64,000 nucleotides of DNA from Methylotuvimicrobium alcaliphilum 20Z (GTDB lineage Bacteria; Pseudomonadota; Gammaproteobacteria; Methylococcales; Methylomonadaceae). The notes beneath the pieces are model-generated. The model was not told the origin of the DNA. It did no database searches and saw only the letters and a program-made list of their open reading frames with translations. Of the stretch, positions 1-64,000 are shown piece by piece (the stretch's first letter is position 1; every line of letters begins with the position of its first letter). The stretch covers positions 4,340,001 to 4,404,000 of the forward strand of contig NC_016112.1 in NCBI RefSeq assembly GCF_000968535.2, read 5' to 3'. Both the position numbers and the translations under genes were made by a program.

Positions 1-74
1 ATTTCGTAAGATTGAATACTTCACAGTCTTTAACTCATGGGGCGGGTTTATACAACTCGCCCCGAACGTATTGC

Positions 75-605
75 TCACTTGCACTCCGGCGGCTCCGGGG
101 CTTTCGGCGTTTCCCCGAACAAGCTCCAACTCGTATTTTCTTGAACGTCGAAAAGGTAAGGCGCTTCGCGGGCCTTAAGATAAGCGGGCGTATATAAACC
201 CTCTTGTATACTGAATTCGTCATACACGGCTTCGCAAAGCATTGTCAGCATTAACTCGCCGGCTTGCAATTCGGTGAGTTTCAACTGCGTTTCTATTTTC
301 GCGCAAACCGTCCCGTCCGCGATTGTTTCGTTTTGTCCGGCAATCCGGTCTCGTCCCGGCTCGCCTCGGTAAATAATTCCCGCCTCGGTTTCATCGAAGC
401 TCAATCTGCGTGTGCTGCATTCGGTCATCAAGATGACCGGACCGGCTTTCGCGGCACCGATCAATTGATCGGTTTTCGACCAATACAGCAGGGCTTTTCG
501 CGGCTCGCCGTCGGAATTCAACGCATCCAGTTCAGCTGTATACATCGAAAGCGTACAACCGTTGAGCAGGACTAATAAATAAATCGAAGTAAAAAGTTTT
601 TTCAT
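75..605 (-). CDS. Putative outer-membrane lipoprotein, 176 aa
   Basis: The N-terminus is a lipoprotein signal: two lysines, a hydrophobic stretch, and a lipobox ending LLNGC with the lipidated cysteine at residue 17. The mature part is hydrophilic with four to five cysteines and a proline-rich tail (about residues 165-175). I recognise no domain. A GGAAC stretch upstream of the ATG is a weak ribosome-binding site. Repeat element A1 begins just upstream, so the promoter must lie between the start and that repeat or inside it. Lipid anchoring is well supported; the function is unknown. Confidence 0.7.
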   Translation of the reverse strand: MKKLFTSIYLLVLLNGCTLSMYTAELDALNSDGEPRKALLYWSKTDQLIGAAKAGPVILMTECSTRRLSFDETEAGIIYRGEPGRDRIAGQNETIADGTVCAKIETQLKLTELQAGELMLTMLCEAVYDEFSIQEGLYTPAYLKAREAPYLFDVQENTSWSLFGETPKAPEPPECK

Positions 606-621
606 GTTTTCTGTTCCGCTT

Positions 622-1063
622 AGGGTTTGATCGCAAATAACTTCCTTATTTTACGGAGGGTTCGGTTGCTCGATTGGCAGATGTCGGCGGCAGGGCAGAT
701 TTTTGCTCCTGCAAAATCTGCATTCACGCCATCCATGGCGTTTGCAGATTTTTGCTCCTCGGCAATTGCTGAGTTACATGGATGTAATGAATGCAGAAAA
801 TGCAGGAGCATTTTTCTGCCCTGCATTGCCCTAATACACGCCATCCATGGCGTAATACAAAATCTGCATTCATGCCATCCATGGCAATTAGTCGCCGCCG
901 TCAAGCCTACAAGGACGTATTCACCCAGCCCCTAAATTCCATAGCCCATCGGTCATGGTTAATAGTTTTACTAATTTAGGGGCTGGGTCCTGCCAAGCGA
1001 GTTACCGTACCCTCAACAAAGCGTATAGTTCCAGGACGTTATTTATCACGAAATCCTTAGTTA
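622..1063. repeat. Family A mosaic repeat, copy A1, with nested hairpin G
   Basis: The ends are related to AGGATTTCGTNNNAAATAAC in inverted orientation; the left end is degenerate and the right end is good. Inside these lie a second inverted pair (GGGTTCGGTTGCTCGATTG near 658 and its counterpart ending near 1013) and internal modules such as CAGGGCAGATTTTTGCTCC and several GCCATCCATGGC palindromes. Related copies lie at 8020, 22408, 28748 and 36668. The right end runs into the stop codon of the downstream minus-strand hydrolase gene. Short open frames inside are not genes. Confidence 0.8.
924..987. repeat. Nested 64-bp hairpin element G inside A1
   Basis: The segment starts CCCAGCCCCTAAATT and ends with its reverse complement AATTTAGGGGCTGGG. 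The same 64-bp unit sits at the equivalent position in copy A3 (22484-22547), and diverged versions lie at 34230-34291 and about 53322-53375. Confidence 0.85.
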
Positions 1064-1857
1064 GTGACTAAATCGAACAAGCCATCGCCGACCATCGGGT
1101 TTTCCCAATATGCCACATGTGCCATGAGCCAGGCTTTTCCGGTATCGACCGGCCGGTCGCGGATGACCCAACCTAAGTCCGGCGATTCGGTGCGGTATTT
1201 TTCGGCGATCTCGAAGCCGTTTAGCGTTTGGCCGAACAGTTTTCCGGATACGACCGGATCGGTCCGGTCCCAATAATTGAGCCAGCGGAACATCTTGGTT
1301 CCCTCGCCAAGAGATTGGACTTTCTGACGCCTTTTCTTGAACATCGACAACCCTATCGGCGAACCGAGCGTGATTAATCCCTGTACCGGCCAGGTTCGGC
1401 GCGAATTTCTGTCGAAGTAATGGTTATCCTTGATCAACTCGTTGATCACATCAAAGGCATAGATCGAACCTAAACTGTGAGCGACAACATAGCAAGGACT
1501 GCCTCCGGTAAAAATCTCGAGAATCTTATTCTTGAAGCCTTGCCTAATTTGTGCTGCGGTGCTGGTGTCGAGGCGCGCGGTGACGACATCGCCGATGAGA
1601 TCGAGGGCATTGCCGGCCAAAACTTCGCCTATCGGATTGGCGGCAATGAGTTTGATTAATTTCCCATATTTGCTTTGCGCTTGATTGTTTAAATTTTCAT
1701 AACGATAAAGATCGGTCTTGAATTGAAGCGGCATATTGCCCAGACGACTTTTTAGTAACTGTTCGATGAGTCGATCTTGATTCAAATCGCTATCGTCGCC
1801 GGTCTGAACGCCATGAATGATCAAAACGGTACGCGGTTTTTTCGGGTCTACAGCCAT
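1057..1857 (-). CDS. Alpha/beta-hydrolase (esterase/lipase-like), 266 aa
   Basis: An alpha/beta-hydrolase fold is suggested by the early strand with an HG oxyanion-type motif (VLIIHGVQTG, about residues 12-21) and the nucleophile elbow AHSLGS (about 126-131), whose serine would be catalytic. The region around GSPIG (about 166) and the late MAHVAYW histidine fit the rest of a catalytic triad. The sequence resembles cytoplasmic serine esterases that act on lipids or esters; the substrate is unknown. The start is set by AAGGAG 8 bases before ATG. The gene lies 12 bp downstream of a secreted hypothetical gene, so the two are probably co-transcribed. Its TAA stop overlaps the end of repeat A1. Confidence 0.7.
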   Translation of the reverse strand: MAVDPKKPRTVLIIHGVQTGDDSDLNQDRLIEQLLKSRLGNMPLQFKTDLYRYENLNNQAQSKYGKLIKLIAANPIGEVLAGNALDLIGDVVTARLDTSTAAQIRQGFKNKILEIFTGGSPCYVVAHSLGSIYAFDVINELIKDNHYFDRNSRRTWPVQGLITLGSPIGLSMFKKRRQKVQSLGEGTKMFRWLNYWDRTDPVVSGKLFGQTLNGFEIAEKYRTESPDLGWVIRDRPVDTGKAWLMAHVAYWENPMVGDGLFDLVTN

Positions 1858-1869
1858 GGAAGCTCTCCT

Positions 1870-2352
1870 TTAAAGTTTTGCAATACAGCGTTTTTCCACG
1901 GTATCGGTAAAAAATAAAAACCGATTCATTTGCTTTAATTTGATTTCAAGTTGACCGAAATGCTGAGTTGCCTGCAACAGGTATTCGGAACCGGTGACGA
2001 AACTATCGCTAAATTTTTGTTCCACGATCAGCTTGCCGTTAAGCAACTCGACTCGGGTAAAAGTTTCGGGTGCGGCATCGAAATAAATGCCGTCCCCCAA
2101 TGTGCCGATTGCGGTATATTCTCCGCTAATCGTTAAATATTCCCGGCCCGGAATTGTAAAATCAATGCTTATGCGACATGTTCGACCAAATTCGGCCGGC
2201 GTATCGACATAAGTCCCATCAAAACTTAGCGACTTCCCGTTTAATTGAAAAAAGTCACTTAAAGCAGTATGAGCCTTTTGTTTCAAATTCTCGTTAGAAT
2301 AAGCCGTCATCGTCAACACCGCTAAGACAACAATAAAAATTCGTTTGACCAT
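1870..2352 (-). CDS. Hypothetical exported protein, 160 aa
   Basis: The first ~18 residues form a signal peptide (MVKR then a hydrophobic core ending near TAYS). The rest is predicted soluble and beta-rich, with two cysteines (about residues 60 and 156) that could form a disulfide in the periplasm. I recognise no family. It precedes the alpha/beta-hydrolase gene by 12 bp on the same strand, which suggests a two-gene operon transcribed away from mrp; the 164 bp between the two divergent starts must hold both promoters. Confidence 0.65.
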   Translation of the reverse strand: MVKRIFIVVLAVLTMTAYSNENLKQKAHTALSDFFQLNGKSLSFDGTYVDTPAEFGRTCRISIDFTIPGREYLTISGEYTAIGTLGDGIYFDAAPETFTRVELLNGKLIVEQKFSDSFVTGSEYLLQATQHFGQLEIKLKQMNRFLFFTDTVEKRCIAKL

Positions 2353-2555
2353 TTCAACAACCTGGAAAATGAGCGATATGACATCAAGGTATTAAAAAAA
2401 TAGTTCGCTAAAGCAATTTTCGCAAGCGTGGGATAACGACCGCTAAGTTTTGAAATAGCTTGTTCAGTGGTCAATAATGATTTCAGATTGTACAATACTA
2501 TTCCTTAGTATTTTAGTTGGTTATTAATTCAACACTTCCTTACCCCGGAGCACTC

Positions 2556-3647
2556 ATGGCACAAATTACCCAAGCAGACATCGAAAATCGATTGAAGACG
2601 TTTATCGACCCCAATGTTGAAACCGATTTGGTTTCGGCTAAATCGATTAAATCGATCAACGTTGACGGTGCAGATGTCTCGATAAAACTGGAATTAGGCT
2701 ATCCAGCCAAAAAACATCTCGATGAGTATAAATTAGCTGTATTGGAGCATTTAAAGACGCTGGATGGCATCGGTACCGTGACGATCGATATTACTATCAA
2801 TATTTTGTCGCATGCGGTACAGCAAGGCTTGAAGCCGCTGCCGGGCATCAAAAACATCATCGCAGTCGCATCCGGCAAAGGGGGCGTCGGCAAATCGACA
2901 ACGGCGGTAAATTTAGCCCTGGCCTTGGCGGCGGAAGGCGCTAAGGTCGGTATTCTGGATGCCGACATCTATGGGCCGAGCATTCCGACGATGCTCGGAC
3001 AATCCGGTTTTCCGGAAAGCGAAGACGGCAAAACCATGCTGCCGAAGATGTCGTTCGGTTTACAAACCAATTCGATAGGCTATTTGGTCGACACAAGCCA
3101 GCCGATGATTTGGCGCGGCCCTATGGTCACCGGCGCGTTACAGCAATTGCTTAAAGAAACGCGTTGGACCGATCTCGATTATTTGATAGTAGATCTACCG
3201 CCCGGCACAGGGGACATTCAATTAACGCTGTCGCAACAAATACCGGTTAGCGGTGCGGTTATCGTCACGACGCCGCAAGACATCGCGCTTCTCGATGCGC
3301 AACGCGGTTTAGCGATGTTCGAAAAGGTCAACGTACCGGTGTTGGGCATCGTCGAAAATATGAGCGTGCATATTTGTAGCCAGTGCGGTCATGAAGAAGC
3401 GATTTTCGGTAGCGGCGGCGGCGCGGCGATGGCTGAAAAAAACCAGGTACCGCTATTGGGTGCGTTACCGTTAGATAAAGACATCAGGCTAAATGCCGAT
3501 TCGGGCCGTCCGACGGTCGTCTCCGATCCCGACGGTCGCTCGGCTGAAATTTACCGTGAAATTGCACGAAAAATGACCGCGAAACTAGCCTTGAAAGCCA
3601 AAGATTTCAGTAGCAAATTTCCGAATATCGTGATTCAGAATACCTAA
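2556..3647 (+). CDS. mrp: Mrp/ApbC iron-sulfur cluster carrier ATPase, 363 aa
   Basis: MRP/NBP35 family P-loop protein thought to deliver Fe-S clusters to apo-proteins in the cytoplasm. An N-terminal MIP18/DUF59-like domain (about residues 1-85) precedes the deviant Walker A GKGGVGKST (about 105-113) and a Walker B-like LPPGTGD region. The metal-binding C-x2-C motif appears as ICSQCG (about 270). I choose the ATG at 2556 because CGGAG lies 5-6 bases upstream and homologues begin MAQ-like; an upstream in-frame ATG at 2517 lacks a Shine-Dalgarno. The mrp-dcd gene order is common in gammaproteobacteria, although here repeat C1 separates the two. Confidence 0.93.
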   Translation: MAQITQADIENRLKTFIDPNVETDLVSAKSIKSINVDGADVSIKLELGYPAKKHLDEYKLAVLEHLKTLDGIGTVTIDITINILSHAVQQGLKPLPGIKNIIAVASGKGGVGKSTTAVNLALALAAEGAKVGILDADIYGPSIPTMLGQSGFPESEDGKTMLPKMSFGLQTNSIGYLVDTSQPMIWRGPMVTGALQQLLKETRWTDLDYLIVDLPPGTGDIQLTLSQQIPVSGAVIVTTPQDIALLDAQRGLAMFEKVNVPVLGIVENMSVHICSQCGHEEAIFGSGGGAAMAEKNQVPLLGALPLDKDIRLNADSGRPTVVSDPDGRSAEIYREIARKMTAKLALKAKDFSSKFPNIVIQNT

Positions 3648-3687
3648 ATTCGAGCGGACGGACTTTGCAAACGAGATATTGAAACAG

Positions 3688-3964
3688 CAGCAATTCCCAA
3701 TTTGGAGATCAAAAAGGGTGTGGGGTATGCTTGGCGAGGATGTCGGCAGCAGGCCAGATTTTTGCTCCTCGGCAATTGCTGAGTTACATGGATGTAATGA
3801 ATGCAGAAAATGCAGGAGCATTTTTCTGCCCTGCATTGCCCTACTACAGGCCATCCTTGGCGTTCGAGCTGCCGCCAAGCCCCCATGGATGGGTTTACGG
3901 CGTTCCTCGACAGGCATACCCCAGACCCTAAAATCGGCGAAACTCCTCAAACTGGGAATTGCTG
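3688..3964. repeat. Family C mosaic repeat, copy C1
   Basis: The terminal inverted repeats are CAGCAATTCCCAATTTG (left) and CAAACTGGGAATTGCTG (right). Between them lie the same modules used by family A: CAGGCCAGATTTTTGCTCC and the GAGTTACATGGATG stretch. Copies with the same ends are at 20410-20637 and 38100-38264. Confidence 0.85.
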
Positions 3965-4050
3965 TTGAAACAGGAAATCCTTATTGTTTTATAATGGCTT
4001 GCTTCTATGGTAAAAAAAACCGGATTTCAATTAATTAGGACAAGAATTCA

Positions 4051-4617
4051 ATGAGCATCAAATCGGATAAGTGGATACGCCGGATGGCGGAACAACACGG
4101 CATGATCGAGCCGTTCGCCGCAACGCAGGTTAGGGAGACGGAAAAAGGCAGAGTGATTTCGTATGGCACTTCGAGTTACGGATACGACGTGCGTTGCTCG
4201 GACGAATTTAAAATTTTCACGAACATTAATTCGGCAATCGTCGATCCGAAGGATTTTAGCGAAGCGAGTTTCGTCGACGTTAAATCCGATGTCTGCATCA
4301 TTCCACCGAATTCGTTCGCGTTGGCACGCACTGTCGAATTCTTTCGCATTCCGCGCGATGTGCTGACGATCTGTCTTGGCAAATCGACTTATGCGCGCTG
4401 CGGCATTATCGTCAACGTCACGCCGCTCGAGCCGGAGTGGGAAGGTCATGTAACCCTAGAGTTCTCAAATACCACACCGTTGCCGGCCAAAATCTATGCG
4501 AACGAAGGAGTCGCGCAAATGCTGTTTTTAGGCGGCGACGAGGTATGCGATACATCTTATGCGGACCGAGCCGGTAAATATCAAGGCCAAACCGGCGTGA
4601 CTTTACCGAAAGCCTAG
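4051..4617 (+). CDS. dcd: dCTP deaminase, 188 aa
   Basis: Deaminates dCTP to dUTP, feeding dTTP synthesis in the cytoplasm. The 188-aa length matches the homotrimeric Dcd of gammaproteobacteria. Family motifs are visible: [11 protein letters not shown] near the N-terminus, FALARTVE before the active site, and the catalytic segment with [30 protein letters not shown], which includes the conserved glutamate. An AGGA lies about 12 bases before the ATG, a weak ribosome site. It follows mrp with only a repeat between them, and a weak hairpin lies about 50 bp downstream. Confidence 0.95.
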
Positions 4618-4664
4618 CCGCGCAGGTCATTCGGCTTAAGCATGGGCTGTTGGGTAGGCTGTCG

Positions 4665-4688
4665 AAAAAAGCTATTTTAGCTAATTTT
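4665..4688 (+). terminator. Weak intrinsic terminator candidate after dcd
   Basis: An A-run, the short inverted pair GCTA/TAGC with a TTT loop, and then TAATTTTT. The stem is short and low in GC, so this is tentative. Confidence 0.3.
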
Positions 4689-4823
4689 TGTGTTCACGCT
4701 TTTTAATCTCAAAATATTTTAGAAACTGTTGGTGACCATAGGCTAGAAAACGCTAGGTGTAGGGCGAGCATCGCGCACCTGGGTGGTGTGGGGACCTGTC
4801 TTCGGGTTCGGTAACGTGCGGTA

Positions 4824-4986
4824 TATACTTCGCGCGGCCATATTTTCGGTTTTCTAACGCGCTCTTTTGTCCGGTAGCTGCGTTGCGAAAACAGTTACAT
4901 AGCTTGCTATGCGCCTGTTTTCGCGCCTTGCTACCGAACAAAATAGCATTGCCATAAAAGCCGAAAATATGGCCGCGCGAAGTATA
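4824..4986. repeat. 163-bp imperfect palindrome with 26-bp perfect ends
   Basis: The 26 bases at 4824-4849 (beginning TATACTTCGCGCGGCC) are repeated exactly, inverted, at 4961-4986. Further nested pairs lie inside (GCGAAAACAG with CTGTTTTCGC, and CATAGC with GCTATG), so the whole segment can fold into one long hairpin. It fills most of the 4618-5053 gap and ends 67 bp before a small gene. It resembles no other repeat in this window. Confidence 0.85.
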
Positions 4987-5053
4987 AAAGGAGTAGACAA
5001 AGCACATTCTGAAGGTATGCTCTTAAAATGCATATTCAACCGAGGAGGAACTT

Positions 5054-5212
5054 ATGGGGCCTTACTATCGCGGCTCATCGCAAGGCGTAGGCGCTTTTTT
5101 TGATTTGTTTTATCAACATCCCATTTTGATGCTGATTTTAACCGCTGGCATTGTAGTCATGGGGATTTTTATATACCGGAAAAGGAATCGGGATAAGATG
5201 ACTCGCTTGTAA
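5054..5212 (+). CDS. Small single-span membrane protein, 52 aa
   Basis: The frame opens with ATG preceded by a textbook AGGAGG at 5043-5048 and runs 52 codons to TAA at 5210-5212. A short polar N-terminus (MGPYYRGSSQG) is followed by one hydrophobic helix (about residues 22-41) and a basic tail (YRKRNRDK), which suggests an N-out/C-in single-span inner-membrane protein. I know no family for it. The strong ribosome site is the main reason to believe it is translated. Confidence 0.6.
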   Translation: MGPYYRGSSQGVGAFFDLFYQHPILMLILTAGIVVMGIFIYRKRNRDKMTRL

Positions 5213-5260
5213 TTTGTCGTTCTGTATTCGCAATTCGACCCGTTAGGCAGGTGTCTGTAT

Positions 5261-6064
5261 TCATTCGGCATTTCGCAACAAATGCGGAATCACCAGCGGA
5301 CAATTCGTTTTAGTAGGGTGAACGGCTATCGTTACCGGATAGCCGAAAATTTCCTTGATCAAATCGGCATCTAAAACCCGCTCCGGACTGTCGAATGCCA
5401 TCAAGCGGCCCGAATGCAGAACCGCAATACGGTCGGCATAGAGTGCAGCCAAATTCAAATCGTGCAGAATCGCCAGAACGCCCGCCTGAAAACGGTCGGC
5501 GAATCGTCTGGCGATCGCCAACACGCTATGCTGATGCGCAAGATCGAGCGCCGATGTCGGCTCGTCGAGCAATAAATAGCGTGGCAGATCACCGACCGGT
5601 TCCCATATCTGCGTCAAAACTCTCGCCAATTGTACGCGCTGACGCTCGCCGCCCGATAGCGTAGTATAAATTCTATCGACGAACATTTCGGTATCGGTCA
5701 ATGCCATTGCTTGCCGAATGATAGCATTGTCGTGCGCCGGATCGCCGTTACGCCGATGCGGGCAGCGCCCCATCGCTACGACCTCGAGTACCGTGAACGG
5801 AAACGATAGCGTCGAGTTTTGCGGCAGCACGCCGCGCACGCGGGCCAGTTCGGCTACCGGCCAATCGTCGAGTTCGGTGCCGTTCATGGTAATAAAACCG
5901 TGCCGCGGTTTCAAATCGCCGCACATTGTTTTCAGCAATGTCGACTTGCCTGCGCCGTTCGGCCCAACGACCGCGAGTACTTCGCCGGGCTTAACGCACA
6001 GCGTGATATCGTCCAACAAACGCTTGCCGCCGATGCCGACAACTATCTTACGCGCCTCCAGCAT
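5261..6064 (-). CDS. hmuV: Haem ABC transporter ATPase HmuV, 267 aa
   Basis: ATP-binding subunit of the inner-membrane haemin importer HmuTUV. Walker A is GPNGAGKST (about residues 34-42), the Q-loop lies near LPQNSTLSF, the ABC signature is LSGGERQR (about 138-145), Walker B is YLLLDEPTSALD, and the switch histidine is in ILHDLNLA. The TSALDLAHQ stretch is typical of the FecE/HmuV group. The start codon is directly adjacent to the stop of the permease gene, so translation is probably coupled. It is the last gene of the minus-strand haem region. Confidence 0.92.
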   Translation of the reverse strand: MLEARKIVVGIGGKRLLDDITLCVKPGEVLAVVGPNGAGKSTLLKTMCGDLKPRHGFITMNGTELDDWPVAELARVRGVLPQNSTLSFPFTVLEVVAMGRCPHRRNGDPAHDNAIIRQAMALTDTEMFVDRIYTTLSGGERQRVQLARVLTQIWEPVGDLPRYLLLDEPTSALDLAHQHSVLAIARRFADRFQAGVLAILHDLNLAALYADRIAVLHSGRLMAFDSPERVLDADLIKEIFGYPVTIAVHPTKTNCPLVIPHLLRNAE

Positions 6065-7135
6065 TCAGCCTCCTAGCATCCGTTGCCGATACAGTAACCA
6101 CAAAAAGAACGGACTGCCCAAAACGCCGGTGACGATACCGATCGGTATTTCGGCAGGTACGGCCAAGCTGCGCGCCAAACCGTCCGATACCAACAACAGA
6201 CTGGCGCCGAGCAAAGCCGAGCCCGGCAGTATGATGCGATGGTCCGGACCGAGCCTGAGCCGCAGCAAATGCGGTACGACCAGCCCAATGAAACCGATGA
6301 TGCCGCCCAATGCGACGCAACAGCCCACACCGAGTGCAACCAAAACGATCACTGCGGTTTTGACGGTTTCGACCGAAAATCCGAGATGGCCGGCTTCCGC
6401 CTCGCCGAGTAATAGCGCATTCAAAGCGCTTGAAAAATACGGGAGCAGCAACAAGTTCAGCAGAAAAAACGGCAAGCCGGCGACGACTTGACTCCAGTTA
6501 GCGCTGCCGAGACTGCCCATGCTCCAAAATGTTAAGGTACGCAATTGCTGATCGTCGGCGATCGAAGTCAACAAACCCGTTAAGGAACCTGCCAATGCGT
6601 TGACGGCGATTCCGGCCAGCAGCAGCGAAGCGATATCGAGACGGCCGCCGGAACCGGCGAAACGGTAGACCAGCCAAGTCACCGCGAATCCGCCCGAAAA
6701 AGCCGCTGCAGGCAGATAATAATAACCGAGTATTTGCGCCACGTTCCGCAGCAGGCTGGTTTCGAGCACGATCGCAGCGACCGCTGCCAATGCCGCGCCG
6801 CTCGATACGCCGATCAATGCCGGGTCGGCAAGCGGGTTACGGAATAAGCCCTGCATTGCCGCTCCCGAGACGGCCAGCGTCGCGCCAATCAACACGCCTA
6901 GTGCGATACGCGGACCGCGTATCGATTCCAATACGGCGCGATGGCCGTCATTGAACGGCCAGGGCAGTTGCAGACCGAAAACCTCGCTCAGAATGGCGAG
7001 TACTTGGCCCGGTGAAATCGAATAGGCGCCGATCCCGAGCGATATGATGGCCGTTACAAACAGCAGCAGCGTCAAGCCGCCCAGAACTGCATAACGTTTC
7101 GTTCCGCCAGACATTGCAAACGCCGCTTTCATCAT
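6065..7135 (-). CDS. hmuU: Haem ABC transporter permease HmuU, 356 aa
   Basis: FecCD-family permease for haemin import across the inner membrane. The sequence holds about nine or ten hydrophobic segments and the family hallmark GAxLAVSGAAMQGLFRNPLADPALIGVSSGA (about residues 82-112). The late GIIGFIGLVVPHLLR motif is the coupling region contacting the ATPase. Length is normal for BtuC/FecD-type permeases. The start overlaps the 3' end of hmuT by 4 bases, consistent with an hmuT-hmuU-hmuV operon. Confidence 0.93.
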   Translation of the reverse strand: MMKAAFAMSGGTKRYAVLGGLTLLLFVTAIISLGIGAYSISPGQVLAILSEVFGLQLPWPFNDGHRAVLESIRGPRIALGVLIGATLAVSGAAMQGLFRNPLADPALIGVSSGAALAAVAAIVLETSLLRNVAQILGYYYLPAAAFSGGFAVTWLVYRFAGSGGRLDIASLLLAGIAVNALAGSLTGLLTSIADDQQLRTLTFWSMGSLGSANWSQVVAGLPFFLLNLLLLPYFSSALNALLLGEAEAGHLGFSVETVKTAVIVLVALGVGCCVALGGIIGFIGLVVPHLLRLRLGPDHRIILPGSALLGASLLLVSDGLARSLAVPAEIPIGIVTGVLGSPFFLWLLYRQRMLGG

Positions 7136-8004
7136 TCGGACGCCACGGTATCGACGGTGCGCAAGCGCGCAGCCAAGTCCAGCGCGGCTTGACCGGATCT
7201 CGGGCCGAATCCCAACAAATACAGGGCATCCATCGTTACCGCTTTGCCTAGCTTGCCGGCCGGTGTCGCACCGAAACCGGGCATTTTGAACAAGCGCTCG
7301 ATGCCGCCGATCGCATTCGCTGCCATATCGGTCAACACGATCACATCCGGCGCTGCTTCGATCAAAGCTTCGCTACTTGCCGGCTTAAAGCCTTCGAAAC
7401 CTTTCAAAGCATTGTCGCCGCCGGCGATACGGATCATCGCATCGGCAGGCGTTCCCTCACCCGAGACGATCGGCGCGCCGCGCGATATAGCCAACACAAA
7501 CAATACTTTCGGACGTTTCGCAATCCCGGACGTGAATCGATCGAGTCGATCGAAATCTTCCTGTACCTGTTTCGCCAAGCGCTCGCCCTGTTCGGTCGCA
7601 TTCAACCATTCGGCGACGGCTCGAATTTTGGACACCACGCCGTCCGCCGAATTGTCTTCGTTAACGGTTTTGATTTCCACACCGGCTTGCCGGATCTGCT
7701 CGATAACCGTTTGCGGCCCCGAACCTTGCGTCGTCAATAATAGAGTCGGCATCAGCGACAAAATGCCTTCTGCCGAAAGATTGCGCATATAGCCTACCTG
7801 CGGTAATGCTTTCGCCGCTTCAGGCCATTGACTGGTCGTGTCGACGCCGGCCAACAGGTTTTCCGCACCGAGTGCATAGACAATTTCGGTCAATGAGCCG
7901 CCGACCGCAACGATACGCGGTTCGTTTGCCGAAGCGCCTGCAGTTACGAACACGACGCAACACATGACGGTACGGACGATCTTGAATAGTTTGTTTTTAT
8001 GCAT
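7132..8004 (-). CDS. hmuT: Periplasmic haem-binding protein HmuT, 290 aa
   Basis: Class III (TroA-like) substrate-binding protein that hands haem to HmuUV in the periplasm. A signal peptide covers about residues 1-26 (basic MHKNKLFK, hydrophobic core, cleavage near GASA). The N-lobe motif RIVAVGGSLTEIVYALGAENLLAGVD and the C-lobe motif GFKPASSEALIEAAPDVIVLTD are typical of HmuT/BtuF. The C-terminus YLLGFGPRSGQAALDLAARL also fits the family. Repeat A2 separates it from hugZ upstream, so it may have its own promoter near or in that repeat. Confidence 0.9.
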   Translation of the reverse strand: MHKNKLFKIVRTVMCCVVFVTAGASANEPRIVAVGGSLTEIVYALGAENLLAGVDTTSQWPEAAKALPQVGYMRNLSAEGILSLMPTLLLTTQGSGPQTVIEQIRQAGVEIKTVNEDNSADGVVSKIRAVAEWLNATEQGERLAKQVQEDFDRLDRFTSGIAKRPKVLFVLAISRGAPIVSGEGTPADAMIRIAGGDNALKGFEGFKPASSEALIEAAPDVIVLTDMAANAIGGIERLFKMPGFGATPAGKLGKAVTMDALYLLGFGPRSGQAALDLAARLRTVDTVASE

Positions 8005-8019
8005 GTTGTGTTACTGACC

Positions 8020-8287
8020 TTGAAAGGTTTGGTCTTAAATAACTTCCCTATTTGATAGAGGGTTCGGTTGCTCGATTGACAGGTGTCGGCGGCAGGGCAG
8101 ATTTTTGCTCCTGCATTGTCCTAATACACGCCACCCATGGCGTAATGCAAAATCCGCATTCATGCCATCCTTGGCAATCAGTCGCCGCCGTCAAGCCTAC
8201 ACGGACGTATTTACGGCGTCCTGTCAAGCGAGTTACCGAACCCTCAACAAATCTCATAGCTCCAGGAGGTTTTTATCACGATATCCG
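8020..8287. repeat. Family A mosaic repeat, copy A2 (no nested G)
   Basis: The element carries the GGGTTCGG...TTGACAGG inverted ends (8058-8081 and 8218-8240), the CAGGGCAGATTTTTGCTCC module and ACGGACGTATTTACGGCG. Unlike A1 and A3 it lacks the 64-bp G hairpin, so it shows the empty site. It ends about four bases before the stop codon of hugZ. Confidence 0.8.
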
Positions 8288-8290
8288 AAA

Positions 8291-8839
8291 TCAATGCGCC
8301 GGCATCGATTCCGGCTTGCTTTGTGCGCTGTTCCGATGCCCGGTATCGTTGACATGGCGGAATTCGTCCAAGGCTTCGCCTTCGATCGTGAAAGCGCGGG
8401 CAAAACCTTGTACAAACGATCCTTTCGTCGGATGAATACGAAACAAATGGAAGTCCTGCAATTTTTTCAGCATATCGATGAATTGCCCGAATTTCTGTTG
8501 AAACGCATCCATGACAAAATGAAATTGTTCGCTATCCCTCGCGATTTCTTCGGCCTGCCCTTGAAACGTGGCCCGTTGCCGCGCGAATAAATGCGATGCT
8601 TTATCTTCATCTTCGATGAACAACAGACTGACCTTGTCGTTCTCCAAAAGATTGCGGGTATGAGCCGCCAATTCGCTGATATAGATATAATAATCACCTT
8701 GGTATTTCACATAGGCCGCGTAACTGGCTTCCGGCTTACCGTCCACACCTACGGTCGCCATCAACACCGAATCGAAAGAATCGGTCAGTCGGCTGCAGTC
8801 CTCACGGACTTGTTCAAAATCTACTGTGGTATCGTTCAT
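8291..8839 (-). CDS. hugZ: HugZ/HutZ-type haem utilisation protein, 182 aa
   Basis: Pyridoxamine-5'-phosphate-oxidase-like split-barrel protein of the HugZ/HutZ family, which binds haem and in studied members degrades it to release iron. The FMN-binding-fold core is visible as VLMATVGVDGKPEASYAAYV (about residues 26-45) and NDKVSLLFIED (about 67-77). The C-terminal LFRIHPTKGSFVQGFARAF (about 134-152) is the haem-contacting segment of the family. It sits between hmuS and hmuT on the same strand. True HugZ enzymes are often longer; this short form matches HutZ. Confidence 0.8.
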   Translation of the reverse strand: MNDTTVDFEQVREDCSRLTDSFDSVLMATVGVDGKPEASYAAYVKYQGDYYIYISELAAHTRNLLENDKVSLLFIEDEDKASHLFARQRATFQGQAEEIARDSEQFHFVMDAFQQKFGQFIDMLKKLQDFHLFRIHPTKGSFVQGFARAFTIEGEALDEFRHVNDTGHRNSAQSKPESMPAH

Positions 8840-8859
8840 GTCATTGTCTCTTTAGTTAT

Positions 8860-9447
8860 TTGAAAATTTGCCGGTCATGTTGCCGCTTTCACCGTAATTG
8901 GCGTAGCAGCTTTTGGGTTCGATACCGGTTCGAATTGTCGATCATCGGTCTTGAGGCATTCATCCCAGTCCGCATCTCATTGCCATTAAGATCACGAAAA
9001 CCCGCGTCATTCCGCCAAGGAGTGGCGGAATCCAGTGCCACGGATGGCAAGCATTGAATACATTCATGTGATATGGATGTCGGCAATCCATGCCGACATG
9101 ACGGCTCCTGATTAGCAAGTTTCTTCAGCTAAAGCCCAAAGATCAGCATAACCCTTAGCAAGACGGGGTTCGTAAGCCATGTGCGTCAAGCTAAAAACGG
9201 CCTCCCACATCACGCTCTTTCCCAAGCTCCAGCTTCCTGAGACCGACACAACCTCCGCTCACTCTCAATCAGCCCCGCGACTCGCTCGTTCAATTTTTCT
9301 TGATTGTCGGGAAGCTAGAGCTTCCTGAACAGGTTACCCAAGCTGGAGCTTGGGTAACAGCATATTTTAGTTTTTGCGACTACGACTGGCCCCTGCTTGG
9401 ACACTTGGTTTCGGCAAGCTGAAGCATCTTGCTTATCAGGTGACGGC
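8860..9447. repeat. Gene-free stretch with repeat debris and family E copy
   Basis: Between hugZ and hmuS. The part at 8990-9105 is a degenerate palindromic repeat (CCAAGGAGTGGCGGAATCC and ATGTCGGCAATCCATGCCGACAT). From about 9106 to 9358 lies family E copy 1, with AAGCTCCAGCTTCC-type hairpins; it is the inverted counterpart of 20694-20927. I see no gene. Confidence 0.7.
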
Positions 9448-10437
9448 TTAACTTAATGGCAATGAGTCTGCATGTTCGAAGAGAATCATAGCGATAGTGC
9501 TTCCGGCAGTATCGTAAAGCTCCAAGGTTTTGGCCACAGTATTCCCGGCCGGACGTTCGGAGAGAAGCAGTTCGGCCAACGCGTCTTCCTTCAAATGCAG
9601 GTTGAAACCGTCGTCGAGCACGTTGAACCAGGGGCCGGTGATCATCAGTTTCTCGATCGGGCCCGAATGAACCTGCAGCGCGCCGGCATTGCCTACTAAA
9701 ACGGTCAAACCGGCGCCAACTTCTGACGCTTTTTCCATGAAACGCCGAAACAACGGGGGCGGCAGTCGTTCGGTTTGCAGCGGCTCGGTGCTTTGATAAG
9801 GCACGGCTCCACAGGCGATCAAGCGCTCATGCCATGCCTGTCCTAGCCTATCGTTGCCGGCCACGGCGGCTACCGAATCAATGTTTAGCACCGGAGATTC
9901 GACATATTGCCGTTGGGATTGATCTTCGGAGCGGTAACGTTCGATCAAGGCCCGATAGGCCGGTATACATCTGCTTTCGGTCATATAAATCTTATGCACG
10001 GCAGTACCGTCGCGATCGAAAAATTGCAGACTGTTGCGAGCTCCCTGACGAGTTTGTTCGGTCACGGCGAAAGCAGAATGCCAATGGCGAAAATCCAGAA
10101 ACAGATCGATGTTATCGCCCTGAATCCGTCCGCCGGTATCGGTCAGCCGGATACTTTGGTAAAAACCGGTTTTTTCGTGCACCGCATCATCGTTGCGGGT
10201 CAATGCCATTACCTGGCCTAATGATTCGATTCCACCCAGCAGCCCCTGCCAATCGGCGTCAAGACGAGTCGCATTTTCCCCGCAGCCGGTCGCCAGGAGT
10301 TCGACCTCGCTGACTTCCAAAGCGGAAGCGGCCTCCCTAATCCGCAATTGCGACCTGTTCTCGCGTAGTTCGTCCCAGCGGCGTTTTAACGCCTCGGGAG
10401 AAATCGAGTTCGTTCGACTATCGTTTGCTTGGCACAT
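9448..10437 (-). CDS. hmuS: HmuS/HemS-type haemin-processing protein, 329 aa
   Basis: Cytoplasmic haem-trafficking or haem-degrading factor of the HemS/ChuS family, which takes haem after import. Two tandem ChuX/HemS repeats are visible. The first holds GQVMALTRNDDAVHEKTGFY and HKIYMTES; the second holds GNAGALQVHSGPIEKL followed by GPWFNVLDDGFNLHLKEDAL, near the family consensus. The start is ATG at 10437: AGAGGA lies 6 bases upstream, while the longer frame to 10515 runs back into the preceding gene. Only two bases separate it from the stop of the upstream 92-aa gene, so the two are translationally coupled. Confidence 0.9.
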   Translation of the reverse strand: MCQANDSRTNSISPEALKRRWDELRENRSQLRIREAASALEVSEVELLATGCGENATRLDADWQGLLGGIESLGQVMALTRNDDAVHEKTGFYQSIRLTDTGGRIQGDNIDLFLDFRHWHSAFAVTEQTRQGARNSLQFFDRDGTAVHKIYMTESRCIPAYRALIERYRSEDQSQRQYVESPVLNIDSVAAVAGNDRLGQAWHERLIACGAVPYQSTEPLQTERLPPPLFRRFMEKASEVGAGLTVLVGNAGALQVHSGPIEKLMITGPWFNVLDDGFNLHLKEDALAELLLSERPAGNTVAKTLELYDTAGSTIAMILFEHADSLPLS

Positions 10438-10439
10438 GA

Positions 10440-10718
10440 TCATTCCTCTTGCGAATTTTCGTAACCGGACGACTGAGTCTGCGTACAGCGGTCTATCCAT
10501 GCAATGCAGCGCCAAATTCCTGCCAGGCGTATGAAACCGCAGCGCTGTTCAGGCGTTCCGTCGAAGTCGGGATGGCCGATCAGTGCGTCGATCAGTTCGA
10601 CTACCGCCTGCGATATGAACCATACACGTTGCGTGAGATATAGCCGCATGTACAGCCGAATTTTCTTCTCGATTTCGGCGGGACCGGGGCTAGCCGGTTG
10701 TGTCTGTATTCGATACAT
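10440..10718 (-). CDS. Small protein coupled to hmuS, 92 aa
   Basis: GGAGG lies 5 bases upstream of ATG at 10718, which fixes this start; a longer in-frame extension to 11297 crosses repeat B1 and is not credible. The protein has a basic helical middle (IEKKIRLYMRLYLTQRVW), a hydrophobic region, and a cysteine-containing C-terminal part (RCGFIRLAGIWRCIAWIDRC). I recognise no family. Because its stop is two bases from the hmuS start, a role in haem handling or in coupling hmuS translation is a reasonable guess. Confidence 0.7.
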   Translation of the reverse strand: MYRIQTQPASPGPAEIEKKIRLYMRLYLTQRVWFISQAVVELIDALIGHPDFDGTPEQRCGFIRLAGIWRCIAWIDRCTQTQSSGYENSQEE

Positions 10719-10801
10719 TTCATCCTCCGGGCGCTTAGGCGCTTTTAGATTAAAATATGGCCCGAGCCGGGCCGAATTGTCCGGTGCGGGGTTGATAGGG
10801 T

Positions 10802-10918
10802 TTAGCTTAAAATCGCAGGCGCATTTTGTCTGCGCCGCCAACCGATCAAGCCCAGCACGTTCGAACTCAACAGCCAGGCGAAGGCTGGAACGGGAACCTC
10901 GGTAATAATGCGTACCAT
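10802..10918 (-). pseudogene. Orphan PEP-CTERM (VPxPA-type) sorting-signal remnant
   Basis: In one minus-strand frame this stretch reads ...EVPVPAFAWLLSSN then VLGLIGWRRRQ before TAA at 10802-10804. This is the layout of a PEP-CTERM/VPxPA exosortase signal: motif, hydrophobic helix, basic tail. Upstream in frame a stop appears after about 20 more codons and repeat B1 follows, so no protein body remains. It may be the cut-off tail of an exported protein gene. Confidence 0.6.
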
Positions 10919-11038
10919 TTGGCATATAAGCTCCCGTCGCCGCCTCGAGTCCAACTACCCAAAATGGCTTCATGGGAATTATCGAAACCGTAGGCGAGTA
11001 CATAGGATTAGAGACCTCTGGAAAAGATCGGCCGCAGC

Positions 11039-11198
11039 TATACCTTTCGCACTTCAAGTTTCGGCAGTGCCTGAGGAGGCGCCGGGGTGTGTGGCAAAGG
11101 CTTTGCCAGCATGGAGCTGGCATAGAGCCTACAGGGATGTATTCACGGCGTCCTTTGACGGACACCCCGGCGCCGAATTTTGATCTGCGATGGGTATA
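11039..11198. repeat. Family B mosaic repeat, copy B1
   Basis: The terminal inverted repeats of about 27 bp begin TATACCTTTCGCACTTC at the left and TATACCCATCGCAGATC on the opposite strand at the right. Inside are GAGGCGCCGGGGTGT with its partner, and a module GGATGTATTCACGGCGTCC shared with family A. It lies between the Kelch gene and the PEP-CTERM remnant. Confidence 0.8.
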
Positions 11199-11220
11199 GA
11201 CCGGCATAGCCGGTCTATAC
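11194..11220. repeat. Perfect 12-bp-stem hairpin after the Kelch gene
   Basis: GTATAGACCGGC at 11194-11205 is exactly inverted at 11209-11220 with a 3-base loop. It overlaps the right end of B1 and lies 56 bp past the Kelch gene stop. It lacks a U-tract on the minus strand, so it could stall or protect the transcript rather than act as a classic terminator. Confidence 0.6.
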
Positions 11221-11275
11221 GGCGATACAGCTTTTTTTATTAACTGAGTCATGAATAACGCCCTCGCTTTATCAC

Positions 11276-13054
11276 TTAGGGGCATGCTTGGTTCCAATAA
11301 TCACTCCATTGGCGCCGATATTCCCTAATATTTCTAGCGATAGGCGCACCGTCTTCGGTTAAATCGCAATTCCAGTAAGCCGTTCCGGCTCTACAAGCAC
11401 GGGCAAACAAATTGACATCGCGATTAGTGAATCGTCCGTCTCCATCTAAATCGCAGGTTTGGTCTTCTTCCAGCCAGGGTTTCCAGGTGCCATCCAGTTC
11501 CCATGCCGTTATTGCCGATTGCTCAGGTTGTTGAGCTGCATCGATGACGTAGATTTTTCCATCGGTCGCGAACGATACCGGCTCGGCTATCTCTTTAGGC
11601 AAATTCGGGCCGATTTGCCAAGTATTGGACACCGGGTCATAGATTTCGACTTTATCCGACTTGGCCAAGCCGCCGGCGCTATTAACGGAGCGTCCGCCGA
11701 TTAGATAGATTTTTCCATCCAACACCGGGGCCTGTATACCGCTTTGAAATGCCCTCGGCGTCGGCATCGGAGTCATGGCTCTCGTCTCCCAGCGATTGAG
11801 CTCAAAATCGTAGGCCGCAATCGCACCGAATAGTCTATTTCTTTGCAGCACGCCGCCGCCTAGAAGATATGCGTGGGCTTTGCCGTCGATAGAGACAGCG
11901 GCCAAGGCGGCGCCTTCGCGCCGATTAGTACCGGGTATGTTGCGATGCCTTTTCCATTCATTAGTTTCGGGATTAAAGCTTTCGAGACGATTGATCAATC
12001 TGCTTGTGCCATTCGGCCGGGTTTGTTTGCCGCCGAAGACAAATATCTCCCCTCGATCCGTAGTTAGCGCAGTTGCCTCGAACCGGGATGTCGGCATGGC
12101 ATCAAGTTCAGACCGTTCCACAAGATGATCTTCATTTAACTCGTAAACTCTAGTCGTTTCCATACCCAAGATATAAAGCTTACCGTCTGTAATCGTACTT
12201 ACGTATTCTTTTAGACTGGATAAAATCCCAGTATCGGTCACTGCAAAACTTCTGTTTGCGTTTTCAGGTAGCAAGTAGGCTTTTTCGCCGATCTGGGCCA
12301 ATAGACTTGGTACATCGTTCAGCATATCCACGACAGCAAGGTCTAATCGGGTCCATGCAGGCGAATCCGGCGTTGTATCGGGATCCGGTGTCGGCCCAGG
12401 CTCAAGATCATGATCAAAAAGAGAAGCCGCGGCAATATCGATCGCAACCTGAGTTAGGCTTTGATGAGGCGGACTATTGAATGAAAAATTATATGCGACA
12501 GGTTCTGCAGGTAAGTCCCAGATAGCCAGGTAGTGTACTAAATCGGTTGGGCCCATAGAGCTTGGGAAGGCATCATCATAAAACGTTTTCTCGGTAAAGG
12601 TAGGCGCCAAATTGTTTAATTTAATCGAGTCATAATTCATCTGTATGCCCGAAGCTTCGAATTGCAGAACAGCTCGAACCTGTCCCATACCGACGTTACC
12701 GGTAACCGAGAAATTATAGTTTTGAGGAACCGAAAAACTGTAAAGGTTTCCCGAGCCGGCAACAAAAGTCCCGGCACTCCAAGCGGCAAAAGCATCGGAG
12801 ACATTGGCTTCGCCGACGTCCGGAGCTGCGGTGCGGTCGGTTGCAGTACCATAGGAAGCATCGATGAAGGTATCCCATTCGGCGTAGAGCGTACCGGCAT
12901 CGCCGCGCGCCCATCCGCCCCAAGATGCCGCATGCGGGGCATCGAAACCGTATCCCGGATTGTAAGGATTCGGGCCGTTTTGTATATCGGCCGCAGCCAG
13001 GCCGGATACGCTTAAAAATGCTGCGCTTAAAGTTAATCTCAATAAAGTTTTCAT
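11276..13054 (-). CDS. Secreted Kelch-repeat protein with dockerin-like tail, 592 aa
   Basis: A signal peptide covers about residues 1-22 (cleavage near GLAAA). Residues ~25-215 form an unknown beta-rich domain. A proline/aspartate linker (EPGPTPDPDTTPD, about 222-234) leads to Kelch-type beta-propeller repeats from about 265 to 520; recognisable blades are GEIFVFGGKQ, AYLLGGG and GKIYLIGGRS with NTW/NRW turns. The C-terminus has a calcium-loop-like CDLDGDGRFTNRDVN (about 533-547) resembling half a dockerin. It lies in the haem locus between the receptor-side genes and hmuS, so a cell-surface haem or host/matrix-binding role is possible but unproven. Confidence 0.75.
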   Translation of the reverse strand: MKTLLRLTLSAAFLSVSGLAAADIQNGPNPYNPGYGFDAPHAASWGGWARGDAGTLYAEWDTFIDASYGTATDRTAAPDVGEANVSDAFAAWSAGTFVAGSGNLYSFSVPQNYNFSVTGNVGMGQVRAVLQFEASGIQMNYDSIKLNNLAPTFTEKTFYDDAFPSSMGPTDLVHYLAIWDLPAEPVAYNFSFNSPPHQSLTQVAIDIAAASLFDHDLEPGPTPDPDTTPDSPAWTRLDLAVVDMLNDVPSLLAQIGEKAYLLPENANRSFAVTDTGILSSLKEYVSTITDGKLYILGMETTRVYELNEDHLVERSELDAMPTSRFEATALTTDRGEIFVFGGKQTRPNGTSRLINRLESFNPETNEWKRHRNIPGTNRREGAALAAVSIDGKAHAYLLGGGVLQRNRLFGAIAAYDFELNRWETRAMTPMPTPRAFQSGIQAPVLDGKIYLIGGRSVNSAGGLAKSDKVEIYDPVSNTWQIGPNLPKEIAEPVSFATDGKIYVIDAAQQPEQSAITAWELDGTWKPWLEEDQTCDLDGDGRFTNRDVNLFARACRAGTAYWNCDLTEDGAPIARNIREYRRQWSDYWNQACP

Positions 13055-13222
13055 TCTTTATCCTCGTAAATGAAAGTTAAAAACCCTTTTCTTAACCTCA
13101 AAGACGCAGGGCGAGTCGGTACAAATTTTTAAAGCCGCTTTGATTCGATCCCGAACAGTCAATCCGCAACTCTATCGAAGACATGGGAGGCGCGGCGGCA
13201 AGACGCCATTGAAAAGAATTTG

Positions 13223-13474
13223 TTAGCGCCTCGATTCGCACCGGATGGATTCGAGTGCATGACTGCCGGTTTCCTTGCCGGCATTTAGCGAGTCATCACC
13301 GGGCCGAAAATCGACAACATAACGGTATTGTTTGCCGCAATGCAGAATCACCTCTTTTTGTCCTCGTTTGAGAATGCGCATCTCGATGCGCATATCGGCA
13401 TAGCCTTCATGCGTGAATAATTCGTCGAATAGCGACGACAATTTTTGTTTAATGTCTTGGTAGCTTAAGTGCAT
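13223..13474 (-). CDS. Small protein next to TonB receptor, 83 aa
   Basis: A cytoplasmic-looking protein with no signal peptide: a helical N-terminus (SYQDIKQKLSSLFDELF), then a predicted beta meander (MRIEMRILKRGQKEVILHCGKQYRYVVDF). I recognise no family. Its start is 10 bp after the receptor stop on the same strand, so they are probably one transcript. The tight position in the haem operon is the only hint at function. Confidence 0.65.
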   Translation of the reverse strand: MHLSYQDIKQKLSSLFDELFTHEGYADMRIEMRILKRGQKEVILHCGKQYRYVVDFRPGDDSLNAGKETGSHALESIRCESRR

Positions 13475-13483
13475 CGCCGTATC

Positions 13484-15868
13484 TCAAAATGCTATTTTTA
13501 GCGTCGCGCCGACGTTGCGTCCCGGTCGCGAATAACGCTTCCAGAAATCGGCGTTCGCGTAGGCTCCGAAGGTTGCATGCGGGTCGCCGGCCCGCGTATT
13601 GATGTCTTCCCAGTCGATATAGGTTTTGTCGAACAAATTGAACACGCCGACGTTAACCGAAACATGATCGTTGAAACGATAGTAGCCGTTAAAGTCGACG
13701 ACGCCGTATCCTCGGGGCAGGAATTGCGCATCGTCCGGAGCGGTCTTCGGACGCTTGGCGTCGACCAAGGTTAATATCAATTCAGAGCCCCAGATTCCCG
13801 AAGGTTCTTCGTAGCGCAGACCGATCACGCCTTTGGCGGGGCTGATGCCGCGTAAGGACACGTCGTTTACGGAACCGGTTTCGAGATTGACGCCCTCTGC
13901 ATACGATCCGCTGGCTATTAAACTCGCTCCTTCCAAAGTTTCATGAAACCAATCCAAGTAAAGTTGGCTTTTGAATTCGACGCCCTGAATCCGAATATCG
14001 TCAGGGTTATTGATTTGCTGAAATGTCAATCTTGGCGTATCGCCGTAGGCCAAACAGAATCCGGTCTCGGTCGAAGGCACGCAAACCGTGTCCAAAAATA
14101 AAAAATTCTTGTAATCGTTGCGAAAAAAAGTCAGATCGAACGTTCCGGCCGCACCTTTGCCGCGCAAACCGATCTCAAATCCGGTGCTGGTTTCGGGTGT
14201 CAGATTGAAGTTCGGGATTGTTTGATAACCGAATTGATCGTTGACGAAACCGGCGTTGCTTTCGCCAAAATTCGGGCCTCGGAACCCTTCCGCATATTGT
14301 CCGTGAATCGTTAATTCATCGGTGATATGGAATAACGCGCCCAACTTAGGCAGAAACTTGTACTCGTCGAGTTCAGTCGGCTGCACCTTAGACGTCGCAT
14401 CGTATAGCGAGTCTTTTTGCGGCTTTAAAGAGTAGAACTCGATGCGTCCGCCGGGAATCAACTCTACGCGCCGGTCGAGAAACGTGATGCTGTCTTGAAG
14501 ATAAGCTCCCGCCTTCGTCACGATACTTTCAGGAAAATCGCGCACCGGAAACGTGTCGGGCGCGACGGTTTTCGAAACGGTACCCGGTTGAATGAACGGC
14601 GGTCTACCGGTGGTATAGGTCAGACTGCCATCCCGCTTTTGCGTAATCGTGTTCATGCTGATTTGACCGCCGTATTGCAGTGCATGATCGAAAATACCGG
14701 TCGAGAAATGTTTGTCGAAGCGAATTTCTCCGCCGATATCGTCGTTATCGAAGCTGAAAATACGGTGGATTAAATGGCGTTTATTCAGCGGATTGTCGCG
14801 ATCTTGCCAAGTCTCTTGTGTCGCCGCAGTTTTTTGCCGGTATACGCGCCAGAATGCGCTATCGAATAACGCAAAACCGAGACGGTCGAGCGTATGATCC
14901 AATGAGATCCGCCAACGTGTTTGTCTGTCATCGGTGATCAGGCTGAAGATTTTCGTATTCGGCGGAAAACCGATGCCCAGCGGATCTCTGGCATGATAAG
15001 CGTCGAGCTCGGACTCGCTGTGCATCCACTCGCCGGTCAAGCGCAGCACATTGTCATCGTCGAAGCGGTAGAGCAGCTTGCCGAGTCCGTTGTAGACTTC
15101 GTTGTCTTGCGGGCTCGGCGCGGTCCGTCTTGGATTCAGCTCTTTGTTGTCGCCTTTCGTGTCGGTTTCTCGGCTTTCGGAATGCGTTAACAACAGCAAA
15201 CTCTCGAAACCCATCGATTCGCCGGCTAAGGTTGCGGTTTTCAAGAAGCTGCGGTCGGTCGAGTTGTAGCCGAGCTTGGCGTCGGCATAATAATCGTTAC
15301 CGAATGTGTCGAGGTAATCGCGCGGATCTTTGGTGACAAAGCCGACCGTGCCGCCCAGCGCATCGCCGCCGTATTGGGCAGACCCGGCACCACGTATGAT
15401 TTCGACCGATTTCAGCGCATCCATATCGACCATGTTTCGCGTCGCCGATGCGAACGAGCCGATCGAAAATGCATCCGGCAAACGGACGCCGTCGACTTGC
15501 ATCAACACCCGATTGCCGCCGAGACCGCGAATCGTAAAGCCGGTCGCGCCGAAACGCTGAGGATCGTTACCGACGTTAACGCCCGGCTCGTAACGGATCA
15601 GATCTTTAATACTACGGACCATTCGCCGCTCTATCGTCTCGGCGTCGATTACCGAAGCGGTGCCCGGCTCTTCATCCAACGGACGGGTGCTTGAAGCGCC
15701 TTCGACAATCATCGTATCGAGCTCCACCGTATCTTTCATCGCGGCCTTCTCATCGGCAATCGCCGGCGCATTCGCCAACAGTACGCAAAAGCAAGCGCAT
15801 GCGGTTTTCGAATATTTGCAGTTTAGCGGCGCAGGACATAGCCGAATAAACGAAAAGGCGTTTAACAT
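13484..15868 (-). CDS. TonB-dependent receptor, haem/haemoglobin type, 794 aa
   Basis: Outer-membrane receptor of the haemoglobin/transferrin/lactoferrin class. A long signal region (about 1-38) precedes a TonB-box-like DTMIVEG (about 51-57). The plug domain (~65-170) contains TIRGLGGNRVLMQVDGVRLPD and IIRGAGSAQYGGDALGGTVGF. A 22-strand barrel follows and ends in the terminal phenylalanine of ATLKIAF. The haem-receptor FRAP box appears as FRGP and the NPDL box as NFNL, and I see no histidine between them, unlike HmuR-type receptors. It is flanked by two small genes, with hmuSTUV further downstream. Ligand specificity is therefore inferred from context. Confidence 0.85.
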   Translation of the reverse strand: MLNAFSFIRLCPAPLNCKYSKTACACFCVLLANAPAIADEKAAMKDTVELDTMIVEGASSTRPLDEEPGTASVIDAETIERRMVRSIKDLIRYEPGVNVGNDPQRFGATGFTIRGLGGNRVLMQVDGVRLPDAFSIGSFASATRNMVDMDALKSVEIIRGAGSAQYGGDALGGTVGFVTKDPRDYLDTFGNDYYADAKLGYNSTDRSFLKTATLAGESMGFESLLLLTHSESRETDTKGDNKELNPRRTAPSPQDNEVYNGLGKLLYRFDDDNVLRLTGEWMHSESELDAYHARDPLGIGFPPNTKIFSLITDDRQTRWRISLDHTLDRLGFALFDSAFWRVYRQKTAATQETWQDRDNPLNKRHLIHRIFSFDNDDIGGEIRFDKHFSTGIFDHALQYGGQISMNTITQKRDGSLTYTTGRPPFIQPGTVSKTVAPDTFPVRDFPESIVTKAGAYLQDSITFLDRRVELIPGGRIEFYSLKPQKDSLYDATSKVQPTELDEYKFLPKLGALFHITDELTIHGQYAEGFRGPNFGESNAGFVNDQFGYQTIPNFNLTPETSTGFEIGLRGKGAAGTFDLTFFRNDYKNFLFLDTVCVPSTETGFCLAYGDTPRLTFQQINNPDDIRIQGVEFKSQLYLDWFHETLEGASLIASGSYAEGVNLETGSVNDVSLRGISPAKGVIGLRYEEPSGIWGSELILTLVDAKRPKTAPDDAQFLPRGYGVVDFNGYYRFNDHVSVNVGVFNLFDKTYIDWEDINTRAGDPHATFGAYANADFWKRYSRPGRNVGATLKIAF

Positions 15869-15907
15869 GTTGGCGAGTGAATTTTTTAGGTTTCATCCTG
15901 AACAAAC

Positions 15908-16186
15908 TCAGTGTAATTGAGTGCGCTTGCGGTTTTGTTGCCGCTTTTCCAGCAATGTCTGCGTCACTTGTTGCCAATGATTGAGTAATTGCCGATACAT
16001 TTGTTGGCCCGTGGGCAGTTGTTCCAGCTCGGACTCGGTAATGAGTCGGCGTAGTTGATTGACGATCATGTGCGCCAGCTTCGGGCAATGATGTCCGTTA
16101 CTGAATTGGGTGATTAGCATTAACGTGCTCGCATGAAGATGTGTAATTTCATGCAGAGCCGATGTTTCCGATTGATTTTCCAACAT
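15908..16186 (-). CDS. Small protein heading the haem region, 92 aa
   Basis: GAGGA lies 5-6 bases before the ATG. The protein is hydrophilic and histidine-rich at its N-terminus (HEITHLHAS, then NGHHCPK), helical, with a basic tail (LEKRQQNRKRTQ). The histidines and single cysteine could bind haem or metal, but I know no family. It is the first gene downstream of the Fur-box candidate at 16309 and lies 39 bp before the receptor gene, so it is likely part of the iron-regulated transcript. Confidence 0.65.
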   Translation of the reverse strand: MLENQSETSALHEITHLHASTLMLITQFSNGHHCPKLAHMIVNQLRRLITESELEQLPTGQQMYRQLLNHWQQVTQTLLEKRQQNRKRTQLH

Positions 16187-16215
16187 GACATCCTCATTCG
16201 AGTAAGCAAAAAAAA

Positions 16216-16267
16216 TTGGCGCACGCAGTGTGCGATATGTTTAAGAGAGAGAAGCATCGTGCGCCAA
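16216..16267. repeat. Inverted repeat in the leader of the haem region
   Basis: TTGGCGCACG (16216-16225) is exactly inverted as CGTGCGCCAA (16258-16267). It lies between the Fur-box candidate and the first gene and could fold in the mRNA leader or bind a regulator. Confidence 0.5.
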
Positions 16268-16308
16268 ACGATAGTCAGGAGAGGTCAAATATCTATCGTA
16301 GCGCTAAT

Positions 16309-16327
16309 AATAATGATTCTCATTTAT
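16309..16327 (-). promoter_or_regulatory. Fur-box candidate
   Basis: AATAATGATTCTCATTTAT matches the 19-base Fur consensus GATAATGATAATCATTATC at 13 positions, including an unbroken run of eight and the TCATT half. It lies about 125 bp upstream of the first minus-strand gene of the haem region, a fitting place for iron-dependent repression. Confidence 0.65.
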
Positions 16328-16350
16328 ATGTCAACAAAAATATATCCCCT

Positions 16351-16500
16351 TAGATCAAAACTCGACTCCGGGAAATCAGTCAAAGAAAGCCGCGAATACG
16401 TCCATGTAGACACTCACTCTATGCTTCCTCACCTAATGTTAGGTGAGGGACGAACGCCATTTGCTGGCGTGTAGCTGGGCACCAACAGAACAGTAGGCGC
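16351..16500. repeat. Degenerate family B fragment and hairpin
   Basis: The part at 16351-16411 resembles the right half of family B (AGATCAAAACTCGACTCCGG, then CGCGAATACGTCCATGTAG). It is followed by a hairpin CTCACCTAATGTTAGGTGAG. This debris joins directly to the protease fragment downstream. Confidence 0.55.
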
Positions 16501-16502
16501 TT

Positions 16503-16928
16503 AGACGATGCAGTAGCGGGTATCTGTTCAACGCCGCTCATATCGACCAGATGAGCTGGTATGCGAGCGTTCCCAGCGCGGTCGCGACCGTGATAAGCAG
16601 CGGCACTCATGAAATCGCCGCGATCGGTAACGTCCCATGGACATCCGGCGTTCCAACCATGTTGAAAATATCAAAACCGAACAGCAAGGATTTTTATTAC
16701 CTGTCCTATTGTCAAGCGACCGGCAGCGCGACAGTGATTGTCAACGGCGCGGCAATCGCAAACGCCGGCAAAACCGACTTTACCGACAGCAACAGGGGCT
16801 CCGGCACCGTCTACGACTTTTTGGTTGGCGCCCGCGATCAAGAGGGCAATGCCTCGGCGGCATCGATAACGGTTACGGCCGGCAGCACGAAAGGCGGCGG
16901 TGGTAGTAATGGCAACGGCAAGAAATAA
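16503..16928 (+). pseudogene. C-terminal remnant of gametolysin-type (M11-like) metalloprotease
   Basis: The open frame reads SGYLFNAAHIDQMSWYASVP at its start, which resembles the segment just after the zinc site in gametolysin/M11-like secreted proteases (FNAxHxxQMGW). The HExxH catalytic motif and everything before it are missing. The remainder (about 110 residues) is a beta-rich C-terminal domain ending in a glycine-rich GGGGSNGNGKK tail. Only an internal ATG at 16551 is available and it lacks a good ribosome site. The missing 5' part is replaced by repeat debris, so I read this as a truncated gene. Confidence 0.6.
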
Positions 16929-16952
16929 ACCGGTCGCAGAGCGATAGGCATG

Positions 16953-16987
16953 AAAAAGCCGGGGTTCATTCCAATACGAACCCCGGC
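16953..16987 (-). terminator. Intrinsic terminator for the secreted-protein gene
   Basis: GCCGGGGTTC at 16958-16967 is exactly inverted at 16978-16987 with a 10-base loop. On the minus strand the stem is followed by TTTTT, and it lies 89 bp after the stop at 17076. Confidence 0.65.
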
Positions 16988-17075
16988 GTAGTTGTTTATG
17001 CCATTTTCGTCAACGTTGGTTCCCGAGCCAAACTAATTGAGACTTAGGCTTGGCAGCCCGAACCATGCAAGCTAA

Positions 17076-18122
17076 TTACTCGTCGGTAGGGCACTCCACC
17101 GGCAAGGCCACATCCACATGTACCCCGTAATAGTTGTTTTGTTTAACTACGATCTCACCGATTTGGCCATCACCGACCTTTTTCCACATGAACAATCCGG
17201 GCGAGGGGTTTCCACTTGGGGCTTCAGCATAATCCTGAACCTTAATGTTGTCATCGCGGATCGGGTTGCCATCCTCGTCTAACTTGAGATTGCCTTCCTC
17301 GTCAAGCTCGTAGTTGATGCCAAACACCCAATCTCCGGAGAGATTAATGGTGATCGTCACGTTGTTATCCCCATCTGGGTTATCCCCATCTGGGACGCTG
17401 AAAGTCACTGTTCCGACCGGAATATCCTGGCCGGCAAACAGGTCGACTGTCTTTACTTCGGATTTATATTCAACGTAGGTCGCCCAGTTTCCTCTTTGCG
17501 TATATCTATCTCCAGCGGCCCACGCAGTTTCATCCTCATAGCAAATCCCTAGCGGCGGTCCTAGCTCCGGATTCCAGCAAAACCCGCCGATATTGCTCAG
17601 TTCTGCAAATCCACCAGATACTGGCGGAGAAGCGAGGCCGGTATCTTTAAGCTTTTGCGGCATGTAGACATAGGTATTGGCTGCAGGACCGCCTTTGATA
17701 ATTGCGGCTCCGATTGGGTATGTCGAAGTCCAGTCAACAATGGTGCCATCAGTAACGACAACGCTGATGGCGTTCGCGCACTCGGCAGGTAAACCACCGG
17801 TTGGCTCAAAAATCTCGGGGTCTTCAAGGGTGGCTTGACTGGTGAAGTTTTCGTAGTCTTTCTTGTCAGTTCGGCATTGGTAGTGGAGTGGGTTGCCGAA
17901 ATAAGCTTTACCGACATCGGCACACGAACGATTGCCACCCCGCTGGTTACCATCCGCCGGAGGGATGATATAAGGAGTAACCACTTGTGTTGTGGAAATA
18001 GGCGTGCTTGCAACAGCACTTTTATCTTGGGGAACATCGGCTGACGCTCCGCTGCTCAACCCCAGCGTCAACGCCGACGCGAACAATGCGATCGCGATTT
18101 TGTTGTGTTGTAACGTTTTCAT
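17076..18122 (-). CDS. Secreted hypothetical protein, 348 aa
   Basis: I start at ATG 18122, where AAGGGGG lies 6-7 bases upstream and a signal peptide begins (basic MKTLQHNK, hydrophobic core, cleavage near GASA, about residue 28). The mature protein has paired cysteines and motifs seen in many surface proteins: a DGTIVDW turn, AIIKGGPAANTYVY (about 155-170), then IGGFCW. A C-terminal domain contains repeated DGDNPDGDN and DEEGNLKLDEDGNP, acidic turns that may bind calcium. It probably has an adhesin-like or matrix role, but the function is unknown. A CRP-like site lies 116 bp upstream and a terminator lies downstream. Confidence 0.65.
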   Translation of the reverse strand: MKTLQHNKIAIALFASALTLGLSSGASADVPQDKSAVASTPISTTQVVTPYIIPPADGNQRGGNRSCADVGKAYFGNPLHYQCRTDKKDYENFTSQATLEDPEIFEPTGGLPAECANAISVVVTDGTIVDWTSTYPIGAAIIKGGPAANTYVYMPQKLKDTGLASPPVSGGFAELSNIGGFCWNPELGPPLGICYEDETAWAAGDRYTQRGNWATYVEYKSEVKTVDLFAGQDIPVGTVTFSVPDGDNPDGDNNVTITINLSGDWVFGINYELDEEGNLKLDEDGNPIRDDNIKVQDYAEAPSGNPSPGLFMWKKVGDGQIGEIVVKQNNYYGVHVDVALPVECPTDE

Positions 18123-18167
18123 GATAAACCCCCTTAGGTTTAATTCGAATTCCTTTCGTTGATTAGT

Positions 18168-18193
18168 GCGATCGAGCAATTCTGCTCGATCGC
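18168..18193. repeat. Perfect 11-bp inverted repeat in 5' leader
   Basis: GCGATCGAGCA is exactly inverted as TGCTCGATCGC with a 4-base loop, 46-71 bp upstream of the start at 18122 and after the LuxR gene. It could be an mRNA hairpin, a terminator without U-tract for the LuxR gene, or an operator. Confidence 0.55.
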
Positions 18194-18237
18194 GTTATTT
18201 CCAGAAACTTTCAAAAACTGCAGGGGCAGTGTTCCAT

Positions 18238-18259
18238 AAATGTGACGAAGTTCACATTA
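18238..18259. promoter_or_regulatory. CRP/FNR-family operator candidate
   Basis: The sequence AAATGTGA, six bases, TCACATTA holds the perfect CRP core TGTGA-N6-TCACA (18241-18256) with AT-rich flanks. It lies 119-134 bp upstream of the secreted-protein gene and just after the LuxR gene. Confidence 0.7.
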
Positions 18260-18301
18260 CCCGAATAGGTAGCTTGATGCCCGTGTCGCGACTCGGAAAC
18301 G

Positions 18302-19534
18302 TCAGCGCGGGAAATTAGACTTGGCGGCCAGTTGGCTGCGGCGTTGAATGCCGAGTTTATTGAAGATATGCTTGAGATGCATCTTGACGGTTTCCGGGCT
18401 GATCTGAAGTTGCCTGCCGATCTCCTTGTTCGTCAGGCCCTCCGCGACCAGCCGGGCAATGTTTTGTTCGCGCTCGGTCATCGAAGCACAATCATCGTGC
18501 CAAGAGTCTTCCGGTTTTTGTTCGCCGTGAATCTTCGTCAATTCCAGCAGCGCTTTTTGCAGCACCTGACGGGGCAGCCAAAGCTCGCCCTCGCTGACGG
18601 CAAGGATGGCTCTTTTGAACACATCGGTCGAATCGAGCGTCGACAAACGACCGAATACCTCATAGCTCAACGTCTCGTTGAAAAAATCCGGCACGTCGGG
18701 ATGGGTCAATAGCATGATTTTGAGCTCCCGATCCGCTTGTCTGATCGTTCTCAACCAGTCGTCTAGCGTTCCTTCGATCGACGTAAGGTCGAGCAGCAAT
18801 AGCTTCGGCTCGATCAGGCTCAACAAGGTCGGTATAAAGCTCAGATCGTCGACGAATTGCCCGACCACGCGGATCGGACCTTCGCGATCAAATAATTGGG
18901 CAATTTGAGTGCCGAAGCCTTTCCGCGCTGAAACGATCAACACGGTGCAAACCGGGGCCGTGGCGTTTTGCGGCGCCTGTGCGATCGCTGTTGTGTCGAT
19001 ACGGCCGATTGAACCGCAACGCCCTTCCGTAACAGGACAGACCCGATCCTGCGGCGCCATCGCGGAATCGGGTTGCTTCGCGCACTCCGGGGAGCGATTG
19101 CCGTCTTCGAGAGCCAATACCTGCTTGATACGGTCTTCGACGACTTCGAATGGCACGGCTTGCTCCAAAAAGCCCGAATCATTCGGAGCATCGAAGGCAT
19201 GGACTTGTTGATGTGCCGCTTTGTTGAGCAGACAAACGACCGGAATGTCGATATTGTCGCGTCGACGCTGCAAGAACTCCCGAATCGGCAGACAGAAGCC
19301 CGGACAATCGATCAGGATCAAACGCGGATCGGTGCCGGCGAGGGGTCGAAAGTCGGCATTGGGCGAGACATTGAAGGCGGCATAGCCTTGTTGTCTGAGC
19401 CGCCGGGTCAACTCAGCCGCATGATCATCGTTCTGCGAAACAATCATGATCTGTTTGTCCTGACTGCTTCGTTTCGATAGAACGTCGCTACGACTATCTT
19501 TTTCGGTCCCTTCGGCTGATCGCTTAGTCATCAT
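18302..19534 (-). CDS. LuxR-family regulator with two receiver-like domains, 410 aa
   Basis: DNA-binding response regulator. Two CheY-like segments occur in tandem: about residues 27-140 (QIMIVSQNDDHA, with LILIDCPGF at the phosphoacceptor place) and about 195-310 (CTVLIVSARKGFG, with LLLLDLTSIEG). The second lacks the acidic pair normally needed to bind magnesium, so it may be non-phosphorylatable. The C-terminal LuxR/NarL helix-turn-helix is clear: MTEREQNIARLVAEGLTNKEIG and SPETVKMHLKHIFNKLG (about 352-402). No sensor kinase is adjacent. It could regulate the secreted protein downstream; that is inference. Confidence 0.8.
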   Translation of the reverse strand: MMTKRSAEGTEKDSRSDVLSKRSSQDKQIMIVSQNDDHAAELTRRLRQQGYAAFNVSPNADFRPLAGTDPRLILIDCPGFCLPIREFLQRRRDNIDIPVVCLLNKAAHQQVHAFDAPNDSGFLEQAVPFEVVEDRIKQVLALEDGNRSPECAKQPDSAMAPQDRVCPVTEGRCGSIGRIDTTAIAQAPQNATAPVCTVLIVSARKGFGTQIAQLFDREGPIRVVGQFVDDLSFIPTLLSLIEPKLLLLDLTSIEGTLDDWLRTIRQADRELKIMLLTHPDVPDFFNETLSYEVFGRLSTLDSTDVFKRAILAVSEGELWLPRQVLQKALLELTKIHGEQKPEDSWHDDCASMTEREQNIARLVAEGLTNKEIGRQLQISPETVKMHLKHIFNKLGIQRRSQLAAKSNFPR

Positions 19535-19935
19535 GTTCCCAATGTTGGCATTGAAGCCGATGCAAGCTCTCTCTCGCTCATCGGCGGGGCGCTGAAAAGA
19601 AGTCTTTCGTTTAGGCAGAGATCGATTATAGAGTCAACTCAGCCTGCGATCAATTTCTTAAGCTTGATTACCTGACAAGGGGCCACGCCAGTGAAAGTGT
19701 TGTAGACCCTTCATGCTTCGACTTGGCTCGAACGGTCTACAACACATGCCAACTGCTCTTTTTAGGTTTATCAATGCGCACGTCAATCTCACGCGAGAGC
19801 CTTTCAACAGGCGGGCCACTTAATCATTCAGATAAAGCTTGATACCTATCCGTATTGGTGGTTTGATTGACGCTGGTCGATTTTCAGGGTCGGTCTTTCC
19901 CGACCGGTGTTTCTTTTTGATTTACGGAGGTTGCT
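19535..19935. repeat. Gene-free stretch with family F copy
   Basis: A family F element lies at about 19688-19775 (GTTGTAGACCCTTCATGCTTCG facing GGTCTACAACAC, then CAACTGCTCTTTTTAGG). Related copies are at 44944-45107 and 59414-59597. The rest looks like ordinary leader DNA for the gene at 19936. I see no gene. Confidence 0.7.
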
Positions 19936-20142
19936 ATGAACGAAGATACTTTGAATATGGAAGTCAGGAAATTTTTGAAACAAGTCGGCGTCACGTCACA
20001 GCGAGAACTTGAGCATGCCATTGTCAAGGCCATTGAAACGGGCGAGTTGAAAGGAACCGAAACGCTACAGGTAAAGATGACCTTGGAATTGCCGGGCGTT
20101 CGGTTAACGCATACGATCGAAGATCAAATTAAGCTGGAATAA
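19936..20142 (+). CDS. DUF6494 family protein, 68 aa
   Basis: Short cytoplasmic protein, MNEDTLNMEVRKFLKQVG..., matching from memory the DUF6494 family of small proteobacterial proteins, whose function is unknown. It has a helical N-terminal half (KFLKQVGVTSQRELEHAIVKAIE) and a beta C-terminal half (LQVKMTLELPGVRLTHTIEDQ). The start is supported by ACGGAGG 6 bases before ATG. It stands alone with repeats on both sides. Confidence 0.75.
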   Translation: MNEDTLNMEVRKFLKQVGVTSQRELEHAIVKAIETGELKGTETLQVKMTLELPGVRLTHTIEDQIKLE

Positions 20143-20409
20143 AACTATACCTGATTAGCAAGATGCTTCAGCTCTCGTCTTTATAGATTAAGTATAAATA
20201 TACCTAATTGTGCAAAAAGTAGCGACCGAGCGCTAAATTGTTGTGTTGTCCGGAAAGGCTATCGGTGTTTGAGCGTTACTGGCTTCGATAGTCGCGACGA
20301 AGGCGTCGCTCCCACAGAGAGCTGCGGACGCTCTGTGGGAGCGATCCCCTGATCGCGATCTCGAGGCCGAGAGTGTTAAGTCACAATAAATGCTATCGAG
20401 GTCTCATTG
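20143..20409. repeat. Gene-free stretch with family H palindrome
   Basis: At about 20283-20370 lies family H: TCGCTCCCACAGAG, an 11-base loop, then CTCTGTGGGAGCGA, with CGCGAC and GATCGCG outside. The same palindrome at 58333-59180 is split by a group II intron. I see no gene. Confidence 0.75.
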
Positions 20410-20637
20410 CAGCAATTCCCAATTTGGAGATCAAAAAGGGCGTGGGGTATGCTTGGCGAGGATGTCGGCAGCAGGGCAGATTTTTGCTCCTCGGCAATTG
20501 CTCCTGCATTGCCCTACTACACGCCATCCTTGGCGTTTGAGCTGCCGCCAAGCCCCCATGGATGGGTTTACGGCGTTCCTCGGCAGGCATACCCCACACC
20601 CTAAAATCGGCGAAACTGCTCAAACTGGGAATTGCTG
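20410..20637. repeat. Family C mosaic repeat, copy C2
   Basis: Ends CAGCAATTCCCAATTTG and CAAACTGGGAATTGCTG, as in C1. The internal modules are the same but shorter: the GAGTTACATGGATG part present in C1 is missing. Confidence 0.85.
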
Positions 20638-20693
20638 GTCTCATTGGTTAAGGTTGCAAAAGAGTAATTTTTGACTTATGTATAACGATGAGA

Positions 20694-20927
20694 GCTCCAG
20701 CTTGGGTAACCTGTTCAGGAAGCTGGAGCTTCCCGACAATCAAGAAAGATTGAACGAGCGAGTCGGGGTTGATTGAGAATGTGCGGAGGTTGTGTCGGTC
20801 TCAGGAAGCTGGAGCTTGGGAAATAACGTGATGTGGGTTAGCCGTTTTTAGCTTGACGCGCATGGCTTGCGAACCCCGTCCTGTTAGGGATATGCCGATC
20901 TTTGGGCTTTAGCTGAAGAAACACGAT
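20694..20927. repeat. Family E repeat, copy 2
   Basis: Inverted counterpart of 9106-9358: CTCCAGCTTGGGTAACCTG, GGAAGCTGGAGCTTCC hairpins, and CTTTGGGCTTTAGCTGAAG at the end. It ends just before the stop of the downstream minus-strand gene. Confidence 0.75.
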
Positions 20928-20935
20928 ATCTCGCG

Positions 20936-21727
20936 TCACTCCCGGCGTAACGCGCTAAACGGCAAACGCAACAAGTTCGCGAGGCCGAGTTCTTCGGGAT
21001 TTCTGAACGGCGCTAGGCCGATCGGCATGTCGGTTTGTGCTTGCTTGGGTTCGGCGCGGTAGGTGCCGCATAGGCGATCCCAGCAAGAAATCGAAAAGCC
21101 GTAATTACTGTCGGTTTCGACCTGTATCGTCGAATGATGAATGCGGTGCATGTCCGGCGTGACGATGAGCCAGCGTAGCATTTTGTCGACCCGTTCCGGG
21201 ATGTCGACATTACCGTGATTGAACGTGGCCGCGCCGTTCAGGATAATTTCGAAGGCGATCACGGCCAGCGGGTCCGCACCGAGCAACAAGATCCATGCGA
21301 TTTTATAGAGCATCGAAAAAACGATTTCCAACGGATGAAAGCGAACTGCCGTTGTCGCATCGAAGGCTATATCGGTGTGATGAATCTGGTGCAAACGCCA
21401 TAACAACAGCCATTTATGCGAGAGCACATGCTGTCCGTAAATCGCAAAATCGAGCGCGATCAAGGTAACTGCGACAGCCGGCCAGCCTTGAATATCGAAA
21501 ATGTTCAACAATCCCCAAGACTGCTCTTGCGCATAAACCGCGCTCAGATAGGCCGCTCCGCCGACCGTCAATCGCATCAGCAGCATGTTGAACAGAGCCA
21601 AGCCGATGTTGATCGGCCAGCGCTGTTTGCGGTCGGGCGATTGCTTACGTCTTGGTCGCAACGCTTCCCAACTGATCATGATCAAAAAAATGCCTAGCGC
21701 AATAGATAAGCGGATTACGGTTTCCAT
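20936..21727 (-). CDS. Fatty acid hydroxylase / sterol desaturase family membrane enzyme, 263 aa
   Basis: Integral-membrane di-iron oxygenase of the FA_hydroxylase superfamily, acting on lipid or sterol-like substrates. Four to five hydrophobic segments are visible, and the histidine boxes are present: HVLSH (about residue 100), HQIHH (about 113) and, near the C-terminus, HRIHHS (about 200). HPLEI and NHGNVD fit the remaining metal ligands. The ATG at 21727 is chosen with AGGAAA upstream; the longer open frame is only the antisense shadow of the glycosyltransferase. It overlaps the end of the glycosyltransferase gene by 13 bases, so the two are coupled. Confidence 0.85.
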   Translation of the reverse strand: METVIRLSIALGIFLIMISWEALRPRRKQSPDRKQRWPINIGLALFNMLLMRLTVGGAAYLSAVYAQEQSWGLLNIFDIQGWPAVAVTLIALDFAIYGQHVLSHKWLLLWRLHQIHHTDIAFDATTAVRFHPLEIVFSMLYKIAWILLLGADPLAVIAFEIILNGAATFNHGNVDIPERVDKMLRWLIVTPDMHRIHHSTIQVETDSNYGFSISCWDRLCGTYRAEPKQAQTDMPIGLAPFRNPEELGLANLLRLPFSALRRE

Positions 21728-22404
21728 AATTTTCCTGTTCGGTAAAGATAAGCCAATGTCTCCGGATGACTGCCCAAAAAATAACGTAGCCTTAGACTCC
21801 ACATCAATAGAATCGTTCGGTATAAGCCATAGCTTTCCCAGCGTCTGCCGGAACTGACGACATGATCGATTAGACACGCGGGGTTGCCCCATTTTTTCAA
21901 AGATTTGCTTAGCGCGATATCTTCCATCAAGGCGATATCGGGAAAGCCCCCCACGGAATCGAAGGCTTTGCGATGCACGAAAATCGCCTGATCTCCGGTC
22001 GCGATGCCGGTCCATCGCGAACGTAGATTCATTAGTGCGGCGATCACCTTCAACATGACATGACTACCGCTCAGACGGATATCGAAACGCCCCCAATATA
22101 CGCCTTCTTTCAGCGCTTGAGTAATCGAGTTCAATGCTTGTTCGGGCAAGACAGTATCAGCATGCAAAAAGATCAAGACTTCGCCATGCGCATGCTTTGC
22201 CCCCCGATTCATTTGTTTGGCGCGGCCGACCGAGCCGGTTAATACAAGGTCGGCCAAGTCCTCGGCCAGCGCCACGGTACGATCGCTACTGCCGCCGTCC
22301 GATACGATGATTTCCGCATGTTCGCGTAAGTGTTGCAGTTTGCCAAGACACTCAACGATCGAGGTTTGTTCGTTGAGTGTCGGGATTATGATCGAAAAGT
22401 GCAT
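21715..22404 (-). CDS. Glycosyltransferase family 2, TIGR04283-like, 229 aa
   Basis: Cytoplasmic GT-A fold glycosyltransferase. The nucleotide-binding start is SIIIPTLNEQTSIVECL (about residues 4-20), followed by IIVSDGGSSDRTV and the DxD-like FLHADTVLP (about 79-87). The C-terminal part RFDIRLSGSH, TGIATGDQAIFVHRKAF and PDIALMEDIALSKSLKKWG closely resembles the small transferases found near radical-SAM/selenodomain loci (TIGR04283). The family's substrate is not established. It shares an overlapping operon with the desaturase-type enzyme, so a modified lipid is a possible joint product. Repeat A3 begins directly upstream of its start. Confidence 0.85.
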   Translation of the reverse strand: MHFSIIIPTLNEQTSIVECLGKLQHLREHAEIIVSDGGSSDRTVALAEDLADLVLTGSVGRAKQMNRGAKHAHGEVLIFLHADTVLPEQALNSITQALKEGVYWGRFDIRLSGSHVMLKVIAALMNLRSRWTGIATGDQAIFVHRKAFDSVGGFPDIALMEDIALSKSLKKWGNPACLIDHVVSSGRRWESYGLYRTILLMWSLRLRYFLGSHPETLAYLYRTGKLWKP

Positions 22405-22407
22405 GAT

Positions 22408-22824
22408 TTATTTAGGATTTCGTAATAAATAACGTCCAGGAACTATGAGCTTTGTTGAGGGTTCGGTAACTCGCTTGGCAGGACCCAGCCCCTAAATTAG
22501 TAAAACTATTAACCATGACCGATGGGCTATGGAATTTAGGGGCTGGGTGAATACGTCCTTGCAGGCTTGACGGAGGTGACTGATTGCCAAGGATGGCATG
22601 AATGCAGATTTTGCATTACGCCATGGATGGCGTGTATTAGGGCACCAACAGTAGGCGCTTTAGGCGATGCAGGGCAGAAAAATGCTCCTGCATTTTCTGC
22701 ATTCGTTACATCCATGTAACTTAGCAATTGCCGAGGAGCAAAAATCTGCCCTGCCGCCGACACCTGCCAATCGAGCAACCGAACCCTCCATAAAATAGGG
22801 AAGTTATTTACGACGAAATCCTTA
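22408..22824. repeat. Family A mosaic repeat, copy A3, with nested G
   Basis: The best-preserved copy: outer inverted ends AGGATTTCGTAATAAATAAC (from 22412) and GTTATTTACGACGAAATCCT (to 22822), inner ends GGGTTCGGTAACTCGCTTGG and CCAATCGAGCAACCGAACCC. It is inverted relative to A1. The right end is directly followed by the TGA stop of the Wzz-like gene. Confidence 0.85.
22484..22547. repeat. Nested 64-bp hairpin element G inside A3
   Basis: Essentially the reverse complement of 924-987, at the same internal site of the family A element. Ends CCCAGCCCCTAAATT / AATTTAGGGGCTGGG. Confidence 0.85.
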
Positions 22825-24804
22825 TCATTGCGCCGGCGGAAGCGCTTCCGTTTCCAAAGCCGGATGGATTCGGTTGATTTCGGTCACTGAAAGACCGGGG
22901 CGTAACGGCGAATAACGCCCGTATTCGACTAAATCGGCGGGCGCTATCGTTCCGACGATGCTTTCAAGTTCGGATAGCTTCAAACCTTGTCTTATGAGAT
23001 ACACGATATAGGTATGGCGAATGGCATCGGCATTGAAATCTTCGGGATGTGTCATGCCGGCATCGATCGCCGCAACGCTTATAATCGCGGAAAGATCGTC
23101 GATCGCTAGCGGGCTATCGGTATACCAGGCCGGAAATCGATGTTGCCCGTTAAAATAACTCAATAAACCGTCGAGCGGAATGGTTCTCGGTACGGGGCCG
23201 CTCAACCGGATTTCTCCAGCCTCGGCATCCAGATGCTCCGGAGTCAATGCCGCAGCTTCCTTCAATGTAACACCAAGCAATAATAAAGCAATCAGTTGCT
23301 TGCCCATTGTATTCGCTTCATTGAGCAACGCGCGTAAATCGGCATCCGACAATTCACGAGGCACTGGCGCATTCAGTCGCTGATGATTGCGGATTTGCGT
23401 GAGTCGTTCGGGCGAGACTTGCGGCAAGTCCAGCCGTCCGGTGCCAAACCCCAGGTTGGCGTAGGCCGACAGCGCCGATAAAGCATCGTCCGACTGCTTT
23501 TCGCGGGGCGGATGTAAAAATTCGGCTAGCCAAACGCCGAACAGTCCGAGCATGACTGACCCGATAACGATAATCAGTGTATCTCGGTTGTAATTCGGGC
23601 TGATGGGATCGCGGGCAAGAAAGGCTCGGTCAATCACGGTAACCTGAGGGTATTTTTCGACCGGACGCGTTTCGATTTGCACCAGTCGTTCTTGCGTTTC
23701 TCGATAAATTTTTTCGAGCCCATCGAGATCGGCTTTTAGGCTTTCATGTTGTGCGAAGCGTGAGCTAAACTCCGATGCCATGCGTTTGTGATCCTCGAGC
23801 TGTTGACGAATACGATCGAGTGTCATTTTTGCGGCTTGGTATTCTTGCATCGCATCGGTATGCACGATTCTTGTGCCGTATTGCTGCTTGGCTGCGATTT
23901 CCTTTTCGAGCTTTTTGATTTCCTCGGGAATGAATCTCATCGACGGTTGCCGAGCCAGGTATTCCCGGGTATAGCGTTTGTCGAATTCGGCCAGCTTTTC
24001 CCTGAGCTGTTGCAAGCGTTGCTCCAATTGATCCAGGCTGCGTTGATCCTGAGTCGGCACGACGGCTTGACCTTCTTCGATGGCCTTTTCGACGGCTTCG
24101 AGTCGAGCCTTGGCTTTGACTTCGGCCTCATTGGCGTTATTCAATGCCGCCGTTAGTCCGGTTAATTTGGCCAATACCGTATTTTCTTGGCGTTCGGTCG
24201 AGGCGATGTCATGTTCGTTCCTAAATTCGATCAGCGCGTTCCGAGCTTGTTCGATTTTAATTTCCAATTCACCCAACTCATCCTTGACGATTTGTATTGT
24301 CTTACCTTTGCTGCTTTCGATTTCCGCCGCTCTGGCATCCAAATATACGTCGATCCAGGTATTAATCAAGACCGGTAAAATCTCCGGCATTTCTCCTTCG
24401 GCCTGCATCTCGACCAACTGCGTGTCGGGCAACGATTGGACTTGCAAGATTTCCTTGACGTCTTCTAAAGTCAGATTGGCTTGCGGATACGTTATCTCGA
24501 GCCTCTTGAGCGTTTCATCCAACAGTTCGCGGCCCAGCAAAATTTGCCGCTGTATCGCGACATGTTGGATATCGGCGGTTTCCGAGACCTGATCGATCGC
24601 GGTCATTGCCGATGTCAGTAAAGTTGCAGTACTGCGGTATATTGCAGGGCGGCTGTAGTTGAAAGCCAAGCCGATGAGCAATGCGCTCAGGAATACGCCG
24701 AGAAAAATTGGTAAACGAGAGAGAAACCAGCGTTGGGGCGGCGTGCCAGGCGAGTAATACCCTGCATCATTGATGACTTCAATATGCGGCGGATAATCGT
24801 TCAT
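22825..24804 (-). CDS. Wzz/GumC-type chain-length protein fused to tyrosine-recombinase-like domain, 659 aa
   Basis: The N-terminal 435 residues look like a polysaccharide co-polymerase: membrane helix ~31-49, periplasmic domain with long coiled coils (~170-380), a proline-containing ISPNYNRD before a second helix (~409-430). No kinase domain follows. Instead residues ~480-638 resemble the catalytic domain of tyrosine recombinases: LSDADLRALLNEA, GVTLKEAAALTPEHLDAEAGEIRL, FNADAIRHTYIVYLIRQG (RHT as in box II, at 596-598) and a tyrosine in EYGRYSP. The first catalytic arginine seems lost, so the domain is probably non-catalytic. It likely sits in the cytoplasm at an exopolysaccharide export site. 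Confidence 0.75.
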   Translation of the reverse strand: MNDYPPHIEVINDAGYYSPGTPPQRWFLSRLPIFLGVFLSALLIGLAFNYSRPAIYRSTATLLTSAMTAIDQVSETADIQHVAIQRQILLGRELLDETLKRLEITYPQANLTLEDVKEILQVQSLPDTQLVEMQAEGEMPEILPVLINTWIDVYLDARAAEIESSKGKTIQIVKDELGELEIKIEQARNALIEFRNEHDIASTERQENTVLAKLTGLTAALNNANEAEVKAKARLEAVEKAIEEGQAVVPTQDQRSLDQLEQRLQQLREKLAEFDKRYTREYLARQPSMRFIPEEIKKLEKEIAAKQQYGTRIVHTDAMQEYQAAKMTLDRIRQQLEDHKRMASEFSSRFAQHESLKADLDGLEKIYRETQERLVQIETRPVEKYPQVTVIDRAFLARDPISPNYNRDTLIIVIGSVMLGLFGVWLAEFLHPPREKQSDDALSALSAYANLGFGTGRLDLPQVSPERLTQIRNHQRLNAPVPRELSDADLRALLNEANTMGKQLIALLLLGVTLKEAAALTPEHLDAEAGEIRLSGPVPRTIPLDGLLSYFNGQHRFPAWYTDSPLAIDDLSAIISVAAIDAGMTHPEDFNADAIRHTYIVYLIRQGLKLSELESIVGTIAPADLVEYGRYSPLRPGLSVTEINRIHPALETEALPPAQ

Positions 24805-24810
24805 CGTTAT

Positions 24811-24975
24811 ACTCCCTTTATACTCAAAAATTAGCTAACTTTGTGAAGGTATGGGGTGTGGCTAGCGAGGATGTCGGCAGCAGGGAGCTGCCGTCAAGCC
24901 CCCAGGGATGGGTATACGGCGGTCCTCGATAGACACATCCCATACCTTTTATTCTTAGACGGTTTTTCAATCAAA
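24811..24975. repeat. Family C variant (C'), copy 1
   Basis: The left part TACTCCCTTTATACTCAAAA and AAGGTATGGGGTGTG pair with the right part CATACCTTTTATTCTTAG. The core GAGGATGTCGGCAGCAGG is shared with family C. A second copy lies at 33929-34146. Confidence 0.7.
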
Positions 24976-25156
24976 AGGAAGTAATGCCCGTTGTTTATGA
25001 TGGATCTCGAAGATCACAGATTACACGAAGTTTGCATTTTTTAAACGGTTTTGGCTGGCGCCGTCGTTCGTTTCGCCGGCTGCAAACCCCAGCCTGCCAA
25101 GATATCAAATATTTTCGTGTGTTTCGTAGACAAAATGTTTTTTATTGGATCAATGC

Positions 25157-28100
25157 CTACGACTGTACCGGATCGAATAATGCAGTCAAATCCTCCGAAG
25201 TCAGATTAAAACCTTGCTCGTTGTTTTCCTGATAAACTCCGGACGCCAATGCACGCTTTTTTTCCTGCAAGGCAAGAATTTTCTCTTCGACCGTGTTTTC
25301 AGTAATCAGTTTATAAACGAATACCGGTTTGTCTTGACCGATTCGATAAGCCCGATCGGCGGCTTGGCTTTCCACCGCGGGATTCCACCAAGGATCGTAA
25401 ATAATCACGGTATCGGCTTCGGTAAGATTTAAGCCGACACCGCCCGCCTTAAGGCTAATCAGGAATACGTCGACTGTGCCGCCGGTAAATAAATTAATCG
25501 CTTCGTCACGGTTTTTAGTCTGGCCGGTCAATTTACTATAAGCAATTTTCCGGGTTTTCAATTCGGTTTCGATGAGCGCGATCATCTTCGTGAATTGCGA
25601 GAATACCAAGATTCTTCGGCCTTCCTCAAGTAACTCGGGCAGCAATTCCATCAATAGATCCAGTTTAGCCGACTGTTTGACTTTTTGAGCCTCTTTCAAG
25701 TTTAACGTTCTCGGATCGCAGCAGGTTTGGCGCAGTTTCAGCAAGGCATCCAATATCGTAATGTGACTGCGCGCCAGCCCTTTTTGCGCGATCGCATCGC
25801 GAACCTTTTTCTCCATGGTCAAACGGATGCTCTCGTATAAGGCGGCCTGTTTGGTGTCGAGCGGCACCGAACGGATCATTTCGGTCTTCGGCGGCAACTC
25901 CTTGGCAACCTCTTGCTTGGTCCGGCGCAGTAAAAAAGGTTCGAGCCGGCGCGACAAGCGCTTGCGTTGCTCATAGTCGCCGTGGGTTTCGATCGGCGTA
26001 CGATAGGTGCGCTTGAAAAAAGCGCTGTCGCCGAGAAAGCCCGGCATCAAGAAATCGAATTGCGCCCATAATTCGCCCAAGTGATTTTCCAGCGGCGTGC
26101 CGGTTAAACATAATCGATGATTCGCATTGATTCTTCTGACGATGGCCGATGCCTTGGCCTTGGGGTTTTTGATAATTTGCGCCTCGTCGAGAATCAAATA
26201 ATGATAATCGGGCTCGGTCAGCGCCTCCTCGTCGCGCGGTAGCAAAGGATAGGTCGTCAGCACAATATCGAAATCGTTGATTTTATGAAAATGCTGTTTT
26301 CGGTCGACACCTTGTAGTATTAATACTCTCAAACTTGGTGTAAAGCGCTCGGCCTCGCGCCGCCAATTGCCCATCAGACTGGTTGGGGCAATGATTAGAC
26401 AGGGAGCAGTCAAACGTCCCTGCTCTTTTTCCAGTTGGATATGCGCTAGTGTTTGAATGGTTTTACCGAGCCCCATATCGTCGGCTAAAATTCCCGCGAA
26501 TTGATATTCGCGCAAAAATTGTAGCCAATTGAGCCCCAATTGTTGATAGTCGCGCAATTGCGCATTCAAGCCTTCGGGCGGCACAACGTTGGCGATACCT
26601 TTGAAATCCCGTAACTTCTTAGCGACTTCGCGAAGCGCCTTACCGCCTTTCAGGCTGAAAAGGCCGTAACTATGCGTTTCCAAATCGGCTAATGCGACCG
26701 CATTGAAACGAGATAGGGTCAATACGCCCTGGTCACTGTATGTACCTGCATCGAATAACTCGAACAAGATATCCAAAAACGGCTTAATACGCTCCGACGG
26801 AATGTTTAAGTATTGATGCTCGCCCATCGGAATGCTCAGCATTTCGGGTAATTGGTCGCCTTTAAAATTTTCCAAGACCGGCATGATCAAAGGCAAAAGC
26901 GGTAACGACTGACCGTCCACGTTAATATTAAAACGCATTTCAAACCAATCGTTACCGCTTTCGTCGATTTCAGCATTCCAAGTATCGGCTTCTTGGAATT
27001 TCATCAAAAAGCTATCGTTAATTTCAATTAGCCAACCGGCTTGTTCCAGTTCGGGAACGGTATTTTGCAAGAATGAACCCCAACGAACCGCTCCGCTCGC
27101 GTCAGAGGGCTCCGTCTGTGCCGTCATGACAAATTCCGTGTTGCCGGGCCAATCCATCGAACGAAAGCCTTGATCGGTTAAGCGTTGAATCGCCTCGGAT
27201 TCGGCAGCCTGGTCGCGTGCGATACGCAATAAGCCTTGTTCGGTTTTAATCACTTCCCAAACATGGCGTTCCGGTTCGGCTGAAGCATTATCCGTTTTCG
27301 AATAAAAACTGTGCACTTGATTTTTTTCGAGCGTATGCGTCGCAAAAATATGCCCGGCATAATCGAAACCGACCGTCATTGCATGGACATAATTCGACGT
27401 CGTAAATTGCGTACCGAACAATGTCAGTACAGGGCGGGGCTTTTGACCCCGCAACTCAACGATTTCAATCCTGCGCGGCGGCGGTAAGGGTAATTCGGGA
27501 TGTTGAAGCGTTAAACGCTCGCTAAACTCTTCGGCGGCTTCGGCGGGAATACGCGGAATTGTCAGAATTTTTTGCAATTGTTGAAAATCGATTCCATGTA
27601 TATTCAAAGGCCCGATTAAACCGTTTGCAGGGTCCAGATACATCGGCGGTTCGGTCAAGATTAAAATAGCATTATGTTCGATGGTCAATACCAACTGAAA
27701 ATCGCCATTATCCTGCATGAGCCATTCGAAATTTAAATCGCGTAATTCGCCGTTCCTTATCGCCGGTTCATCCAATGATTGATAAAACAAACGTTCGGTT
27801 TTAACGGCTTGAGTCAGAACCAAATAACCGGTTGCGCCGTTAATGATCGGTACGCCTTCATAAGTGCTTGGTAAAGCGGTGATTAAACGGATAAGTTCTT
27901 CGTCGCCTTCTTGAAAATAAGTGTTTGAAGCATACCCATAGCGCAGATTATTGACTGTAGTTTTACGGCCCTTGGATAAGCCGCCGGTTTTCTTTTCACG
28001 GGTAATCGTCAAATCGAGATTGAACTCCCCTTTTTTCGAGGCCGGCAGCAGGGTATAGGCAAGAAAATCTTGATAAGGCGATTTGGCGGATGTTTGTTTG

Positions 28101-28474
28101 TTAAGTGTTTCGAGCCAGCCCAGCCAACTGGAGGTACGGTTACCGGTTTTTATCGGCATGTCAGTCATGTCATTGCGGTATTTAAGGCAAACCGCCGCGA
28201 CATGCTTACAGTTAAAATGCATCGGACAGGAACAATAACCGACGATTTCAACATTATTGAATTTGTCGTTCCAGGTGACTTTTATATTTTGTTGATAATA
28301 GTTGCTACCGCTCCCTTTGACCGTAGATTTCAATTGGACATGCCAGTCACTCTCTTCGGTAATGTTCATTTTCGATACCATGCCGCTTTGGTAATAGCTG
28401 AGCCCGCGCGTATAAGCGGAGTCGCCGCATTCGTAACGGATATCGGAGCTTAAAATCTTCTTTTGATCGGTCAT
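25157..28474 (-). CDS. SWIM zinc-finger SNF2-family helicase, 1105 aa
   Basis: DNA-dependent ATPase of the bacterial SNF2 (HepA/RapA-like) group. The N-terminal SWIM zinc finger CSCPMHFNCKHVAAV (about residues 80-95) has the CxCx(n)CxH ligands. A long middle region (about 130-600) lacks known motifs. The SNF2 ATPase follows: Walker A DDMGLGKTIQT (about 675), LILDEAQIIKN (DEAQ box), LTGTPLENHLGELW. The helicase C-terminal part has ILVFSQFTKMI, SLKAGGVGLNLTEAD and the arginine motif QAADRAYRIGQ. It probably remodels protein-DNA complexes or stalled RNA polymerase. It is monocistronic. Confidence 0.9.
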   Translation of the reverse strand: MTDQKKILSSDIRYECGDSAYTRGLSYYQSGMVSKMNITEESDWHVQLKSTVKGSGSNYYQQNIKVTWNDKFNNVEIVGYCSCPMHFNCKHVAAVCLKYRNDMTDMPIKTGNRTSSWLGWLETLNKQTSAKSPYQDFLAYTLLPASKKGEFNLDLTITREKKTGGLSKGRKTTVNNLRYGYASNTYFQEGDEELIRLITALPSTYEGVPIINGATGYLVLTQAVKTERLFYQSLDEPAIRNGELRDLNFEWLMQDNGDFQLVLTIEHNAILILTEPPMYLDPANGLIGPLNIHGIDFQQLQKILTIPRIPAEAAEEFSERLTLQHPELPLPPPRRIEIVELRGQKPRPVLTLFGTQFTTSNYVHAMTVGFDYAGHIFATHTLEKNQVHSFYSKTDNASAEPERHVWEVIKTEQGLLRIARDQAAESEAIQRLTDQGFRSMDWPGNTEFVMTAQTEPSDASGAVRWGSFLQNTVPELEQAGWLIEINDSFLMKFQEADTWNAEIDESGNDWFEMRFNINVDGQSLPLLPLIMPVLENFKGDQLPEMLSIPMGEHQYLNIPSERIKPFLDILFELFDAGTYSDQGVLTLSRFNAVALADLETHSYGLFSLKGGKALREVAKKLRDFKGIANVVPPEGLNAQLRDYQQLGLNWLQFLREYQFAGILADDMGLGKTIQTLAHIQLEKEQGRLTAPCLIIAPTSLMGNWRREAERFTPSLRVLILQGVDRKQHFHKINDFDIVLTTYPLLPRDEEALTEPDYHYLILDEAQIIKNPKAKASAIVRRINANHRLCLTGTPLENHLGELWAQFDFLMPGFLGDSAFFKRTYRTPIETHGDYEQRKRLSRRLEPFLLRRTKQEVAKELPPKTEMIRSVPLDTKQAALYESIRLTMEKKVRDAIAQKGLARSHITILDALLKLRQTCCDPRTLNLKEAQKVKQSAKLDLLMELLPELLEEGRRILVFSQFTKMIALIETELKTRKIAYSKLTGQTKNRDEAINLFTGGTVDVFLISLKAGGVGLNLTEADTVIIYDPWWNPAVESQAADRAYRIGQDKPVFVYKLITENTVEEKILALQEKKRALASGVYQENNEQGFNLTSEDLTALFDPVQS

Positions 28475-28945
28475 TGCTACGTCTGAATAAAGTCGGCAAA
28501 CCGGTCATTATATACTTTGCGCGAAACAATGCCGATGCGCGGTTTTATTTTTGGCGTTATAACGAAATGAATTTTTTCTATACCTTTGTAAGTATTCAGA
28601 CCCCTTTGGCAAATTACCGCAATATTGTCCTCCTCCTTTGAAAAAGGGGGATTTATTTAAACAATCTCCCCTAGCCCTCTTTTTCAAAGAAGGGGGACTG
28701 AATACTTAGTAACGATCATGAAATAACATCGACAACTTCTGGGAGGGGGGTCGGTGGCTCGATTGACAGGTGTCGGCGGCAGGGCAGATTTTTGCTCCTG
28801 CAAAATCTGCATTCATGCCATCCTTGGCAATCAGTCGCCGCCGTCAAGCCTACATGGAAGTATTCACGGCGTCCTGTCAAGCGAGTCACCGAATCGCCGC
28901 AAAGCCTACTACTTGTAGCAGTTATTTTGTGCATATTCCTTACAA
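28475..28945. repeat. Gene-free stretch: family J element and family A copy A4
   Basis: Between 28589 and 28708 lies an element with inverted ends TAAGTATTCAGACCCCTT / AGGGGGACTGAATACTTA, enclosing CCTTTGAAAAAGGGGGA-type hairpins. From 28748 to about 28890 lies a short family A copy (GGTGGCTCGATTGACAGG ... CCTGTCAAGCGAGTCACC). No gene is supported. Confidence 0.7.
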
Positions 28946-29617
28946 TCAATCCCGGGAGAAATAGATGTCCCCGTAATAAGCCTCGGCGCTGCCGCCGGCA
29001 TTATCGGTATCGGTCATCAATGCCACGGCATCAATGTAGCGAATAGGTTCGCCGAATTGCGCTTCCAAATCGCGGAGTACATTACGTTTTTCTTGATACC
29101 AAGTAGCGGTTTGATCGTCAGCCGAACGCAAAGCGATCATCATCGCATTACTACCGGCAAAAGCATTCGGCCAAACCTTGCCTTTCGGCGAATTGCCGGC
29201 CCAAACATAATTGATCGCCCGCGTTCGCCAGAATGCCCAGCCGCCGCTAACCACCACATAGACACGAGCCGCATAATCGTCGCCGGACTTACTTTGCTCG
29301 TCGATCTTTCCCAAACGGTTTTCGATGCGCCATCGCCAATTCAAATAAGGCGTTTTTTGAAGATCGATACGCTGTTCTTTAAATAAACCGGACGCCGCCC
29401 GATCGCTCTTCGCTCTTAATACGCGAACATCATCCAACAACTCGATCGTATAAAGCGTAGTGCCTTTAAACGATTTAGGTTTCCAGCCGGCAAGGCTGCC
29501 GGAGGAGAATTCACCGACCACAAGCCGGCTTGTATCGGCACAAACCGAGCCAAGCCCCGAGAGTGTAGCGATTAACAAGCAACGGATAAAAAACGAACTC
29601 AGAAATGATGAATGCAA
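28946..29617 (-). CDS. DUF3047 family exported protein, 223 aa
   Basis: DUF3047 proteins are periplasmic beta-sandwich proteins of unknown function, common in proteobacteria. Matching features are LVVGEFSSGSLAGWKPKSFKG, the core YLNWRWRIENRL, YAARVYVVVSGG, INYVWAG and VALMTDTDNAGGSAEAYYGDIYFS. A signal peptide is present (ending near VCA). I prefer the TTG start at 29617 because GAGGAA lies 6 bases upstream; an in-frame ATG at 29677 has no ribosome site and would add an odd extension. The stop is followed by repeat A4. Confidence 0.75.
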   Translation of the reverse strand: MHSSFLSSFFIRCLLIATLSGLGSVCADTSRLVVGEFSSGSLAGWKPKSFKGTTLYTIELLDDVRVLRAKSDRAASGLFKEQRIDLQKTPYLNWRWRIENRLGKIDEQSKSGDDYAARVYVVVSGGWAFWRTRAINYVWAGNSPKGKVWPNAFAGSNAMMIALRSADDQTATWYQEKRNVLRDLEAQFGEPIRYIDAVALMTDTDNAGGSAEAYYGDIYFSRD

Positions 29618-30041
29618 AACGTGTTCCTCAAGTAAAAGTATTGATTTCAAACGTATCTCGAAACCAGGCAATGGCAAAACGGAAGAACGTTACAAGTAGG
29701 CGCCAATTTAAGGAAAAACGCGTCATTACGTCAGGAATTAGCGGAATCAAGGACTACGGATGGCTATGCGTATCTTCAGATCCCATCTAATCTGGATATC
29801 GGCAATCCTTAGCGAGATAACGAATAAAGCCGCAAATGCACTATAGAATAGGCATTAAGTTGGCGCTTATGAAAACATTCTACATTGCGAATTCGAAAAA
29901 TATCGTCGTTTTATCAACTTGCCCGTAAGCGTATCTTAATAAGAAAAATCCGTTTCGCTAGAAACAAAACGCAAGTAAAAAAATACTGGCGAATTCCGTC
30001 CGGCATAAGGTACAATGCGCAGCTCTACGACATCCTTAAAT

Positions 30042-30128
30042 GCCTGGGTGGCGAAATTGGTAGACGCAAGGGACTTAAAATCCCTCGGGAGCAATCCCGT
30101 GCCGGTTCGATTCCGGCCTCAGGCACCA
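30042..30128 (+). tRNA. tRNA-Leu (anticodon TAA), with CCA
   Basis: The acceptor stem GCCTGGG pairs with CTCAGGC, with discriminator A at 30125 and encoded CCA at 30126-30128. The anticodon loop CTTAAAA gives TAA (leucine), the variable arm is long (class II), and the T-arm CCGGTTCGATTCCGG is standard. Its 3' part is duplicated at 33066-33122, marking it as an integration site. Confidence 0.95.
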
Positions 30129-30187
30129 ACAAAAACAACGACTTACATAATGACACGTTGTCGCATCTTTTTGAAGGTGTCGACCAA

Positions 30188-30367
30188 GTGTCGACAAAAA
30201 AAGTCAGACCTGAAAAACTCCGCCGAAAATATTGGACCGACCTGTCGCTTGATAACTATATCAGGCTTGAACGTTTGGCTGCTCAAAATGGTACTACCAC
30301 TTATAAAATGGCAAGCGCTATAGTAAGCGCCTATCTTTTGGGGGGTTTGGTTCGGAAGGCCGATTGA
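30188..30367 (+). CDS. Small ribbon-helix-helix-like protein of the element, 59 aa
   Basis: The open frame continues out of the tRNA, but the plausible protein begins at GTG 30188 (GAAGG about 10 bases upstream). Its core RKYWTDLSLDNYIRLERLAAQNGTTTYKMASAIVSAYL resembles the strand-helix-helix of Arc/CopG-type regulators. It could be an excisionase or repressor of the element. The start codon is uncertain and the gene may be spurious. Confidence 0.4.
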   Translation: MSTKKVRPEKLRRKYWTDLSLDNYIRLERLAAQNGTTTYKMASAIVSAYLLGGLVRKAD

Positions 30368-30373
30368 GCTTAT

Positions 30374-30518
30374 GCCCTCTCGCCGTCGCCGTCGGTCGTT
30401 GCTTTTTGGGGGCACAGGCAGGGCGCGCGGTCAAGGGCGCTTAGCGTTCATTTACCCTTGACCGCGCGCCCTGCCTGTGCCCCCCTTAGATAACGTCCGG
30501 CGGCGTTGGCGAGAGGGC
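30374..30518. repeat. Giant hairpin IR1: 30-bp perfect GC-rich stem
   Basis: The 30 bases 30408-30437 (starting GGGGGCACAGGCAGGGC) are exactly inverted at 30455-30484, with a 17-base spacer. Outside these, GCCCTCTCGCC (30374) pairs with GGCGAGAGGGC (30508-30518), so about 145 bp can fold. It lies between convergent small genes of the element. Confidence 0.9.
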
Positions 30519-30570
30519 CATGCTCTTGAGCCCGAGCCCGAGGGAGTGTTGCGCTAGGGATTGGAGAGGA

Positions 30571-30673
30571 AATCAATCATTTTTAAGCGTTACAGCCAGT
30601 TAGTTAAAAACCTTTGGAGCAAAGCGGAAAAGCGTTTTTAGCTTACTGGCTGTTAGCTTAACTATGATTGATT
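30571..30673. repeat. Hairpin IR2 of the integrative element
   Basis: The ends AATCAATCAT (30571-30580) and ATGATTGATT (30664-30673) are exact inverses. Inside, ACAGCCAGTTAGTTAAAAAC (30592-30611) faces GTTTTTAGCTTACTGGCTGT with two mismatches. It lies between IR1 and the integrase gene. Confidence 0.8.
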
Positions 30674-30736
30674 GGATCGGAAAGCCCGTCCCGTAGGGAG
30701 CGCCTAACAAACAACAATGAAAAAAAGCAACAACAA

Positions 30737-31738
30737 TCAAAATATTTTTGCAAAAGGGCTTAACTCCCTCGCCTTTTCTAAATGATCGGGCGATAAGTGC
30801 GCGTAACGCATTGTCATGGTTAGGCTTTGATGCCCTAAAATCTTCTGTAAAGTCAAAATATTGCCACCGTTCATCATAAAATGAGAAGCGAATGAATGCC
30901 TTAGAACGTGCGAACTCTGCCCTTTAGGAAGAATTATTGACGTTCGCTCAATGGCGAACTTAAAAGCCTCAATACAATTACAAAATAAAGCGCTGTCGTC
31001 GTCCAAACCGCTTCCGTGATCGATCAAACGCTTGGTCAAGCCCTCCGGTATAGGAACGCAGCGCGATTTACCGCTTTTGGTGCCGTTAAAGCTTACGGCA
31101 TTATTTCGAATATTACGCTTAGTAATGCCGATGGCTTCAGACCAACGCGCACCAGTAGCAAGGCAAAGGCTAGCAACTAACAGAATGTCGCGGCTGTTGG
31201 ACTTTTCGAGCTCAATGAACAATTCTTTAATTTGCTCGGTCGTCAAATAGCTGAGCTCCTGTTCGTCAATCTTGAATTGGCGAAGCTTAGCGGCCGGATT
31301 TTCCTTATTCCATTGTCCTAGCCGGATCAACTCATTAAAAGCGCTCCTGACATAGGCGATTTCGCGATTAACGCCGTTAGGCGTAATCCCTTCGGCTAAA
31401 CGTGCCGTTCTATACTCGCTAAGCATCTCTGGCGTAACCTGGTGGCCGTAAGGGTCGCCTAGCCTTTCACAGACTAATAAAAGCCTTCCGAACGTGTTTT
31501 TTTCCGCCTTGAGCGATTTCCCGTGATGATCGTGCCAAAACCGCATAAGATCGGAAAGCCGGCGAAAGTCTTTCTTGTCGGGCTCCCAATCCGGGTTCTT
31601 AATGATTTTGGTTTTAACGTGCGCTTCCCATCGTAAAGCCTCGGCTTTCGTCTTAAAGTTTTTGCGAAAGCGTTTGCCGCCTCGTCCTCCTGGTTGAATG
31701 TCTGCCAACCAACCGGACTCTGTTTTTTTGATTGCCAT
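30737..31738 (-). CDS. Tyrosine-family integrase, 333 aa
   Basis: Site-specific recombinase expected to integrate the element into tRNA-Leu. An N-terminal arm-binding-like domain (about residues 1-60, KRFRKNFKTKAEALRWEAHV) is followed by a SAM-like core-binding domain (about 62-160). The catalytic domain has box I ATGARWSEAIGI (Arg), a lysine in NGTKSGKSRCVPIP, box II SHVLRHSFASHF (H-x-x-R), LGHQS and the nucleophile in MRYAHLS. All six catalytic residues appear present. It resembles P2-type phage and island integrases. The gene points toward attL. Confidence 0.92.
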   Translation of the reverse strand: MAIKKTESGWLADIQPGGRGGKRFRKNFKTKAEALRWEAHVKTKIIKNPDWEPDKKDFRRLSDLMRFWHDHHGKSLKAEKNTFGRLLLVCERLGDPYGHQVTPEMLSEYRTARLAEGITPNGVNREIAYVRSAFNELIRLGQWNKENPAAKLRQFKIDEQELSYLTTEQIKELFIELEKSNSRDILLVASLCLATGARWSEAIGITKRNIRNNAVSFNGTKSGKSRCVPIPEGLTKRLIDHGSGLDDDSALFCNCIEAFKFAIERTSIILPKGQSSHVLRHSFASHFMMNGGNILTLQKILGHQSLTMTMRYAHLSPDHLEKARELSPFAKIF

Positions 31739-31753
31739 TTAAGTACCTCACAA

Positions 31754-31888
31754 AAATTCGCGGCGGTCGAGGGTGCGATGCATTGGACGCGCTTTGGAAC
31801 ATCGATAAAGTTCGGGTGAGCGTTAGCGAACAATACCAGTGAGGCGTAATCGAAGCCAGGCGAGCCCCTCGACCGCCGCCGCGAATTT
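31754..31888. repeat. Inverted repeat IR3 upstream of the integrase
   Basis: AAATTCGCGGCGGTCGAGGG (31754-31773) is inverted at 31866-31888, where the right arm carries one extra GCC triplet. The 92-base interior has shorter internal pairs. It starts 16 bases upstream of the integrase start, so it may hold the promoter, an attachment arm site or a structured RNA. Confidence 0.75.
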
Positions 31889-32042
31889 CTTTTAGCTTTT
31901 TCTCTCGTTCTCGGGTCTCGTTTCCTCTTTTTGCTTTTGGGGGTGGGACGCCTCTGTATCACGTCACAATGAAAGTTATAGGACGCTCTGTTAGAGCTTG
32001 TTAAAGCTCTTTTGAGAATCCTATAACCTGACTTGTGACTGT

Positions 32043-32225
32043 TTATTTTTGGCAATCCTTGAGCTTTTCTAGGCTCTCTTTGAGTTGATTGTTTACGACC
32101 TGTAAAAGCCCTGTTAGGTGGCTTGCATCAACGCCTTTAGCGTTTATACAAAGCATTTCGATGCTTGCATACGCATCTAAAAGGGTGTCTAGTTCGTCGC
32201 GTACGTCTAAAAGTGGTTTGCTCAT
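32043..32225 (-). CDS. Small protein of the integrative element, 60 aa
   Basis: An acidic helical protein (MSKPLLDVRDELDTLLDAYASIEML ... LKESLEKLKDCQK). AGGA lies about 9-12 bases before the ATG. The composition suggests two long helices, perhaps a dimeric regulator. I recognise no family. Its start codon is four bases from the phased GTTAAA array, so a protein binding the array could control it. Confidence 0.6.
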   Translation of the reverse strand: MSKPLLDVRDELDTLLDAYASIEMLCINAKGVDASHLTGLLQVVNNQLKESLEKLKDCQK

Positions 32226-32228
32226 GGC

Positions 32229-32274
32229 GTTAAATCCTGTTAAATTATGTTAAAGGTTGTTAAATGTTGTTAAG
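32229..32274. repeat. Iteron-like array: five GTTAAA units at exact 10-bp spacing
   Basis: GTTAA(A/G) begins at 32229, 32239, 32249, 32259 and 32269; four units are GTTAAA and the last is GTTAAG. The period equals about one helical turn, so a protein could bind one face of the DNA. Further GTTAA motifs, some inverted, lie at 32334-32345 and 32385-32390. Confidence 0.85.
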
Positions 32275-32422
32275 GTTTGATGCATAATAGTTTAATCAGC
32301 CGCAATGAGCAAGCATTATTTCTTGTTAAGTTTTAACATGAAATAACAAGAAAAAGGCATGTCTTGTTATCTATTAGCAATTGCTGTTAACAAATAATAA
32401 GTAATAATAAGAATTAACAGGT

Positions 32423-32428
32423 TATAAT
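32423..32428 (+). promoter_or_regulatory. -10 element giving a possible leaderless mRNA
   Basis: A perfect TATAAT ends seven bases before the ATG at 32435, which has no Shine-Dalgarno. If used, transcription would start at or near the A of the start codon. The -35 region is poor, so activation by an array-binding protein is possible. Confidence 0.4.
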
Positions 32429-32434
32429 GGTCGA

Positions 32435-32890
32435 ATGAGAAAACCGGCGAAAAGATTAACTAAGGCGCAATTAAAAGAGCTTAAGGCGGTAATTTTGAGC
32501 CTTAATCCTAACTTGGCACTTGATGCTGTCATAACGCTTTCAAATCAGTTTGAAATGTGGCAAGCCTATCAGCAAAGAAAGTATTTTCTTGTACGTGAAC
32601 CGATAGACTTTATTGAAGAAACGGTATCAATTGATTTTAGCGCCTTGGATGACCGGCAAGGGCAAGATGAAAAAAGCGAGGTTGAATTGGTGAAAGTTAA
32701 CAAACAAGCGGAACCGGAAAAGCAATCCAGGCGAACGCGCGGCAAGGGCAATAAACCGGCGAAAAAAGTAACATCAATTGCTATTGATCCTGATGTCTAT
32801 GCCAAGCTTGAACTAAAGGCTGAGGCTGAGCAACGTTCTATTGGGGCGATAATTCGTCTTGCGATCGGTCAATATCTGGAAAATACGTAA
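32435..32890 (+). CDS. Element protein with C-terminal ribbon-helix-helix domain, 151 aa
   Basis: An N-terminal helical part (RLTKAQLKELKAVILSL, about residues 6-22) leads to an acidic middle, then a lysine/arginine-rich linker (QSRRTRGKGNKPAKK, about 96-111) and a C-terminal RHH-like unit VTSIAIDPDVYAKLELKAEAEQRSIGAIIRLAIGQYLE (about 112-149). Such a protein is likely to bind DNA, plausibly the GTTAAA array just upstream. There is no known family name I can give. Codon use is AT-richer than the chromosomal neighbours, consistent with transfer. Confidence 0.7.
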   Translation: MRKPAKRLTKAQLKELKAVILSLNPNLALDAVITLSNQFEMWQAYQQRKYFLVREPIDFIEETVSIDFSALDDRQGQDEKSEVELVKVNKQAEPEKQSRRTRGKGNKPAKKVTSIAIDPDVYAKLELKAEAEQRSIGAIIRLAIGQYLENT

Positions 32891-33065
32891 TTACAGTAAT
32901 TACGTAATTACGCTTAAACCGATGAAAAAGGGGGAAAAAAACTGTCAACAAAGTGTCAACGTAAACCAGCGAAACACAAGAAAAATAAGCTTAAACCACT
33001 AAAAAAGAGAGTCTAACATTATGAAAAATCAAGAAAATCAAAATATTGAAGAAAATTCCGAGGGT

Positions 33066-33122
33066 CTTAAAATCCCTCGGTGGCAACACCGTGCCGGTTC
33101 GATTCCGGCCCCAGGCACCAAC
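33066..33122. repeat. attR: duplicated 3' end of tRNA-Leu
   Basis: Matches 30074-30130 at 52 of 57 positions, including an unbroken 22-base block spanning the T-arm (CCGTGCCGGTTCGATTCCGG and two more bases). Four of the five differences lie in the variable-arm part. A short open frame across it is not a gene. Confidence 0.85.
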
Positions 33123-33128
33123 GAAAAC

Positions 33129-34478
33129 AACAAGTTACGAAAAATAAGCTTATTAGCAAAAGCTAATAATTCGGGTTTTGTCGCAAATTTGTCGCACTTC
33201 CAAAAAAAACCACTCCCTCTTACCCGCACACGCTGCCGGTTTATTGCTCCCCATTTTTTGGCAGCTTTTTAGCTCCTGGAATTCCAGGAACATTACTGAT
33301 TATTGTCTGATTATCTTGTTTATAGATGGGTAACGATTAACTTGCGTTCCGCCTTGCGTCAAAAGGGGTGGTGTTTCACTACCGCCTTTGTAAACCTCGT
33401 CTTGTTTTAATAAAGTCCTCGTTATGGGGTATTCGTCCTATACCCCATAGGTGTTTACCCATTGTAAAGGGCTGGGGGTCAAAAAAGGGGCAGCTTGAAT
33501 TAATAATCCAACCTGACCCCCCTTTTTTATTTTTGCTAAATTGCCGGCTTCGCTGATTTATGCGATCGGCGGCAACAAGCTCGAACAAATCACCACGCTT
33601 TAACCTAAATTCGGTAGTTTAACTATGAAGCATATGAAGTTAATGAAGTATTTCAAGAAATTACCTAAACATTCTCGCTAACTTTTTTGGTGAGCGAAAG
33701 CTCTATAGCAAGTTGTTGAATTAACTTCTTATTCTTCATGATATTCATGGTGAAATGCTTTTTCTAAGTTTAAGAAATATTCTTGCAAAAGCCCGAAACA
33801 AAGCAGTATTCAATAGGTTGAACGCAGGCCAAATCCAATCGACGCAAACCGCACCAGCAATTCAGCCAGACGCGATGTATACCTTTCGTACTTCAAATTT
33901 CGGCAGCGCCTTAGGAGGCGCCGGGGTGCTACTCCCTTTATACTCAAAAAATGGTTAACTTTATGAAGGTATGGGGTGTGTATATCGAGGACCGCCGTGA
34001 ACCCATCCATGGAGGCTTGACGGCAGCGATCGAACGCCAGGGATGGCGTGGATACGGATTTTGCATGGAGCAAAAATCTGCCCTGCTGCCGACATCCTCG
34101 CTAGCCACACCCCATACTTTTTATTCTTAGACAGTTTTTCGATCAGAATCGATATTCACGCCATCCATGGCGCCCGCAAGGGCTTTGCCTGCATGGGGCT
34201 GGCATAGAACCTACAGGGATGTATTCCTTCAGCACCTAAATTCCATAGCCTATTGGCTATGATTAATTGTTTTAGATAGTTTAGGTGCTGAGTTAACGGC
34301 GTCCATTGACGGACATCCCGGTGCCGAAATTTGATCTACGATGGGTATGGCGCCACTATGGACACCGCAATGGATTGCGGGAACCCGTCTACATTTTGGT
34401 TTTCGATAACTCCCAAAATTCGTAAGGTTTTTTGTATAATGCCTGCCACTAGACCGACGGACAACCCAGGAGATATCA
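33129..34478. repeat. Gene-free 1.3 kb of nested repeats
   Basis: At about 33480-33537 lies a degenerate family D hairpin (AAAAAAGGGGCAGCTTGAATT facing CAACCTGACCCCCCTTTTTT). From 33878 to 34348 lies family B copy B5 interrupted by a C' element (33929-34146) and carrying a diverged G hairpin (34230-34291). The stretch 33540-33870 shows nothing I can name. Confidence 0.7.
33878..34348. repeat. Family B copy B5 with nested C' and G
   Basis: Family B begins normally (TATACCTTTCGTACTTC) and breaks at GCCGGGGTG near 33928, where C' begins. It resumes after 34146 with GCCTGCATGGGGCTGGCATAG, is interrupted by the G hairpin CAGCACCTAAATT ... TTTAGGTGCTG, and closes with GATCTACGATGGGTAT. Confidence 0.75.
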
Positions 34479-35648
34479 ATGACCGCGACTGAAACCTTTC
34501 TCGAAGCCGTTCGAGACATAACGCCGATCATTCGAAAACACTCCGATGCGGCCGAGCGTGAACGGAAAATGGCCGAACCTGTTGCGCGAGCGATGCAACA
34601 GGCCGGTTTGTACCGGATGTGGCGGCCGAAGGTGTTCGGCGGATTCGAACTCGACCCGGTCTCCGGTTTCCGCATCATAGAGGCCGTTTCGCGCATCGAC
34701 AGCGCGGCAGGCTGGAATCTGCAAATCGCCGCCGCGCACGATCTGTTCGCGCCGTGGTTCGGCGATCAGGCCGCGCAGGAAATCTTCGGACGCGATGCGA
34801 TTCCGGTCGGCGCCTTCAATCCGGCGCGCAAGGCCGTTCCGGTCGACGGCGGTTATCGGATTTCGGGGCGCACGTCGTTCGTCAGCGGCGCGCATCATGC
34901 GACAGTGTTTCTCGGCTTCGCGAACGTGCACGACGGCGATACGCTGCGCGTCGATTCAAACGGCATGCCCGATACGCGTCTGATCGCGGTTCCGGCCAAC
35001 AAGGTCAAGATCATCGACAACTGGAACACAATGGGCATGCGCGGCAGCGGCAGTCATGACGTCGAAGTCGACGACGTCGTCATTCCCGAACACTGGGCCG
35101 CGCCGTGGGGACCGTTGCGCAATCCGGGCAGCGCTTATACCGGTCCGTTGTACCGGTTGACGATTTGGCCCGCGATCGCGGCATTGGTCGCGCCGGCGCT
35201 CGGCATTACACACGCGGCAATCGACGAGGCGATCGGTTTGATCGGTAACAAGATACCGGCCTACGGTTCGACGACCTTGATCAAGCAAAGCCTCGTGCAA
35301 TCGCAACTGGCGCGGGCCCAAGCGAAATTCGACGCGAGTCGCTCCTACTTTTTCGGCACATTCGACGAAGCCTGGAAGGAAGCGCTTGCGGGCAAACCGA
35401 TTACGCTACAGATGAAGGCCAAGTTGCAGCTCGCATCGACTCATGCCGTGCTCGAATGCGCGCAGGCGGTCGACTTGATTTACGAGATCGCCGGCGCTTC
35501 CGGAATCCGCGAGGACTACGGTTTCGCACGGCATTTCCGGGACATTCATGTCATCACTCAACACGGTTTTCTAAACGCGAGCAAGCTCGAATCGGTCGGG
35601 CGAATCTTGCTCGGACTCGAGTCGGAATGGCCGTTTTTCAAATTTTGA
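34479..35648 (+). CDS. Acyl-CoA-dehydrogenase-fold flavin monooxygenase, 389 aa
   Basis: The fold is that of acyl-CoA dehydrogenases and two-component flavin monooxygenases (DszC/HpaB-like). An N-terminal helical domain (~1-115) with AAERERKMAEPVARAMQQAGLYRMWRPKVFGG leads to the beta domain (~120-225), containing GYRISGRTSFVSGAHHATVF and WNTMGMRGSGSHDVEVDDVVIP, and a C-terminal helical bundle. The family's catalytic glutamate is not evident, which favours a monooxygenase over a dehydrogenase. AGGAG lies 10 bases before the ATG. A broken methyltransferase gene follows after 49 bp, so the two may once have made a small modification operon. Confidence 0.78.
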   Translation: MTATETFLEAVRDITPIIRKHSDAAERERKMAEPVARAMQQAGLYRMWRPKVFGGFELDPVSGFRIIEAVSRIDSAAGWNLQIAAAHDLFAPWFGDQAAQEIFGRDAIPVGAFNPARKAVPVDGGYRISGRTSFVSGAHHATVFLGFANVHDGDTLRVDSNGMPDTRLIAVPANKVKIIDNWNTMGMRGSGSHDVEVDDVVIPEHWAAPWGPLRNPGSAYTGPLYRLTIWPAIAALVAPALGITHAAIDEAIGLIGNKIPAYGSTTLIKQSLVQSQLARAQAKFDASRSYFFGTFDEAWKEALAGKPITLQMKAKLQLASTHAVLECAQAVDLIYEIAGASGIREDYGFARHFRDIHVITQHGFLNASKLESVGRILLGLESEWPFFKF

Positions 35649-35697
35649 CGTCCGGCCACCTTTTTTCCATTCTTAAATCCAGCGAGGCGAAAGCAAT

Positions 35698-36522
35698 ATG
35701 GAACAAACGATGAACGAACTGATGAACCACACCGCCGACATGGGTCAGGCAGAGATGTTTTCGAAGGCGTGGTACAACGAATATTTCCGGCGCGCGGCCG
35801 AGAGTTCGGCGCATGCGCGTTTCTGCGAGGCGGTGTATGGACGCGATTTGTGTCAGCACGGCATGATGGACGTCGACGAAATGGCATTTCTGGCCACGAT
35901 GCTCAAACCCGGCGAGAAGATCCTGGAAATCGGTTGCTCGAACGGTCATATCACCGAGCAGCTTCACGAACAGGCCGGCTGCGAGATATTCGGCCTCGAT
36001 TATGCCGATGTCGCGGTTGAACAGGCGTAACGAAGAACCGAAGACAAGCGAGACACGCTGAATTTTCACTGCGTCGACCTGATTCGCGACGAGCTGCCGG
36101 GCGGCGATTACGACGTCATCGTCGCGATCGACTCGATCTATTTCATGGGCGATTACGGGGCGATGCTGCGCAAGCTCAACGCGACACTGAAACCCGGCGG
36201 GCGCATGATCGTCGCGGCGTTCCAGGTCAAGGAAGAGGGCGATCCCTATACCATCCTCGAGCCGGGTCATACCCACATGGATCAGGTGTTGAAAAGTTTA
36301 TCTTGGGACTATGAGCAACACGATTTCACGCCGAATGTGCGCAATCACTGGATCAAGAATTACGAATATTCGCATAGGCTAAAAGCCGATTTCGAGGCCG
36401 AAGGCAACGCCTTTCTATGTGAGGCCCGCATGGCCGAAAACGGCTGGTTCAAGGATCATGCCGAACGGGAAACGCTGGTGCGCTATATTTATCAAATCGA
36501 ATACAACCCGGCGGTGATCTGA
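35698..36522 (+). pseudogene. SAM-dependent methyltransferase split by one in-frame TAA
   Basis: The reading frame runs 274 codons with a single TAA at 36028-36030. Before it, motif I reads KILEIGCSNGHITEQL (about residues 79-94) and then DYADVAVEQA; after it, RRTEDKRDTLNFHCVDLI continues in the same frame through DYDVIVAIDSIYFM and LKPGGRMIVAAF to a normal C-terminus. Both halves keep the methyltransferase fold, so one base change explains the break. AGCGAGGCG upstream is a weak ribosome site. The product, if restored, would be a class I methyltransferase; the substrate is unknown. Confidence 0.8.
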
Positions 36523-36982
36523 CGGGGTATTTCAATTGAATCAAAAGGCTATGTTTGCGTTAATAGTTTGATACCCTATGGAAGCTCTTAAAAAATCCAG
36601 AGTCAGCGTAAAACAAAAGTATATAACTCTGAATAACTTACTTTTTCAAAATCATGCCGGTGGTTGAAAGGTGGGTTCGGTTGCTCGATTAACAGGTGTC
36701 TGCGGCCGGGAAAGCCACCGCCAAGCCTACATGGACGTATTTACGGCATCCTGTTAAGCGAGTAACCAAACCCTCTACCACGCACGCTGTATTGGAAAGA
36801 AATTATTTTTTGAATATTTCCTAAATATCTTGTTTAGCAGGCAAGAGACCCTTCAACTGCTAACGCGAACATTGCCAATCAAAAAAGGTCGAGTTGATTT
36901 AACAATTAAACTCGCCTCTTTTCCGCAAGCGTTGATGTCGACACTTAACACGAATCAAAAACAAATCGAAGGAGAGCCGCTC
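36523..36982. repeat. Gene-free stretch with family A copy A5
   Basis: A short family A copy spans about 36665-36775 (GGGTTCGGTTGCTCGATTAAC ... GTTAAGCGAGTAACCAAACCC) and lacks the long CAGGGCAG core. The remaining sequence is leader DNA of the aldolase gene. Confidence 0.7.
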
Positions 36983-37996
36983 ATGGCTTTAGTCTCATTA
37001 CGACAACTGCTGGATTATGCCGCCGAACACGGTTTCGGCATTCCCGCATTCAACATCAGCAACATGGAGCAGGTCCAGGCCATCATGCAGGCGGCCGATG
37101 CCTGCGACAGTCCCGTGATCATGCAAGGCTCGGCAGGCGCCAACCGCTATGCCGGAGAAGTGTTCTTGCGTCATTTGATCATGGCTACCGTCGAACAATA
37201 CCCGCACATTCCGGTTGTCATGCACCGGGATCATGCACCATCCCCGGACATCTGCGCCCAGGCGATCCAATCGGGCTTCAGCTCGGTGATGATGGACGGC
37301 TCCTTGCTGGAAGATATGAAAACGCCGGCCTCTTTCGACTATAACGTCGACGTGACGCGCACCGTCGTCAAGATGGCGCATGCCTGCGGCGTGTCCGTGG
37401 AAGGCGAAATCGGCTGCCTGGGGTCTTTGGAAAACAAAACGGGACAGGCGACGAATCGCTTGTTGACCGACCCCGAAGAAGCGGTCGAATTCGTCGAACA
37501 AACACAAGTCGATGCGTTGGCGGTAGCCATCGGCACCAGCCATGGCGCCTATAAATTCAGCAAACCGCCGACCGGCGAGGTCTTGGTGATCAGCCGTTTG
37601 CGCGAACTGCAACAGCGCTTGCCGAATACCCACTTCGTCATGCACGGTTCGAGCTCGGTGCCGCAAGACTGGCTGAAAGTCATCAACGAATACGGCGGCG
37701 ACATTCCGCAAACCTATGGCGTGCCGGTCAATGAAATCGTCGAAGGCATAAAATACGGCGTTCGTAAGGTCAATATCGACACCGATCTGCGCATGGCCTC
37801 CACGGGCGCGATTCGCCGCTATATCGCCGATCCGACCAACGCATCGGAGCTGGATTCTCGCAAGATATATCAGTCGGCCAGGGATGCAATGCAAGCGCTT
37901 TGCCAATCACGCTACGAAGCGTTCGGCTCGGCCGGACACGCGGGTAAAATCAAAGTCGTGCCATTGCGCGATATGGCGAAGCGCTATCAAGGGTAA
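36983..37996 (+). CDS. fba: Class II fructose-bisphosphate aldolase, 337 aa
   Basis: Zinc-dependent aldolase cleaving fructose-1,6-bisphosphate (or sedoheptulose-1,7-bisphosphate) to triose phosphates, acting in glycolysis, RuMP-cycle or Calvin-type pathways. Zinc ligands and the active site are visible: [11 protein letters not shown] (about residues 79-89), [38 protein letters not shown] and [10 protein letters not shown], then [17 protein letters not shown]. The Calvin-type (CbbA) form has this length and ending. The ATG at 36983 has AAGGAG 8 bases upstream; a longer frame to 36830 has no support. It is monocistronic. Confidence 0.93.
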
Positions 37997-38385
37997 GAAC
38001 ACTTTGAGCGATAGAAGCCAATTTAGCGTTTATTCAGTCATTCAGTCATAGAGAAACCATCGCAATATTATCTGGAGAAACGGGTAACCTGTAGAAAAGC
38101 AGCAATTCCCAGTCTAAGAAGTTTCGCCGTGTTTAGGGTGCGGGGTATGCCTGTCGAGGAACGCCGTAGACCCATCCATGGGGGCTTGACGGCGGCTCCC
38201 TGCCGCCGACATCCTCGCCAAGCACACCCCGCACCCTTTTTTATCCTCAAATTGGGAATTGCTGGTAGAAAAGGGGCGATTTGAATTATCAATTTAACCT
38301 GACCCCTTTTTTAGAAGTGGCTACGACTGGCCACTACTCGGACAGTTGACTTCGGCAAGCTGAAGCATCTTGCTAATCAGGAAAG
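37997..38385. repeat. Gene-free stretch: family C copy C3 and family D hairpin
   Basis: C3 spans 38100-38264 (CAGCAATTCCC ... GGGAATTGCTG). A family D hairpin at 38269-38312 (AAAAGGGGCGATTTGAATT facing TTAACCTGACCCCTTTTTT) follows. No gene is seen. Confidence 0.75.
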
Positions 38386-38655
38386 TTAATGACGGCTCTC
38401 GTAATGAAAACGGCAAGCGATAATGACTAACTCTGTATCGGTTGCCCGATATACCAGGCGGTTTGTATCATCTATGCGTCGTGACCAGTAACCGGATAAA
38501 TCGCCACGTAGCGGTTCGAGCTTTCCGATTCCGGTAAACGGATCGCGCGCAGAGGCTGTAATCAAGAGGTTTAACCGCTTGAGCGTTTTGTTATCCTGAT
38601 GTTGCCAGTACAGATAATCCTCCCATGCATCGGGAACAAATCGAATGGCACGCAT
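38386..38655 (-). CDS. yoeB: YoeB/Txe-type mRNA interferase toxin, 89 aa
   Basis: RelE-superfamily ribosome-dependent endoribonuclease. The typical layout is [32 protein letters not shown], then [29 protein letters not shown], ending in the catalytic-region [10 protein letters not shown]. The conserved Glu of KLEPL, the Arg of RLVYR and the terminal His/Tyr are all present, so it looks functional. The start lies two bases after the antitoxin stop, the usual coupled arrangement. Confidence 0.93.
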
Positions 38656-38657
38656 GA

Positions 38658-38918
38658 TTAATCACTAGGGTGTAATTGATGTTCTTGCGCCTGTCCCGCT
38701 TTGTCTTGTGCGATGGCTCTGGCTAATGCCGCCGCGTTCGCTGGATTACTAGTCAGGTGCAATGTCTCCATGATGCTGTTGTAGCTATCCAGCGACATCA
38801 CCACTGCATCACCTTCTGCATCACGACGACTGATAATGATAACGTCAGCATCTTTTACTACCTCATCCAATATAGACTTGAGAGCATTGCGTGCATGGGA
38901 GTAGGTAACGACTTTCAT
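38658..38918 (-). CDS. yefM: YefM/Phd-type antitoxin, 86 aa
   Basis: The antitoxin partner and autorepressor of the adjacent YoeB. The N-terminal Phd/YefM DNA-binding fold is clear ([52 protein letters not shown]), followed by the toxin-binding tail (about residues 60-86). A TGTACA (38943-38948), the core of known YefM operators, lies 25 bases upstream of its start, so autoregulation is likely. Confidence 0.93.
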
Positions 38919-38942
38919 ACTTGCCTCACTTGATCATTAAGT

Positions 38943-38948
38943 TGTACA
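38943..38948 (-). promoter_or_regulatory. YefM operator core candidate
   Basis: A single TGTACA hexamer sits in the promoter region of yefM-yoeB. In E. coli the YefM operator is built on TGTACA; only one copy is seen here, so this is tentative. Confidence 0.35.
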
Positions 38949-39131
38949 AGTATAGACAAAAGGAACGGCAATTCAATAGCGCATTATCAAGAGGAACAGA
39001 ATAAATTCATCTTTAACGATCGTATTCACGCGCCAGCTTTGCTAGCCGCGTGCAATTGATTGCTATGACTTTACAAGACCTATTACCAGGGCTAATATTT
39101 GGCCTCATGATAATTAACCCAAGGTATCTCC

Positions 39132-39380
39132 ATGACGCATCAAATCCTTACTGACGTGGCTGCCAGCATCTCCGAACTAAAAGCCAACCCCATGAAGATC
39201 GTAGCCAGCGGAGAAGGCATGCCCATTGCCGTGCTTAACAGGAATGAGCCTGTGTTTTATTGTATCCCCACCAAAGCCTATGAAGCTATGATGGACCTTA
39301 TAGAAGATAAAGAGCTACTGGAAATTGCCAGGAGCCGCATGGACGAAGAAAGCATTAAGGTTAACCTGGATGATCTATGA
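39132..39380 (+). CDS. stbD: StbD-type (Phd/RelB-like) antitoxin, 82 aa
   Basis: Antitoxin of a StbDE module. The N-terminus TDVAASISELKANPMKIVASGEGMPIAVLNRNEPVFYCIPTKAYEAMMD is the StbD/Phd DNA-binding fold, and the acidic tail (DKELLEIARSRMDEESIKVNLDDL) would wrap the toxin. AAGGTATCTCC upstream is a modest ribosome site. Its last 11 bases overlap the toxin start. Confidence 0.9.
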   Translation: MTHQILTDVAASISELKANPMKIVASGEGMPIAVLNRNEPVFYCIPTKAYEAMMDLIEDKELLEIARSRMDEESIKVNLDDL

Positions 39381-39669
39381 GTTAGCATTTAAGAAAAGTG
39401 CCCTGAAAGAATGGAAAAAGCTCGGTCCCAATGTAAGGGAACTTTTCGCTAAAAAACTTAAAGAGCGGCTTTCCAGTCCACATGTTCCTTCTACAGCAGT
39501 TAGCGGAGGAACAAACCTGTACAAAATCAAACTGCGTCAACTTGGATATCGGTTAGTCTATTCAGTATCAGATACTACCGTCACTGTCACTGTCCTTGCC
39601 GTCGGAAAAAGAAATCGAAATGAAATTTATGATTTGGCTCTTTCACGCGAGAAGGCCGAAAAGCCATAA
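39370..39669 (+). CDS. stbE: StbE-type (RelE family) toxin, 99 aa
   Basis: RelE-like mRNA interferase: MIYELAFKKSALKEWKKLGPNVRELFAKKLKERL, then SGGTNLYKIKLRQLGYRLVYSVSDTTVTVTVLAVGKRNRNEIYD, the family C-terminal block with catalytic Lys/Arg residues. The ATG at 39370 lies inside the antitoxin 3' end and is preferred over the out-of-family extension to 39325. Probably translated by coupling to stbD. Confidence 0.9.
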   Translation: MIYELAFKKSALKEWKKLGPNVRELFAKKLKERLSSPHVPSTAVSGGTNLYKIKLRQLGYRLVYSVSDTTVTVTVLAVGKRNRNEIYDLALSREKAEKP

Positions 39670-39689
39670 CGCCCGAAATAACCGGCGTG

Positions 39690-39945
39690 CTTTAGCGGTC
39701 GCACCGGCCATTTATTTCAAGGCCGCTACAAAGCGATACTGGTTGATGCCGAAAGTTACCTTCTAGAAATGACGCGTTATGTTGTACTCAACCCGGTCCG
39801 GGCCGGAATGGTGGCAACGCCCGGAGACTGGTTATGGAGCAGTTATCGGGCAATGATCGGTGAAGCACCGACACCGATAAGGTTGGCGACCGGTGGCTTG
39901 TTGGCTCAGTTTTCAACTCGGCCATTAGGCGCCAAGAAATGGGGA
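39690..39945 (+). pseudogene. Internal fragment of a RAYT transposase
   Basis: The stretch CGCACCGGCCATTTATTTC through CAGTTTTCAACTC is a near copy of about 40888-41110 in the intact RAYT gene, but both the N-terminal HUH part and the C-terminal part are missing. A 69-aa frame inside (from 39769) is only this fragment joined to unrelated sequence. It lies between two toxin-antitoxin modules. Confidence 0.85.
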
Positions 39946-40009
39946 ATTGATTCGGCTCAAGGAAGTGGTAAGATATAATCATACTTTTGCTTTATGAGGA
40001 GCACCAGGA

Positions 40010-40264
40010 ATGAGCATGCACCGGAAAACCATCACGCTGACTGAACAGCAAGACGACTGGGTGAAAGCTCAGATTAAAAGTGGTCACTTTGGCAATGATA
40101 GTGAGTATATCCGCGATCTCATTCGAAGAGACCAGCAGGCCAAGGAACGTCTTGCCACCCTGAGGCAGGCGCTCGCTGATGGTGAGTCAAGTGGGAAGCC
40201 TAAACCGCTGGATATATCGGCTATCAAAGCGGCTGGTCGTAAACTGGTGAAGGCGGCTAGTTAG
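40010..40264 (+). CDS. parD: ParD-family antitoxin, 84 aa
   Basis: Ribbon-helix-helix antitoxin: the strand KTITLTEQQDDWVKAQI leads to SGHFGNDSEYIRDLIRRDQ, the typical ParD/CC2985 DNA-binding region, with a C-terminal toxin-binding tail. AGGAGCACCAGGA precedes ATG at 40010. The TAG stop shares a base with the GTG of the toxin. Confidence 0.92.
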   Translation: MSMHRKTITLTEQQDDWVKAQIKSGHFGNDSEYIRDLIRRDQQAKERLATLRQALADGESSGKPKPLDISAIKAAGRKLVKAAS

Positions 40265-40560
40265 TGCTTAAGCTAAGCGTCACGCCGAGGGCGGAATCTG
40301 ACCTGACCGGAATCTGGCTGTATACTTGCGAAGAATGGGGGACTGATCAGGCTGATAAATACCTGGATCAGCTTGAGGCAGGCATGAAACAGCTGCTTAG
40401 CTATCCATTGCTTGGCGCTGACTACGCTCATGTGTTTCCTGGGTATCGTAGATTACAAGTAGAGCATCACGCAGTTTTCTATCAAGTTCTAGAGCCGGAG
40501 GTGCTCGTTGTTCGTGTGCTGCACGAAGACATGGATGCCCCTCAAAGGCTTCTGGGTTAG
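40264..40560 (+). CDS. parE: ParE-family toxin, 98 aa
   Basis: RelE/ParE-fold toxin, in known cases inhibiting DNA gyrase. The sequence LKLSVTPRAESDLTGIWLYTCEEWGTDQADKYLDQLEAGMKQLLSYPLLGADYAHVFPGYRRLQVEHHAVFYQVLEPEVLVVRVLHEDMD is a full-length member with the conserved GYRRL and VVRVLHE. Translation starts at GTG, overlapping the antitoxin stop by one base (TAGTG). The module looks intact. Confidence 0.9.
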   Translation: MLKLSVTPRAESDLTGIWLYTCEEWGTDQADKYLDQLEAGMKQLLSYPLLGADYAHVFPGYRRLQVEHHAVFYQVLEPEVLVVRVLHEDMDAPQRLLG

Positions 40561-40563
40561 GGA

Positions 40564-41487
40564 GGATAGGGGTCAGGTCTATATTAGTAGTGTTGTTTAA
40601 TATATACTTTGTTCATGACCAGACCCATTAGAATCGAATTTTCAGGCGCACTCTATCATGTGACCTCCCGTGGCGACCGCCGTGAAAGCATCTATGAAGA
40701 TGATGAAGACAGAGTTCAATTCCTTGATGTTTTGAAGCGTGTTATCGAGGATTTTAACTGGGTTTGTCATGCCTATTGTTTGATGACTAACCATTATCAT
40801 TTGGTCATAGAAACGCCTGACGCCAATCTTTCGAAAGGTATGCGGCAATTAAACGGTGTTTTTACACAAACATCGAATCGCCGTCACGGCCGCACCGGCC
40901 ATTTATTTCAAGGCCGCTACAAAGCGATACTGGTTGATGCCGAAAGTTACCTCCTAGAACTGACGCGTTATGTCGTGCTTAATCCGGTCCGAGCCGGATT
41001 GGTGACATCGCCCGGAGACTGGTTATGGAGCAGTTATCGGGCAATGATCGGTGAAGCACCGGCACCGATAGGGTTGGCCACCGATGGCATATTGGCTCAG
41101 TTTTCAACTCATCGCAACACGGCAATAAAGCGCTATAGGGAATTTGTCACACAAGGGATGGATCAGGAATCCATCTGGCGAGAGCTAAAACGTCAAATAT
41201 TCCTCGGTGACGACACATTCGTATCGCAGATGCAGGAAAAAATTAAAGGGAAAAACAACGATGTAAATTTTCCAAAAGCACAAAGACGAGCGCCCGCATT
41301 GCCATTAGCCGAATACCAAAAACTTTCTGCCAGCCGGAACGAGGCGATCGTGTCGGCCTATGCCACTGGGGAATATAGCTATCAAGCAATAGCGGATTAT
41401 TTTGAGCTGCATTTTACAACCGTCGGTAAAATTATCAGAGCAGCAAAATCAAAAAGAAGGCTATGAACCTAGACCTGACCCCTATCC
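40564..41487. mobile_element. RAYT unit bounded by 18-bp perfect inverted repeats
   Basis: GGATAGGGGTCAGGTCTA (40564-40581) is exactly inverted at 41470-41487, just after the transposase stop. The core GGGGTCAGG is the one found in the dispersed family D hairpins, linking those repeats to this transposase. Confidence 0.8.
40615..41466 (+). CDS. REP-associated tyrosine transposase (RAYT, Y1/HUH), 283 aa
   Basis: Single-strand HUH nuclease of the IS200/IS605-like Y1 family, thought to mobilise REP/BIME repeats. Visible features: the family start MTRPIRIEFSGALYHVTSRG, the metal-binding HUH in MTNHYHLVIE (about residues 60-69), LNGVFTQTSNRRHGRTGHLFQGRYKAILVD, with the Y1-domain tyrosine in RYVVLNPVRAGLV region, and a C-terminal helix-turn-helix-like SYQAIADYFELHFTTVGKIIR. 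The ATG at 40615 is preferred over TTG two codons upstream. It appears intact and is flanked by matching inverted repeats. Confidence 0.9.
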   Translation: MTRPIRIEFSGALYHVTSRGDRRESIYEDDEDRVQFLDVLKRVIEDFNWVCHAYCLMTNHYHLVIETPDANLSKGMRQLNGVFTQTSNRRHGRTGHLFQGRYKAILVDAESYLLELTRYVVLNPVRAGLVTSPGDWLWSSYRAMIGEAPAPIGLATDGILAQFSTHRNTAIKRYREFVTQGMDQESIWRELKRQIFLGDDTFVSQMQEKIKGKNNDVNFPKAQRRAPALPLAEYQKLSASRNEAIVSAYATGEYSYQAIADYFELHFTTVGKIIRAAKSKRRL

Positions 41488-41499
41488 TCTACTCTGTTC

Positions 41500-41545
41500 C
41501 CACGCCGAAACGTGGGAACAGAGGGGGTGTGAATAATTACACTTG
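41500..41545. repeat. Family J hairpin fragment
   Basis: GTTCCCACGCCGAAACGTGGGAAC followed by GGGGGTGTGAATAATTACAC. The same end (GTAATTATTCACACCCCC, inverted) occurs at 52762-52781. Confidence 0.7.
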
Positions 41546-41547
41546 AA

Positions 41548-43458
41548 TTAAAGCCACCGCCCTGCCTCTGATTGCGCTACAAAGTCGGAAAACACCTTTC
41601 TAACACCAAGAGTCGTGAGATGATTGGTATCCCTATATAACGGCAACATCGATTCGGAATGGCCATTAAAACAGTCTAGCCGTCCGCAAGCAGAATTAAT
41701 CAGTGTTAAAGCTTGATTGAAAATCACGAAATTATCGGCCTCAGCGATTGTTTGTATTTTATTTTTTAACTTTTTGTGGCTTGCATGCCTAAGCGCTTTC
41801 ACTCTCGATATCTTATTAAGGACAGCCGCCTTGGTTGGCTTGTAGTTAAAATAAGGGCGTGAAGTAAAATAAAATACTTTGGCTCCGCTATCCATGAAAC
41901 GATCTAGCAAATCGGTCAACGACTCAATATTGTTATCGACTTCGCCAGGCGGAAGTTTGGCGATGTGTGCGTTCATCGCGCTGATAAAGATTATGAAATC
42001 AAAACCGATCTCTTCAACAGAACGCTCTAATAATTGCCGTGCTTTCCCGCATTCGTTTTGGTGTCTTGCAAAGTGTGACTCAATAAAGGCACATCCTCCC
42101 ACAGAAATTTGCCAGGCCTCTAAATCGTTGGCTAAAACCAAATCCATGAATTTTGTGGAGTAGTCGGCGCTATGAGAATCGCCTACTAATAGTATTTTCT
42201 TTGAATCGGGTCGGTCGGTTCTCTTGCAAAGGCTAGCGCGCTCGGAAACGCATGCCGCACCATTGAGACTATTTATGGGCCGGTGCTCGATCCAGGTATT
42301 GGCCAAATAGTTTTTTGGAAGATGAGTTAAAGACATGCGCTCGTAAAAGCCTTTCATTAAATGCCCTGTGATGCCGAATATAAAAAATAAACTGCTAACA
42401 ATGGCGCCGGTTGTAAATAGTTGCTTACGGCTAAAGAAATGTTTGTTTCTAAAAGGATTTTCGACATATTTCCAAGTCAAGTATGCCAGCACTATTGCGG
42501 CAGCGGATAACATGCCGAGCGTAAGTTTATTCGGTTCATCGAGACTGTTATGCCGAGCAAAAGCAAATAAAGGTTGATGCCACAAATAGGCGCTGTAGCT
42601 GATTAGTCCAATACCGACAAATAACTTATTGCCAAGAAATTTTCCGGCTAGCGTTTGTTGCGTAACGCATGTAATGATTAGAGCAGCGCCGACTGTCGGA
42701 ACCAAAGCGTACAGACTTGGAAAAGGCTTTTCCTCATCGAAACCGAAGATTGCATAGGCAATTAGCAATAACCCGAAAACGGCGCCGATTTCTCTTAGTG
42801 TTCTAGTGAGCTTGGGTTTGTTCTCTCTGGAAGCATGGAACGCAACAAAAGCACCCATTAGTAGCTCCCATGCCCGAGTCGGTAATAAATAAAATGTGGC
42901 CAGTGGTTTTGCGGTCGAGCCCCACTGGGCCGCGATTAAGCTGGAAACGGCAACAATCGAAAGCGTTATCAAAACCCAATGTTTACCTAAGCGCCAAATA
43001 AACAGCAGAAATAGCGGAAAAAAGAGGTAGTATTGTTCTTCAACAGCCAAACTCCATGTATGAAGCAACGGTTTTAACTCAGCGGTCGCGTCGAAGTAAC
43101 CGCTCGTCTGCCAAAACAATAGGTTCGACGCAAATGCGGAAACAGCCACAAGGCTTTGCGAGTAGTTTTTCATGTCTTGCGGCAGTAACCATAACCAAGC
43201 AAAGGGCAGGCTGGCGAACAGAACGACAAATAAGGCTGGCCATATTCTTCGCGCCCTGCGCTCATAAAAGTTGACGATGCTGAACTTGTCTTGTTCGAGC
43301 TCCGACAAAATGATGGAGGTAATCAAATAACCGCTAATGACGAAGAATATGTCTACGCCGACAAAGCCTCCGCTGAATGATTCAAATCCGGCATGAAATA
43401 ATATAACTGGAACGACAGCAACAGTTCGCAAGCCGTCTATTTCGGCACGATAACGCAT
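41548..43458 (-). CDS. Membrane O-acyltransferase (acyltransferase 3) with SGNH domain, 636 aa
   Basis: OafA/OatA-type enzyme that acetylates sugars of lipopolysaccharide or other envelope glycans. The N-terminal acyltransferase-3 domain (about residues 1-345) begins YRAEIDGLRTVAVVPVILFHAGF with the catalytic histidine, followed by about ten membrane helices, and HTWSLAVEEQYYLFFP. After a further helix (~345-365) the periplasmic SGNH-like domain (~415-636) shows LLVGDSHSADY with the serine and TNHLTTLG with the late histidine. It stands between toxin-antitoxin modules. Confidence 0.9.
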   Translation of the reverse strand: MRYRAEIDGLRTVAVVPVILFHAGFESFSGGFVGVDIFFVISGYLITSIILSELEQDKFSIVNFYERRARRIWPALFVVLFASLPFAWLWLLPQDMKNYSQSLVAVSAFASNLLFWQTSGYFDATAELKPLLHTWSLAVEEQYYLFFPLFLLFIWRLGKHWVLITLSIVAVSSLIAAQWGSTAKPLATFYLLPTRAWELLMGAFVAFHASRENKPKLTRTLREIGAVFGLLLIAYAIFGFDEEKPFPSLYALVPTVGAALIITCVTQQTLAGKFLGNKLFVGIGLISYSAYLWHQPLFAFARHNSLDEPNKLTLGMLSAAAIVLAYLTWKYVENPFRNKHFFSRKQLFTTGAIVSSLFFIFGITGHLMKGFYERMSLTHLPKNYLANTWIEHRPINSLNGAACVSERASLCKRTDRPDSKKILLVGDSHSADYSTKFMDLVLANDLEAWQISVGGCAFIESHFARHQNECGKARQLLERSVEEIGFDFIIFISAMNAHIAKLPPGEVDNNIESLTDLLDRFMDSGAKVFYFTSRPYFNYKPTKAAVLNKISRVKALRHASHKKLKNKIQTIAEADNFVIFNQALTLINSACGRLDCFNGHSESMLPLYRDTNHLTTLGVRKVFSDFVAQSEAGRWL

Positions 43459-43576
43459 TTCGAGGATTGTGGTTGTGTTGAAGAATTGACTCCATTCGTC
43501 GCGAAAAACCGTTCAACTTTGATGAAGGCGCGGGATTGTGGGATCACGGGATTAAAAGGGATCGTGGGGGCAGGCC

Positions 43577-43916
43577 TTACAATTGACATTTACCCTTTTT
43601 TACTGCGTTATCTAACTGAAGAATCGTTTCAAAATCTCGTCCGCCATGGAAGATCCCAATAATCGATACGAAATCCTCACCCACTTCAAAAGCAATTGTG
43701 GTTCGTCTTTTGTAGTTTGGAATCCGAAGGCCAGGACGTATTTTATCGCGGCGGTTGCCACGGTGCGGAAAAAATCGATAATCCTTCACAATAGCTAACG
43801 ATGGCATCGGTATATCGCTCTGCAATATTTGGTGATGCTTCGACAGCGAGATAGCGATAAAGCGAAGTCAGTTGCTCCTCTGCCTCTAGCGAGAAAATGA
43901 CCTGATATGTTTTCAA
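43577..43916 (-). pseudogene. ParE-type toxin gene with frameshift in a T6 run
   Basis: From a TTG at 43916, overlapping the antitoxin stop, one frame reads LKTYQVIFSLEAEEQLTSLYRYLAVEASP through SYCEGLSIF. The family sequence then continues in another frame as FPHRGNRRDKIRPGLRIPNYKRRTTIAFEVGEDFVSIIGIFHGG. The switch falls in six T residues (AAAAAA at 43769-43774 on the plus strand); removing one T restores a full-length ParE. Either a decayed toxin, a slippery site or a sequencing error. Confidence 0.75.
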
Positions 43917-44193
43917 ACTTTTTTGGCGGTGGCAGCCTTATGTTCAGCAGCAAGCCTTGCCCGAGCCTGTTCCACTGAGACAGCCCTTGCAGGGTCGGCT
44001 TTCAGGGCATCATAGGCCGGTACGACTTGTTCCAAAAGCCAATTCTCTACTGCTCGGTCACGGGCCATAAGTACCCGCAATCCATCCCGAATCACTTCAC
44101 TTTCTGTTGCATACTCCCCGGTAGCGACCTTAGATTTTATAACCTCGGCCATTTCTATAGGAAGCGTGATGCTAAGTTGTTTTTGGTACGCAT
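43913..44193 (-). pseudogene. ParD-type antitoxin gene with frameshift in an A5 run
   Basis: The main frame encodes MAEVIKSKVATGEYATESEVIRDGLRVLMARDRAVENWLLEQ, a ParD family core. The missing beta-strand QLSITLPIE lies directly upstream in the same frame, but without a start codon. A proper start MRTK sits at 44193 in the next frame; one extra A in the A5 run (TTTTT, 44180-44184 plus strand) would join them into MRTKKQLSITLPIEMAEV. As it stands only the truncated ATG at 44152 could be used, lacking the DNA-binding strand. Confidence 0.7.
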
Positions 44194-44312
44194 AAGTGTT
44201 ATCTATCTTAAGAACAGGATTAAATCCTACTCTATTGGATGGCCTGAATCAATTCACATATCGCTCATAGTTTGCAATTTATAGATTGAGTTCAGGGGCT
44301 CTATAGCGGACT

Positions 44313-44350
44313 AAAAAAGGTAAAAAAGGGGTCAGGTTGAATTAATTTTT
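44313..44350. repeat. Half family D hairpin
   Basis: AAAAAAGGGGTCAGGTTGAATTA is present without its inverted partner. It overlaps the end of the DCC-family gene, whose stop lies in the AATTAATTTTTTTCG part. Confidence 0.6.
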
Positions 44351-44734
44351 TTCGTCGATGCGCCGTTTTCCGGTCAACGGCAGACGATAATAGGCGAATA
44401 GGCGGTAAGCGCATTCCATCAGAGGTAAGAGTCCAGGAAGTGTTTCGACCAAGACAGCCAACCGGCGATAATAGGGCAAACGCTTCCACAGAACCAAGAA
44501 TGCACGCGCCCCGGTTTGCAACTGCCTGTTTTCGTCGATGACATGGATACGCTCCATCGCCTGTTTATAACTGATTCCGGCGCTATCGAGAGCTGCCTGG
44601 TCGCGGACTATATCAACCCATTCAATCGCGCCGTCTCGATCGAGTCTTTTCATCGCCTTAACTTCGGCTTTGCATATAGGGCAGTCGCCATCATGGAAAC
44701 ATCTAACTTTCGTTGAGAATTGTGGTGTCGTCAT
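44342..44734 (-). CDS. DCC (DUF393) family thiol-oxidoreductase-like protein, 130 aa
   Basis: The family hallmark DxxCxxC is present as FHDGDCPICKAEV (about residues 13-25), the CPxC pair giving a putative thioredoxin-like redox site. The rest, VDIVRDQAALDSAGISYKQAMERIHVIDENRQLQTGARAFLVLWKRLPYYRRLA, is typical of DUF393 proteins. The function in bacteria is not established. The stop codon overlaps a family D repeat, which means the repeat supplies the last codons (DEKN). Confidence 0.85.
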   Translation of the reverse strand: MTTPQFSTKVRCFHDGDCPICKAEVKAMKRLDRDGAIEWVDIVRDQAALDSAGISYKQAMERIHVIDENRQLQTGARAFLVLWKRLPYYRRLAVLVETLPGLLPLMECAYRLFAYYRLPLTGKRRIDEKN

Positions 44735-45181
44735 TATTTGTCCCGAAAAATCGCCAAACCTTGCTTCATCTATACCACGACGGCCAATAAATCAAAGCTA
44801 ATTATACCGAGCGGAAGCTGGATTAATGTTCTCAACGGACGGAAACTAGCTTTAATGATAATTGCTGAGTAAAATACTTGGTTATTAGCGTCCGACTTAA
44901 AACTGAATCTGTTCAATCAGGGCCAAACGTTGACCCTAAACAGAGCAGTTGGCATGTGTTGTAGACCGTTCGTGCTGAGCCAAGTCGAAGCATGAAGGGT
45001 CTACAACACTTTCACCGGCTTGGTGAAGCCTCAAACCAGCCCTCACCCTTCGACAGGCTCAGGGCGAACGGCAGTTTGTGGCTCTCAACTGCTCTTTTTA
45101 GGTTGATAGATTTTTGTCGGTAGACATGGGACTTTTCAATAGTTAAAAACTATTCAGCCCTACTGTATAAGGAAAATATTT
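44735..45181. repeat. Gene-free stretch with family F copy F2
   Basis: Between 44944 and 45107 lies family F: GTTGTAGACCGTTCGTGCTG facing AAGCATGAAGGGTCTACAAC, then CCCTTCGACAGGCTCAGGGCG hairpins and CAACTGCTCTTTTTAGG. The remaining sequence is upstream DNA of cysJ; I see no clear promoter. Confidence 0.7.
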
Positions 45182-46978
45182 ATGCGTGATACCTTCCCCG
45201 AACAAACTCAAACGCCGTTAGACGAGGAACGTTATCGGTTGTTCCGGCAGCTTTCATCCCTGTTAACGTCGGAACAAAAAGCCTGGGTAGCCGGTTATCT
45301 GACCGCGCAATTGTCATCGGCGGTAAGCACCACCGCCCATGAGGCAACAGCCGACGAAATCACCATTCTGGTCGGTTCGCAAACCGGCAACTGCGAAGAG
45401 CTGGCCGAACAAGTCCATGACTTAGCCGCCGAACGCGGGCTGCGAACCGTGATCAAGGACATGGGCGATTATAAGGCGCCGCAACTGAAGACTGAAAAGT
45501 ATTTGCTGGTAATCGTAAGCACCTATGGCGAAGGCGATCCACCCGATAATGCTCGAGATCTCTATGACTTTTTATTCAGCAAACGGGCGCCCTCATTAAA
45601 ACACACCCAATTCGCCGTGCTGGCGTTGGGCGATACCAGTTATGAATTTTTCTGCAAGACCGGCGCCGATTTCGATCAACGCCTGGAAGAACTTGGCGCC
45701 ACGCGGCTGTTCGAGCGGGCCGATTGCGATGTCGATTACGAGACGGCGGCGGAAGACTGGATGACTTCGGTGCTGAACGTATTAAGCCAGCGTACGCTGA
45801 GTGTCTCTGAGGAAACGGGCCTGACGCCGGCCACGGCTAATACCGCCGCCCTATCTCCGTATTCACGTAAAAATCCATTCTCGGCCGTATTGTTGGATGA
45901 CATCGTATTGAACGGGCGCGGCTCGAACAAGGAAACCCACCACTATGAATTGTCGCTGGAGGGTTCCGGTTTAAGCTATGAACCCGGCGATGCCCTGGGC
46001 ATCTATCCTCGCAATGCGCCGGAGCTGGTCGAAGAACTGCTAGAAATCATGCACTTCAACGGGGATGACGCAGTCAGCAGCGACGGCAAGGCCCGTTCAT
46101 TGTATGAAGTCCTACTTTACGACTATGAAATCACGACCTTGACCCGGCCGATGCTGCAAAAATATGCCGCTCTAAACGGCAACCCCAAGCTGGAAGGTCT
46201 GTTTGACGAGGCGCATAAGCAAGATCTAGCCGACTATTTGTATGGCCGCGAAATCATCGATTTGATCACCGATTTTCCCTGCGCCGATTTGAATCCGCAA
46301 GATTTCATCGATAGTCTGCGTAAATTGCCGCCGCGCCTTTATTCGATCGCCTCCAGCCTGAAACAACATCCCGATGAAGTGCATCTGACCGTTGCAACGG
46401 TCCGCTATCAAAGTCACGGCCGCCGCCGTCATGGTGTCTGCTCGACCTTCCTGGCCGACCGTATCGGCTCGGAAACTACGATACCGGTCTATGTTGATCA
46501 CAACAAAAATTTCAAGTTGCCGAGCGACCCCAGTGCGCCGATCGTCATGATCGGTCCAGGCACCGGTATCGCGCCGTTCCGCGCCTTCGTTGAGGAACGC
46601 GAGGCCGTCGGCGCCAACGGCAAGAACTGGCTGTTTTTCGGCGATCAGCATTTCATGACCGACTTTCTCTATCAAAGCGAATGGCTGCGTTATCTAAAAA
46701 GCGGCTTGCTAACGCGGATGAACGTCGCCTTTTCTCGCGACCAGGCCGAGAAAGTCTATGTGCAACAGCGCATGCAGGAACACAGCCGCGACCTCTATGC
46801 CTGGCTGCAGGAAGGTGCCTATCTTTATGTCTGCGGCGACGAAAAACACATGGCTCGCGACGTGCACGAGACCCTGCTGGGTCTGGTCGAACGTGAAGGC
46901 GGCATGAACCGCGATGCGGCGGAACACTATGTGAAGACCTTACAGAAAGAAAAACGCTATCAGCGTGATATTTATTAA
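45182..46978 (+). CDS. cysJ: Sulfite reductase flavoprotein alpha subunit CysJ, 598 aa
   Basis: NADPH-oxidising component of assimilatory sulfite reductase. The FMN flavodoxin-like domain (about residues 60-200) starts [19 protein letters not shown]. The FAD/NADP domains carry [48 protein letters not shown] and the C-terminal RYQRDIY. The length matches E. coli CysJ. AAGGAA lies 8 bases before ATG. The stop overlaps no coding of cysI but lies 14 bases before its ATG, a normal cysJI operon that supplies sulfide for cysteine synthesis. Confidence 0.95.
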
Positions 46979-46991
46979 CGAGGATACAAAC

Positions 46992-48698
46992 ATGACCGAC
47001 GTGTCTGAGGAAGAATTGAACAAGCGTGTCGAAGTGGAACGCATCAAGGATGCCAGCAATTATCTGCGCGGCAGCCTGGTGGAAAGCCTGAATAACCCGT
47101 TGACCGGCGCGCTGACCGATAGCGATACCCAACTATCCAAGTTTCACGGCATTTATCAGCAGGACGACCGCGACCTGCGCGACGAGCGACGCAAGCAAAA
47201 GCTGGAACCGCATTATCAATTCATGGTTCGAGTCAGGGTCGCCGGCGGCATTTGCACGCCGGCGCAGTGGCTGGAGATGGACCGTATCGCCACTACCTGG
47301 TGCAACAACAGCATACGCCTGACCACGCGCCAGGCGCTGCAATTCCACGGCATCCTTAAACGCGACTTGAAACGTAGCATCGCTGAAATCAACGCCTCGC
47401 TGCTCGACACCATCGCCGCCTGCGGCGACGTCAACCGCAATGTCATGTGCAGCCCGGTGCCGGAACAATCCCGGCTGCACGGGGAAGCCTATGAATATGC
47501 CCGCCGCATCAACGATCACCTGACTCCGAGAACGACCGCCTATCATGAAATCTGGTTGGACGAAAAGCTGATCGATTCCAGCCGCCAGGACGAGGAACCG
47601 ATCTACGGCAAACATTATCTGCCTCGTAAATTCAAGACCGCAATCGCGGTGCCGCCCGCCAACGATGTCGATATCTTCGCCAACGATCTAGGCTTCATTG
47701 CAATTGCCGAGAACGACCGTCTAGTCGGTTTCAATGTCACGGTCGGCGGCGGCATGAGCCTGACCCACGGAGAGCCGAACACCTATCCGCGTTTGGCCGA
47801 CGTGATCGGCTACTGCCCCAAGCACAAGACACTGCAAGTCGCCGAAGAAATCGTCAAGATCCAGCGCGATTTCGGCGATAGAACCAACCGCAAGCATGCG
47901 CGGCTGAAATACACCATTGACGACCGCGGCGTCGACTGGTTCAAATTCGAATTGAATCGTCGCCTGGGCTGGCAACTGGAAGAGCCGAGAGAATACAAGT
48001 TCGAATATACGGGCGACCGCTACGGTTGGCTCAAGGGCGTCAACGACACCTGGGATTACACCGTTTTCATCCAGAACGGCCATATCGCCGACGACGATGC
48101 GCCGATCATGACCGGGCTGCGCGAAATCGCCAAGGTCCATGACGGCGACTTTCGGATTTCACCAAACCAGAACCTGATCATCGGCAAGGTCAGCGATCAC
48201 AATAAACCGGTAATCGAATCGCTGCTGCGCCAATACGGTTTTATAGAACCGGGACAGCAAAGCGCGTTACGCTTGAATGCGATGGCCTGCGTCGCCTTTC
48301 CGACCTGCGGACTGGCGATGGCCGAAAGCGAACGTTATCTCCCGGCTTTCCTCGACAAACTGGAGCCGCTACTGCAAAGGCTTGGCCTGGAGAATGACCC
48401 GATTTTGCTGCGCATGACCGGCTGCCCGAACGGCTGCGCCCGCCCTTTTCTCGGTGAAATCGGCCTAGTCGGCAAGGCACCGGGCAAATACAATCTGTAT
48501 TTAGGCGCCGGGTTCGAAGGTCAACGATTAAACAAGCTGTATCGGGAAAATATCAATGAGGAGCAGATTCTGACCGAATTGACGCCGTTACTGCAACATT
48601 ATGCCGACGACCGTCAAGTCGGCGAACGTTTCGGCGACTTTGTAATCAGAAACGGCTATGTCGAAGCAATGATAGCGGGGCGCGATTTTCATCGTTGA
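46992..48698 (+). CDS. cysI: Sulfite reductase haemoprotein beta subunit CysI, 568 aa
   Basis: Reduces sulfite to sulfide at a sirohaem-[4Fe-4S] centre. The four cluster cysteines appear in [11 protein letters not shown] and [10 protein letters not shown] (about residues 432-480). The duplicated nitrite/sulfite-reductase fold includes [28 protein letters not shown] and NRNVMCSP, and [10 protein letters not shown]. The ATG at 46992 has GAGGA 9 bases upstream; an extension to 46965 lies inside cysJ. A 16-bp-stem hairpin (family D) follows the stop by 73 bp and may end the transcript. Confidence 0.95.
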
Positions 48699-48770
48699 AT
48701 ATCGAAGTCAAAACGCCAAAGCTTCGCTCAAAGCCATCGGCTGCCGAGCATCAATGGCTTCGACGATAAC

Positions 48771-48816
48771 AAAAAGGGGTCAGGTTGAATTATTAATTTA
48801 ACCTGACCCCTTTTTT
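48771..48816. terminator. Family D hairpin serving as bidirectional terminator after cysJI
   Basis: AAAAAGGGGTCAGGTT (48771-48786) is exactly inverted at 48800-48815, followed by T; read from either side it gives a GC-rich stem and a U-tract. It lies between cysI and the end of the convergent glycosyltransferase operon. It is the best-preserved member of the family related to the RAYT ends. Confidence 0.7.
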
Positions 48817-48893
48817 GGACCCCTTTTTTGGTTTTGCTTTTTGCTTTTTTCAAATTGGCCGATGCGAATTGAGCGACAGAATGGCGCGCGTCA

Positions 48894-49946
48894 TCAAATA
48901 TCCGCATGCCGCTTGATCTGCAATACGTCAACGCTATCCCATACCGCTTCGGTAAATTTCATGTCCATTTGCGGCATGCCGTCTTTGATCCATTGCACGA
49001 TAATTTTGGCGACATTCGGGTAGGTGATGTGTACTGCATGCCGATTGTGCAGCCAATTTTCAATGACGGCGACATCCATATTGAACATCGTATGGCCATA
49101 GCCGAGTTGTTCGAGCGCGGCGGCGTTGGAAATTTGTTCCATTTGCGCGTGCAGTGGTTTGGCGAGAATTTTTTTGCCTAGTTGCAGCGATTCGCTGGCC
49201 AGCTCGAAACCGGCATTACTGATGATGCCGGCGCTGTCGTATAAGTCTTTTTGAAATCCGTCACGCGATAGCGGCTTGCACAGAATATGAGGATATCTTG
49301 ATTCGACCGGTTGCGGCGCGTAAATATGAAATTCGAAATTTTCGAACGGGCACAAATTCTTGATGACTTCGCTTTGATCTTCGAACGGCAAATAGACGAT
49401 GATTTTATTGTTGACGATCGATTTCGGAAATTCCGGCGTTTCAATGATCGGCGGCAGGATCGGTTGACCGAAATGATGCCAATGCAAGCCGATGCCTTGG
49501 TCGGCCGGAGCGAAATATTTCATCACTTGGTCGGCGATCGGATCCGAGCCGGTCTTAGGGATTTTATGGTTGAACGCATATTGATGGCCGATACCGAGTA
49601 CCGGAACTTTTTGCTTTTTGGCGGCCCAGGCCGTCACCGGCTCGAAGTCGCTGATGACCAAATCGTAACCCTTTAGATCCAGCGTATTGATATCTCTTAT
49701 AAAACGAATCGGCCGGGCTTGCAATGCGGTTTTGAGGTAATTGACTTGGCCTTTTTCGGTGTTGAAGGTTAGTCCTTCTTTAAGCTGATAACCGTTGAAC
49801 ACCTCCATGTCGAAATATTTGTCGGCGGGACGGCCGCTGAATTGAAATGTGACATCGAAACCCTGGGCGTAAAGTTCTTTCGCCATGACTCTGGCACGGG
49901 TAATGTGTCCGTTACCCGTGCCCTGTACTCCATAAAATATCTTCAT
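48894..49946 (-). CDS. GT28-like glycosyltransferase (MJ1255 family), 350 aa
   Basis: GT-B glycosyltransferase. The N-terminal loop MKIFYGVQGTGNGHITRARVMAKEL has the GxGHxxRA motif shared with MurG and diacylglycerol galactosyltransferases, and the C-terminal donor-site region reads GIISNAGFELASESLQLGKKILAKP. A lipid acceptor is plausible. The ATG at 49946 overlaps the stop of the PAP2 gene by ATGA; longer frames upstream are inside that gene. It is the last gene of an operon with a PlcP-like phosphoesterase, so it may glycosylate the diacylglycerol that enzyme releases (inference). Confidence 0.8.
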   Translation of the reverse strand: MKIFYGVQGTGNGHITRARVMAKELYAQGFDVTFQFSGRPADKYFDMEVFNGYQLKEGLTFNTEKGQVNYLKTALQARPIRFIRDINTLDLKGYDLVISDFEPVTAWAAKKQKVPVLGIGHQYAFNHKIPKTGSDPIADQVMKYFAPADQGIGLHWHHFGQPILPPIIETPEFPKSIVNNKIIVYLPFEDQSEVIKNLCPFENFEFHIYAPQPVESRYPHILCKPLSRDGFQKDLYDSAGIISNAGFELASESLQLGKKILAKPLHAQMEQISNAAALEQLGYGHTMFNMDVAVIENWLHNRHAVHITYPNVAKIIVQWIKDGMPQMDMKFTEAVWDSVDVLQIKRHADI

Positions 49947-50470
49947 AGTGATAATAAGTAATCCAAGCTGAAAATTGCCGTGCCGACGCCTATTGCGGCC
50001 CCCATCAAGGTATCGGTCGGGAAATGCACTCCCAATACCACGCGTGAGAAAGCGACCGATGCCGCCCATAGATAAAGCGGAATCAATAAGACCGGTATGA
50101 AGAAACCAACTAAGGTCGCCATCATGAAGGCTGCGGAAGTGTGTCCGGAGGGAAAACTGAACTGATCCGAAGGGATAATGACGCTACGAAAATTTTCCAA
50201 TGCCGCTTGCGGACGATTTCGTTTAAAACTATTTTTAAGAATGAAATAAATCGGACGTTCGATAAGAAACGCCAGGGCCATGGCTTTAAACAGCGGCGAT
50301 TCGGCACCGCTTTCCCAATACAGCCACGCGGCCGCTAACACATAAAGTATGCCGTCGCCGGTTTTCGAAATATAACGGCATAGACGAACCAGGTGCGTAT
50401 GGATGCTAACGTTATTCAGCCAGGTAAACATGAACACGTCGCATTTGTGGATCGAATAAATCAGTTTCAT
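49943..50470 (-). CDS. PAP2-family membrane phosphatase, 175 aa
   Basis: Integral-membrane phosphatidate or undecaprenyl-diphosphate phosphatase type. All three signature motifs are present: KNSFKRNRPQ (about residues 79-88), FPSGHTSAAF (about 108-117) and SRVVLGVHFPTD (about 147-158). Five or six hydrophobic helices are visible. I start at ATG 50470 with GAGGG upstream. Coupled to the glycosyltransferase by a 4-base overlap. It could supply diacylglycerol from phosphatidic acid for glycolipid synthesis, or recycle polyprenyl phosphate. Confidence 0.88.
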   Translation of the reverse strand: MKLIYSIHKCDVFMFTWLNNVSIHTHLVRLCRYISKTGDGILYVLAAAWLYWESGAESPLFKAMALAFLIERPIYFILKNSFKRNRPQAALENFRSVIIPSDQFSFPSGHTSAAFMMATLVGFFIPVLLIPLYLWAASVAFSRVVLGVHFPTDTLMGAAIGVGTAIFSLDYLLSL

Positions 50471-50648
50471 AGTCTTGCCCTCGATAGGTGCCATACGCGT
50501 CGACCGCGACAGCGTAAGGCGGTGAAAATCATCGATTTTCCATTTATGTTTTGCTCCTTAATTTCAGAGCGAAGCTTAAGGCTGCTCTGTGACAATTAGA
50601 TGAAGATTTGTTTAAGATTTGATGACAGCAAGCCGAACTGAGATGGCA

Positions 50649-50879
50649 TTAACGAACCTTGCGGCGTAGAGCGCGACCCTTGCGCCAGGCGTGTGAGCTA
50701 TGGCGGTTTTTCTTGAAGAGTTTGATGACGGTGCGCTTGATTTTGTTCGATGCTTTAAGCATGATCGACAAGCCCACGACCATGGTCGGCAGACCAAGCG
50801 GAACCGGCAACGGAAAGAGGATGAGTCCGGCGACAAAGACAGTGCCGCCGACCGACATGAGAATGGTTTTTTTGAGCAC
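50649..50879 (-). CDS. PGPGW-family transmembrane protein, 76 aa
   Basis: Small membrane protein with two helices (about residues 7-23 and 28-42) around LPVPLGLPTMVVGLSIML, a diverged version of the PGPGW motif, and a strongly basic tail (KKNRHSSHAWRKGRALRRKVR). The family has no known role. It starts three bases after the stop of the phosphoesterase gene, so the two are co-translated. Confidence 0.75.
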   Translation of the reverse strand: MLKKTILMSVGGTVFVAGLILFPLPVPLGLPTMVVGLSIMLKASNKIKRTVIKLFKKNRHSSHAWRKGRALRRKVR

Positions 50880-50882
50880 CGA

Positions 50883-51680
50883 TTATGCCGCTTGCGCAAG
50901 CCCGGTGTCTTCGCTGACGGCATCATCGAGCAATACATGGCTATCTTCGAGCCAGCGTACGATACTGAGCGTTCCGTGCTCGTCCTCGGTTAGCGCGGTG
51001 CAGCTTTCGACCCAATCGCCGCAATTGCAATAAGTTTTACCAAACTCCATCGTAGCAATATCGGCATGATGAATATGGCCGCAAATAATGCCGTCCACTT
51101 TGCGTTTTTGCGCCTCGAGGCTCAGAATGTGCTGATAATTAGTCATAAAGCTGACCACGTTTTTAACTTTGTGTTTTAAAAACGCGGATAAAGACCAATA
51201 TTTGTAGCCCAATCGAGTACGGACGGCATTGAACCAGCGGTTGACCAGTAACAAGACTTCATAGGCTTCGCCGCCGATATAGGCTAGGCTTTTGTTATGA
51301 CAAACGATGCTGTCGAATTCATCGCCGTGTAAAACCAAAAATTTACGGCCGTCTTCGGTAGTATGGACAGCATTCAGTTGAATATCGATGCCGTTGAAAT
51401 GCATGCCTGCATGCTTGCGAAATACTTCGTCGTGGTTGCCCGGAATATAGATGACCCGGGTACCGTTTTGCGCTTTATTGATGATGCGCTGCACGATATC
51501 GCTATGCAGCATCGGCCAATAAGCGCCGGTTTTGAATTTCCAAAAATCGATGATGTCGCCGACCAAATACAGATAATCGGATTCGGTATGATCGAGAAAG
51601 TCGCGCAAATATTCGGCTTTACAACCCCGTGTGCCTAGATGCGTGTCGGATATCCAAATGGAACGGTAATGTAGTTTCAT
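50883..51680 (-). CDS. PlcP/LpxH-like metallophosphoesterase, 265 aa
   Basis: Calcineurin-like two-metal phosphoesterase. Motifs in order: WISDTHLGTRGCKAEYL, LVGDIIDFWK, YIPGNHDEVFRKH, LVLHGDEFD, and CGHIHHADIATM, then YCNCGDWVES. Such proteins are usually labelled UDP-2,3-diacylglucosamine hydrolase, but the pattern HLGTRGC, the YWSLSAFLKHKVK stretch and the ending match, from memory, PlcP, a phospholipase C used for lipid remodelling when phosphate is scarce. The start is ATG 51680. A Pho-box candidate lies 61 bp upstream. First gene of the four-gene operon. Confidence 0.8.
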   Translation of the reverse strand: MKLHYRSIWISDTHLGTRGCKAEYLRDFLDHTESDYLYLVGDIIDFWKFKTGAYWPMLHSDIVQRIINKAQNGTRVIYIPGNHDEVFRKHAGMHFNGIDIQLNAVHTTEDGRKFLVLHGDEFDSIVCHNKSLAYIGGEAYEVLLLVNRWFNAVRTRLGYKYWSLSAFLKHKVKNVVSFMTNYQHILSLEAQKRKVDGIICGHIHHADIATMEFGKTYCNCGDWVESCTALTEDEHGTLSIVRWLEDSHVLLDDAVSEDTGLAQAA

Positions 51681-51740
51681 TGTAATAGATCCCAAAAGCG
51701 GTACATGGCGGCTAAACTACCGGGATAATGTTACAACTTG

Positions 51741-51758
51741 TTAACCGTTCGATGACGT
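51741..51758 (-). promoter_or_regulatory. Pho-box candidate upstream of the PlcP-like operon
   Basis: On the minus strand ACGTCATCGAACGGTTAA matches the 18-base Pho-box consensus (CTGTCATAWAWCTGTMAY) at about 11-12 positions, including GTCAT and the AAC/GT of the second repeat. Ten bases later a -10-like CATTAT (51727-51732) follows, the spacing expected for PhoB-activated promoters. Confidence 0.4.
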
Positions 51759-51897
51759 TTCCATGAAAGGCGAAGGTTTTGATAGGCTAACCTCAAAAAA
51801 CGTCTGATATTTGGGAGTTTCGAGTTGTGTTTGACGAAAACATGACCATACGAAGTATTCCTGAGATGAAAATACATAATGATAAAAGGGGAAAAAC

Positions 51898-52758
51898 ATG
51901 GGGTGCTATGATTTGTATCAACGAAGAAAACCGATCGGAATGATCGTTTTCTTGTTAATACTGCTGTTAATTATTGCCGGAGGCGCATGGCTATATTGGC
52001 GTTCGACGCAGACGATTGAATCTGAGGTAGGTTTAGAAACTTATGAGCTGCCGGTTCCCTCGGTAACAAAACTTGATGAGGCATTGGTGTCCAACGTTTT
52101 GTCGGATAACGAATTAAAAACAAATAGCGAACAAGCAGAAACAGAAGAAACGGAGCCTACAGCTATACCCAGTCTCAAAGAAAGCGACGACTTTATCAAC
52201 GAAAAATTGACCGCGTTATCGCCTGAACTTGCCTACTGGTTGAGATCGGACGAGCAGATTCGTAAGATTATTCTGATTATCAACGACTTTTCTCAAGGCC
52301 AGCGCCTTCATAAGCATATGCGTTGGCTCAGCTTGGATGAACCGTTCATTGCCGAGGAAGACCAGCAAGGACTTTATCTTCCGTCCAAAAGTTATCAGCG
52401 TTATAACGCGTTCGCCGAAGCAATCGACTCGGTCAACGTCCATGATATTCTGGAGTTTTATCAAAAAGTCAGACCGCTTTGCCAAGAAGTCTTTGCACAA
52501 TTCGGCTATCCGGACAGTTATCGGTTAGAGGATTTGATCAAAAAAGCAGGCGCCGAAATTTTATCGGCACCGGTCGTAGAAACGCGAATTGCGTTGATTA
52601 AACCGTCGGTACTATATCAATTTGCCGATAACGATATGGAAGCGCTCAGTCCCGTTCAAAAACAAATGCTCAGAATGGGGCCGCACAATACCCGTATCAT
52701 TCAAAATAAATTGCGTTTATTGATCGAGGCCTTGATAAACATGGACGACACGAATTAA
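51898..52758 (+). CDS. DUF3014 family membrane-anchored protein, 286 aa
   Basis: An N-terminal helix (about residues 15-33, IVFLLILLLIIAGGAWLYW) anchors the protein in the inner membrane with its bulk in the periplasm. An acidic linker (about 50-95) precedes the DUF3014 domain: LPSLKESDDFINEKL, WLRSDEQIRKIILIINDFSQG, YQRYNAFAEAIDSVNV and the C-terminal LLRMGPHNTRIIQNKLR-like motif. The function is unknown. AAGGGGAAAAAC precedes the ATG. A family J repeat follows. Confidence 0.85.
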   Translation: MGCYDLYQRRKPIGMIVFLLILLLIIAGGAWLYWRSTQTIESEVGLETYELPVPSVTKLDEALVSNVLSDNELKTNSEQAETEETEPTAIPSLKESDDFINEKLTALSPELAYWLRSDEQIRKIILIINDFSQGQRLHKHMRWLSLDEPFIAEEDQQGLYLPSKSYQRYNAFAEAIDSVNVHDILEFYQKVRPLCQEVFAQFGYPDSYRLEDLIKKAGAEILSAPVVETRIALIKPSVLYQFADNDMEALSPVQKQMLRMGPHNTRIIQNKLRLLIEALINMDDTN

Positions 52759-52761
52759 AAA

Positions 52762-52841
52762 ATGGTAATTATTCACACCCCCTATCGTTCCCACGCTCCA
52801 GCGTGGGAACGATAATTGCCGGGGGACTGAATAGTTACAAA
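52762..52841. repeat. Family J palindromic element, intact copy
   Basis: The ends GGTAATTATTCACACCCCC and GGGGGACTGAATAGTTAC are imperfect inverses. The centre holds CGTTCCCACGCTCCAGCGTGGGAACG. Related pieces are at 41500-41545 and 28589-28708. Confidence 0.8.
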
Positions 52842-52906
52842 AAATGCGGGACTTAACCGATTAGCCTACGATAAACATTTCTTGATAACTAAATCCGATA
52901 TAAACG

Positions 52907-53146
52907 ATGACTGATTTATTACCTCATTTGCACATAGCCGGATTGGTTGTGCTAATTCTGATGGTTATTTTATGGACATTATTGCCGTTCGCCGTATTTG
53001 GTATCAAGGCGAAGCAAGACCAGCAAACGCGCATTTTGCGATCCGTTTTAAAAGAACTGCGCACGCTTAATGCCGAACAGACGCCACTTGAAAACGAAAT
53101 ACCCGAACAGGAAATTAGCTACGAAAATAAGCATAACGGTGACTGA
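52907..53146 (+). CDS. Small membrane protein with acidic tail, 79 aa
   Basis: One hydrophobic helix (about residues 10-33, AGLVVLILMVILWTLLPFAVFGI) is followed by a short coiled-coil-like QDQQTRILRSVLKELRTLNAEQ and an acidic tail. I recognise no family. It lacks a strong ribosome site, and repeats flank it on both sides. Frame and composition make it a plausible gene. Confidence 0.55.
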   Translation: MTDLLPHLHIAGLVVLILMVILWTLLPFAVFGIKAKQDQQTRILRSVLKELRTLNAEQTPLENEIPEQEISYENKHNGD

Positions 53147-53178
53147 TTCGGTAAATTCGCGCCGCCTCTGATTTTTGG

Positions 53179-53375
53179 TATACCTATCGGACTTCAAATT
53201 TCGGCATTAGCGTATGAAGGCTCCGGGGTGTTAGGACGTCGATAGTCTCTTACCTAGCCTTGGGCGACACAGCCATTATACCCGTCGTAGATCAAAATTC
53301 GACCCCGGGGTGCCCGTCAAAGGCCCAGCACCTAAATTCCATAGCCCCTATGGGCTATATTTTAAGAACACCGCA
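53179..53375. repeat. Broken family B copy with G-like hairpin
   Basis: The left half (TATACCTATCGGACTTC, 53179) and a right half (TATACCCGTCGTAGATC, 53278) lie in the same direction, so two partial elements abut. A G-like CCCAGCACCTAAATTCC begins at about 53320. It ends near the start of ppnN. Confidence 0.6.
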
Positions 53376-53392
53376 ATACATCCAAGGAAAAT

Positions 53393-54763
53393 ATGAAACA
53401 AGATGTCGTAGACGCAAGAATCTCTCCGGCCGGTCACTTGGCCGTTCTGTCCAAGACCGAAGTCAATAAATTACTCGATACCAGTCAAGGCGGGCTTTAC
53501 CGCTTACTGCACAATTGTTCGCTAGCGGTGTTGAATTGCGGCAATTATATGGATGACGGCAAGGAACTGCTCGAACGCTACAAATCCTTTGAAATTCGTG
53601 TGCTTCAAGAAGAGCGAGGGATCAAACTTGAAGTGAAAGGAGCTCCGGCCACCGCATTCGTCGACGGTCATATGATCAAAGGCATCAAAGAACATTTGTT
53701 TGCCGTTTTGCGCGATATTATCTATGTCAGCGACGAGATCAACGATAACCCGAAATTCGATCTACAAAGCTCCGACGGCGTGACCAATTCGGTTTTTCAT
53801 ATACTGCGCAATGCCAATATCTTGAAAGCCGGCAAGCTGCCGCAATTGGTGGTTTGCTGGGGCGGTCATTCGATTTCGCGCGAGGAATACGATTATTCGA
53901 AAGTGGTCGGTTATCAAATGGGCTTGCGAGGACTGGATATTTGCACCGGCTGCGGACCCGGCGCGATGAAAGGGCCGATGAAAGGCGCAACGATCGGTCA
54001 TGCCAAGCAGCGTATCGGAACCGGGCATTATATCGGTATTACCGAGCCGGGCATCATCGCCGCCGAAGCACCAAATCCGATCGTTAACGATTTGGTGATC
54101 ATGCCGGATATCGAAAAACGGCTCGAAGCCTTCGTAAGAGCCGGCCACGGTATCGTCGTATTCCCGGGCGGAGTCGGCACGGCCGAGGAAATATTATATT
54201 TATTGGGTATTTTGCTGCACCCTGACAACAAGGACATTCCGTTTCCGTTAATCTTTACCGGACCGGCAGGTTCCGAGGAATATTACAAGCAAATCAACCG
54301 TTTTATAGGCGACACCCTAGGACTTGCCGCGCAACAACGTTACAAAATCATCATCGACGACCCGGCCAGGGTCGCGCGAGATATGAAAGAGGGTATGCAG
54401 CGGGTACGCGAATTTCGCCAGCAGCGCGAGGACGCATATTATTTCAACTGGGCCTTGCAAATCAGTCCTGAGTTTCAACAGCCATTCAACCCGACTCACA
54501 AAAACATGGCCGCCTTGCAATTGCATAAAGATCAAGAAAGCCATCATTTAGCGGCAAATTTGCGCCGGGTGTTTTCTGGCATAGTCTCCGGCAACGTTAA
54601 AGACGATGGAATTAGAGCGATAGAACAGCACGGCCATTTCGAGATTAAAGGCGATGCCGAAATCATGGGGCCGGTAGATGAATTGTTGAGCGCTTTTGTC
54701 AAGCAACAACGCATGAAGCTGCCCGGCAAGACTTATAAGCCGTGTTATCGCATCGTTAAATAA
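53393..54763 (+). CDS. ppnN: Pyrimidine/purine nucleotide 5'-monophosphate nucleosidase, 456 aa
   Basis: PpnN (YgdH) splits nucleoside monophosphates into base and ribose-5-phosphate and is a known ppGpp target in E. coli. The central LOG-family Rossmann domain has VVCWGGHSISREEYDYSKVVGYQMG, CTGCGPGAMKGPMKGA and the signature VVFPGGVGTAEEILYLLG. The N- and C-terminal PpnN-specific extensions are both present, and the length matches. AAGGAAAAT precedes the ATG. Confidence 0.93.
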   Translation: MKQDVVDARISPAGHLAVLSKTEVNKLLDTSQGGLYRLLHNCSLAVLNCGNYMDDGKELLERYKSFEIRVLQEERGIKLEVKGAPATAFVDGHMIKGIKEHLFAVLRDIIYVSDEINDNPKFDLQSSDGVTNSVFHILRNANILKAGKLPQLVVCWGGHSISREEYDYSKVVGYQMGLRGLDICTGCGPGAMKGPMKGATIGHAKQRIGTGHYIGITEPGIIAAEAPNPIVNDLVIMPDIEKRLEAFVRAGHGIVVFPGGVGTAEEILYLLGILLHPDNKDIPFPLIFTGPAGSEEYYKQINRFIGDTLGLAAQQRYKIIIDDPARVARDMKEGMQRVREFRQQREDAYYFNWALQISPEFQQPFNPTHKNMAALQLHKDQESHHLAANLRRVFSGIVSGNVKDDGIRAIEQHGHFEIKGDAEIMGPVDELLSAFVKQQRMKLPGKTYKPCYRIVK

Positions 54764-54781
54764 ACCATCGAAGTTGCCTGA

Positions 54782-54990
54782 TATACCCATCGTAGATCAA
54801 AATTCGGCACCGGGGTGTCCGTCAAAGGACGCCGTGAATACGTCCATGTAGGCTCTATGCCAGCTCCATGCTGGCAAAGCCTTTGTGAACGCCATGGATG
54901 GCGTGAATGTCGATTTTGCAGGAGCGAAAACCGACCGGACACCCCGGCGCCTCCTCGGGCACTGCCGAAATTTGAAGTATGAAAGGTATA
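54782..54990. repeat. Family B mosaic repeat, copy B3
   Basis: Starts TATACCCATCGTAGATC and ends GAAGTATGAAAGGTATA. It contains GGCGTCCTTTGACGGACACC (inverted) and a GCCATGGATGGC palindrome. Confidence 0.8.
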
Positions 54991-55123
54991 CCTTGTCTAT
55001 GCTTCAGTTTTAGCGACTTGGATTGGCGCGAACGGTCTACAGCAAATTCTAAGCGCTCTTTTTAGGTTTAGAGAAAAAATACACGAAGCCGAAAAAATAA
55101 CAATAACAATTGGGAACTCGTTT
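54991..55123. repeat. Family F fragment and leader of the GGDEF/EAL gene
   Basis: CGAACGGTCTACAGCAAATTC and GCGCTCTTTTTAGG (55030-55070) match one end of family F. The rest is leader DNA without a clear promoter. Confidence 0.5.
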
Positions 55124-58100
55124 ATGGATACCTTGCCGCCGCTCATTCAGGCACATATGACGGAAATCTATCTGGTTTACGGAATGGCCTTTTTATTCCT
55201 GGCCGCGGCGATTTATTTACAACCCAAAGATAATTCGGTTCTGCCTTTTTCGACAATACTGGTTTGGCTGGCTCGCTTCGGAATGTTGCATGGCATTAGG
55301 GAGCTTCAATGTGCCTGGGAGCTAATTGATGGCTCCTTAAATGAAAAAAACTCCTTGGTCGGAAACTTATTAAGCTTCGCTTCTTTTTATGCTTTGTTCG
55401 AATTCTCCCGGCGCTTTTGGCTGGTGCTTGCATGTAATTCCGAAAACAATCGACGCCGGTTAAAATACATCCGCTTATTTCCTGTTGTTTCCCTGCTAAT
55501 TGCCGGGATAACGGCGGCGCTATCGCAAAATTACGCCGCTATATTCGACAGCGGCATTCGCTATTTGCTCGGTTTTCCCGGGGCGGCTTCGGCTGGCATT
55601 GCGTTTTTGGTTTACGAATACCGCAACCGACCGTATTTGAGTACACTCAAACTTAACTTTGCAATGCTGTTGGCCGGCTATAGTCTGGCTTTTTACAGTC
55701 TTTTTACCGGATTGGTCGTTAACGCTCCTTGGTTTGCGACACCAAGCCTTGCCGACGCCCGGATATTTTCGGAAACAACCGGAATTCCTATCGAGGCGTT
55801 GCGCACTTTGTGCGCTTTGGCCTTGGCGACGGCAACCGGCATCATGCTGTATCGGGTTAATGTCGAAAAACATCGTAGGGAGTTTCAAGCATCGGCGCAA
55901 TTGGCCGATTTGAATGCCCGCTTGGAAACTACCATTGCCGCTCGCACTGCACAATTAGAGCGTGCGAATGAAAAATTGCAACAGGAAGTCGAGGAGCGGC
56001 GACATATCGAAGAATCGCTTCGGCAAAGCCAAGAAAACTTGAATCGTGCGCAAAGTGTTGCCCATATCGGAAGTTGGTATTTAAATCAGGCCGATAACGG
56101 TTTGGAATGGTCGCCCGAGACTTATCGGATATTCGGCGTGCCGCCGGGCATGCCGTTGACTTATGAAGAATTTTTGGAGCGCGTGCACGAGGAAGATCGA
56201 GCGTTTGTCGATCGAGCTTGGCAAACCGCTTTAAAAGGGGCCGAGTACAATATTGAACATCGAGCATTGATCGACGGCAAGGTCAAATGGTTACGCGAAC
56301 GGGCCGAATTGGAATTCGATCGGCAACGAAAAATGATTGGCGCAGTCGGTACCGTGCAAGACATTACCGAATTGAAACAAGCCGAATTGGCCCTTCAACA
56401 ATCCTTCGAAGATTTGAGCCGCGCCGAACAAAAACAACGGGAGTTACGCATCGTGGCCGAAGCCGAACAAGGCCGGATGGCGGCATTGTTGTCGGCGATG
56501 AGCATCGGCATTTTGTTCGAAGACAAGGCCGGCTCCATCGAATACGTTAATCTTGCCTTTCGCCGAATGTGGGCCATAGAAGACGATTTGGATCCGGTCG
56601 GACAATCGACTCAATTCGTATTGGAAAATTCGACGCACCGGTTCGCGCGGCCCGATCATGCCTCCAAATACGTGTTGAAAGTCCTGGATACGCATGAAAT
56701 CAGCGAACGTTTCGAACTGGATCTCTACGACGGCCGCATTCTGACGCAAGTTTCTTATCCGGTGACCGATACCGAGGGGCGAATTTTAGGCCGTTTGTGG
56801 ATTTATGAAGACATTACCCACGAGCGGCAAACCGCTCAGCAATTGCTTTATTTAGCCGAACACGATGCGTTAACCGGACTTTACAATCGACACCGTTTTC
56901 AAGAACAGCTCGATCACATGATTGCGATGGCGCGCCGCAATCACGATAAATTCGCGTTGATTTATTTCGATTTGGATGAATTTAAATACATTAACGATAA
57001 CTTCGGCCATAGAGCCGGCGATACCGTGCTAGTTCGGATAGCCGGGGAAATTTCGGTGGTTTTGCGCGAGGTTGAGATATTCGCGCGTTTGGGCGGCGAC
57101 GAGTTTGCGATATTAAGCTATCTACATCCGCAAAACGACATTTCGGTGTTGCCGAATCGGATTAATCAAGCTGTCGCGTCGATCCCGTTCCGGTTTCGGG
57201 GCACCAATATTCGTCTGACGACCAGTGTCGGGTTGGCTTTCTTTCCGGAGCACGGAGAAACGGTCGAAGATTTGGTGGCCCATGCCGATACCGCGATGTA
57301 TCAGGCCAAAGCCAATGGAAAAAACACTTGGGCCGTTTACGATCCCAAGAGGGACGACTCCGGCGCGGCAATGGAAAGAATGTCTTGGCGTCAACGCATC
57401 GAACAGGCTTTACGGCAAGATTTGTTGGAATTGCATTTTCAAGGCATCTATCGAGTCGATAACGGTCAACTCTGTCATTTCGAAGTGCTGGTTCGCATGC
57501 GCGATCCGCAACATCCCGAGCAATTAGTCATGCCCGGCCAATTTATCCCAATCGCCGAAAATAGCGGGCAAATACTGGAAATCGACCGCTGGGTTTTACG
57601 GAGCAGTATTGCCTTATTAAGCGAAAATTCCATTTTACCGTCCTTGGCGGTCAATATTTCCGGACGTTCGTTCGACGACCCCGAATTGCCGCAATTTATC
57701 CGCGCTTGCTTGGAAGAAAACCGAGTCGATGCGAACCGCTTGATCATCGAGTTAACCGAAACCGCTGCGGTTTCGGATATCCGCGATGCACAGCGCTTTA
57801 TCGAGGGCATTCGCCAAGCGGGGTGCACGGTTTGCCTGGACGATTTCGGCAGCGGTTTTTCCACTTTTGCTTACTTAAAATATCTCGAAGTCGATATTTT
57901 AAAAATCGACGGCATGTTCATTCGTGATTTGCCGAATAACCGAGAGAATCAAATATTTGTCAAAGCAATGGTCGGTATCGCAAAAGGTATGCACAAAACG
58001 GTCTTAGCAGAATTTGTCGAGGACGCGGCAACTCTGCAGATGCTCAAGGAACTCGGCATCGATTTGGCCCAAGGCTATCATTTAGGCCGGCCCAGCGCCG

Positions 58101-58135
58101 ATTACGGAAAATTCATCGAAAATCGCGCGACTTGA
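55124..58135 (+). CDS. Membrane PAS-GGDEF-EAL cyclic-di-GMP protein, 1003 aa
   Basis: The N-terminal ~245 residues hold about seven membrane helices forming a sensor domain I cannot name. A coiled coil (~255-305) and two PAS-like domains (~305-420 and ~450-570) follow. The GGDEF domain (~572-740) keeps GGDEF at 657-661 and so may make c-di-GMP, but its inhibitory site is REVE rather than RxxD. The EAL domain (~755-1000) keeps the metal and catalytic residues: E787 in EVLVR, N844, DDFGSG at 905-910, K927, E963, and Q983 in LAQGYHLGRP. Both activities look possible, controlling biofilm or motility. Confidence 0.9.
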   Translation: MDTLPPLIQAHMTEIYLVYGMAFLFLAAAIYLQPKDNSVLPFSTILVWLARFGMLHGIRELQCAWELIDGSLNEKNSLVGNLLSFASFYALFEFSRRFWLVLACNSENNRRRLKYIRLFPVVSLLIAGITAALSQNYAAIFDSGIRYLLGFPGAASAGIAFLVYEYRNRPYLSTLKLNFAMLLAGYSLAFYSLFTGLVVNAPWFATPSLADARIFSETTGIPIEALRTLCALALATATGIMLYRVNVEKHRREFQASAQLADLNARLETTIAARTAQLERANEKLQQEVEERRHIEESLRQSQENLNRAQSVAHIGSWYLNQADNGLEWSPETYRIFGVPPGMPLTYEEFLERVHEEDRAFVDRAWQTALKGAEYNIEHRALIDGKVKWLRERAELEFDRQRKMIGAVGTVQDITELKQAELALQQSFEDLSRAEQKQRELRIVAEAEQGRMAALLSAMSIGILFEDKAGSIEYVNLAFRRMWAIEDDLDPVGQSTQFVLENSTHRFARPDHASKYVLKVLDTHEISERFELDLYDGRILTQVSYPVTDTEGRILGRLWIYEDITHERQTAQQLLYLAEHDALTGLYNRHRFQEQLDHMIAMARRNHDKFALIYFDLDEFKYINDNFGHRAGDTVLVRIAGEISVVLREVEIFARLGGDEFAILSYLHPQNDISVLPNRINQAVASIPFRFRGTNIRLTTSVGLAFFPEHGETVEDLVAHADTAMYQAKANGKNTWAVYDPKRDDSGAAMERMSWRQRIEQALRQDLLELHFQGIYRVDNGQLCHFEVLVRMRDPQHPEQLVMPGQFIPIAENSGQILEIDRWVLRSSIALLSENSILPSLAVNISGRSFDDPELPQFIRACLEENRVDANRLIIELTETAAVSDIRDAQRFIEGIRQAGCTVCLDDFGSGFSTFAYLKYLEVDILKIDGMFIRDLPNNRENQIFVKAMVGIAKGMHKTVLAEFVEDAATLQMLKELGIDLAQGYHLGRPSADYGKFIENRAT

Positions 58136-58380
58136 CGGTGCTTTGACCGGCCTAGTTTCGTTTGTCAAAGCATAAGCATCTACACAAGTCGTTAACCCTG
58201 CAGGGATTGCGCGTATCCCGCAGGTATGGCGGATTCGTCGTTATACATAAATTGTGGGTATGCAGCTTGGGTAACAGCATACCCGGGAACGGTGCTGTTT
58301 GATAAACCTGCGGATATTGAATATCAGTGGCTCCGAAATCGCGATCTGGGGATCGCTCCCACAGAGCATCCGGCCCCTTG
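58136..58380. repeat. Gene-free stretch with right half of a family H palindrome
   Basis: At 58333-58380 lies CGCGATCTGGGGATCGCTCCCACAGAG, half of family H. Its other half is at 59148-59180, after the group II intron. The sequence before it has a family E scrap (CAGCTTGGGTAAC at 58262). Confidence 0.75.
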
Positions 58381-59147
58381 ATAGGGGTAGGGAAGATTTC
58401 TCTCCCCTCCCTCCGAACCGTGCATGCGGTTCTCCCGCACACGGCTCTCCAGTCGGTGGTTTCCTCATCGGGACAAGCTGGTGAGCAATGGTGTTATTAA
58501 TTGGTGAACCCCATTACTCCGCGTTACCACGTCAGCCCGCAAACTCGGTTTGATTCGTTACCTTCGGCTCCCTTCAACGGCTGAGCCTCTTTAAGCCTTT
58601 TACCTGAGGTTGGCTTAATGGCCGTGACACCGAACGCTACCTCGTTTCCACCTTCCTACCCTTCTTTCCTATGGCCGGTTTTGCTAGCCGGCTTTTACCA
58701 TCTTTTCCCCTCTCGGTTTAGGCTCGTGTTTGTTTTCTCTGTTTCCGCCTGGTTTCCCAGCGGTGCCACACTGTCCTCGCCTTGCCTTGAGCTTCCTCGA
58801 CTTACGGTAATATAAGGGTTCTGACTCCTGCCACGGTCACCTCCGTAACAGGTCTCCCCAGTTTCTTCACAATACCTTCTGAACATTCCACTCCCAACCA
58901 CAAGGTAGGCCCATTTATCGTTTTATCTGCCACAACAACGTAAATGATGGTTTTCAGGCTTCGTCGACTCCCAGGGGACTCGCCGCCTTACCCCGCCGAA
59001 TCGGATTCGCTTTACTGCGGACTGCTCTTTTGCCTCCAGTTGCTCTCCACCCCACCTCGCGGTGACGCAGTTACTTTCAGCTACGACGTTATGGCTTACG
59101 CCGACAGGGACTTACACCCTGCTGATTTTGTGCCCTCCTGGGCGCAC
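58381..59147 (-). mobile_element. ORF-less group II intron, about 767 bp
   Basis: On the minus strand the segment opens with GTGCGCCCAGGAGGGCAC and GTGTAAGTCCCTGTC, a group II 5' end. It ends with a domain V hairpin, then a domain VI-like hairpin with GGGGAGAGAAATCTTCCC and the terminal CCCCTAT. No reverse-transcriptase frame exists inside; the longest frames are under 70 codons. It interrupts a family H palindrome, whose two halves flank it. The exact 3' boundary is uncertain by a few bases. Splicing in trans would need a maturase from elsewhere. Confidence 0.8.
58415..58447 (-). ncRNA. Group II intron domain V
   Basis: The 33-base minus-strand hairpin begins GAGCCGTGTGCGGGAGAAC and ends GCACGGTTC. 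It carries the AGC catalytic triad near its 5' side and the GAAA-like loop position as GAGAA. This is the most conserved intron domain. Confidence 0.85.
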
Positions 59148-59260
59148 TGGGAGCGACGCCTTCGTCGCGATTTCGAAGCCGGATACGTTAAGCAACAATA
59201 AAGGGTATCGAGGTCTTAATCGCTAAGATGGCAAGACCGGTACCTACGACTTATGTATAA
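59148..59260. repeat. Left half of the split family H palindrome
   Basis: TGGGAGCGACGCCTTCGTCGCGATTTCG joins the intron at 59147. The flank AAGGGTATCGAGGTC resembles that at 20393 beside the intact copy. Confidence 0.7.
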
Positions 59261-59262
59261 CG

Positions 59263-59600
59263 GCGAGAGCTCCAGCTTGGGAAAGACACCCCGGAAGCTC
59301 CAGCTTCCTGAGATCGACGCAACCGCCGCGCATTCTCAATCCCCCCCGGCTTGCTCGTTCCTAAGCTTTTCACCGGCTGATTTCGAGTTTTTAAGAATGA
59401 TCCTGAAAAGAGGAGTTGGCATGTGTTGTAGACCGTTCGTGCTGAGCCAAGTCGAAGCATGAAGGGTCTACAACACTTTCACCGGCCTGGTGAAGCCTCA
59501 AACTACCGTTCACCCTTCGACAGGGCTCTCCTGAGCGCAGCCGAAGGGCTCAGGGGCGAACGGTAGTTTGAGGCTCTCAACTGCTCTTTTTAGACTGATC
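59263..59600. repeat. Family E fragment and family F copy F3
   Basis: 59263-59361 is a family E fragment (GAGCTCCAGCTTGGG, GGAAGCTCCAGCTTCC). 59414-59597 is a full family F element (GTTGTAGACCGTTCGTGC ... CAACTGCTCTTTTTAG), with an enlarged CCCTTCGACAGGGCTCTCC hairpin. No gene is supported. Confidence 0.75.
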
Positions 59601-59602
59601 GA

Positions 59603-59980
59603 TTAGTCTGTAATCTTGACTAGCCAGCCGTCCGTACCTTTGCAGCGGTTGCGGCCGTCGGCGCTGATAGCTATCCTGGCGTAGGTGTCGCTTAAGTTTT
59701 CAGGCAAATTTCCCGAAACTTCATAACCAATGCCTTTTTCGTTGATGATAAGTTCGACAGGTTGTTTTTTTACGGTGACTTTAATGCTATTCGGATCGCT
59801 AACGCCGGATGCGCTAAACGAAAAGGCCGATTGCGCGGGAACTTCCGATTTTTCGGCCGGATTGAAGTCGCTGAAGCGCGGCTTATCGCAAGATTTGGTG
59901 CTACTGCTGCTACCGTAAGCCCAACAGTTGGTTGCAGCTGTCATTAAGACGAGTGTTCCGATTAGTGCTAGTGATTTCAT
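59603..59980 (-). CDS. Small exported protein, 125 aa
   Basis: A signal peptide (about residues 1-21, cleavage near CWA) precedes a serine stretch (GSSSSTKSC) and a domain of predicted beta-strands (SGVSDPNSIKVTVKKQPVELIINEKGIGYEV). Two cysteines (about 31 and 114) may pair in the periplasm. I recognise no family. GAGGCGGAATC precedes the ATG. It heads a run of four small genes on the minus strand but lies downstream of them. Confidence 0.65.
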   Translation of the reverse strand: MKSLALIGTLVLMTAATNCWAYGSSSSTKSCDKPRFSDFNPAEKSEVPAQSAFSFSASGVSDPNSIKVTVKKQPVELIINEKGIGYEVSGNLPENLSDTYARIAISADGRNRCKGTDGWLVKITD

Positions 59981-60021
59981 GATTCCGCCTCGTGTTGTTA
60001 TTGTAATTGTGTTTGGGTCAA

Positions 60022-60375
60022 TTAGGACTTGAACAATTTGCCGAATAGGCCGGTTTCGTTACTTAACTGTTCTATGCGCTGTTTTGCGGCGATTCCGAAT
60101 GACGAATCCGGTTCTTGTTCGATCAATTGTTCGAGTACCGCTTGGCTTTTTTTATCCAACAATTCGATCGCTCGCAAGCGGACCGACGGGTAATGGGCTC
60201 TTAATGCGGCCAGCTCCCTGAGATAAGCATTGCTTTCGTTTAGTAGTTTGAGTAGGACTTTTTCGGGATCGTCGGTGAATAAATCGCGAACTAGATTACC
60301 GTAATGTTGTTGTTCGCGGACTAACTCCCGTGGATCGACTTTGTGTATTTCGGTAGGGTCGTCGCAGCAGCTCAT
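60022..60375 (-). CDS. Hypothetical soluble helical protein, 117 aa
   Basis: Begins MSCCDDPTEIHKVDPRELVREQQHYGNLVRDLF and continues as amphipathic helices (ALRAHYPSVRLRAIELLDKKSQAVLEQLI) with a HEAT-like character. The CC pair at residues 3-4 is notable. GGAGG lies 7 bases before the ATG at 60375. It is probably in a transcript with the two membrane protein genes upstream. Function unknown. Confidence 0.65.
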   Translation of the reverse strand: MSCCDDPTEIHKVDPRELVREQQHYGNLVRDLFTDDPEKVLLKLLNESNAYLRELAALRAHYPSVRLRAIELLDKKSQAVLEQLIEQEPDSSFGIAAKQRIEQLSNETGLFGKLFKS

Positions 60376-60426
60376 AACATGTCCTCCGCTTAATGGTTGG
60401 AGTATTCGATTCTACACCCCCCTTAC

Positions 60427-60939
60427 TCAAAAGCAATCGCCATACTCCATGACCAACAAACGGCAATCGAAAAAACTATTCGGATAATAAGCGCTGATGA
60501 CGAAGCGAAAAAAACAGTCGAATAAAAAATACAGTGTCATGGTTTTCGCCAAGGTGTTGGCGAACCGGTAGCGGGTATATTTCGCGCAGCGCCAGACCGA
60601 TACGATCCACCAAATCACCGGAATGAAGAGCATGCCATGTACCGTTTTCCAACTGGCGATCGTAAACGTGACGTTCATGATCCGGTAATCGATATAAAGA
60701 AAAACGCCGTTCACGAAAATAAAAAACGGCCAAAATGCCTTCCATAAAGGCGCCTGTCCCAACCAGATATTTAATAAGGCTTGGTAAGGCGTGGCCGCCG
60801 CCGGCCATGCCCTATCGTAAAGCGCTTCTCGCGTGGAAACATGAACGAGTAACAAAAGCGCGACCAGAATGAGGACGGTTTCGATCGGACTGATGAAGTC
60901 GGTAAAGGTAAATAGAGTCGGCAAGCTATTGATGAACAT
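60427..60939 (-). CDS. Hypothetical four- to five-helix membrane protein, 170 aa
   Basis: Hydrophobic helices lie at about residues 17-34, 63-82, 88-105, 100-115 and 133-150, with conserved-looking aromatic residues (WPFFIFVNGVFLYIDYR). There is no known motif. AGGAAG lies 6 bases before the ATG. The genes on either side are also short and membrane-linked, suggesting a small membrane complex, but nothing identifies it. Confidence 0.65.
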   Translation of the reverse strand: MFINSLPTLFTFTDFISPIETVLILVALLLLVHVSTREALYDRAWPAAATPYQALLNIWLGQAPLWKAFWPFFIFVNGVFLYIDYRIMNVTFTIASWKTVHGMLFIPVIWWIVSVWRCAKYTRYRFANTLAKTMTLYFLFDCFFRFVISAYYPNSFFDCRLLVMEYGDCF

Positions 60940-60972
60940 GAGTCGCTTCCTATTTAATGATTCTGATACGAA

Positions 60973-61149
60973 TTATTCCGCTTCGAATGGCTGCCCGATA
61001 ATACCTTGTTCGGCAAGCTTTTGCGCCTCGCGCGCTTGTTCCTTTCGTTGTTCGGAATAGAGAGTTCCTATCACTAAAAAAATCATTAACACGATATAAA
61101 TGATTGCCGTTAGGCGTCTTACTTTTTTAGCTTGTTCGGTTTCGTTCAT
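60973..61149 (-). CDS. Small membrane protein, 58 aa
   Basis: A basic N-terminus (MNETEQAKKVRR), one helix (about residues 14-31, TAIIYIVLMIFLVIGTLY), then a charged coil (SEQRKEQAREAQKLAEQG). Its stop lies 33 bases before the next membrane gene, so they are probably co-transcribed. The ribosome site is weak. The single-span layout resembles accessory subunits of oxidases, but no motif confirms this. Confidence 0.55.
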   Translation of the reverse strand: MNETEQAKKVRRLTAIIYIVLMIFLVIGTLYSEQRKEQAREAQKLAEQGIIGQPFEAE

Positions 61150-61509
61150 TGTTTAATCGTTCCAAAGTTCGTATTTAATAGGCTCAATGTTTTATAGGCC
61201 AATGATGCAAATATTTTATACAGAGCCCAAAAAGGCTATAGTAATCCTCAAAAGCATTAGTTTATACAAATTCGGCACCAGGGTGTCCGTCAAAGGACGC
61301 CGTGAATACATCCCTGTAGGCTCTATGCCAGCTCCATGCTGGCATAGCCTTTGCCGCACACCCTGGCGCCTCCTCAGGCACTGCCGAAATTTGAAGTGCG
61401 AAAGGTATAACCGATAGCCTTAGTTTACGGTCTCCGCTTGTTATACTCCCGCCGATAAATAATTTTCCCAAGAGCTTGCCGCCAAAACCGAAAAAAATCA
61501 AACCAAGTC
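61150..61509. repeat. Gene-free stretch with family B copy B4
   Basis: B4 occupies 61262-61409, with a truncated left end (TTTATACAAATTCGGCACC) and a complete right end (GAAGTGCGAAAGGTATA). The divergent promoters of the small-gene run and recC must lie on either side of it. Confidence 0.75.
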
Positions 61510-64000
61510 ATGTTCATTCTGCACAGTTCCAATAAAACCGAAAATCTGCTCGAACATTTGGCAGCCGTCATCGAAACCAGGCCGCTAAGTTCACCGTTTG
61601 TCAAAGAAGTGTTTCTGATTCAAAGCCAGGGTATGGAACGTTGGTTGTCGCAGCAATTGGCAAGCCGGCTCGGCGTCTGGGGGAATTATGAGTTTTTATT
61701 TCCGGGACGGTTTTTCAGTACCTTAGCACAACGAATCGACAGTCGATTAAATGACGAAGCCTTCAATCGCCATGTGCTGCATTGGCGCTTCGAAGCACTG
61801 CTTCGCGAACTCGACAACGAAATATTTGCGCCGCTGAATAATTATTTGGTCGGCGAAACCGCGGCCTTAAAACGTTATCAGCTAGCGTTACAATTGGCCT
61901 TGATTTTCGACCAATATCAAATCATGCGTCCGGATATGCTGGCTGCCTGGCAGCAAGGCGAAACGCTTTACGACACGGAAACCGAACGCTGGCAACGCGC
62001 GTTATGGCAACGGATTACCGAAAATGCAGGCACGAGGCATCGGGGTAGTTTATGGCTGGAAGTGATCGAGCGTTTTAATTCAGCGCCGCCTGGACAATTT
62101 TCCGCCGTTTTGCCTGAGCGAATTTCGATCTTCGGCGTCAATACCATGCCGCCCCTGTTTCTCGGTTTTTTACAGGGATTGGCGAATCATGCGCAAGTGC
62201 ACTTGTATTTGCTCAACCCCGCTCAAGCTTTTTGGGCGGATTTGGCGACTAAGCGTCAGCGTATCGATCGGGAGGATCCCGGCGGGCATCCGCTGTTGGC
62301 GGCATTGGGTCAACAAGGCCGCGAATTTCAAGAGATGTTGTTGGAGCAGGTGCAGTTCGAATTAGAGCTGGACAGTTTCGAACAAGACGAGCCGAGCACG
62401 GTACTGCGGCAGCTGCAAAACGACATTCTCAATAACGACAGCGAATCGACGCCTTTAACCCGCGACGGGTCCATCGCTATTCATGCGTGCCATTCCCGTA
62501 TGCGCGAAGTCGAAGTCTTGAAAAACCAACTGTTGGCCGCATTAGAAAACGACTCCGAGTTGGATCTGCGCGATATCGTCGTAATGGCGCCGGATATCGA
62601 ACTATACGAACCGTTTATTTCCGCGGTATTCGACGATATTCAGCATGCGGTGGCCGACCGCAGTCTGCGCTTGAGTAATCATGCATTGGATGCTTTTATT
62701 GTTTTTTTGAAGCTGAGCCAAAGTCGGTTCGGTTGGCGCTCGGTCCTGGATTTGCTCGAAAAACCGTCGGTTTATCCGGGCTTCGGCTTGTCCGAAACCG
62801 ATTTGGAATTGATCAAACATTGGGTTCGGGATACGCAAGTGCGTTGGGGAAAATCGGCCGAACATAAACGCGAATTGGGCCTGCCCGAGCTCGATGAAAA
62901 TACCTGGCAAGCCGCATTGGGTCGTTTGTTGATGGGTTATGCGGTCGGCACCGACGACGATTTTGTCGACGGCGTCTTGCCTTATATCGATATCGAAGGT
63001 TCTTCGGCGTTGGCGCTTGGCGGCTTGAACGATTTTATGCAATTGTTGTTTAGAGCCGGCAATGATTTAAGCATGGCTAAATCGCTCAAGGCATGGGGCG
63101 AAAAGCTTTATTATTATGCCGATCAATTATTGCCCGAAGCCGATGCCGTCGAGCGCCAACAACTCAACGAATTATTGGCGGAATTAACCGAAAGATTGCC
63201 CGAAATTCACAACGCGCCGATCGAGTGGCAAGTCGTCTGCGCCTGGCTTGAAGGCCGATTGGAAGAACACAAATCGTCAAACGGCTTTTTACGCGGTCAA
63301 CTCACGTTTTGTTCGATGCTACCGATGCGCTCGATTCCGTTTAAAGTAATCGCCTTGCTCGGTATGAACGACGGCGAGTTTCCGAAAGTCGACCGCAATC
63401 CGACCTTCGATTTGCTTGCCGCCAATTTCCGCAAGGGCGACCGCTCACGCCGTTCCGACGACCGTTATCAGTTTCTGGAAATCCTGCTGTCGACGCGGCA
63501 ACAATTGATTGTGACTTATATCGGGCGGTCGATTAGCCATAACGAAACGATACCGCCTTCGGTCGTAATCAGCGAACTGCTCGCCGTGCTTCGCGATCAT
63601 TACGGCCTGGACAATGGCGTGACCTATCATCCGCTACAGGCTTTCAGCCCGCGTTATTTCGAGCCGGAATCGGCTTTGTTCAGTTATTCCGAGGCCGATT
63701 GCCAGGCAGCAGCGGCGTTGGTTAAGCCCAAACCGGAGCCGGCACCTTGGTGGCAAGGCAGTTTAGAGGACGAAACCGACCAAACAATCATTGAAATAGG
63801 CGAATTGTTCGCATTTTACCGACATCCGCAAAAATATTTCATGCAACGCCGACTCGATGTCCGTTTCAACGGCATTGCAGCGGATGCCGAGGAGCGCGAA
63901 CCCTTCGCGATCGGTCAATTGGACGGTTATGCGATTTATCACGAATGGATCGATGGGGTACTGCACGACAAACCGTTGACTGCACAAAAACTGAAGGCAC
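61510..64000 (+). CDS. recC: Exodeoxyribonuclease V gamma subunit RecC, partial (3' end beyond window)
   Basis: The frame is open from ATG 61510 to the window end, 830 codons so far; full RecC is about 1100. The start MFILHSSNKTENLLEHLA and FLIQSQGMERWLSQQLASRLGVWGNYEFLFPGRFF is diagnostic of RecC. Further on come ISIFGVNTMPPLFLGFLQGLA, IHACHSRMREVEVLKNQLL, the region LTFCSMLPMRSIPFKVIALLGMNDGEFP and VTYIGRSISHNETIPPSVVISELL. RecC is the Chi-recognising, non-catalytic subunit of RecBCD for double-strand break repair; recB and recD probably follow. Confidence 0.93.
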   Translation, partial: MFILHSSNKTENLLEHLAAVIETRPLSSPFVKEVFLIQSQGMERWLSQQLASRLGVWGNYEFLFPGRFFSTLAQRIDSRLNDEAFNRHVLHWRFEALLRELDNEIFAPLNNYLVGETAALKRYQLALQLALIFDQYQIMRPDMLAAWQQGETLYDTETERWQRALWQRITENAGTRHRGSLWLEVIERFNSAPPGQFSAVLPERISIFGVNTMPPLFLGFLQGLANHAQVHLYLLNPAQAFWADLATKRQRIDREDPGGHPLLAALGQQGREFQEMLLEQVQFELELDSFEQDEPSTVLRQLQNDILNNDSESTPLTRDGSIAIHACHSRMREVEVLKNQLLAALENDSELDLRDIVVMAPDIELYEPFISAVFDDIQHAVADRSLRLSNHALDAFIVFLKLSQSRFGWRSVLDLLEKPSVYPGFGLSETDLELIKHWVRDTQVRWGKSAEHKRELGLPELDENTWQAALGRLLMGYAVGTDDDFVDGVLPYIDIEGSSALALGGLNDFMQLLFRAGNDLSMAKSLKAWGEKLYYYADQLLPEADAVERQQLNELLAELTERLPEIHNAPIEWQVVCAWLEGRLEEHKSSNGFLRGQLTFCSMLPMRSIPFKVIALLGMNDGEFPKVDRNPTFDLLAANFRKGDRSRRSDDRYQFLEILLSTRQQLIVTYIGRSISHNETIPPSVVISELLAVLRDHYGLDNGVTYHPLQAFSPRYFEPESALFSYSEADCQAAAALVKPKPEPAPWWQGSLEDETDQTIIEIGELFAFYRHPQKYFMQRRLDVRFNGIAADAEEREPFAIGQLDGYAIYHEWIDGVLHDKPLTAQKLKA

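Follow-up and report, generated by a model that had tools for sequence, protein, structure and literature searches.

An integrative element of about 3 kb in a tRNA-Leu gene of Methylotuvimicrobium alcaliphilum 20Z: a probable initiator-less satellite of Pf-like inoviruses

Introduction

How does a mobile element of about 3 kb persist when it carries an integrase and seemingly no cargo? The question is raised by a 64-kb stretch of the Methylotuvimicrobium alcaliphilum 20Z chromosome (the whole of which is referred to below as the window), in which a unit of 2,992 bp lies between a tRNA-Leu(TAA) gene and a copy of the 3' half of that gene. The original prediction, made from the sequence, offered two readings, namely a satellite that uses the proteins of another element or a minimal self-sufficient element of a new type. 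The former is now supported, with Pf-like inoviruses as the likely helper class, and the latter finds no backing, as no gene for replication or transfer could be recognised. We consider it probable that the unit is an integrative, Rep-less satellite of Pf-like inoviruses, a "natural phagemid with its own integrase".

The insertion and its boundaries

The target gene, tRNA-Leu(TAA), was placed at 30042-30128 (+) by ARAGORN and Rfam model RF00005. As predicted, its 3' half is repeated at 52 of 57 positions (5 mismatches between 30074-30130 and 33066-33122), and the att repeats extend over 78 nt, attL at 30069-30146 (+) and its partner attR at 33061-33138 (+). The two copies have diverged at 9 of these 78 positions, which means that the insertion is not a recent one. 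The GC content of the element is 44.4%, compared with 48.8 and 49.3% in the flanks, and at full length the element is present in a single copy in its own genome. An insert-free relative, which the original prediction had proposed as a check, exists within the genus: in genome G037, window sequence from the right of attR (34207 on, 86.6%) begins ~620 bp behind the same tRNA, in a synteny comparison restricted to alignments longer than 150 nt. All five other genus genomes have the left flank, which in G010 and G078 runs without a break as far as the end of the tRNA and in the others is fragmented; since right-hand synteny returns only ~10-11 kb away in G010 and G078, the clean empty site is that of G037. 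Neither the integrase nor the p151 protein described below had any match among the five other genus genomes.

Genes and repeats of the element

Between the repeats lie the anticipated tyrosine integrase (333 aa, 30737-31738, minus strand; PF00589, PF24624) and the anticipated small proteins, of which p60 (32043-32225, minus strand) and p151 (32435-32890, plus strand) are separated by an AT-rich divergent region with TGTTAA repeats (32226-32434), similar repeats being found in the related element L027. The possible third small protein is the product of a gene beside attL, here termed the left-end gene (30158-30367, plus strand, with its stop at 30367). The large inverted repeats were likewise confirmed: hairpin 1 (30374-30518), two nested pairs at 30571-30673, one repeat upstream of int (31747-31895) and another between int and p60 (31963-32039), the last adjoining a CTGTATCACGT box that is present in all three elements. 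A scan for promoters and terminators gave counts at the level of shuffled sequences (4 vs 4.6 and 5 vs 5.2).

Profiles of Zot, SSB and the initiator had no match among the element's ORFs, and no relaxase was found among the five ORFs scanned against Pfam, in agreement with the original prediction. Because no phage structural or replication gene was recognised, the element probably borrows the machinery of a helper phage. One might instead suppose that p151 and the TGTTAA repeats form the element's own initiation system, given that p151 adjoins the repeats and has an N-terminal part without a name. Ribbon-helix-helix (RHH) domains are typical of repressors, and the C-terminal RHH_1 domain (PF01402, E 4.7e-8 in Pfam) is the only part of p151 that is recognised; in a poor model of the protein (pLDDT 62) it follows a helical N-terminus and a low-confidence linker. 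Neither the 50,697 phage records nor the 72,556 plasmid records searched contained a match to p151, and self-sufficiency of this kind is scarcely credible. As a query, p151 retrieved only itself among 151 family genomes and matched nothing in viral contigs.

The left-end gene is notable for its relation to the attachment site. In the integrated state its only early starts are TTG at 30158 and GTG at 30188, and its frame would be open across attP in a circle, back to an ATG at 33021, so that the segment 33021-33060 (+) would supply the start codon and 5' coding part. At the circle joint the gene would gain a start codon in both the window element and the related element L026, and an overlapping leader ORF in L027. 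Its family has a profile match to inovirus genes and no name in Pfam, PHROG or NCBIfam. The protein appears RHH-like by eye and its fold is weakly so: a fold search returned nothing at E 0.001, and the weaker matches, from E 1.2 on, include many RHH proteins (ParG, FitA, CopASO, CopG, PutA, MatP) together with unrelated ones. Within the gene lies the left arm-type repeat TGTCGACCAAGTGTCGACA (30178-30196), a putative integrase arm site; the right arm-type repeat TGTCAACAAAGTGTCAACG is at 32943-32961, and similar repeats flank both sides in L027 and L026.

A replication region in common with inovirus prophages

The segment at 30368-30736 has a counterpart in Pf-like inovirus prophages from the same bacterial family, whose intergenic region it matches. 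Its core was described by a covariance model, R1, built from nine prophages with no satellite sequence included. In the 64-kb window R1 has a sole match, a structured inovirus-type replication element at 30553-30714 (+; 152.8 bits, E 4.8e-33) that is a putative replication origin. The predicted structure has double-sided changes at 37 of 49 pairs, a level reached in none of 500 shuffles. Just upstream, a linker box CTTGAGCCCGAGCCCGAGGGAGTG (30525-30548, plus strand) is, by eye, close to the boxes of inovirus regions. The model scores 155.8 bits in L027 and has no match in L026 or in 4 of 15 prophages (L101, L104, L108, L110). At a threshold of at least 100 bits it was found in 14 family genomes, comprising 11 with Zot (nine of which supplied training sequences), two with satellites and one with a remnant. 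Most prophage copies of the R1 motif carry A at a position where the window and L027 carry T, and no viral contig matched an exact 20-mer of the motif.

Several lesser matches were set aside. A 19-base motif in G003, G065, G119, G167 and G169, five of the 15 motif genomes, looks like chance, since in these the stretch examined matched neither an inovirus profile nor R1. Weak R1 matches in G147, G100, G498 and G384 (35-54 bits) were accompanied by no profile match at the loci examined, and sub-threshold Rfam matches (long-hairpin miRNA models, Flavo-1) were regarded as artefacts.

The left-end gene is likewise an inovirus gene: of the 15 prophage loci with Zot and SSB, 14 carry it. A virus collection yielded 24 stretches with the pattern, of which 22 have Zot, 23 SSB and 23 the left-end gene. 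In two further Zot loci, L152 and L153, the left-end gene, SSB and the initiator all went unmatched; the R1 element of L152 is situated at the end of its contig. The prophage initiator matches 27 phage records, including Pf1 orf430 and a Pf "replication initiation protein" (31% among the best 15 of these 27 records). With blastn, the element matched phages only through pieces of the integrase (best 20 of 45 phage records), and the same was true of plasmids among the matches listed, one of which is unannotated. Since the left-end gene and the hairpins are inovirus-type parts, the description of the element as without recognisable cargo holds only in part.

Recurrence as a unit, and the question of decay

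With a left-end gene, a replication region and an integrase in common with prophages, the element might be a decayed inovirus prophage from which a deletion removed the coat, Zot and initiator genes, and remnants do exist, as in genome G014 (L149). We nevertheless judge decay improbable. The full set of common integrase, p60, p151, attL gene and arm repeats recurs as a complete unit of 2.8-3.4 kb in two other genera (L026, L027), and a remnant makes up a fourth copy. Units that include p60 and p151 are thus known from three genera and occupy tRNA genes of two kinds, and both genes are absent from all 15 prophage loci and all 24 viral stretches. The three satellite integrases form one clade (support 100/100). 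In addition, integrase and replication region have opposite orientations in the element, but a common one in 13 of the 14 prophage loci with an integrase (the exception being L101). The original prediction had taken the presence of the same genes in a larger prophage to speak against a separate element; prophages do have the left-end gene, the hairpin region and an integrase of the same family, while p60 and p151 turned up in none of those examined. Three other candidates, L057-L059, proved to be generic RHH matches, and weak p60 relatives in G089 and G004 were without every other satellite profile there.

Hairpin 1 and conjugative plasmids

Hairpin 1, an inverted repeat with 64-nt arms (84%), has a tip (30432-30460) in common with inoviruses and with hairpins of conjugative plasmids; the plasmids with the tip come from Vibrio, Aliivibrio and Cysteiniphilum. 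In one of these plasmids R1 matches weakly at two places (32 and 21 bits), which together with the tip indicates that such structures are not confined to phages. The plasmid region bearing the tip has relatives in 502 plasmid records, of which 247 were typed conjugative and 172 mobilizable. These data invite the alternative that the element is mobilizable and rides conjugative plasmids, its hairpins serving single-stranded entry. Against this, no relaxase was recognised among the five ORFs scanned, the R1 score of the element is at the inovirus level and not that of the plasmid, and the left-end gene matches inoviruses and went unmatched in three plasmid stretches; we therefore hold this alternative to be very improbable.

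On the satellite reading, hairpin 1 is a putative single-strand promoter or complementary-strand origin. In promoters of the Frpo type, a hairpin restores the -35 and -10 boxes and directs transcription from single-stranded DNA. Frpo of plasmid F is described as a leading-region hairpin used by RNA polymerase on single-stranded DNA (PMC9849209); the likeness of hairpin 1 is in the tip alone. The hairpin upstream of F ssb has TTCATTTACCCT in common with this tip, in a single 17-nt match (E 0.07), and the best R1 score in the F stretch, 18.1 bits, is no convincing match. Since hairpin 1 resembles conjugative-plasmid hairpins near the single-strand promoters of F, it may prime the complementary strand. 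The ideas that it is a packaging signal and that the plasmid matches are due to chance were dropped; the matches cover the hairpin tip. A blastn search of the hairpin region against phages returned nothing, and a hairpin profile found the window only, missing L027 and L149 as well as the inoviruses L108, L110 and L112.

Candidate helpers and a proposed life cycle

In the host genome no Zot match exceeded the cut-off of 20.3 bits, one falling short at 17.6 bits, and none reached E 1e-6; Zot was found in none of the six genus genomes nor in G191. The initiator had no match within the genus, in a search without a positive control. A satellite and an inovirus occur together in one genome only, G162, a metagenome bin with 7% contamination. 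These observations count against the satellite reading.

In the proposed cycle, the integrase would insert the element into the 3' end of tRNA-Leu and excise it as a circle of ~3.0 kb. The divergent promoter, with p60-int leftwards and p151 rightwards, would probably be controlled by p151, and in the circle p151 transcription would read through attP into the left-end gene and then hairpin 1 and the R1 element. The nicking initiator, SSB, coat and pI/Zot ATPase would come from a co-infecting inovirus, and these helper proteins would copy the circle from the common replication region and export it in a short, phagemid-like filament. Once the single strand has entered a new cell, hairpin 1 may serve as a single-strand promoter priming the second strand. 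The sequences themselves show the insertion, the common replication region and left-end gene, the lack of recognisable helper genes and the recurrence as a unit; excision, dependence on a helper, packaging and the parts played by p151, p60, the left-end gene and each hairpin are inferred. The broader synthesis, which we regard as about evenly balanced, is of a satellite family without an initiator and with an integrase, in which attP acts as a switch, integration silencing the left-end gene, taken as a gene of the replication state, by breaking it at attP, and in which hairpin 1 is a single-strand promoter common to phages, satellites and conjugative plasmids.

Significance

RS1 and TLC are described as self-replicating satellites of filamentous phages (PMC4246890, PMC4439123). 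A 3-kb integrative form that also needs the initiator of its helper would, if real, come close to the lower limit for a mobile satellite, and the satellite reading accounts for an element with "no cargo". Tools that seek capsid or replication genes would miss such satellites; the R1 model, the left-end gene and an integrase, with no Zot nearby, offer a way to find more. With the element it also becomes possible to test how little inovirus sequence is enough for replication and export, and which. If confirmed, the splitting of a gene at attP would be a compact excision sensor, and the common hairpin links the single-stranded entry of phages with that of conjugative plasmids.

Comparison with known systems

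Satellites of tailed phages of the P4, PICI and PICMI types carry terminase- or capsid-redirecting genes, AlpA, primase and cos/pac sites; family scans of the element gave no match to such redirecting genes, AlpA or primase. It differs from ICEs and IMEs in having no relaxase among the five ORFs scanned, and from autonomous Inoviridae in having no Zot, SSB or initiator match. The Pf-like inoviruses (Pf1 group) represent the initiator family of the presumed helpers, and prophages of the bacterial family have the left-end gene, replication region and integrase family in common with the element. Schmid et al. 2024 reportedly describe an autonomous plasmid as an inovirus satellite, likewise non-phage DNA tied to an inovirus; by its title that plasmid is self-replicating, whereas the element here is chromosomal. 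Titles and abstract beginnings in open PMC, preprints excluded, mentioned no an integrase-bearing, Rep-less inovirus satellite, which is no proof of absence.

The closest parallels are satellites of filamentous phages. The TLC satellite phage of Vibrio cholerae is without morphogenesis genes, uses the proteins of another filamentous phage, and has an autonomous replication module and reliance on host Xer (PMC4246890). The element resembles TLC in that no Zot or SSB profile match was found in it, but has an integrase, a tRNA site and no recognised replication gene. RS1 of the CTX phage is a satellite built on the replication region of its helper (PMC4439123, PMC11389934); it is described as differing little from the replicating RS2 region, as having the antirepressor RstC and as exploiting Xer (PMC4439123). 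Its counterpart here is a replication region homologous to those of inoviruses. Unlike both RS1 and TLC, the element has no profile match to an initiator of its own among its ORFs, and in place of XerCD acting at dif it has its own tyrosine integrase and a tRNA-Leu target.

Insertion at tRNA-Leu and complete relatives

Behind tRNA-Leu(TAA) (30042-30128, ARAGORN) comes a 2,992-bp unit that closes with another copy of the 3' half of this tRNA; the repeat of that half claimed in the original prediction is borne out, with 5 mismatches over 57 positions, and the direct repeat flanking the unit comprises 78 nt with 9 mismatches. The whole element is single-copy in its 4.8-Mb genome. The left flank was found in all five other genus genomes compared, one of them only 79% complete, and these five hold no integrase match at 1e-40 and no p151 match at 1e-3. 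The proposed comparison with relatives free of the insert yielded one clean empty site, in G037, where this tRNA is followed after about 620 bp by sequence from the right of attR. Synteny in G010 and G078 picks up again only about 10-11 kb away. Because the integrase and p151 went unmatched in the other genus genomes and the G037 site is empty, the unit is, on sequence comparison, an insertion. Multi-copy repeats lie to the right of attR (33590-34350), and among the matches listed for a query of 28900-34500 (86-131 per genome in six genus genomes) most fall in these repeats. Elsewhere in the window, a group II intron catalytic domain lies at 58381-58449 on the minus strand (Rfam RF00029, 58.4 bits).

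An integrase search of 201 family genomes returned two clear neighbours, in G162 (66%; element L026/L121) and G191 (65%; element L027/L122), with repeat spacings in the two relatives of 3,349 and 2,823 bp. The target of L027 is tRNA-Leu(TAA); the L026 repeats are identical (48/48) and by eye represent a tRNA-Phe end, and ARAGORN finds no tRNA at this repeat, which lies at a contig end. All three elements have one gene order: left-end gene (window 30158-30367, plus), large hairpin, integrase (30737-31738, minus), CTGTATCACGT box, p60 (32043-32225, minus), AT-rich repeats and p151 (32435-32890, plus). The CTGTATCACGT box, common to all three, occupies 31953-31965 between the integrase and p60. 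TGTC(A/G)AC repeats flank attP on both sides in the three elements, the left repeat being inside the left-end gene. Identities of the two relatives to the window are 41 and 34% for p151, 40 and 40% for the left-end gene, and 31 and 37% for p60. p151 carries an RHH domain (Pfam), and its profile matched, among 311 order genomes, the three elements and three generic RHH proteins. Distant p60 relatives occur at L188:1477-1752 (G089) and L189:1420-1701 (G004), with no other satellite profiles nearby.

The left-end gene at attP

Within the window's left-end frame the first ATG after attL comes only at codon 77 of 96, with TTG and GTG earlier, and none of ATG, GTG and TTG occurs among the 99 codons of the L026 frame. 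Each of the two has one in-frame ATG at the element's other end, upstream of the repeat core by 46-47 nt. In L027 the leader from the other end stops at ATGA, overlapping the left-end gene's first ATG, and in L149, the residue of a fourth satellite, the ATG comes after the tRNA-like end. These frames and ATG positions place the beginning of the left-end gene at attP in each of the four, and in circles of the three complete elements its translation would come from the p151 side. Integration may silence the gene; transcripts running on from the tRNA are another possible source of its expression. No library searched (Pfam, PHROG, NCBIfam) names the product, which by eye resembles an RHH protein; its structural model (pLDDT 75) has two helices and weak PDB matches, many of them to RHH proteins.

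Parts shared with inovirus prophages

A 19-base stretch of the second hairpin block, used as a motif with two mismatches allowed, occurs in 15/201 family genomes (reversed control, 5/201); in seven of these an integrase relative is found 6-9 kb away, and the regions concerned are inovirus prophages. Matches in G003, G065, G119, G167 and G169 were not borne out by profiles or R1 and look like chance. One such prophage, L089, carries in a row the left-end gene, hairpins, motif, SSB-like protein, coat (Phage_Coat_B, E 3e-13), Zot (E 2e-15), initiator and integrase; a transposase, which we take to be IS256-like, sits inside the minor coat region (L089:5825-7078) of this otherwise complete prophage. 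We searched 54 sequences, including 43 family regions selected for motif or integrase, with profiles grown from L089 and the window; Zot and SSB occur together in 15 of the 43, 14 of these 15 with the initiator and 14 with the left-end gene. The later-fetched Zot loci L152 and L153 matched no other profile. The SSB label is our assumption from position, its PHROG being without function. Neither Pfam nor NCBIfam names the prophage initiator; by tblastn, that of prophage L112 matched 27 phage records, including Pf1 orf430 and a Pf 'replication initiation protein', at 31% among the 15 matches listed.

The structured element R1 (30553-30714), a putative replication origin, was aligned and folded from nine prophage copies and no satellite copy, with double-sided changes in 34/49 pairs. 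The resulting model has a single, full-length window match (152.8 bits) and scores L027 at 155.8 bits. In an alignment of 34 matches (25 distinct rows) fitted to the model, paired cells make up 94.7% and covariation is seen in 37/49 pairs; shuffles give 73.5% and 24.2. R1 matches 17/201 family genomes, 14 of them at at least 100 bits: 11 with Zot, nine of which supplied the training sequences, two with satellites (G000, the own genome, and G191) and one with a remnant (G014). The three weaker genomes are G152, with Zot, and G147 and G100, without Zot. Among 369 class genomes, R1 matched the own genome and, weakly, two more (54 and 36 bits). The model has no match in L026 or in prophages L101, L104, L108 and L110, and a weak one (57 bits) in L114; the L026 satellite may use another origin type, as L108 and L110 must. 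L026:2503-2910 keeps hairpin 1 and linker, with no R1 match.

In a collection of predicted viruses only, whose counts are no measure of R1 exclusiveness, 24 stretches (23 contigs) bear the R1 pattern, with Zot in 22, SSB in 23 and the left-end gene in 23; those lacking Zot are L166, a piece of L181's contig, and L177, with SSB, a partial initiator and integrase. That the element's genes might belong to a larger prophage is correct for the left-end gene, the hairpin region and the integrase family and fails for p60 and p151, whose profiles match none of the 15 prophage loci and none of the 24 viral stretches.

Satellite versus remnant

The window element could be read as the remnant of an inovirus prophage, which we consider highly improbable. 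In a tree of 47 integrases (rows under 280 aa, duplicates and identical rows removed), the three satellite integrases are set apart from all others by a branch supported at 100/100. The satellite integrase also points against R1 (in L026, against the left-end gene), whereas in 13/14 prophage loci with an integrase this gene is co-oriented with the others, L101 being the exception. A true remnant for comparison is L149:9146-9865 (G014), where the left-end gene with arm repeat, hairpin and R1 (114.9 bits) give way to unrelated sequence; its tRNA-like end was read by eye, and ARAGORN finds no tRNA there.

The anatomy of the satellite suggests helper dependence. Zot has no match over the cut-off in the own genome and one below it; at E 1e-6 it is absent from six genus genomes and present in 38/201 of the family. 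An initiator search of the genus, run without a positive control, gave no match. An inovirus accompanies the complete satellite in one of three genomes, G162, a bin with 7% contamination.

Hairpin 1 and plasmid hairpins

A profile built on six hairpin blocks from prophages gives a weak alignment at window 30376-30464 (E 9e-5 over 274 kb), within hairpin 1 (30374-30518); L027, L149 and the inoviruses L108, L110 and L112 escaped it. A hairpin-1 tip pattern, drawn up after viewing these sequences, was searched for in 1.40 Mb of fetched loci, excluding six with the window's own element. The window and its copy L081 carry it, as do L026 with its copies and the inoviruses L108, L110, L112 (with copy L141) and L178; L112 is the prophage of G162, the same bin as L026.

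By blastn at E 0.1, seven Vibrio, Aliivibrio and Cysteiniphilum plasmids also have the tip. In the three inspected (L190:4001-4035, L191:4001-4029 and 6250-6404, L192:4001-4034), two typed MOBF/MPF_F and one non-mobilizable, it sits in a long hairpin within an unannotated gap. Satellite and inovirus profiles match none of these stretches, and R1 matches one plasmid weakly, twice (32 and 21 bits). The plasmid tip region is related to sequence in 502 plasmid records, and the plasmid F hairpin upstream of ssb has TTCATTTACCCT in common with the tip (one 17-nt match, E 0.07). According to PMC9849209, the single-strand promoter Frpo2 lies upstream of F ssb. The R1 model found nothing convincing in plasmid F. 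Hairpin 1 most likely acts at a single-stranded stage, with second-strand priming its probable role, and may represent a single-strand element, perhaps undescribed, shared by phages and conjugative plasmids.

Proposed mechanism and known satellites

In the most likely mechanism, conjectural at every step past the shared region, entry or induction of a helper inovirus would be the trigger; the integrase operon would then excise the element as a circle, from which p151 and the left-end gene would be expressed in one line. The helper initiator would start rolling-circle copying in the shared region, and helper proteins would export the single strand. In a new cell, hairpin 1 would prime the second strand and the integrase would restore tRNA-Leu.

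Searches of open-access PMC papers showed us no earlier account of such a satellite. An autonomous plasmid has reportedly been described as an inovirus satellite by Schmid et al. in 2024. As described, RS1 (PMC4439123) and TLC (PMC4246890) each replicate themselves and use Xer, unlike the element here, which we file as a new variant among filamentous-phage satellites.
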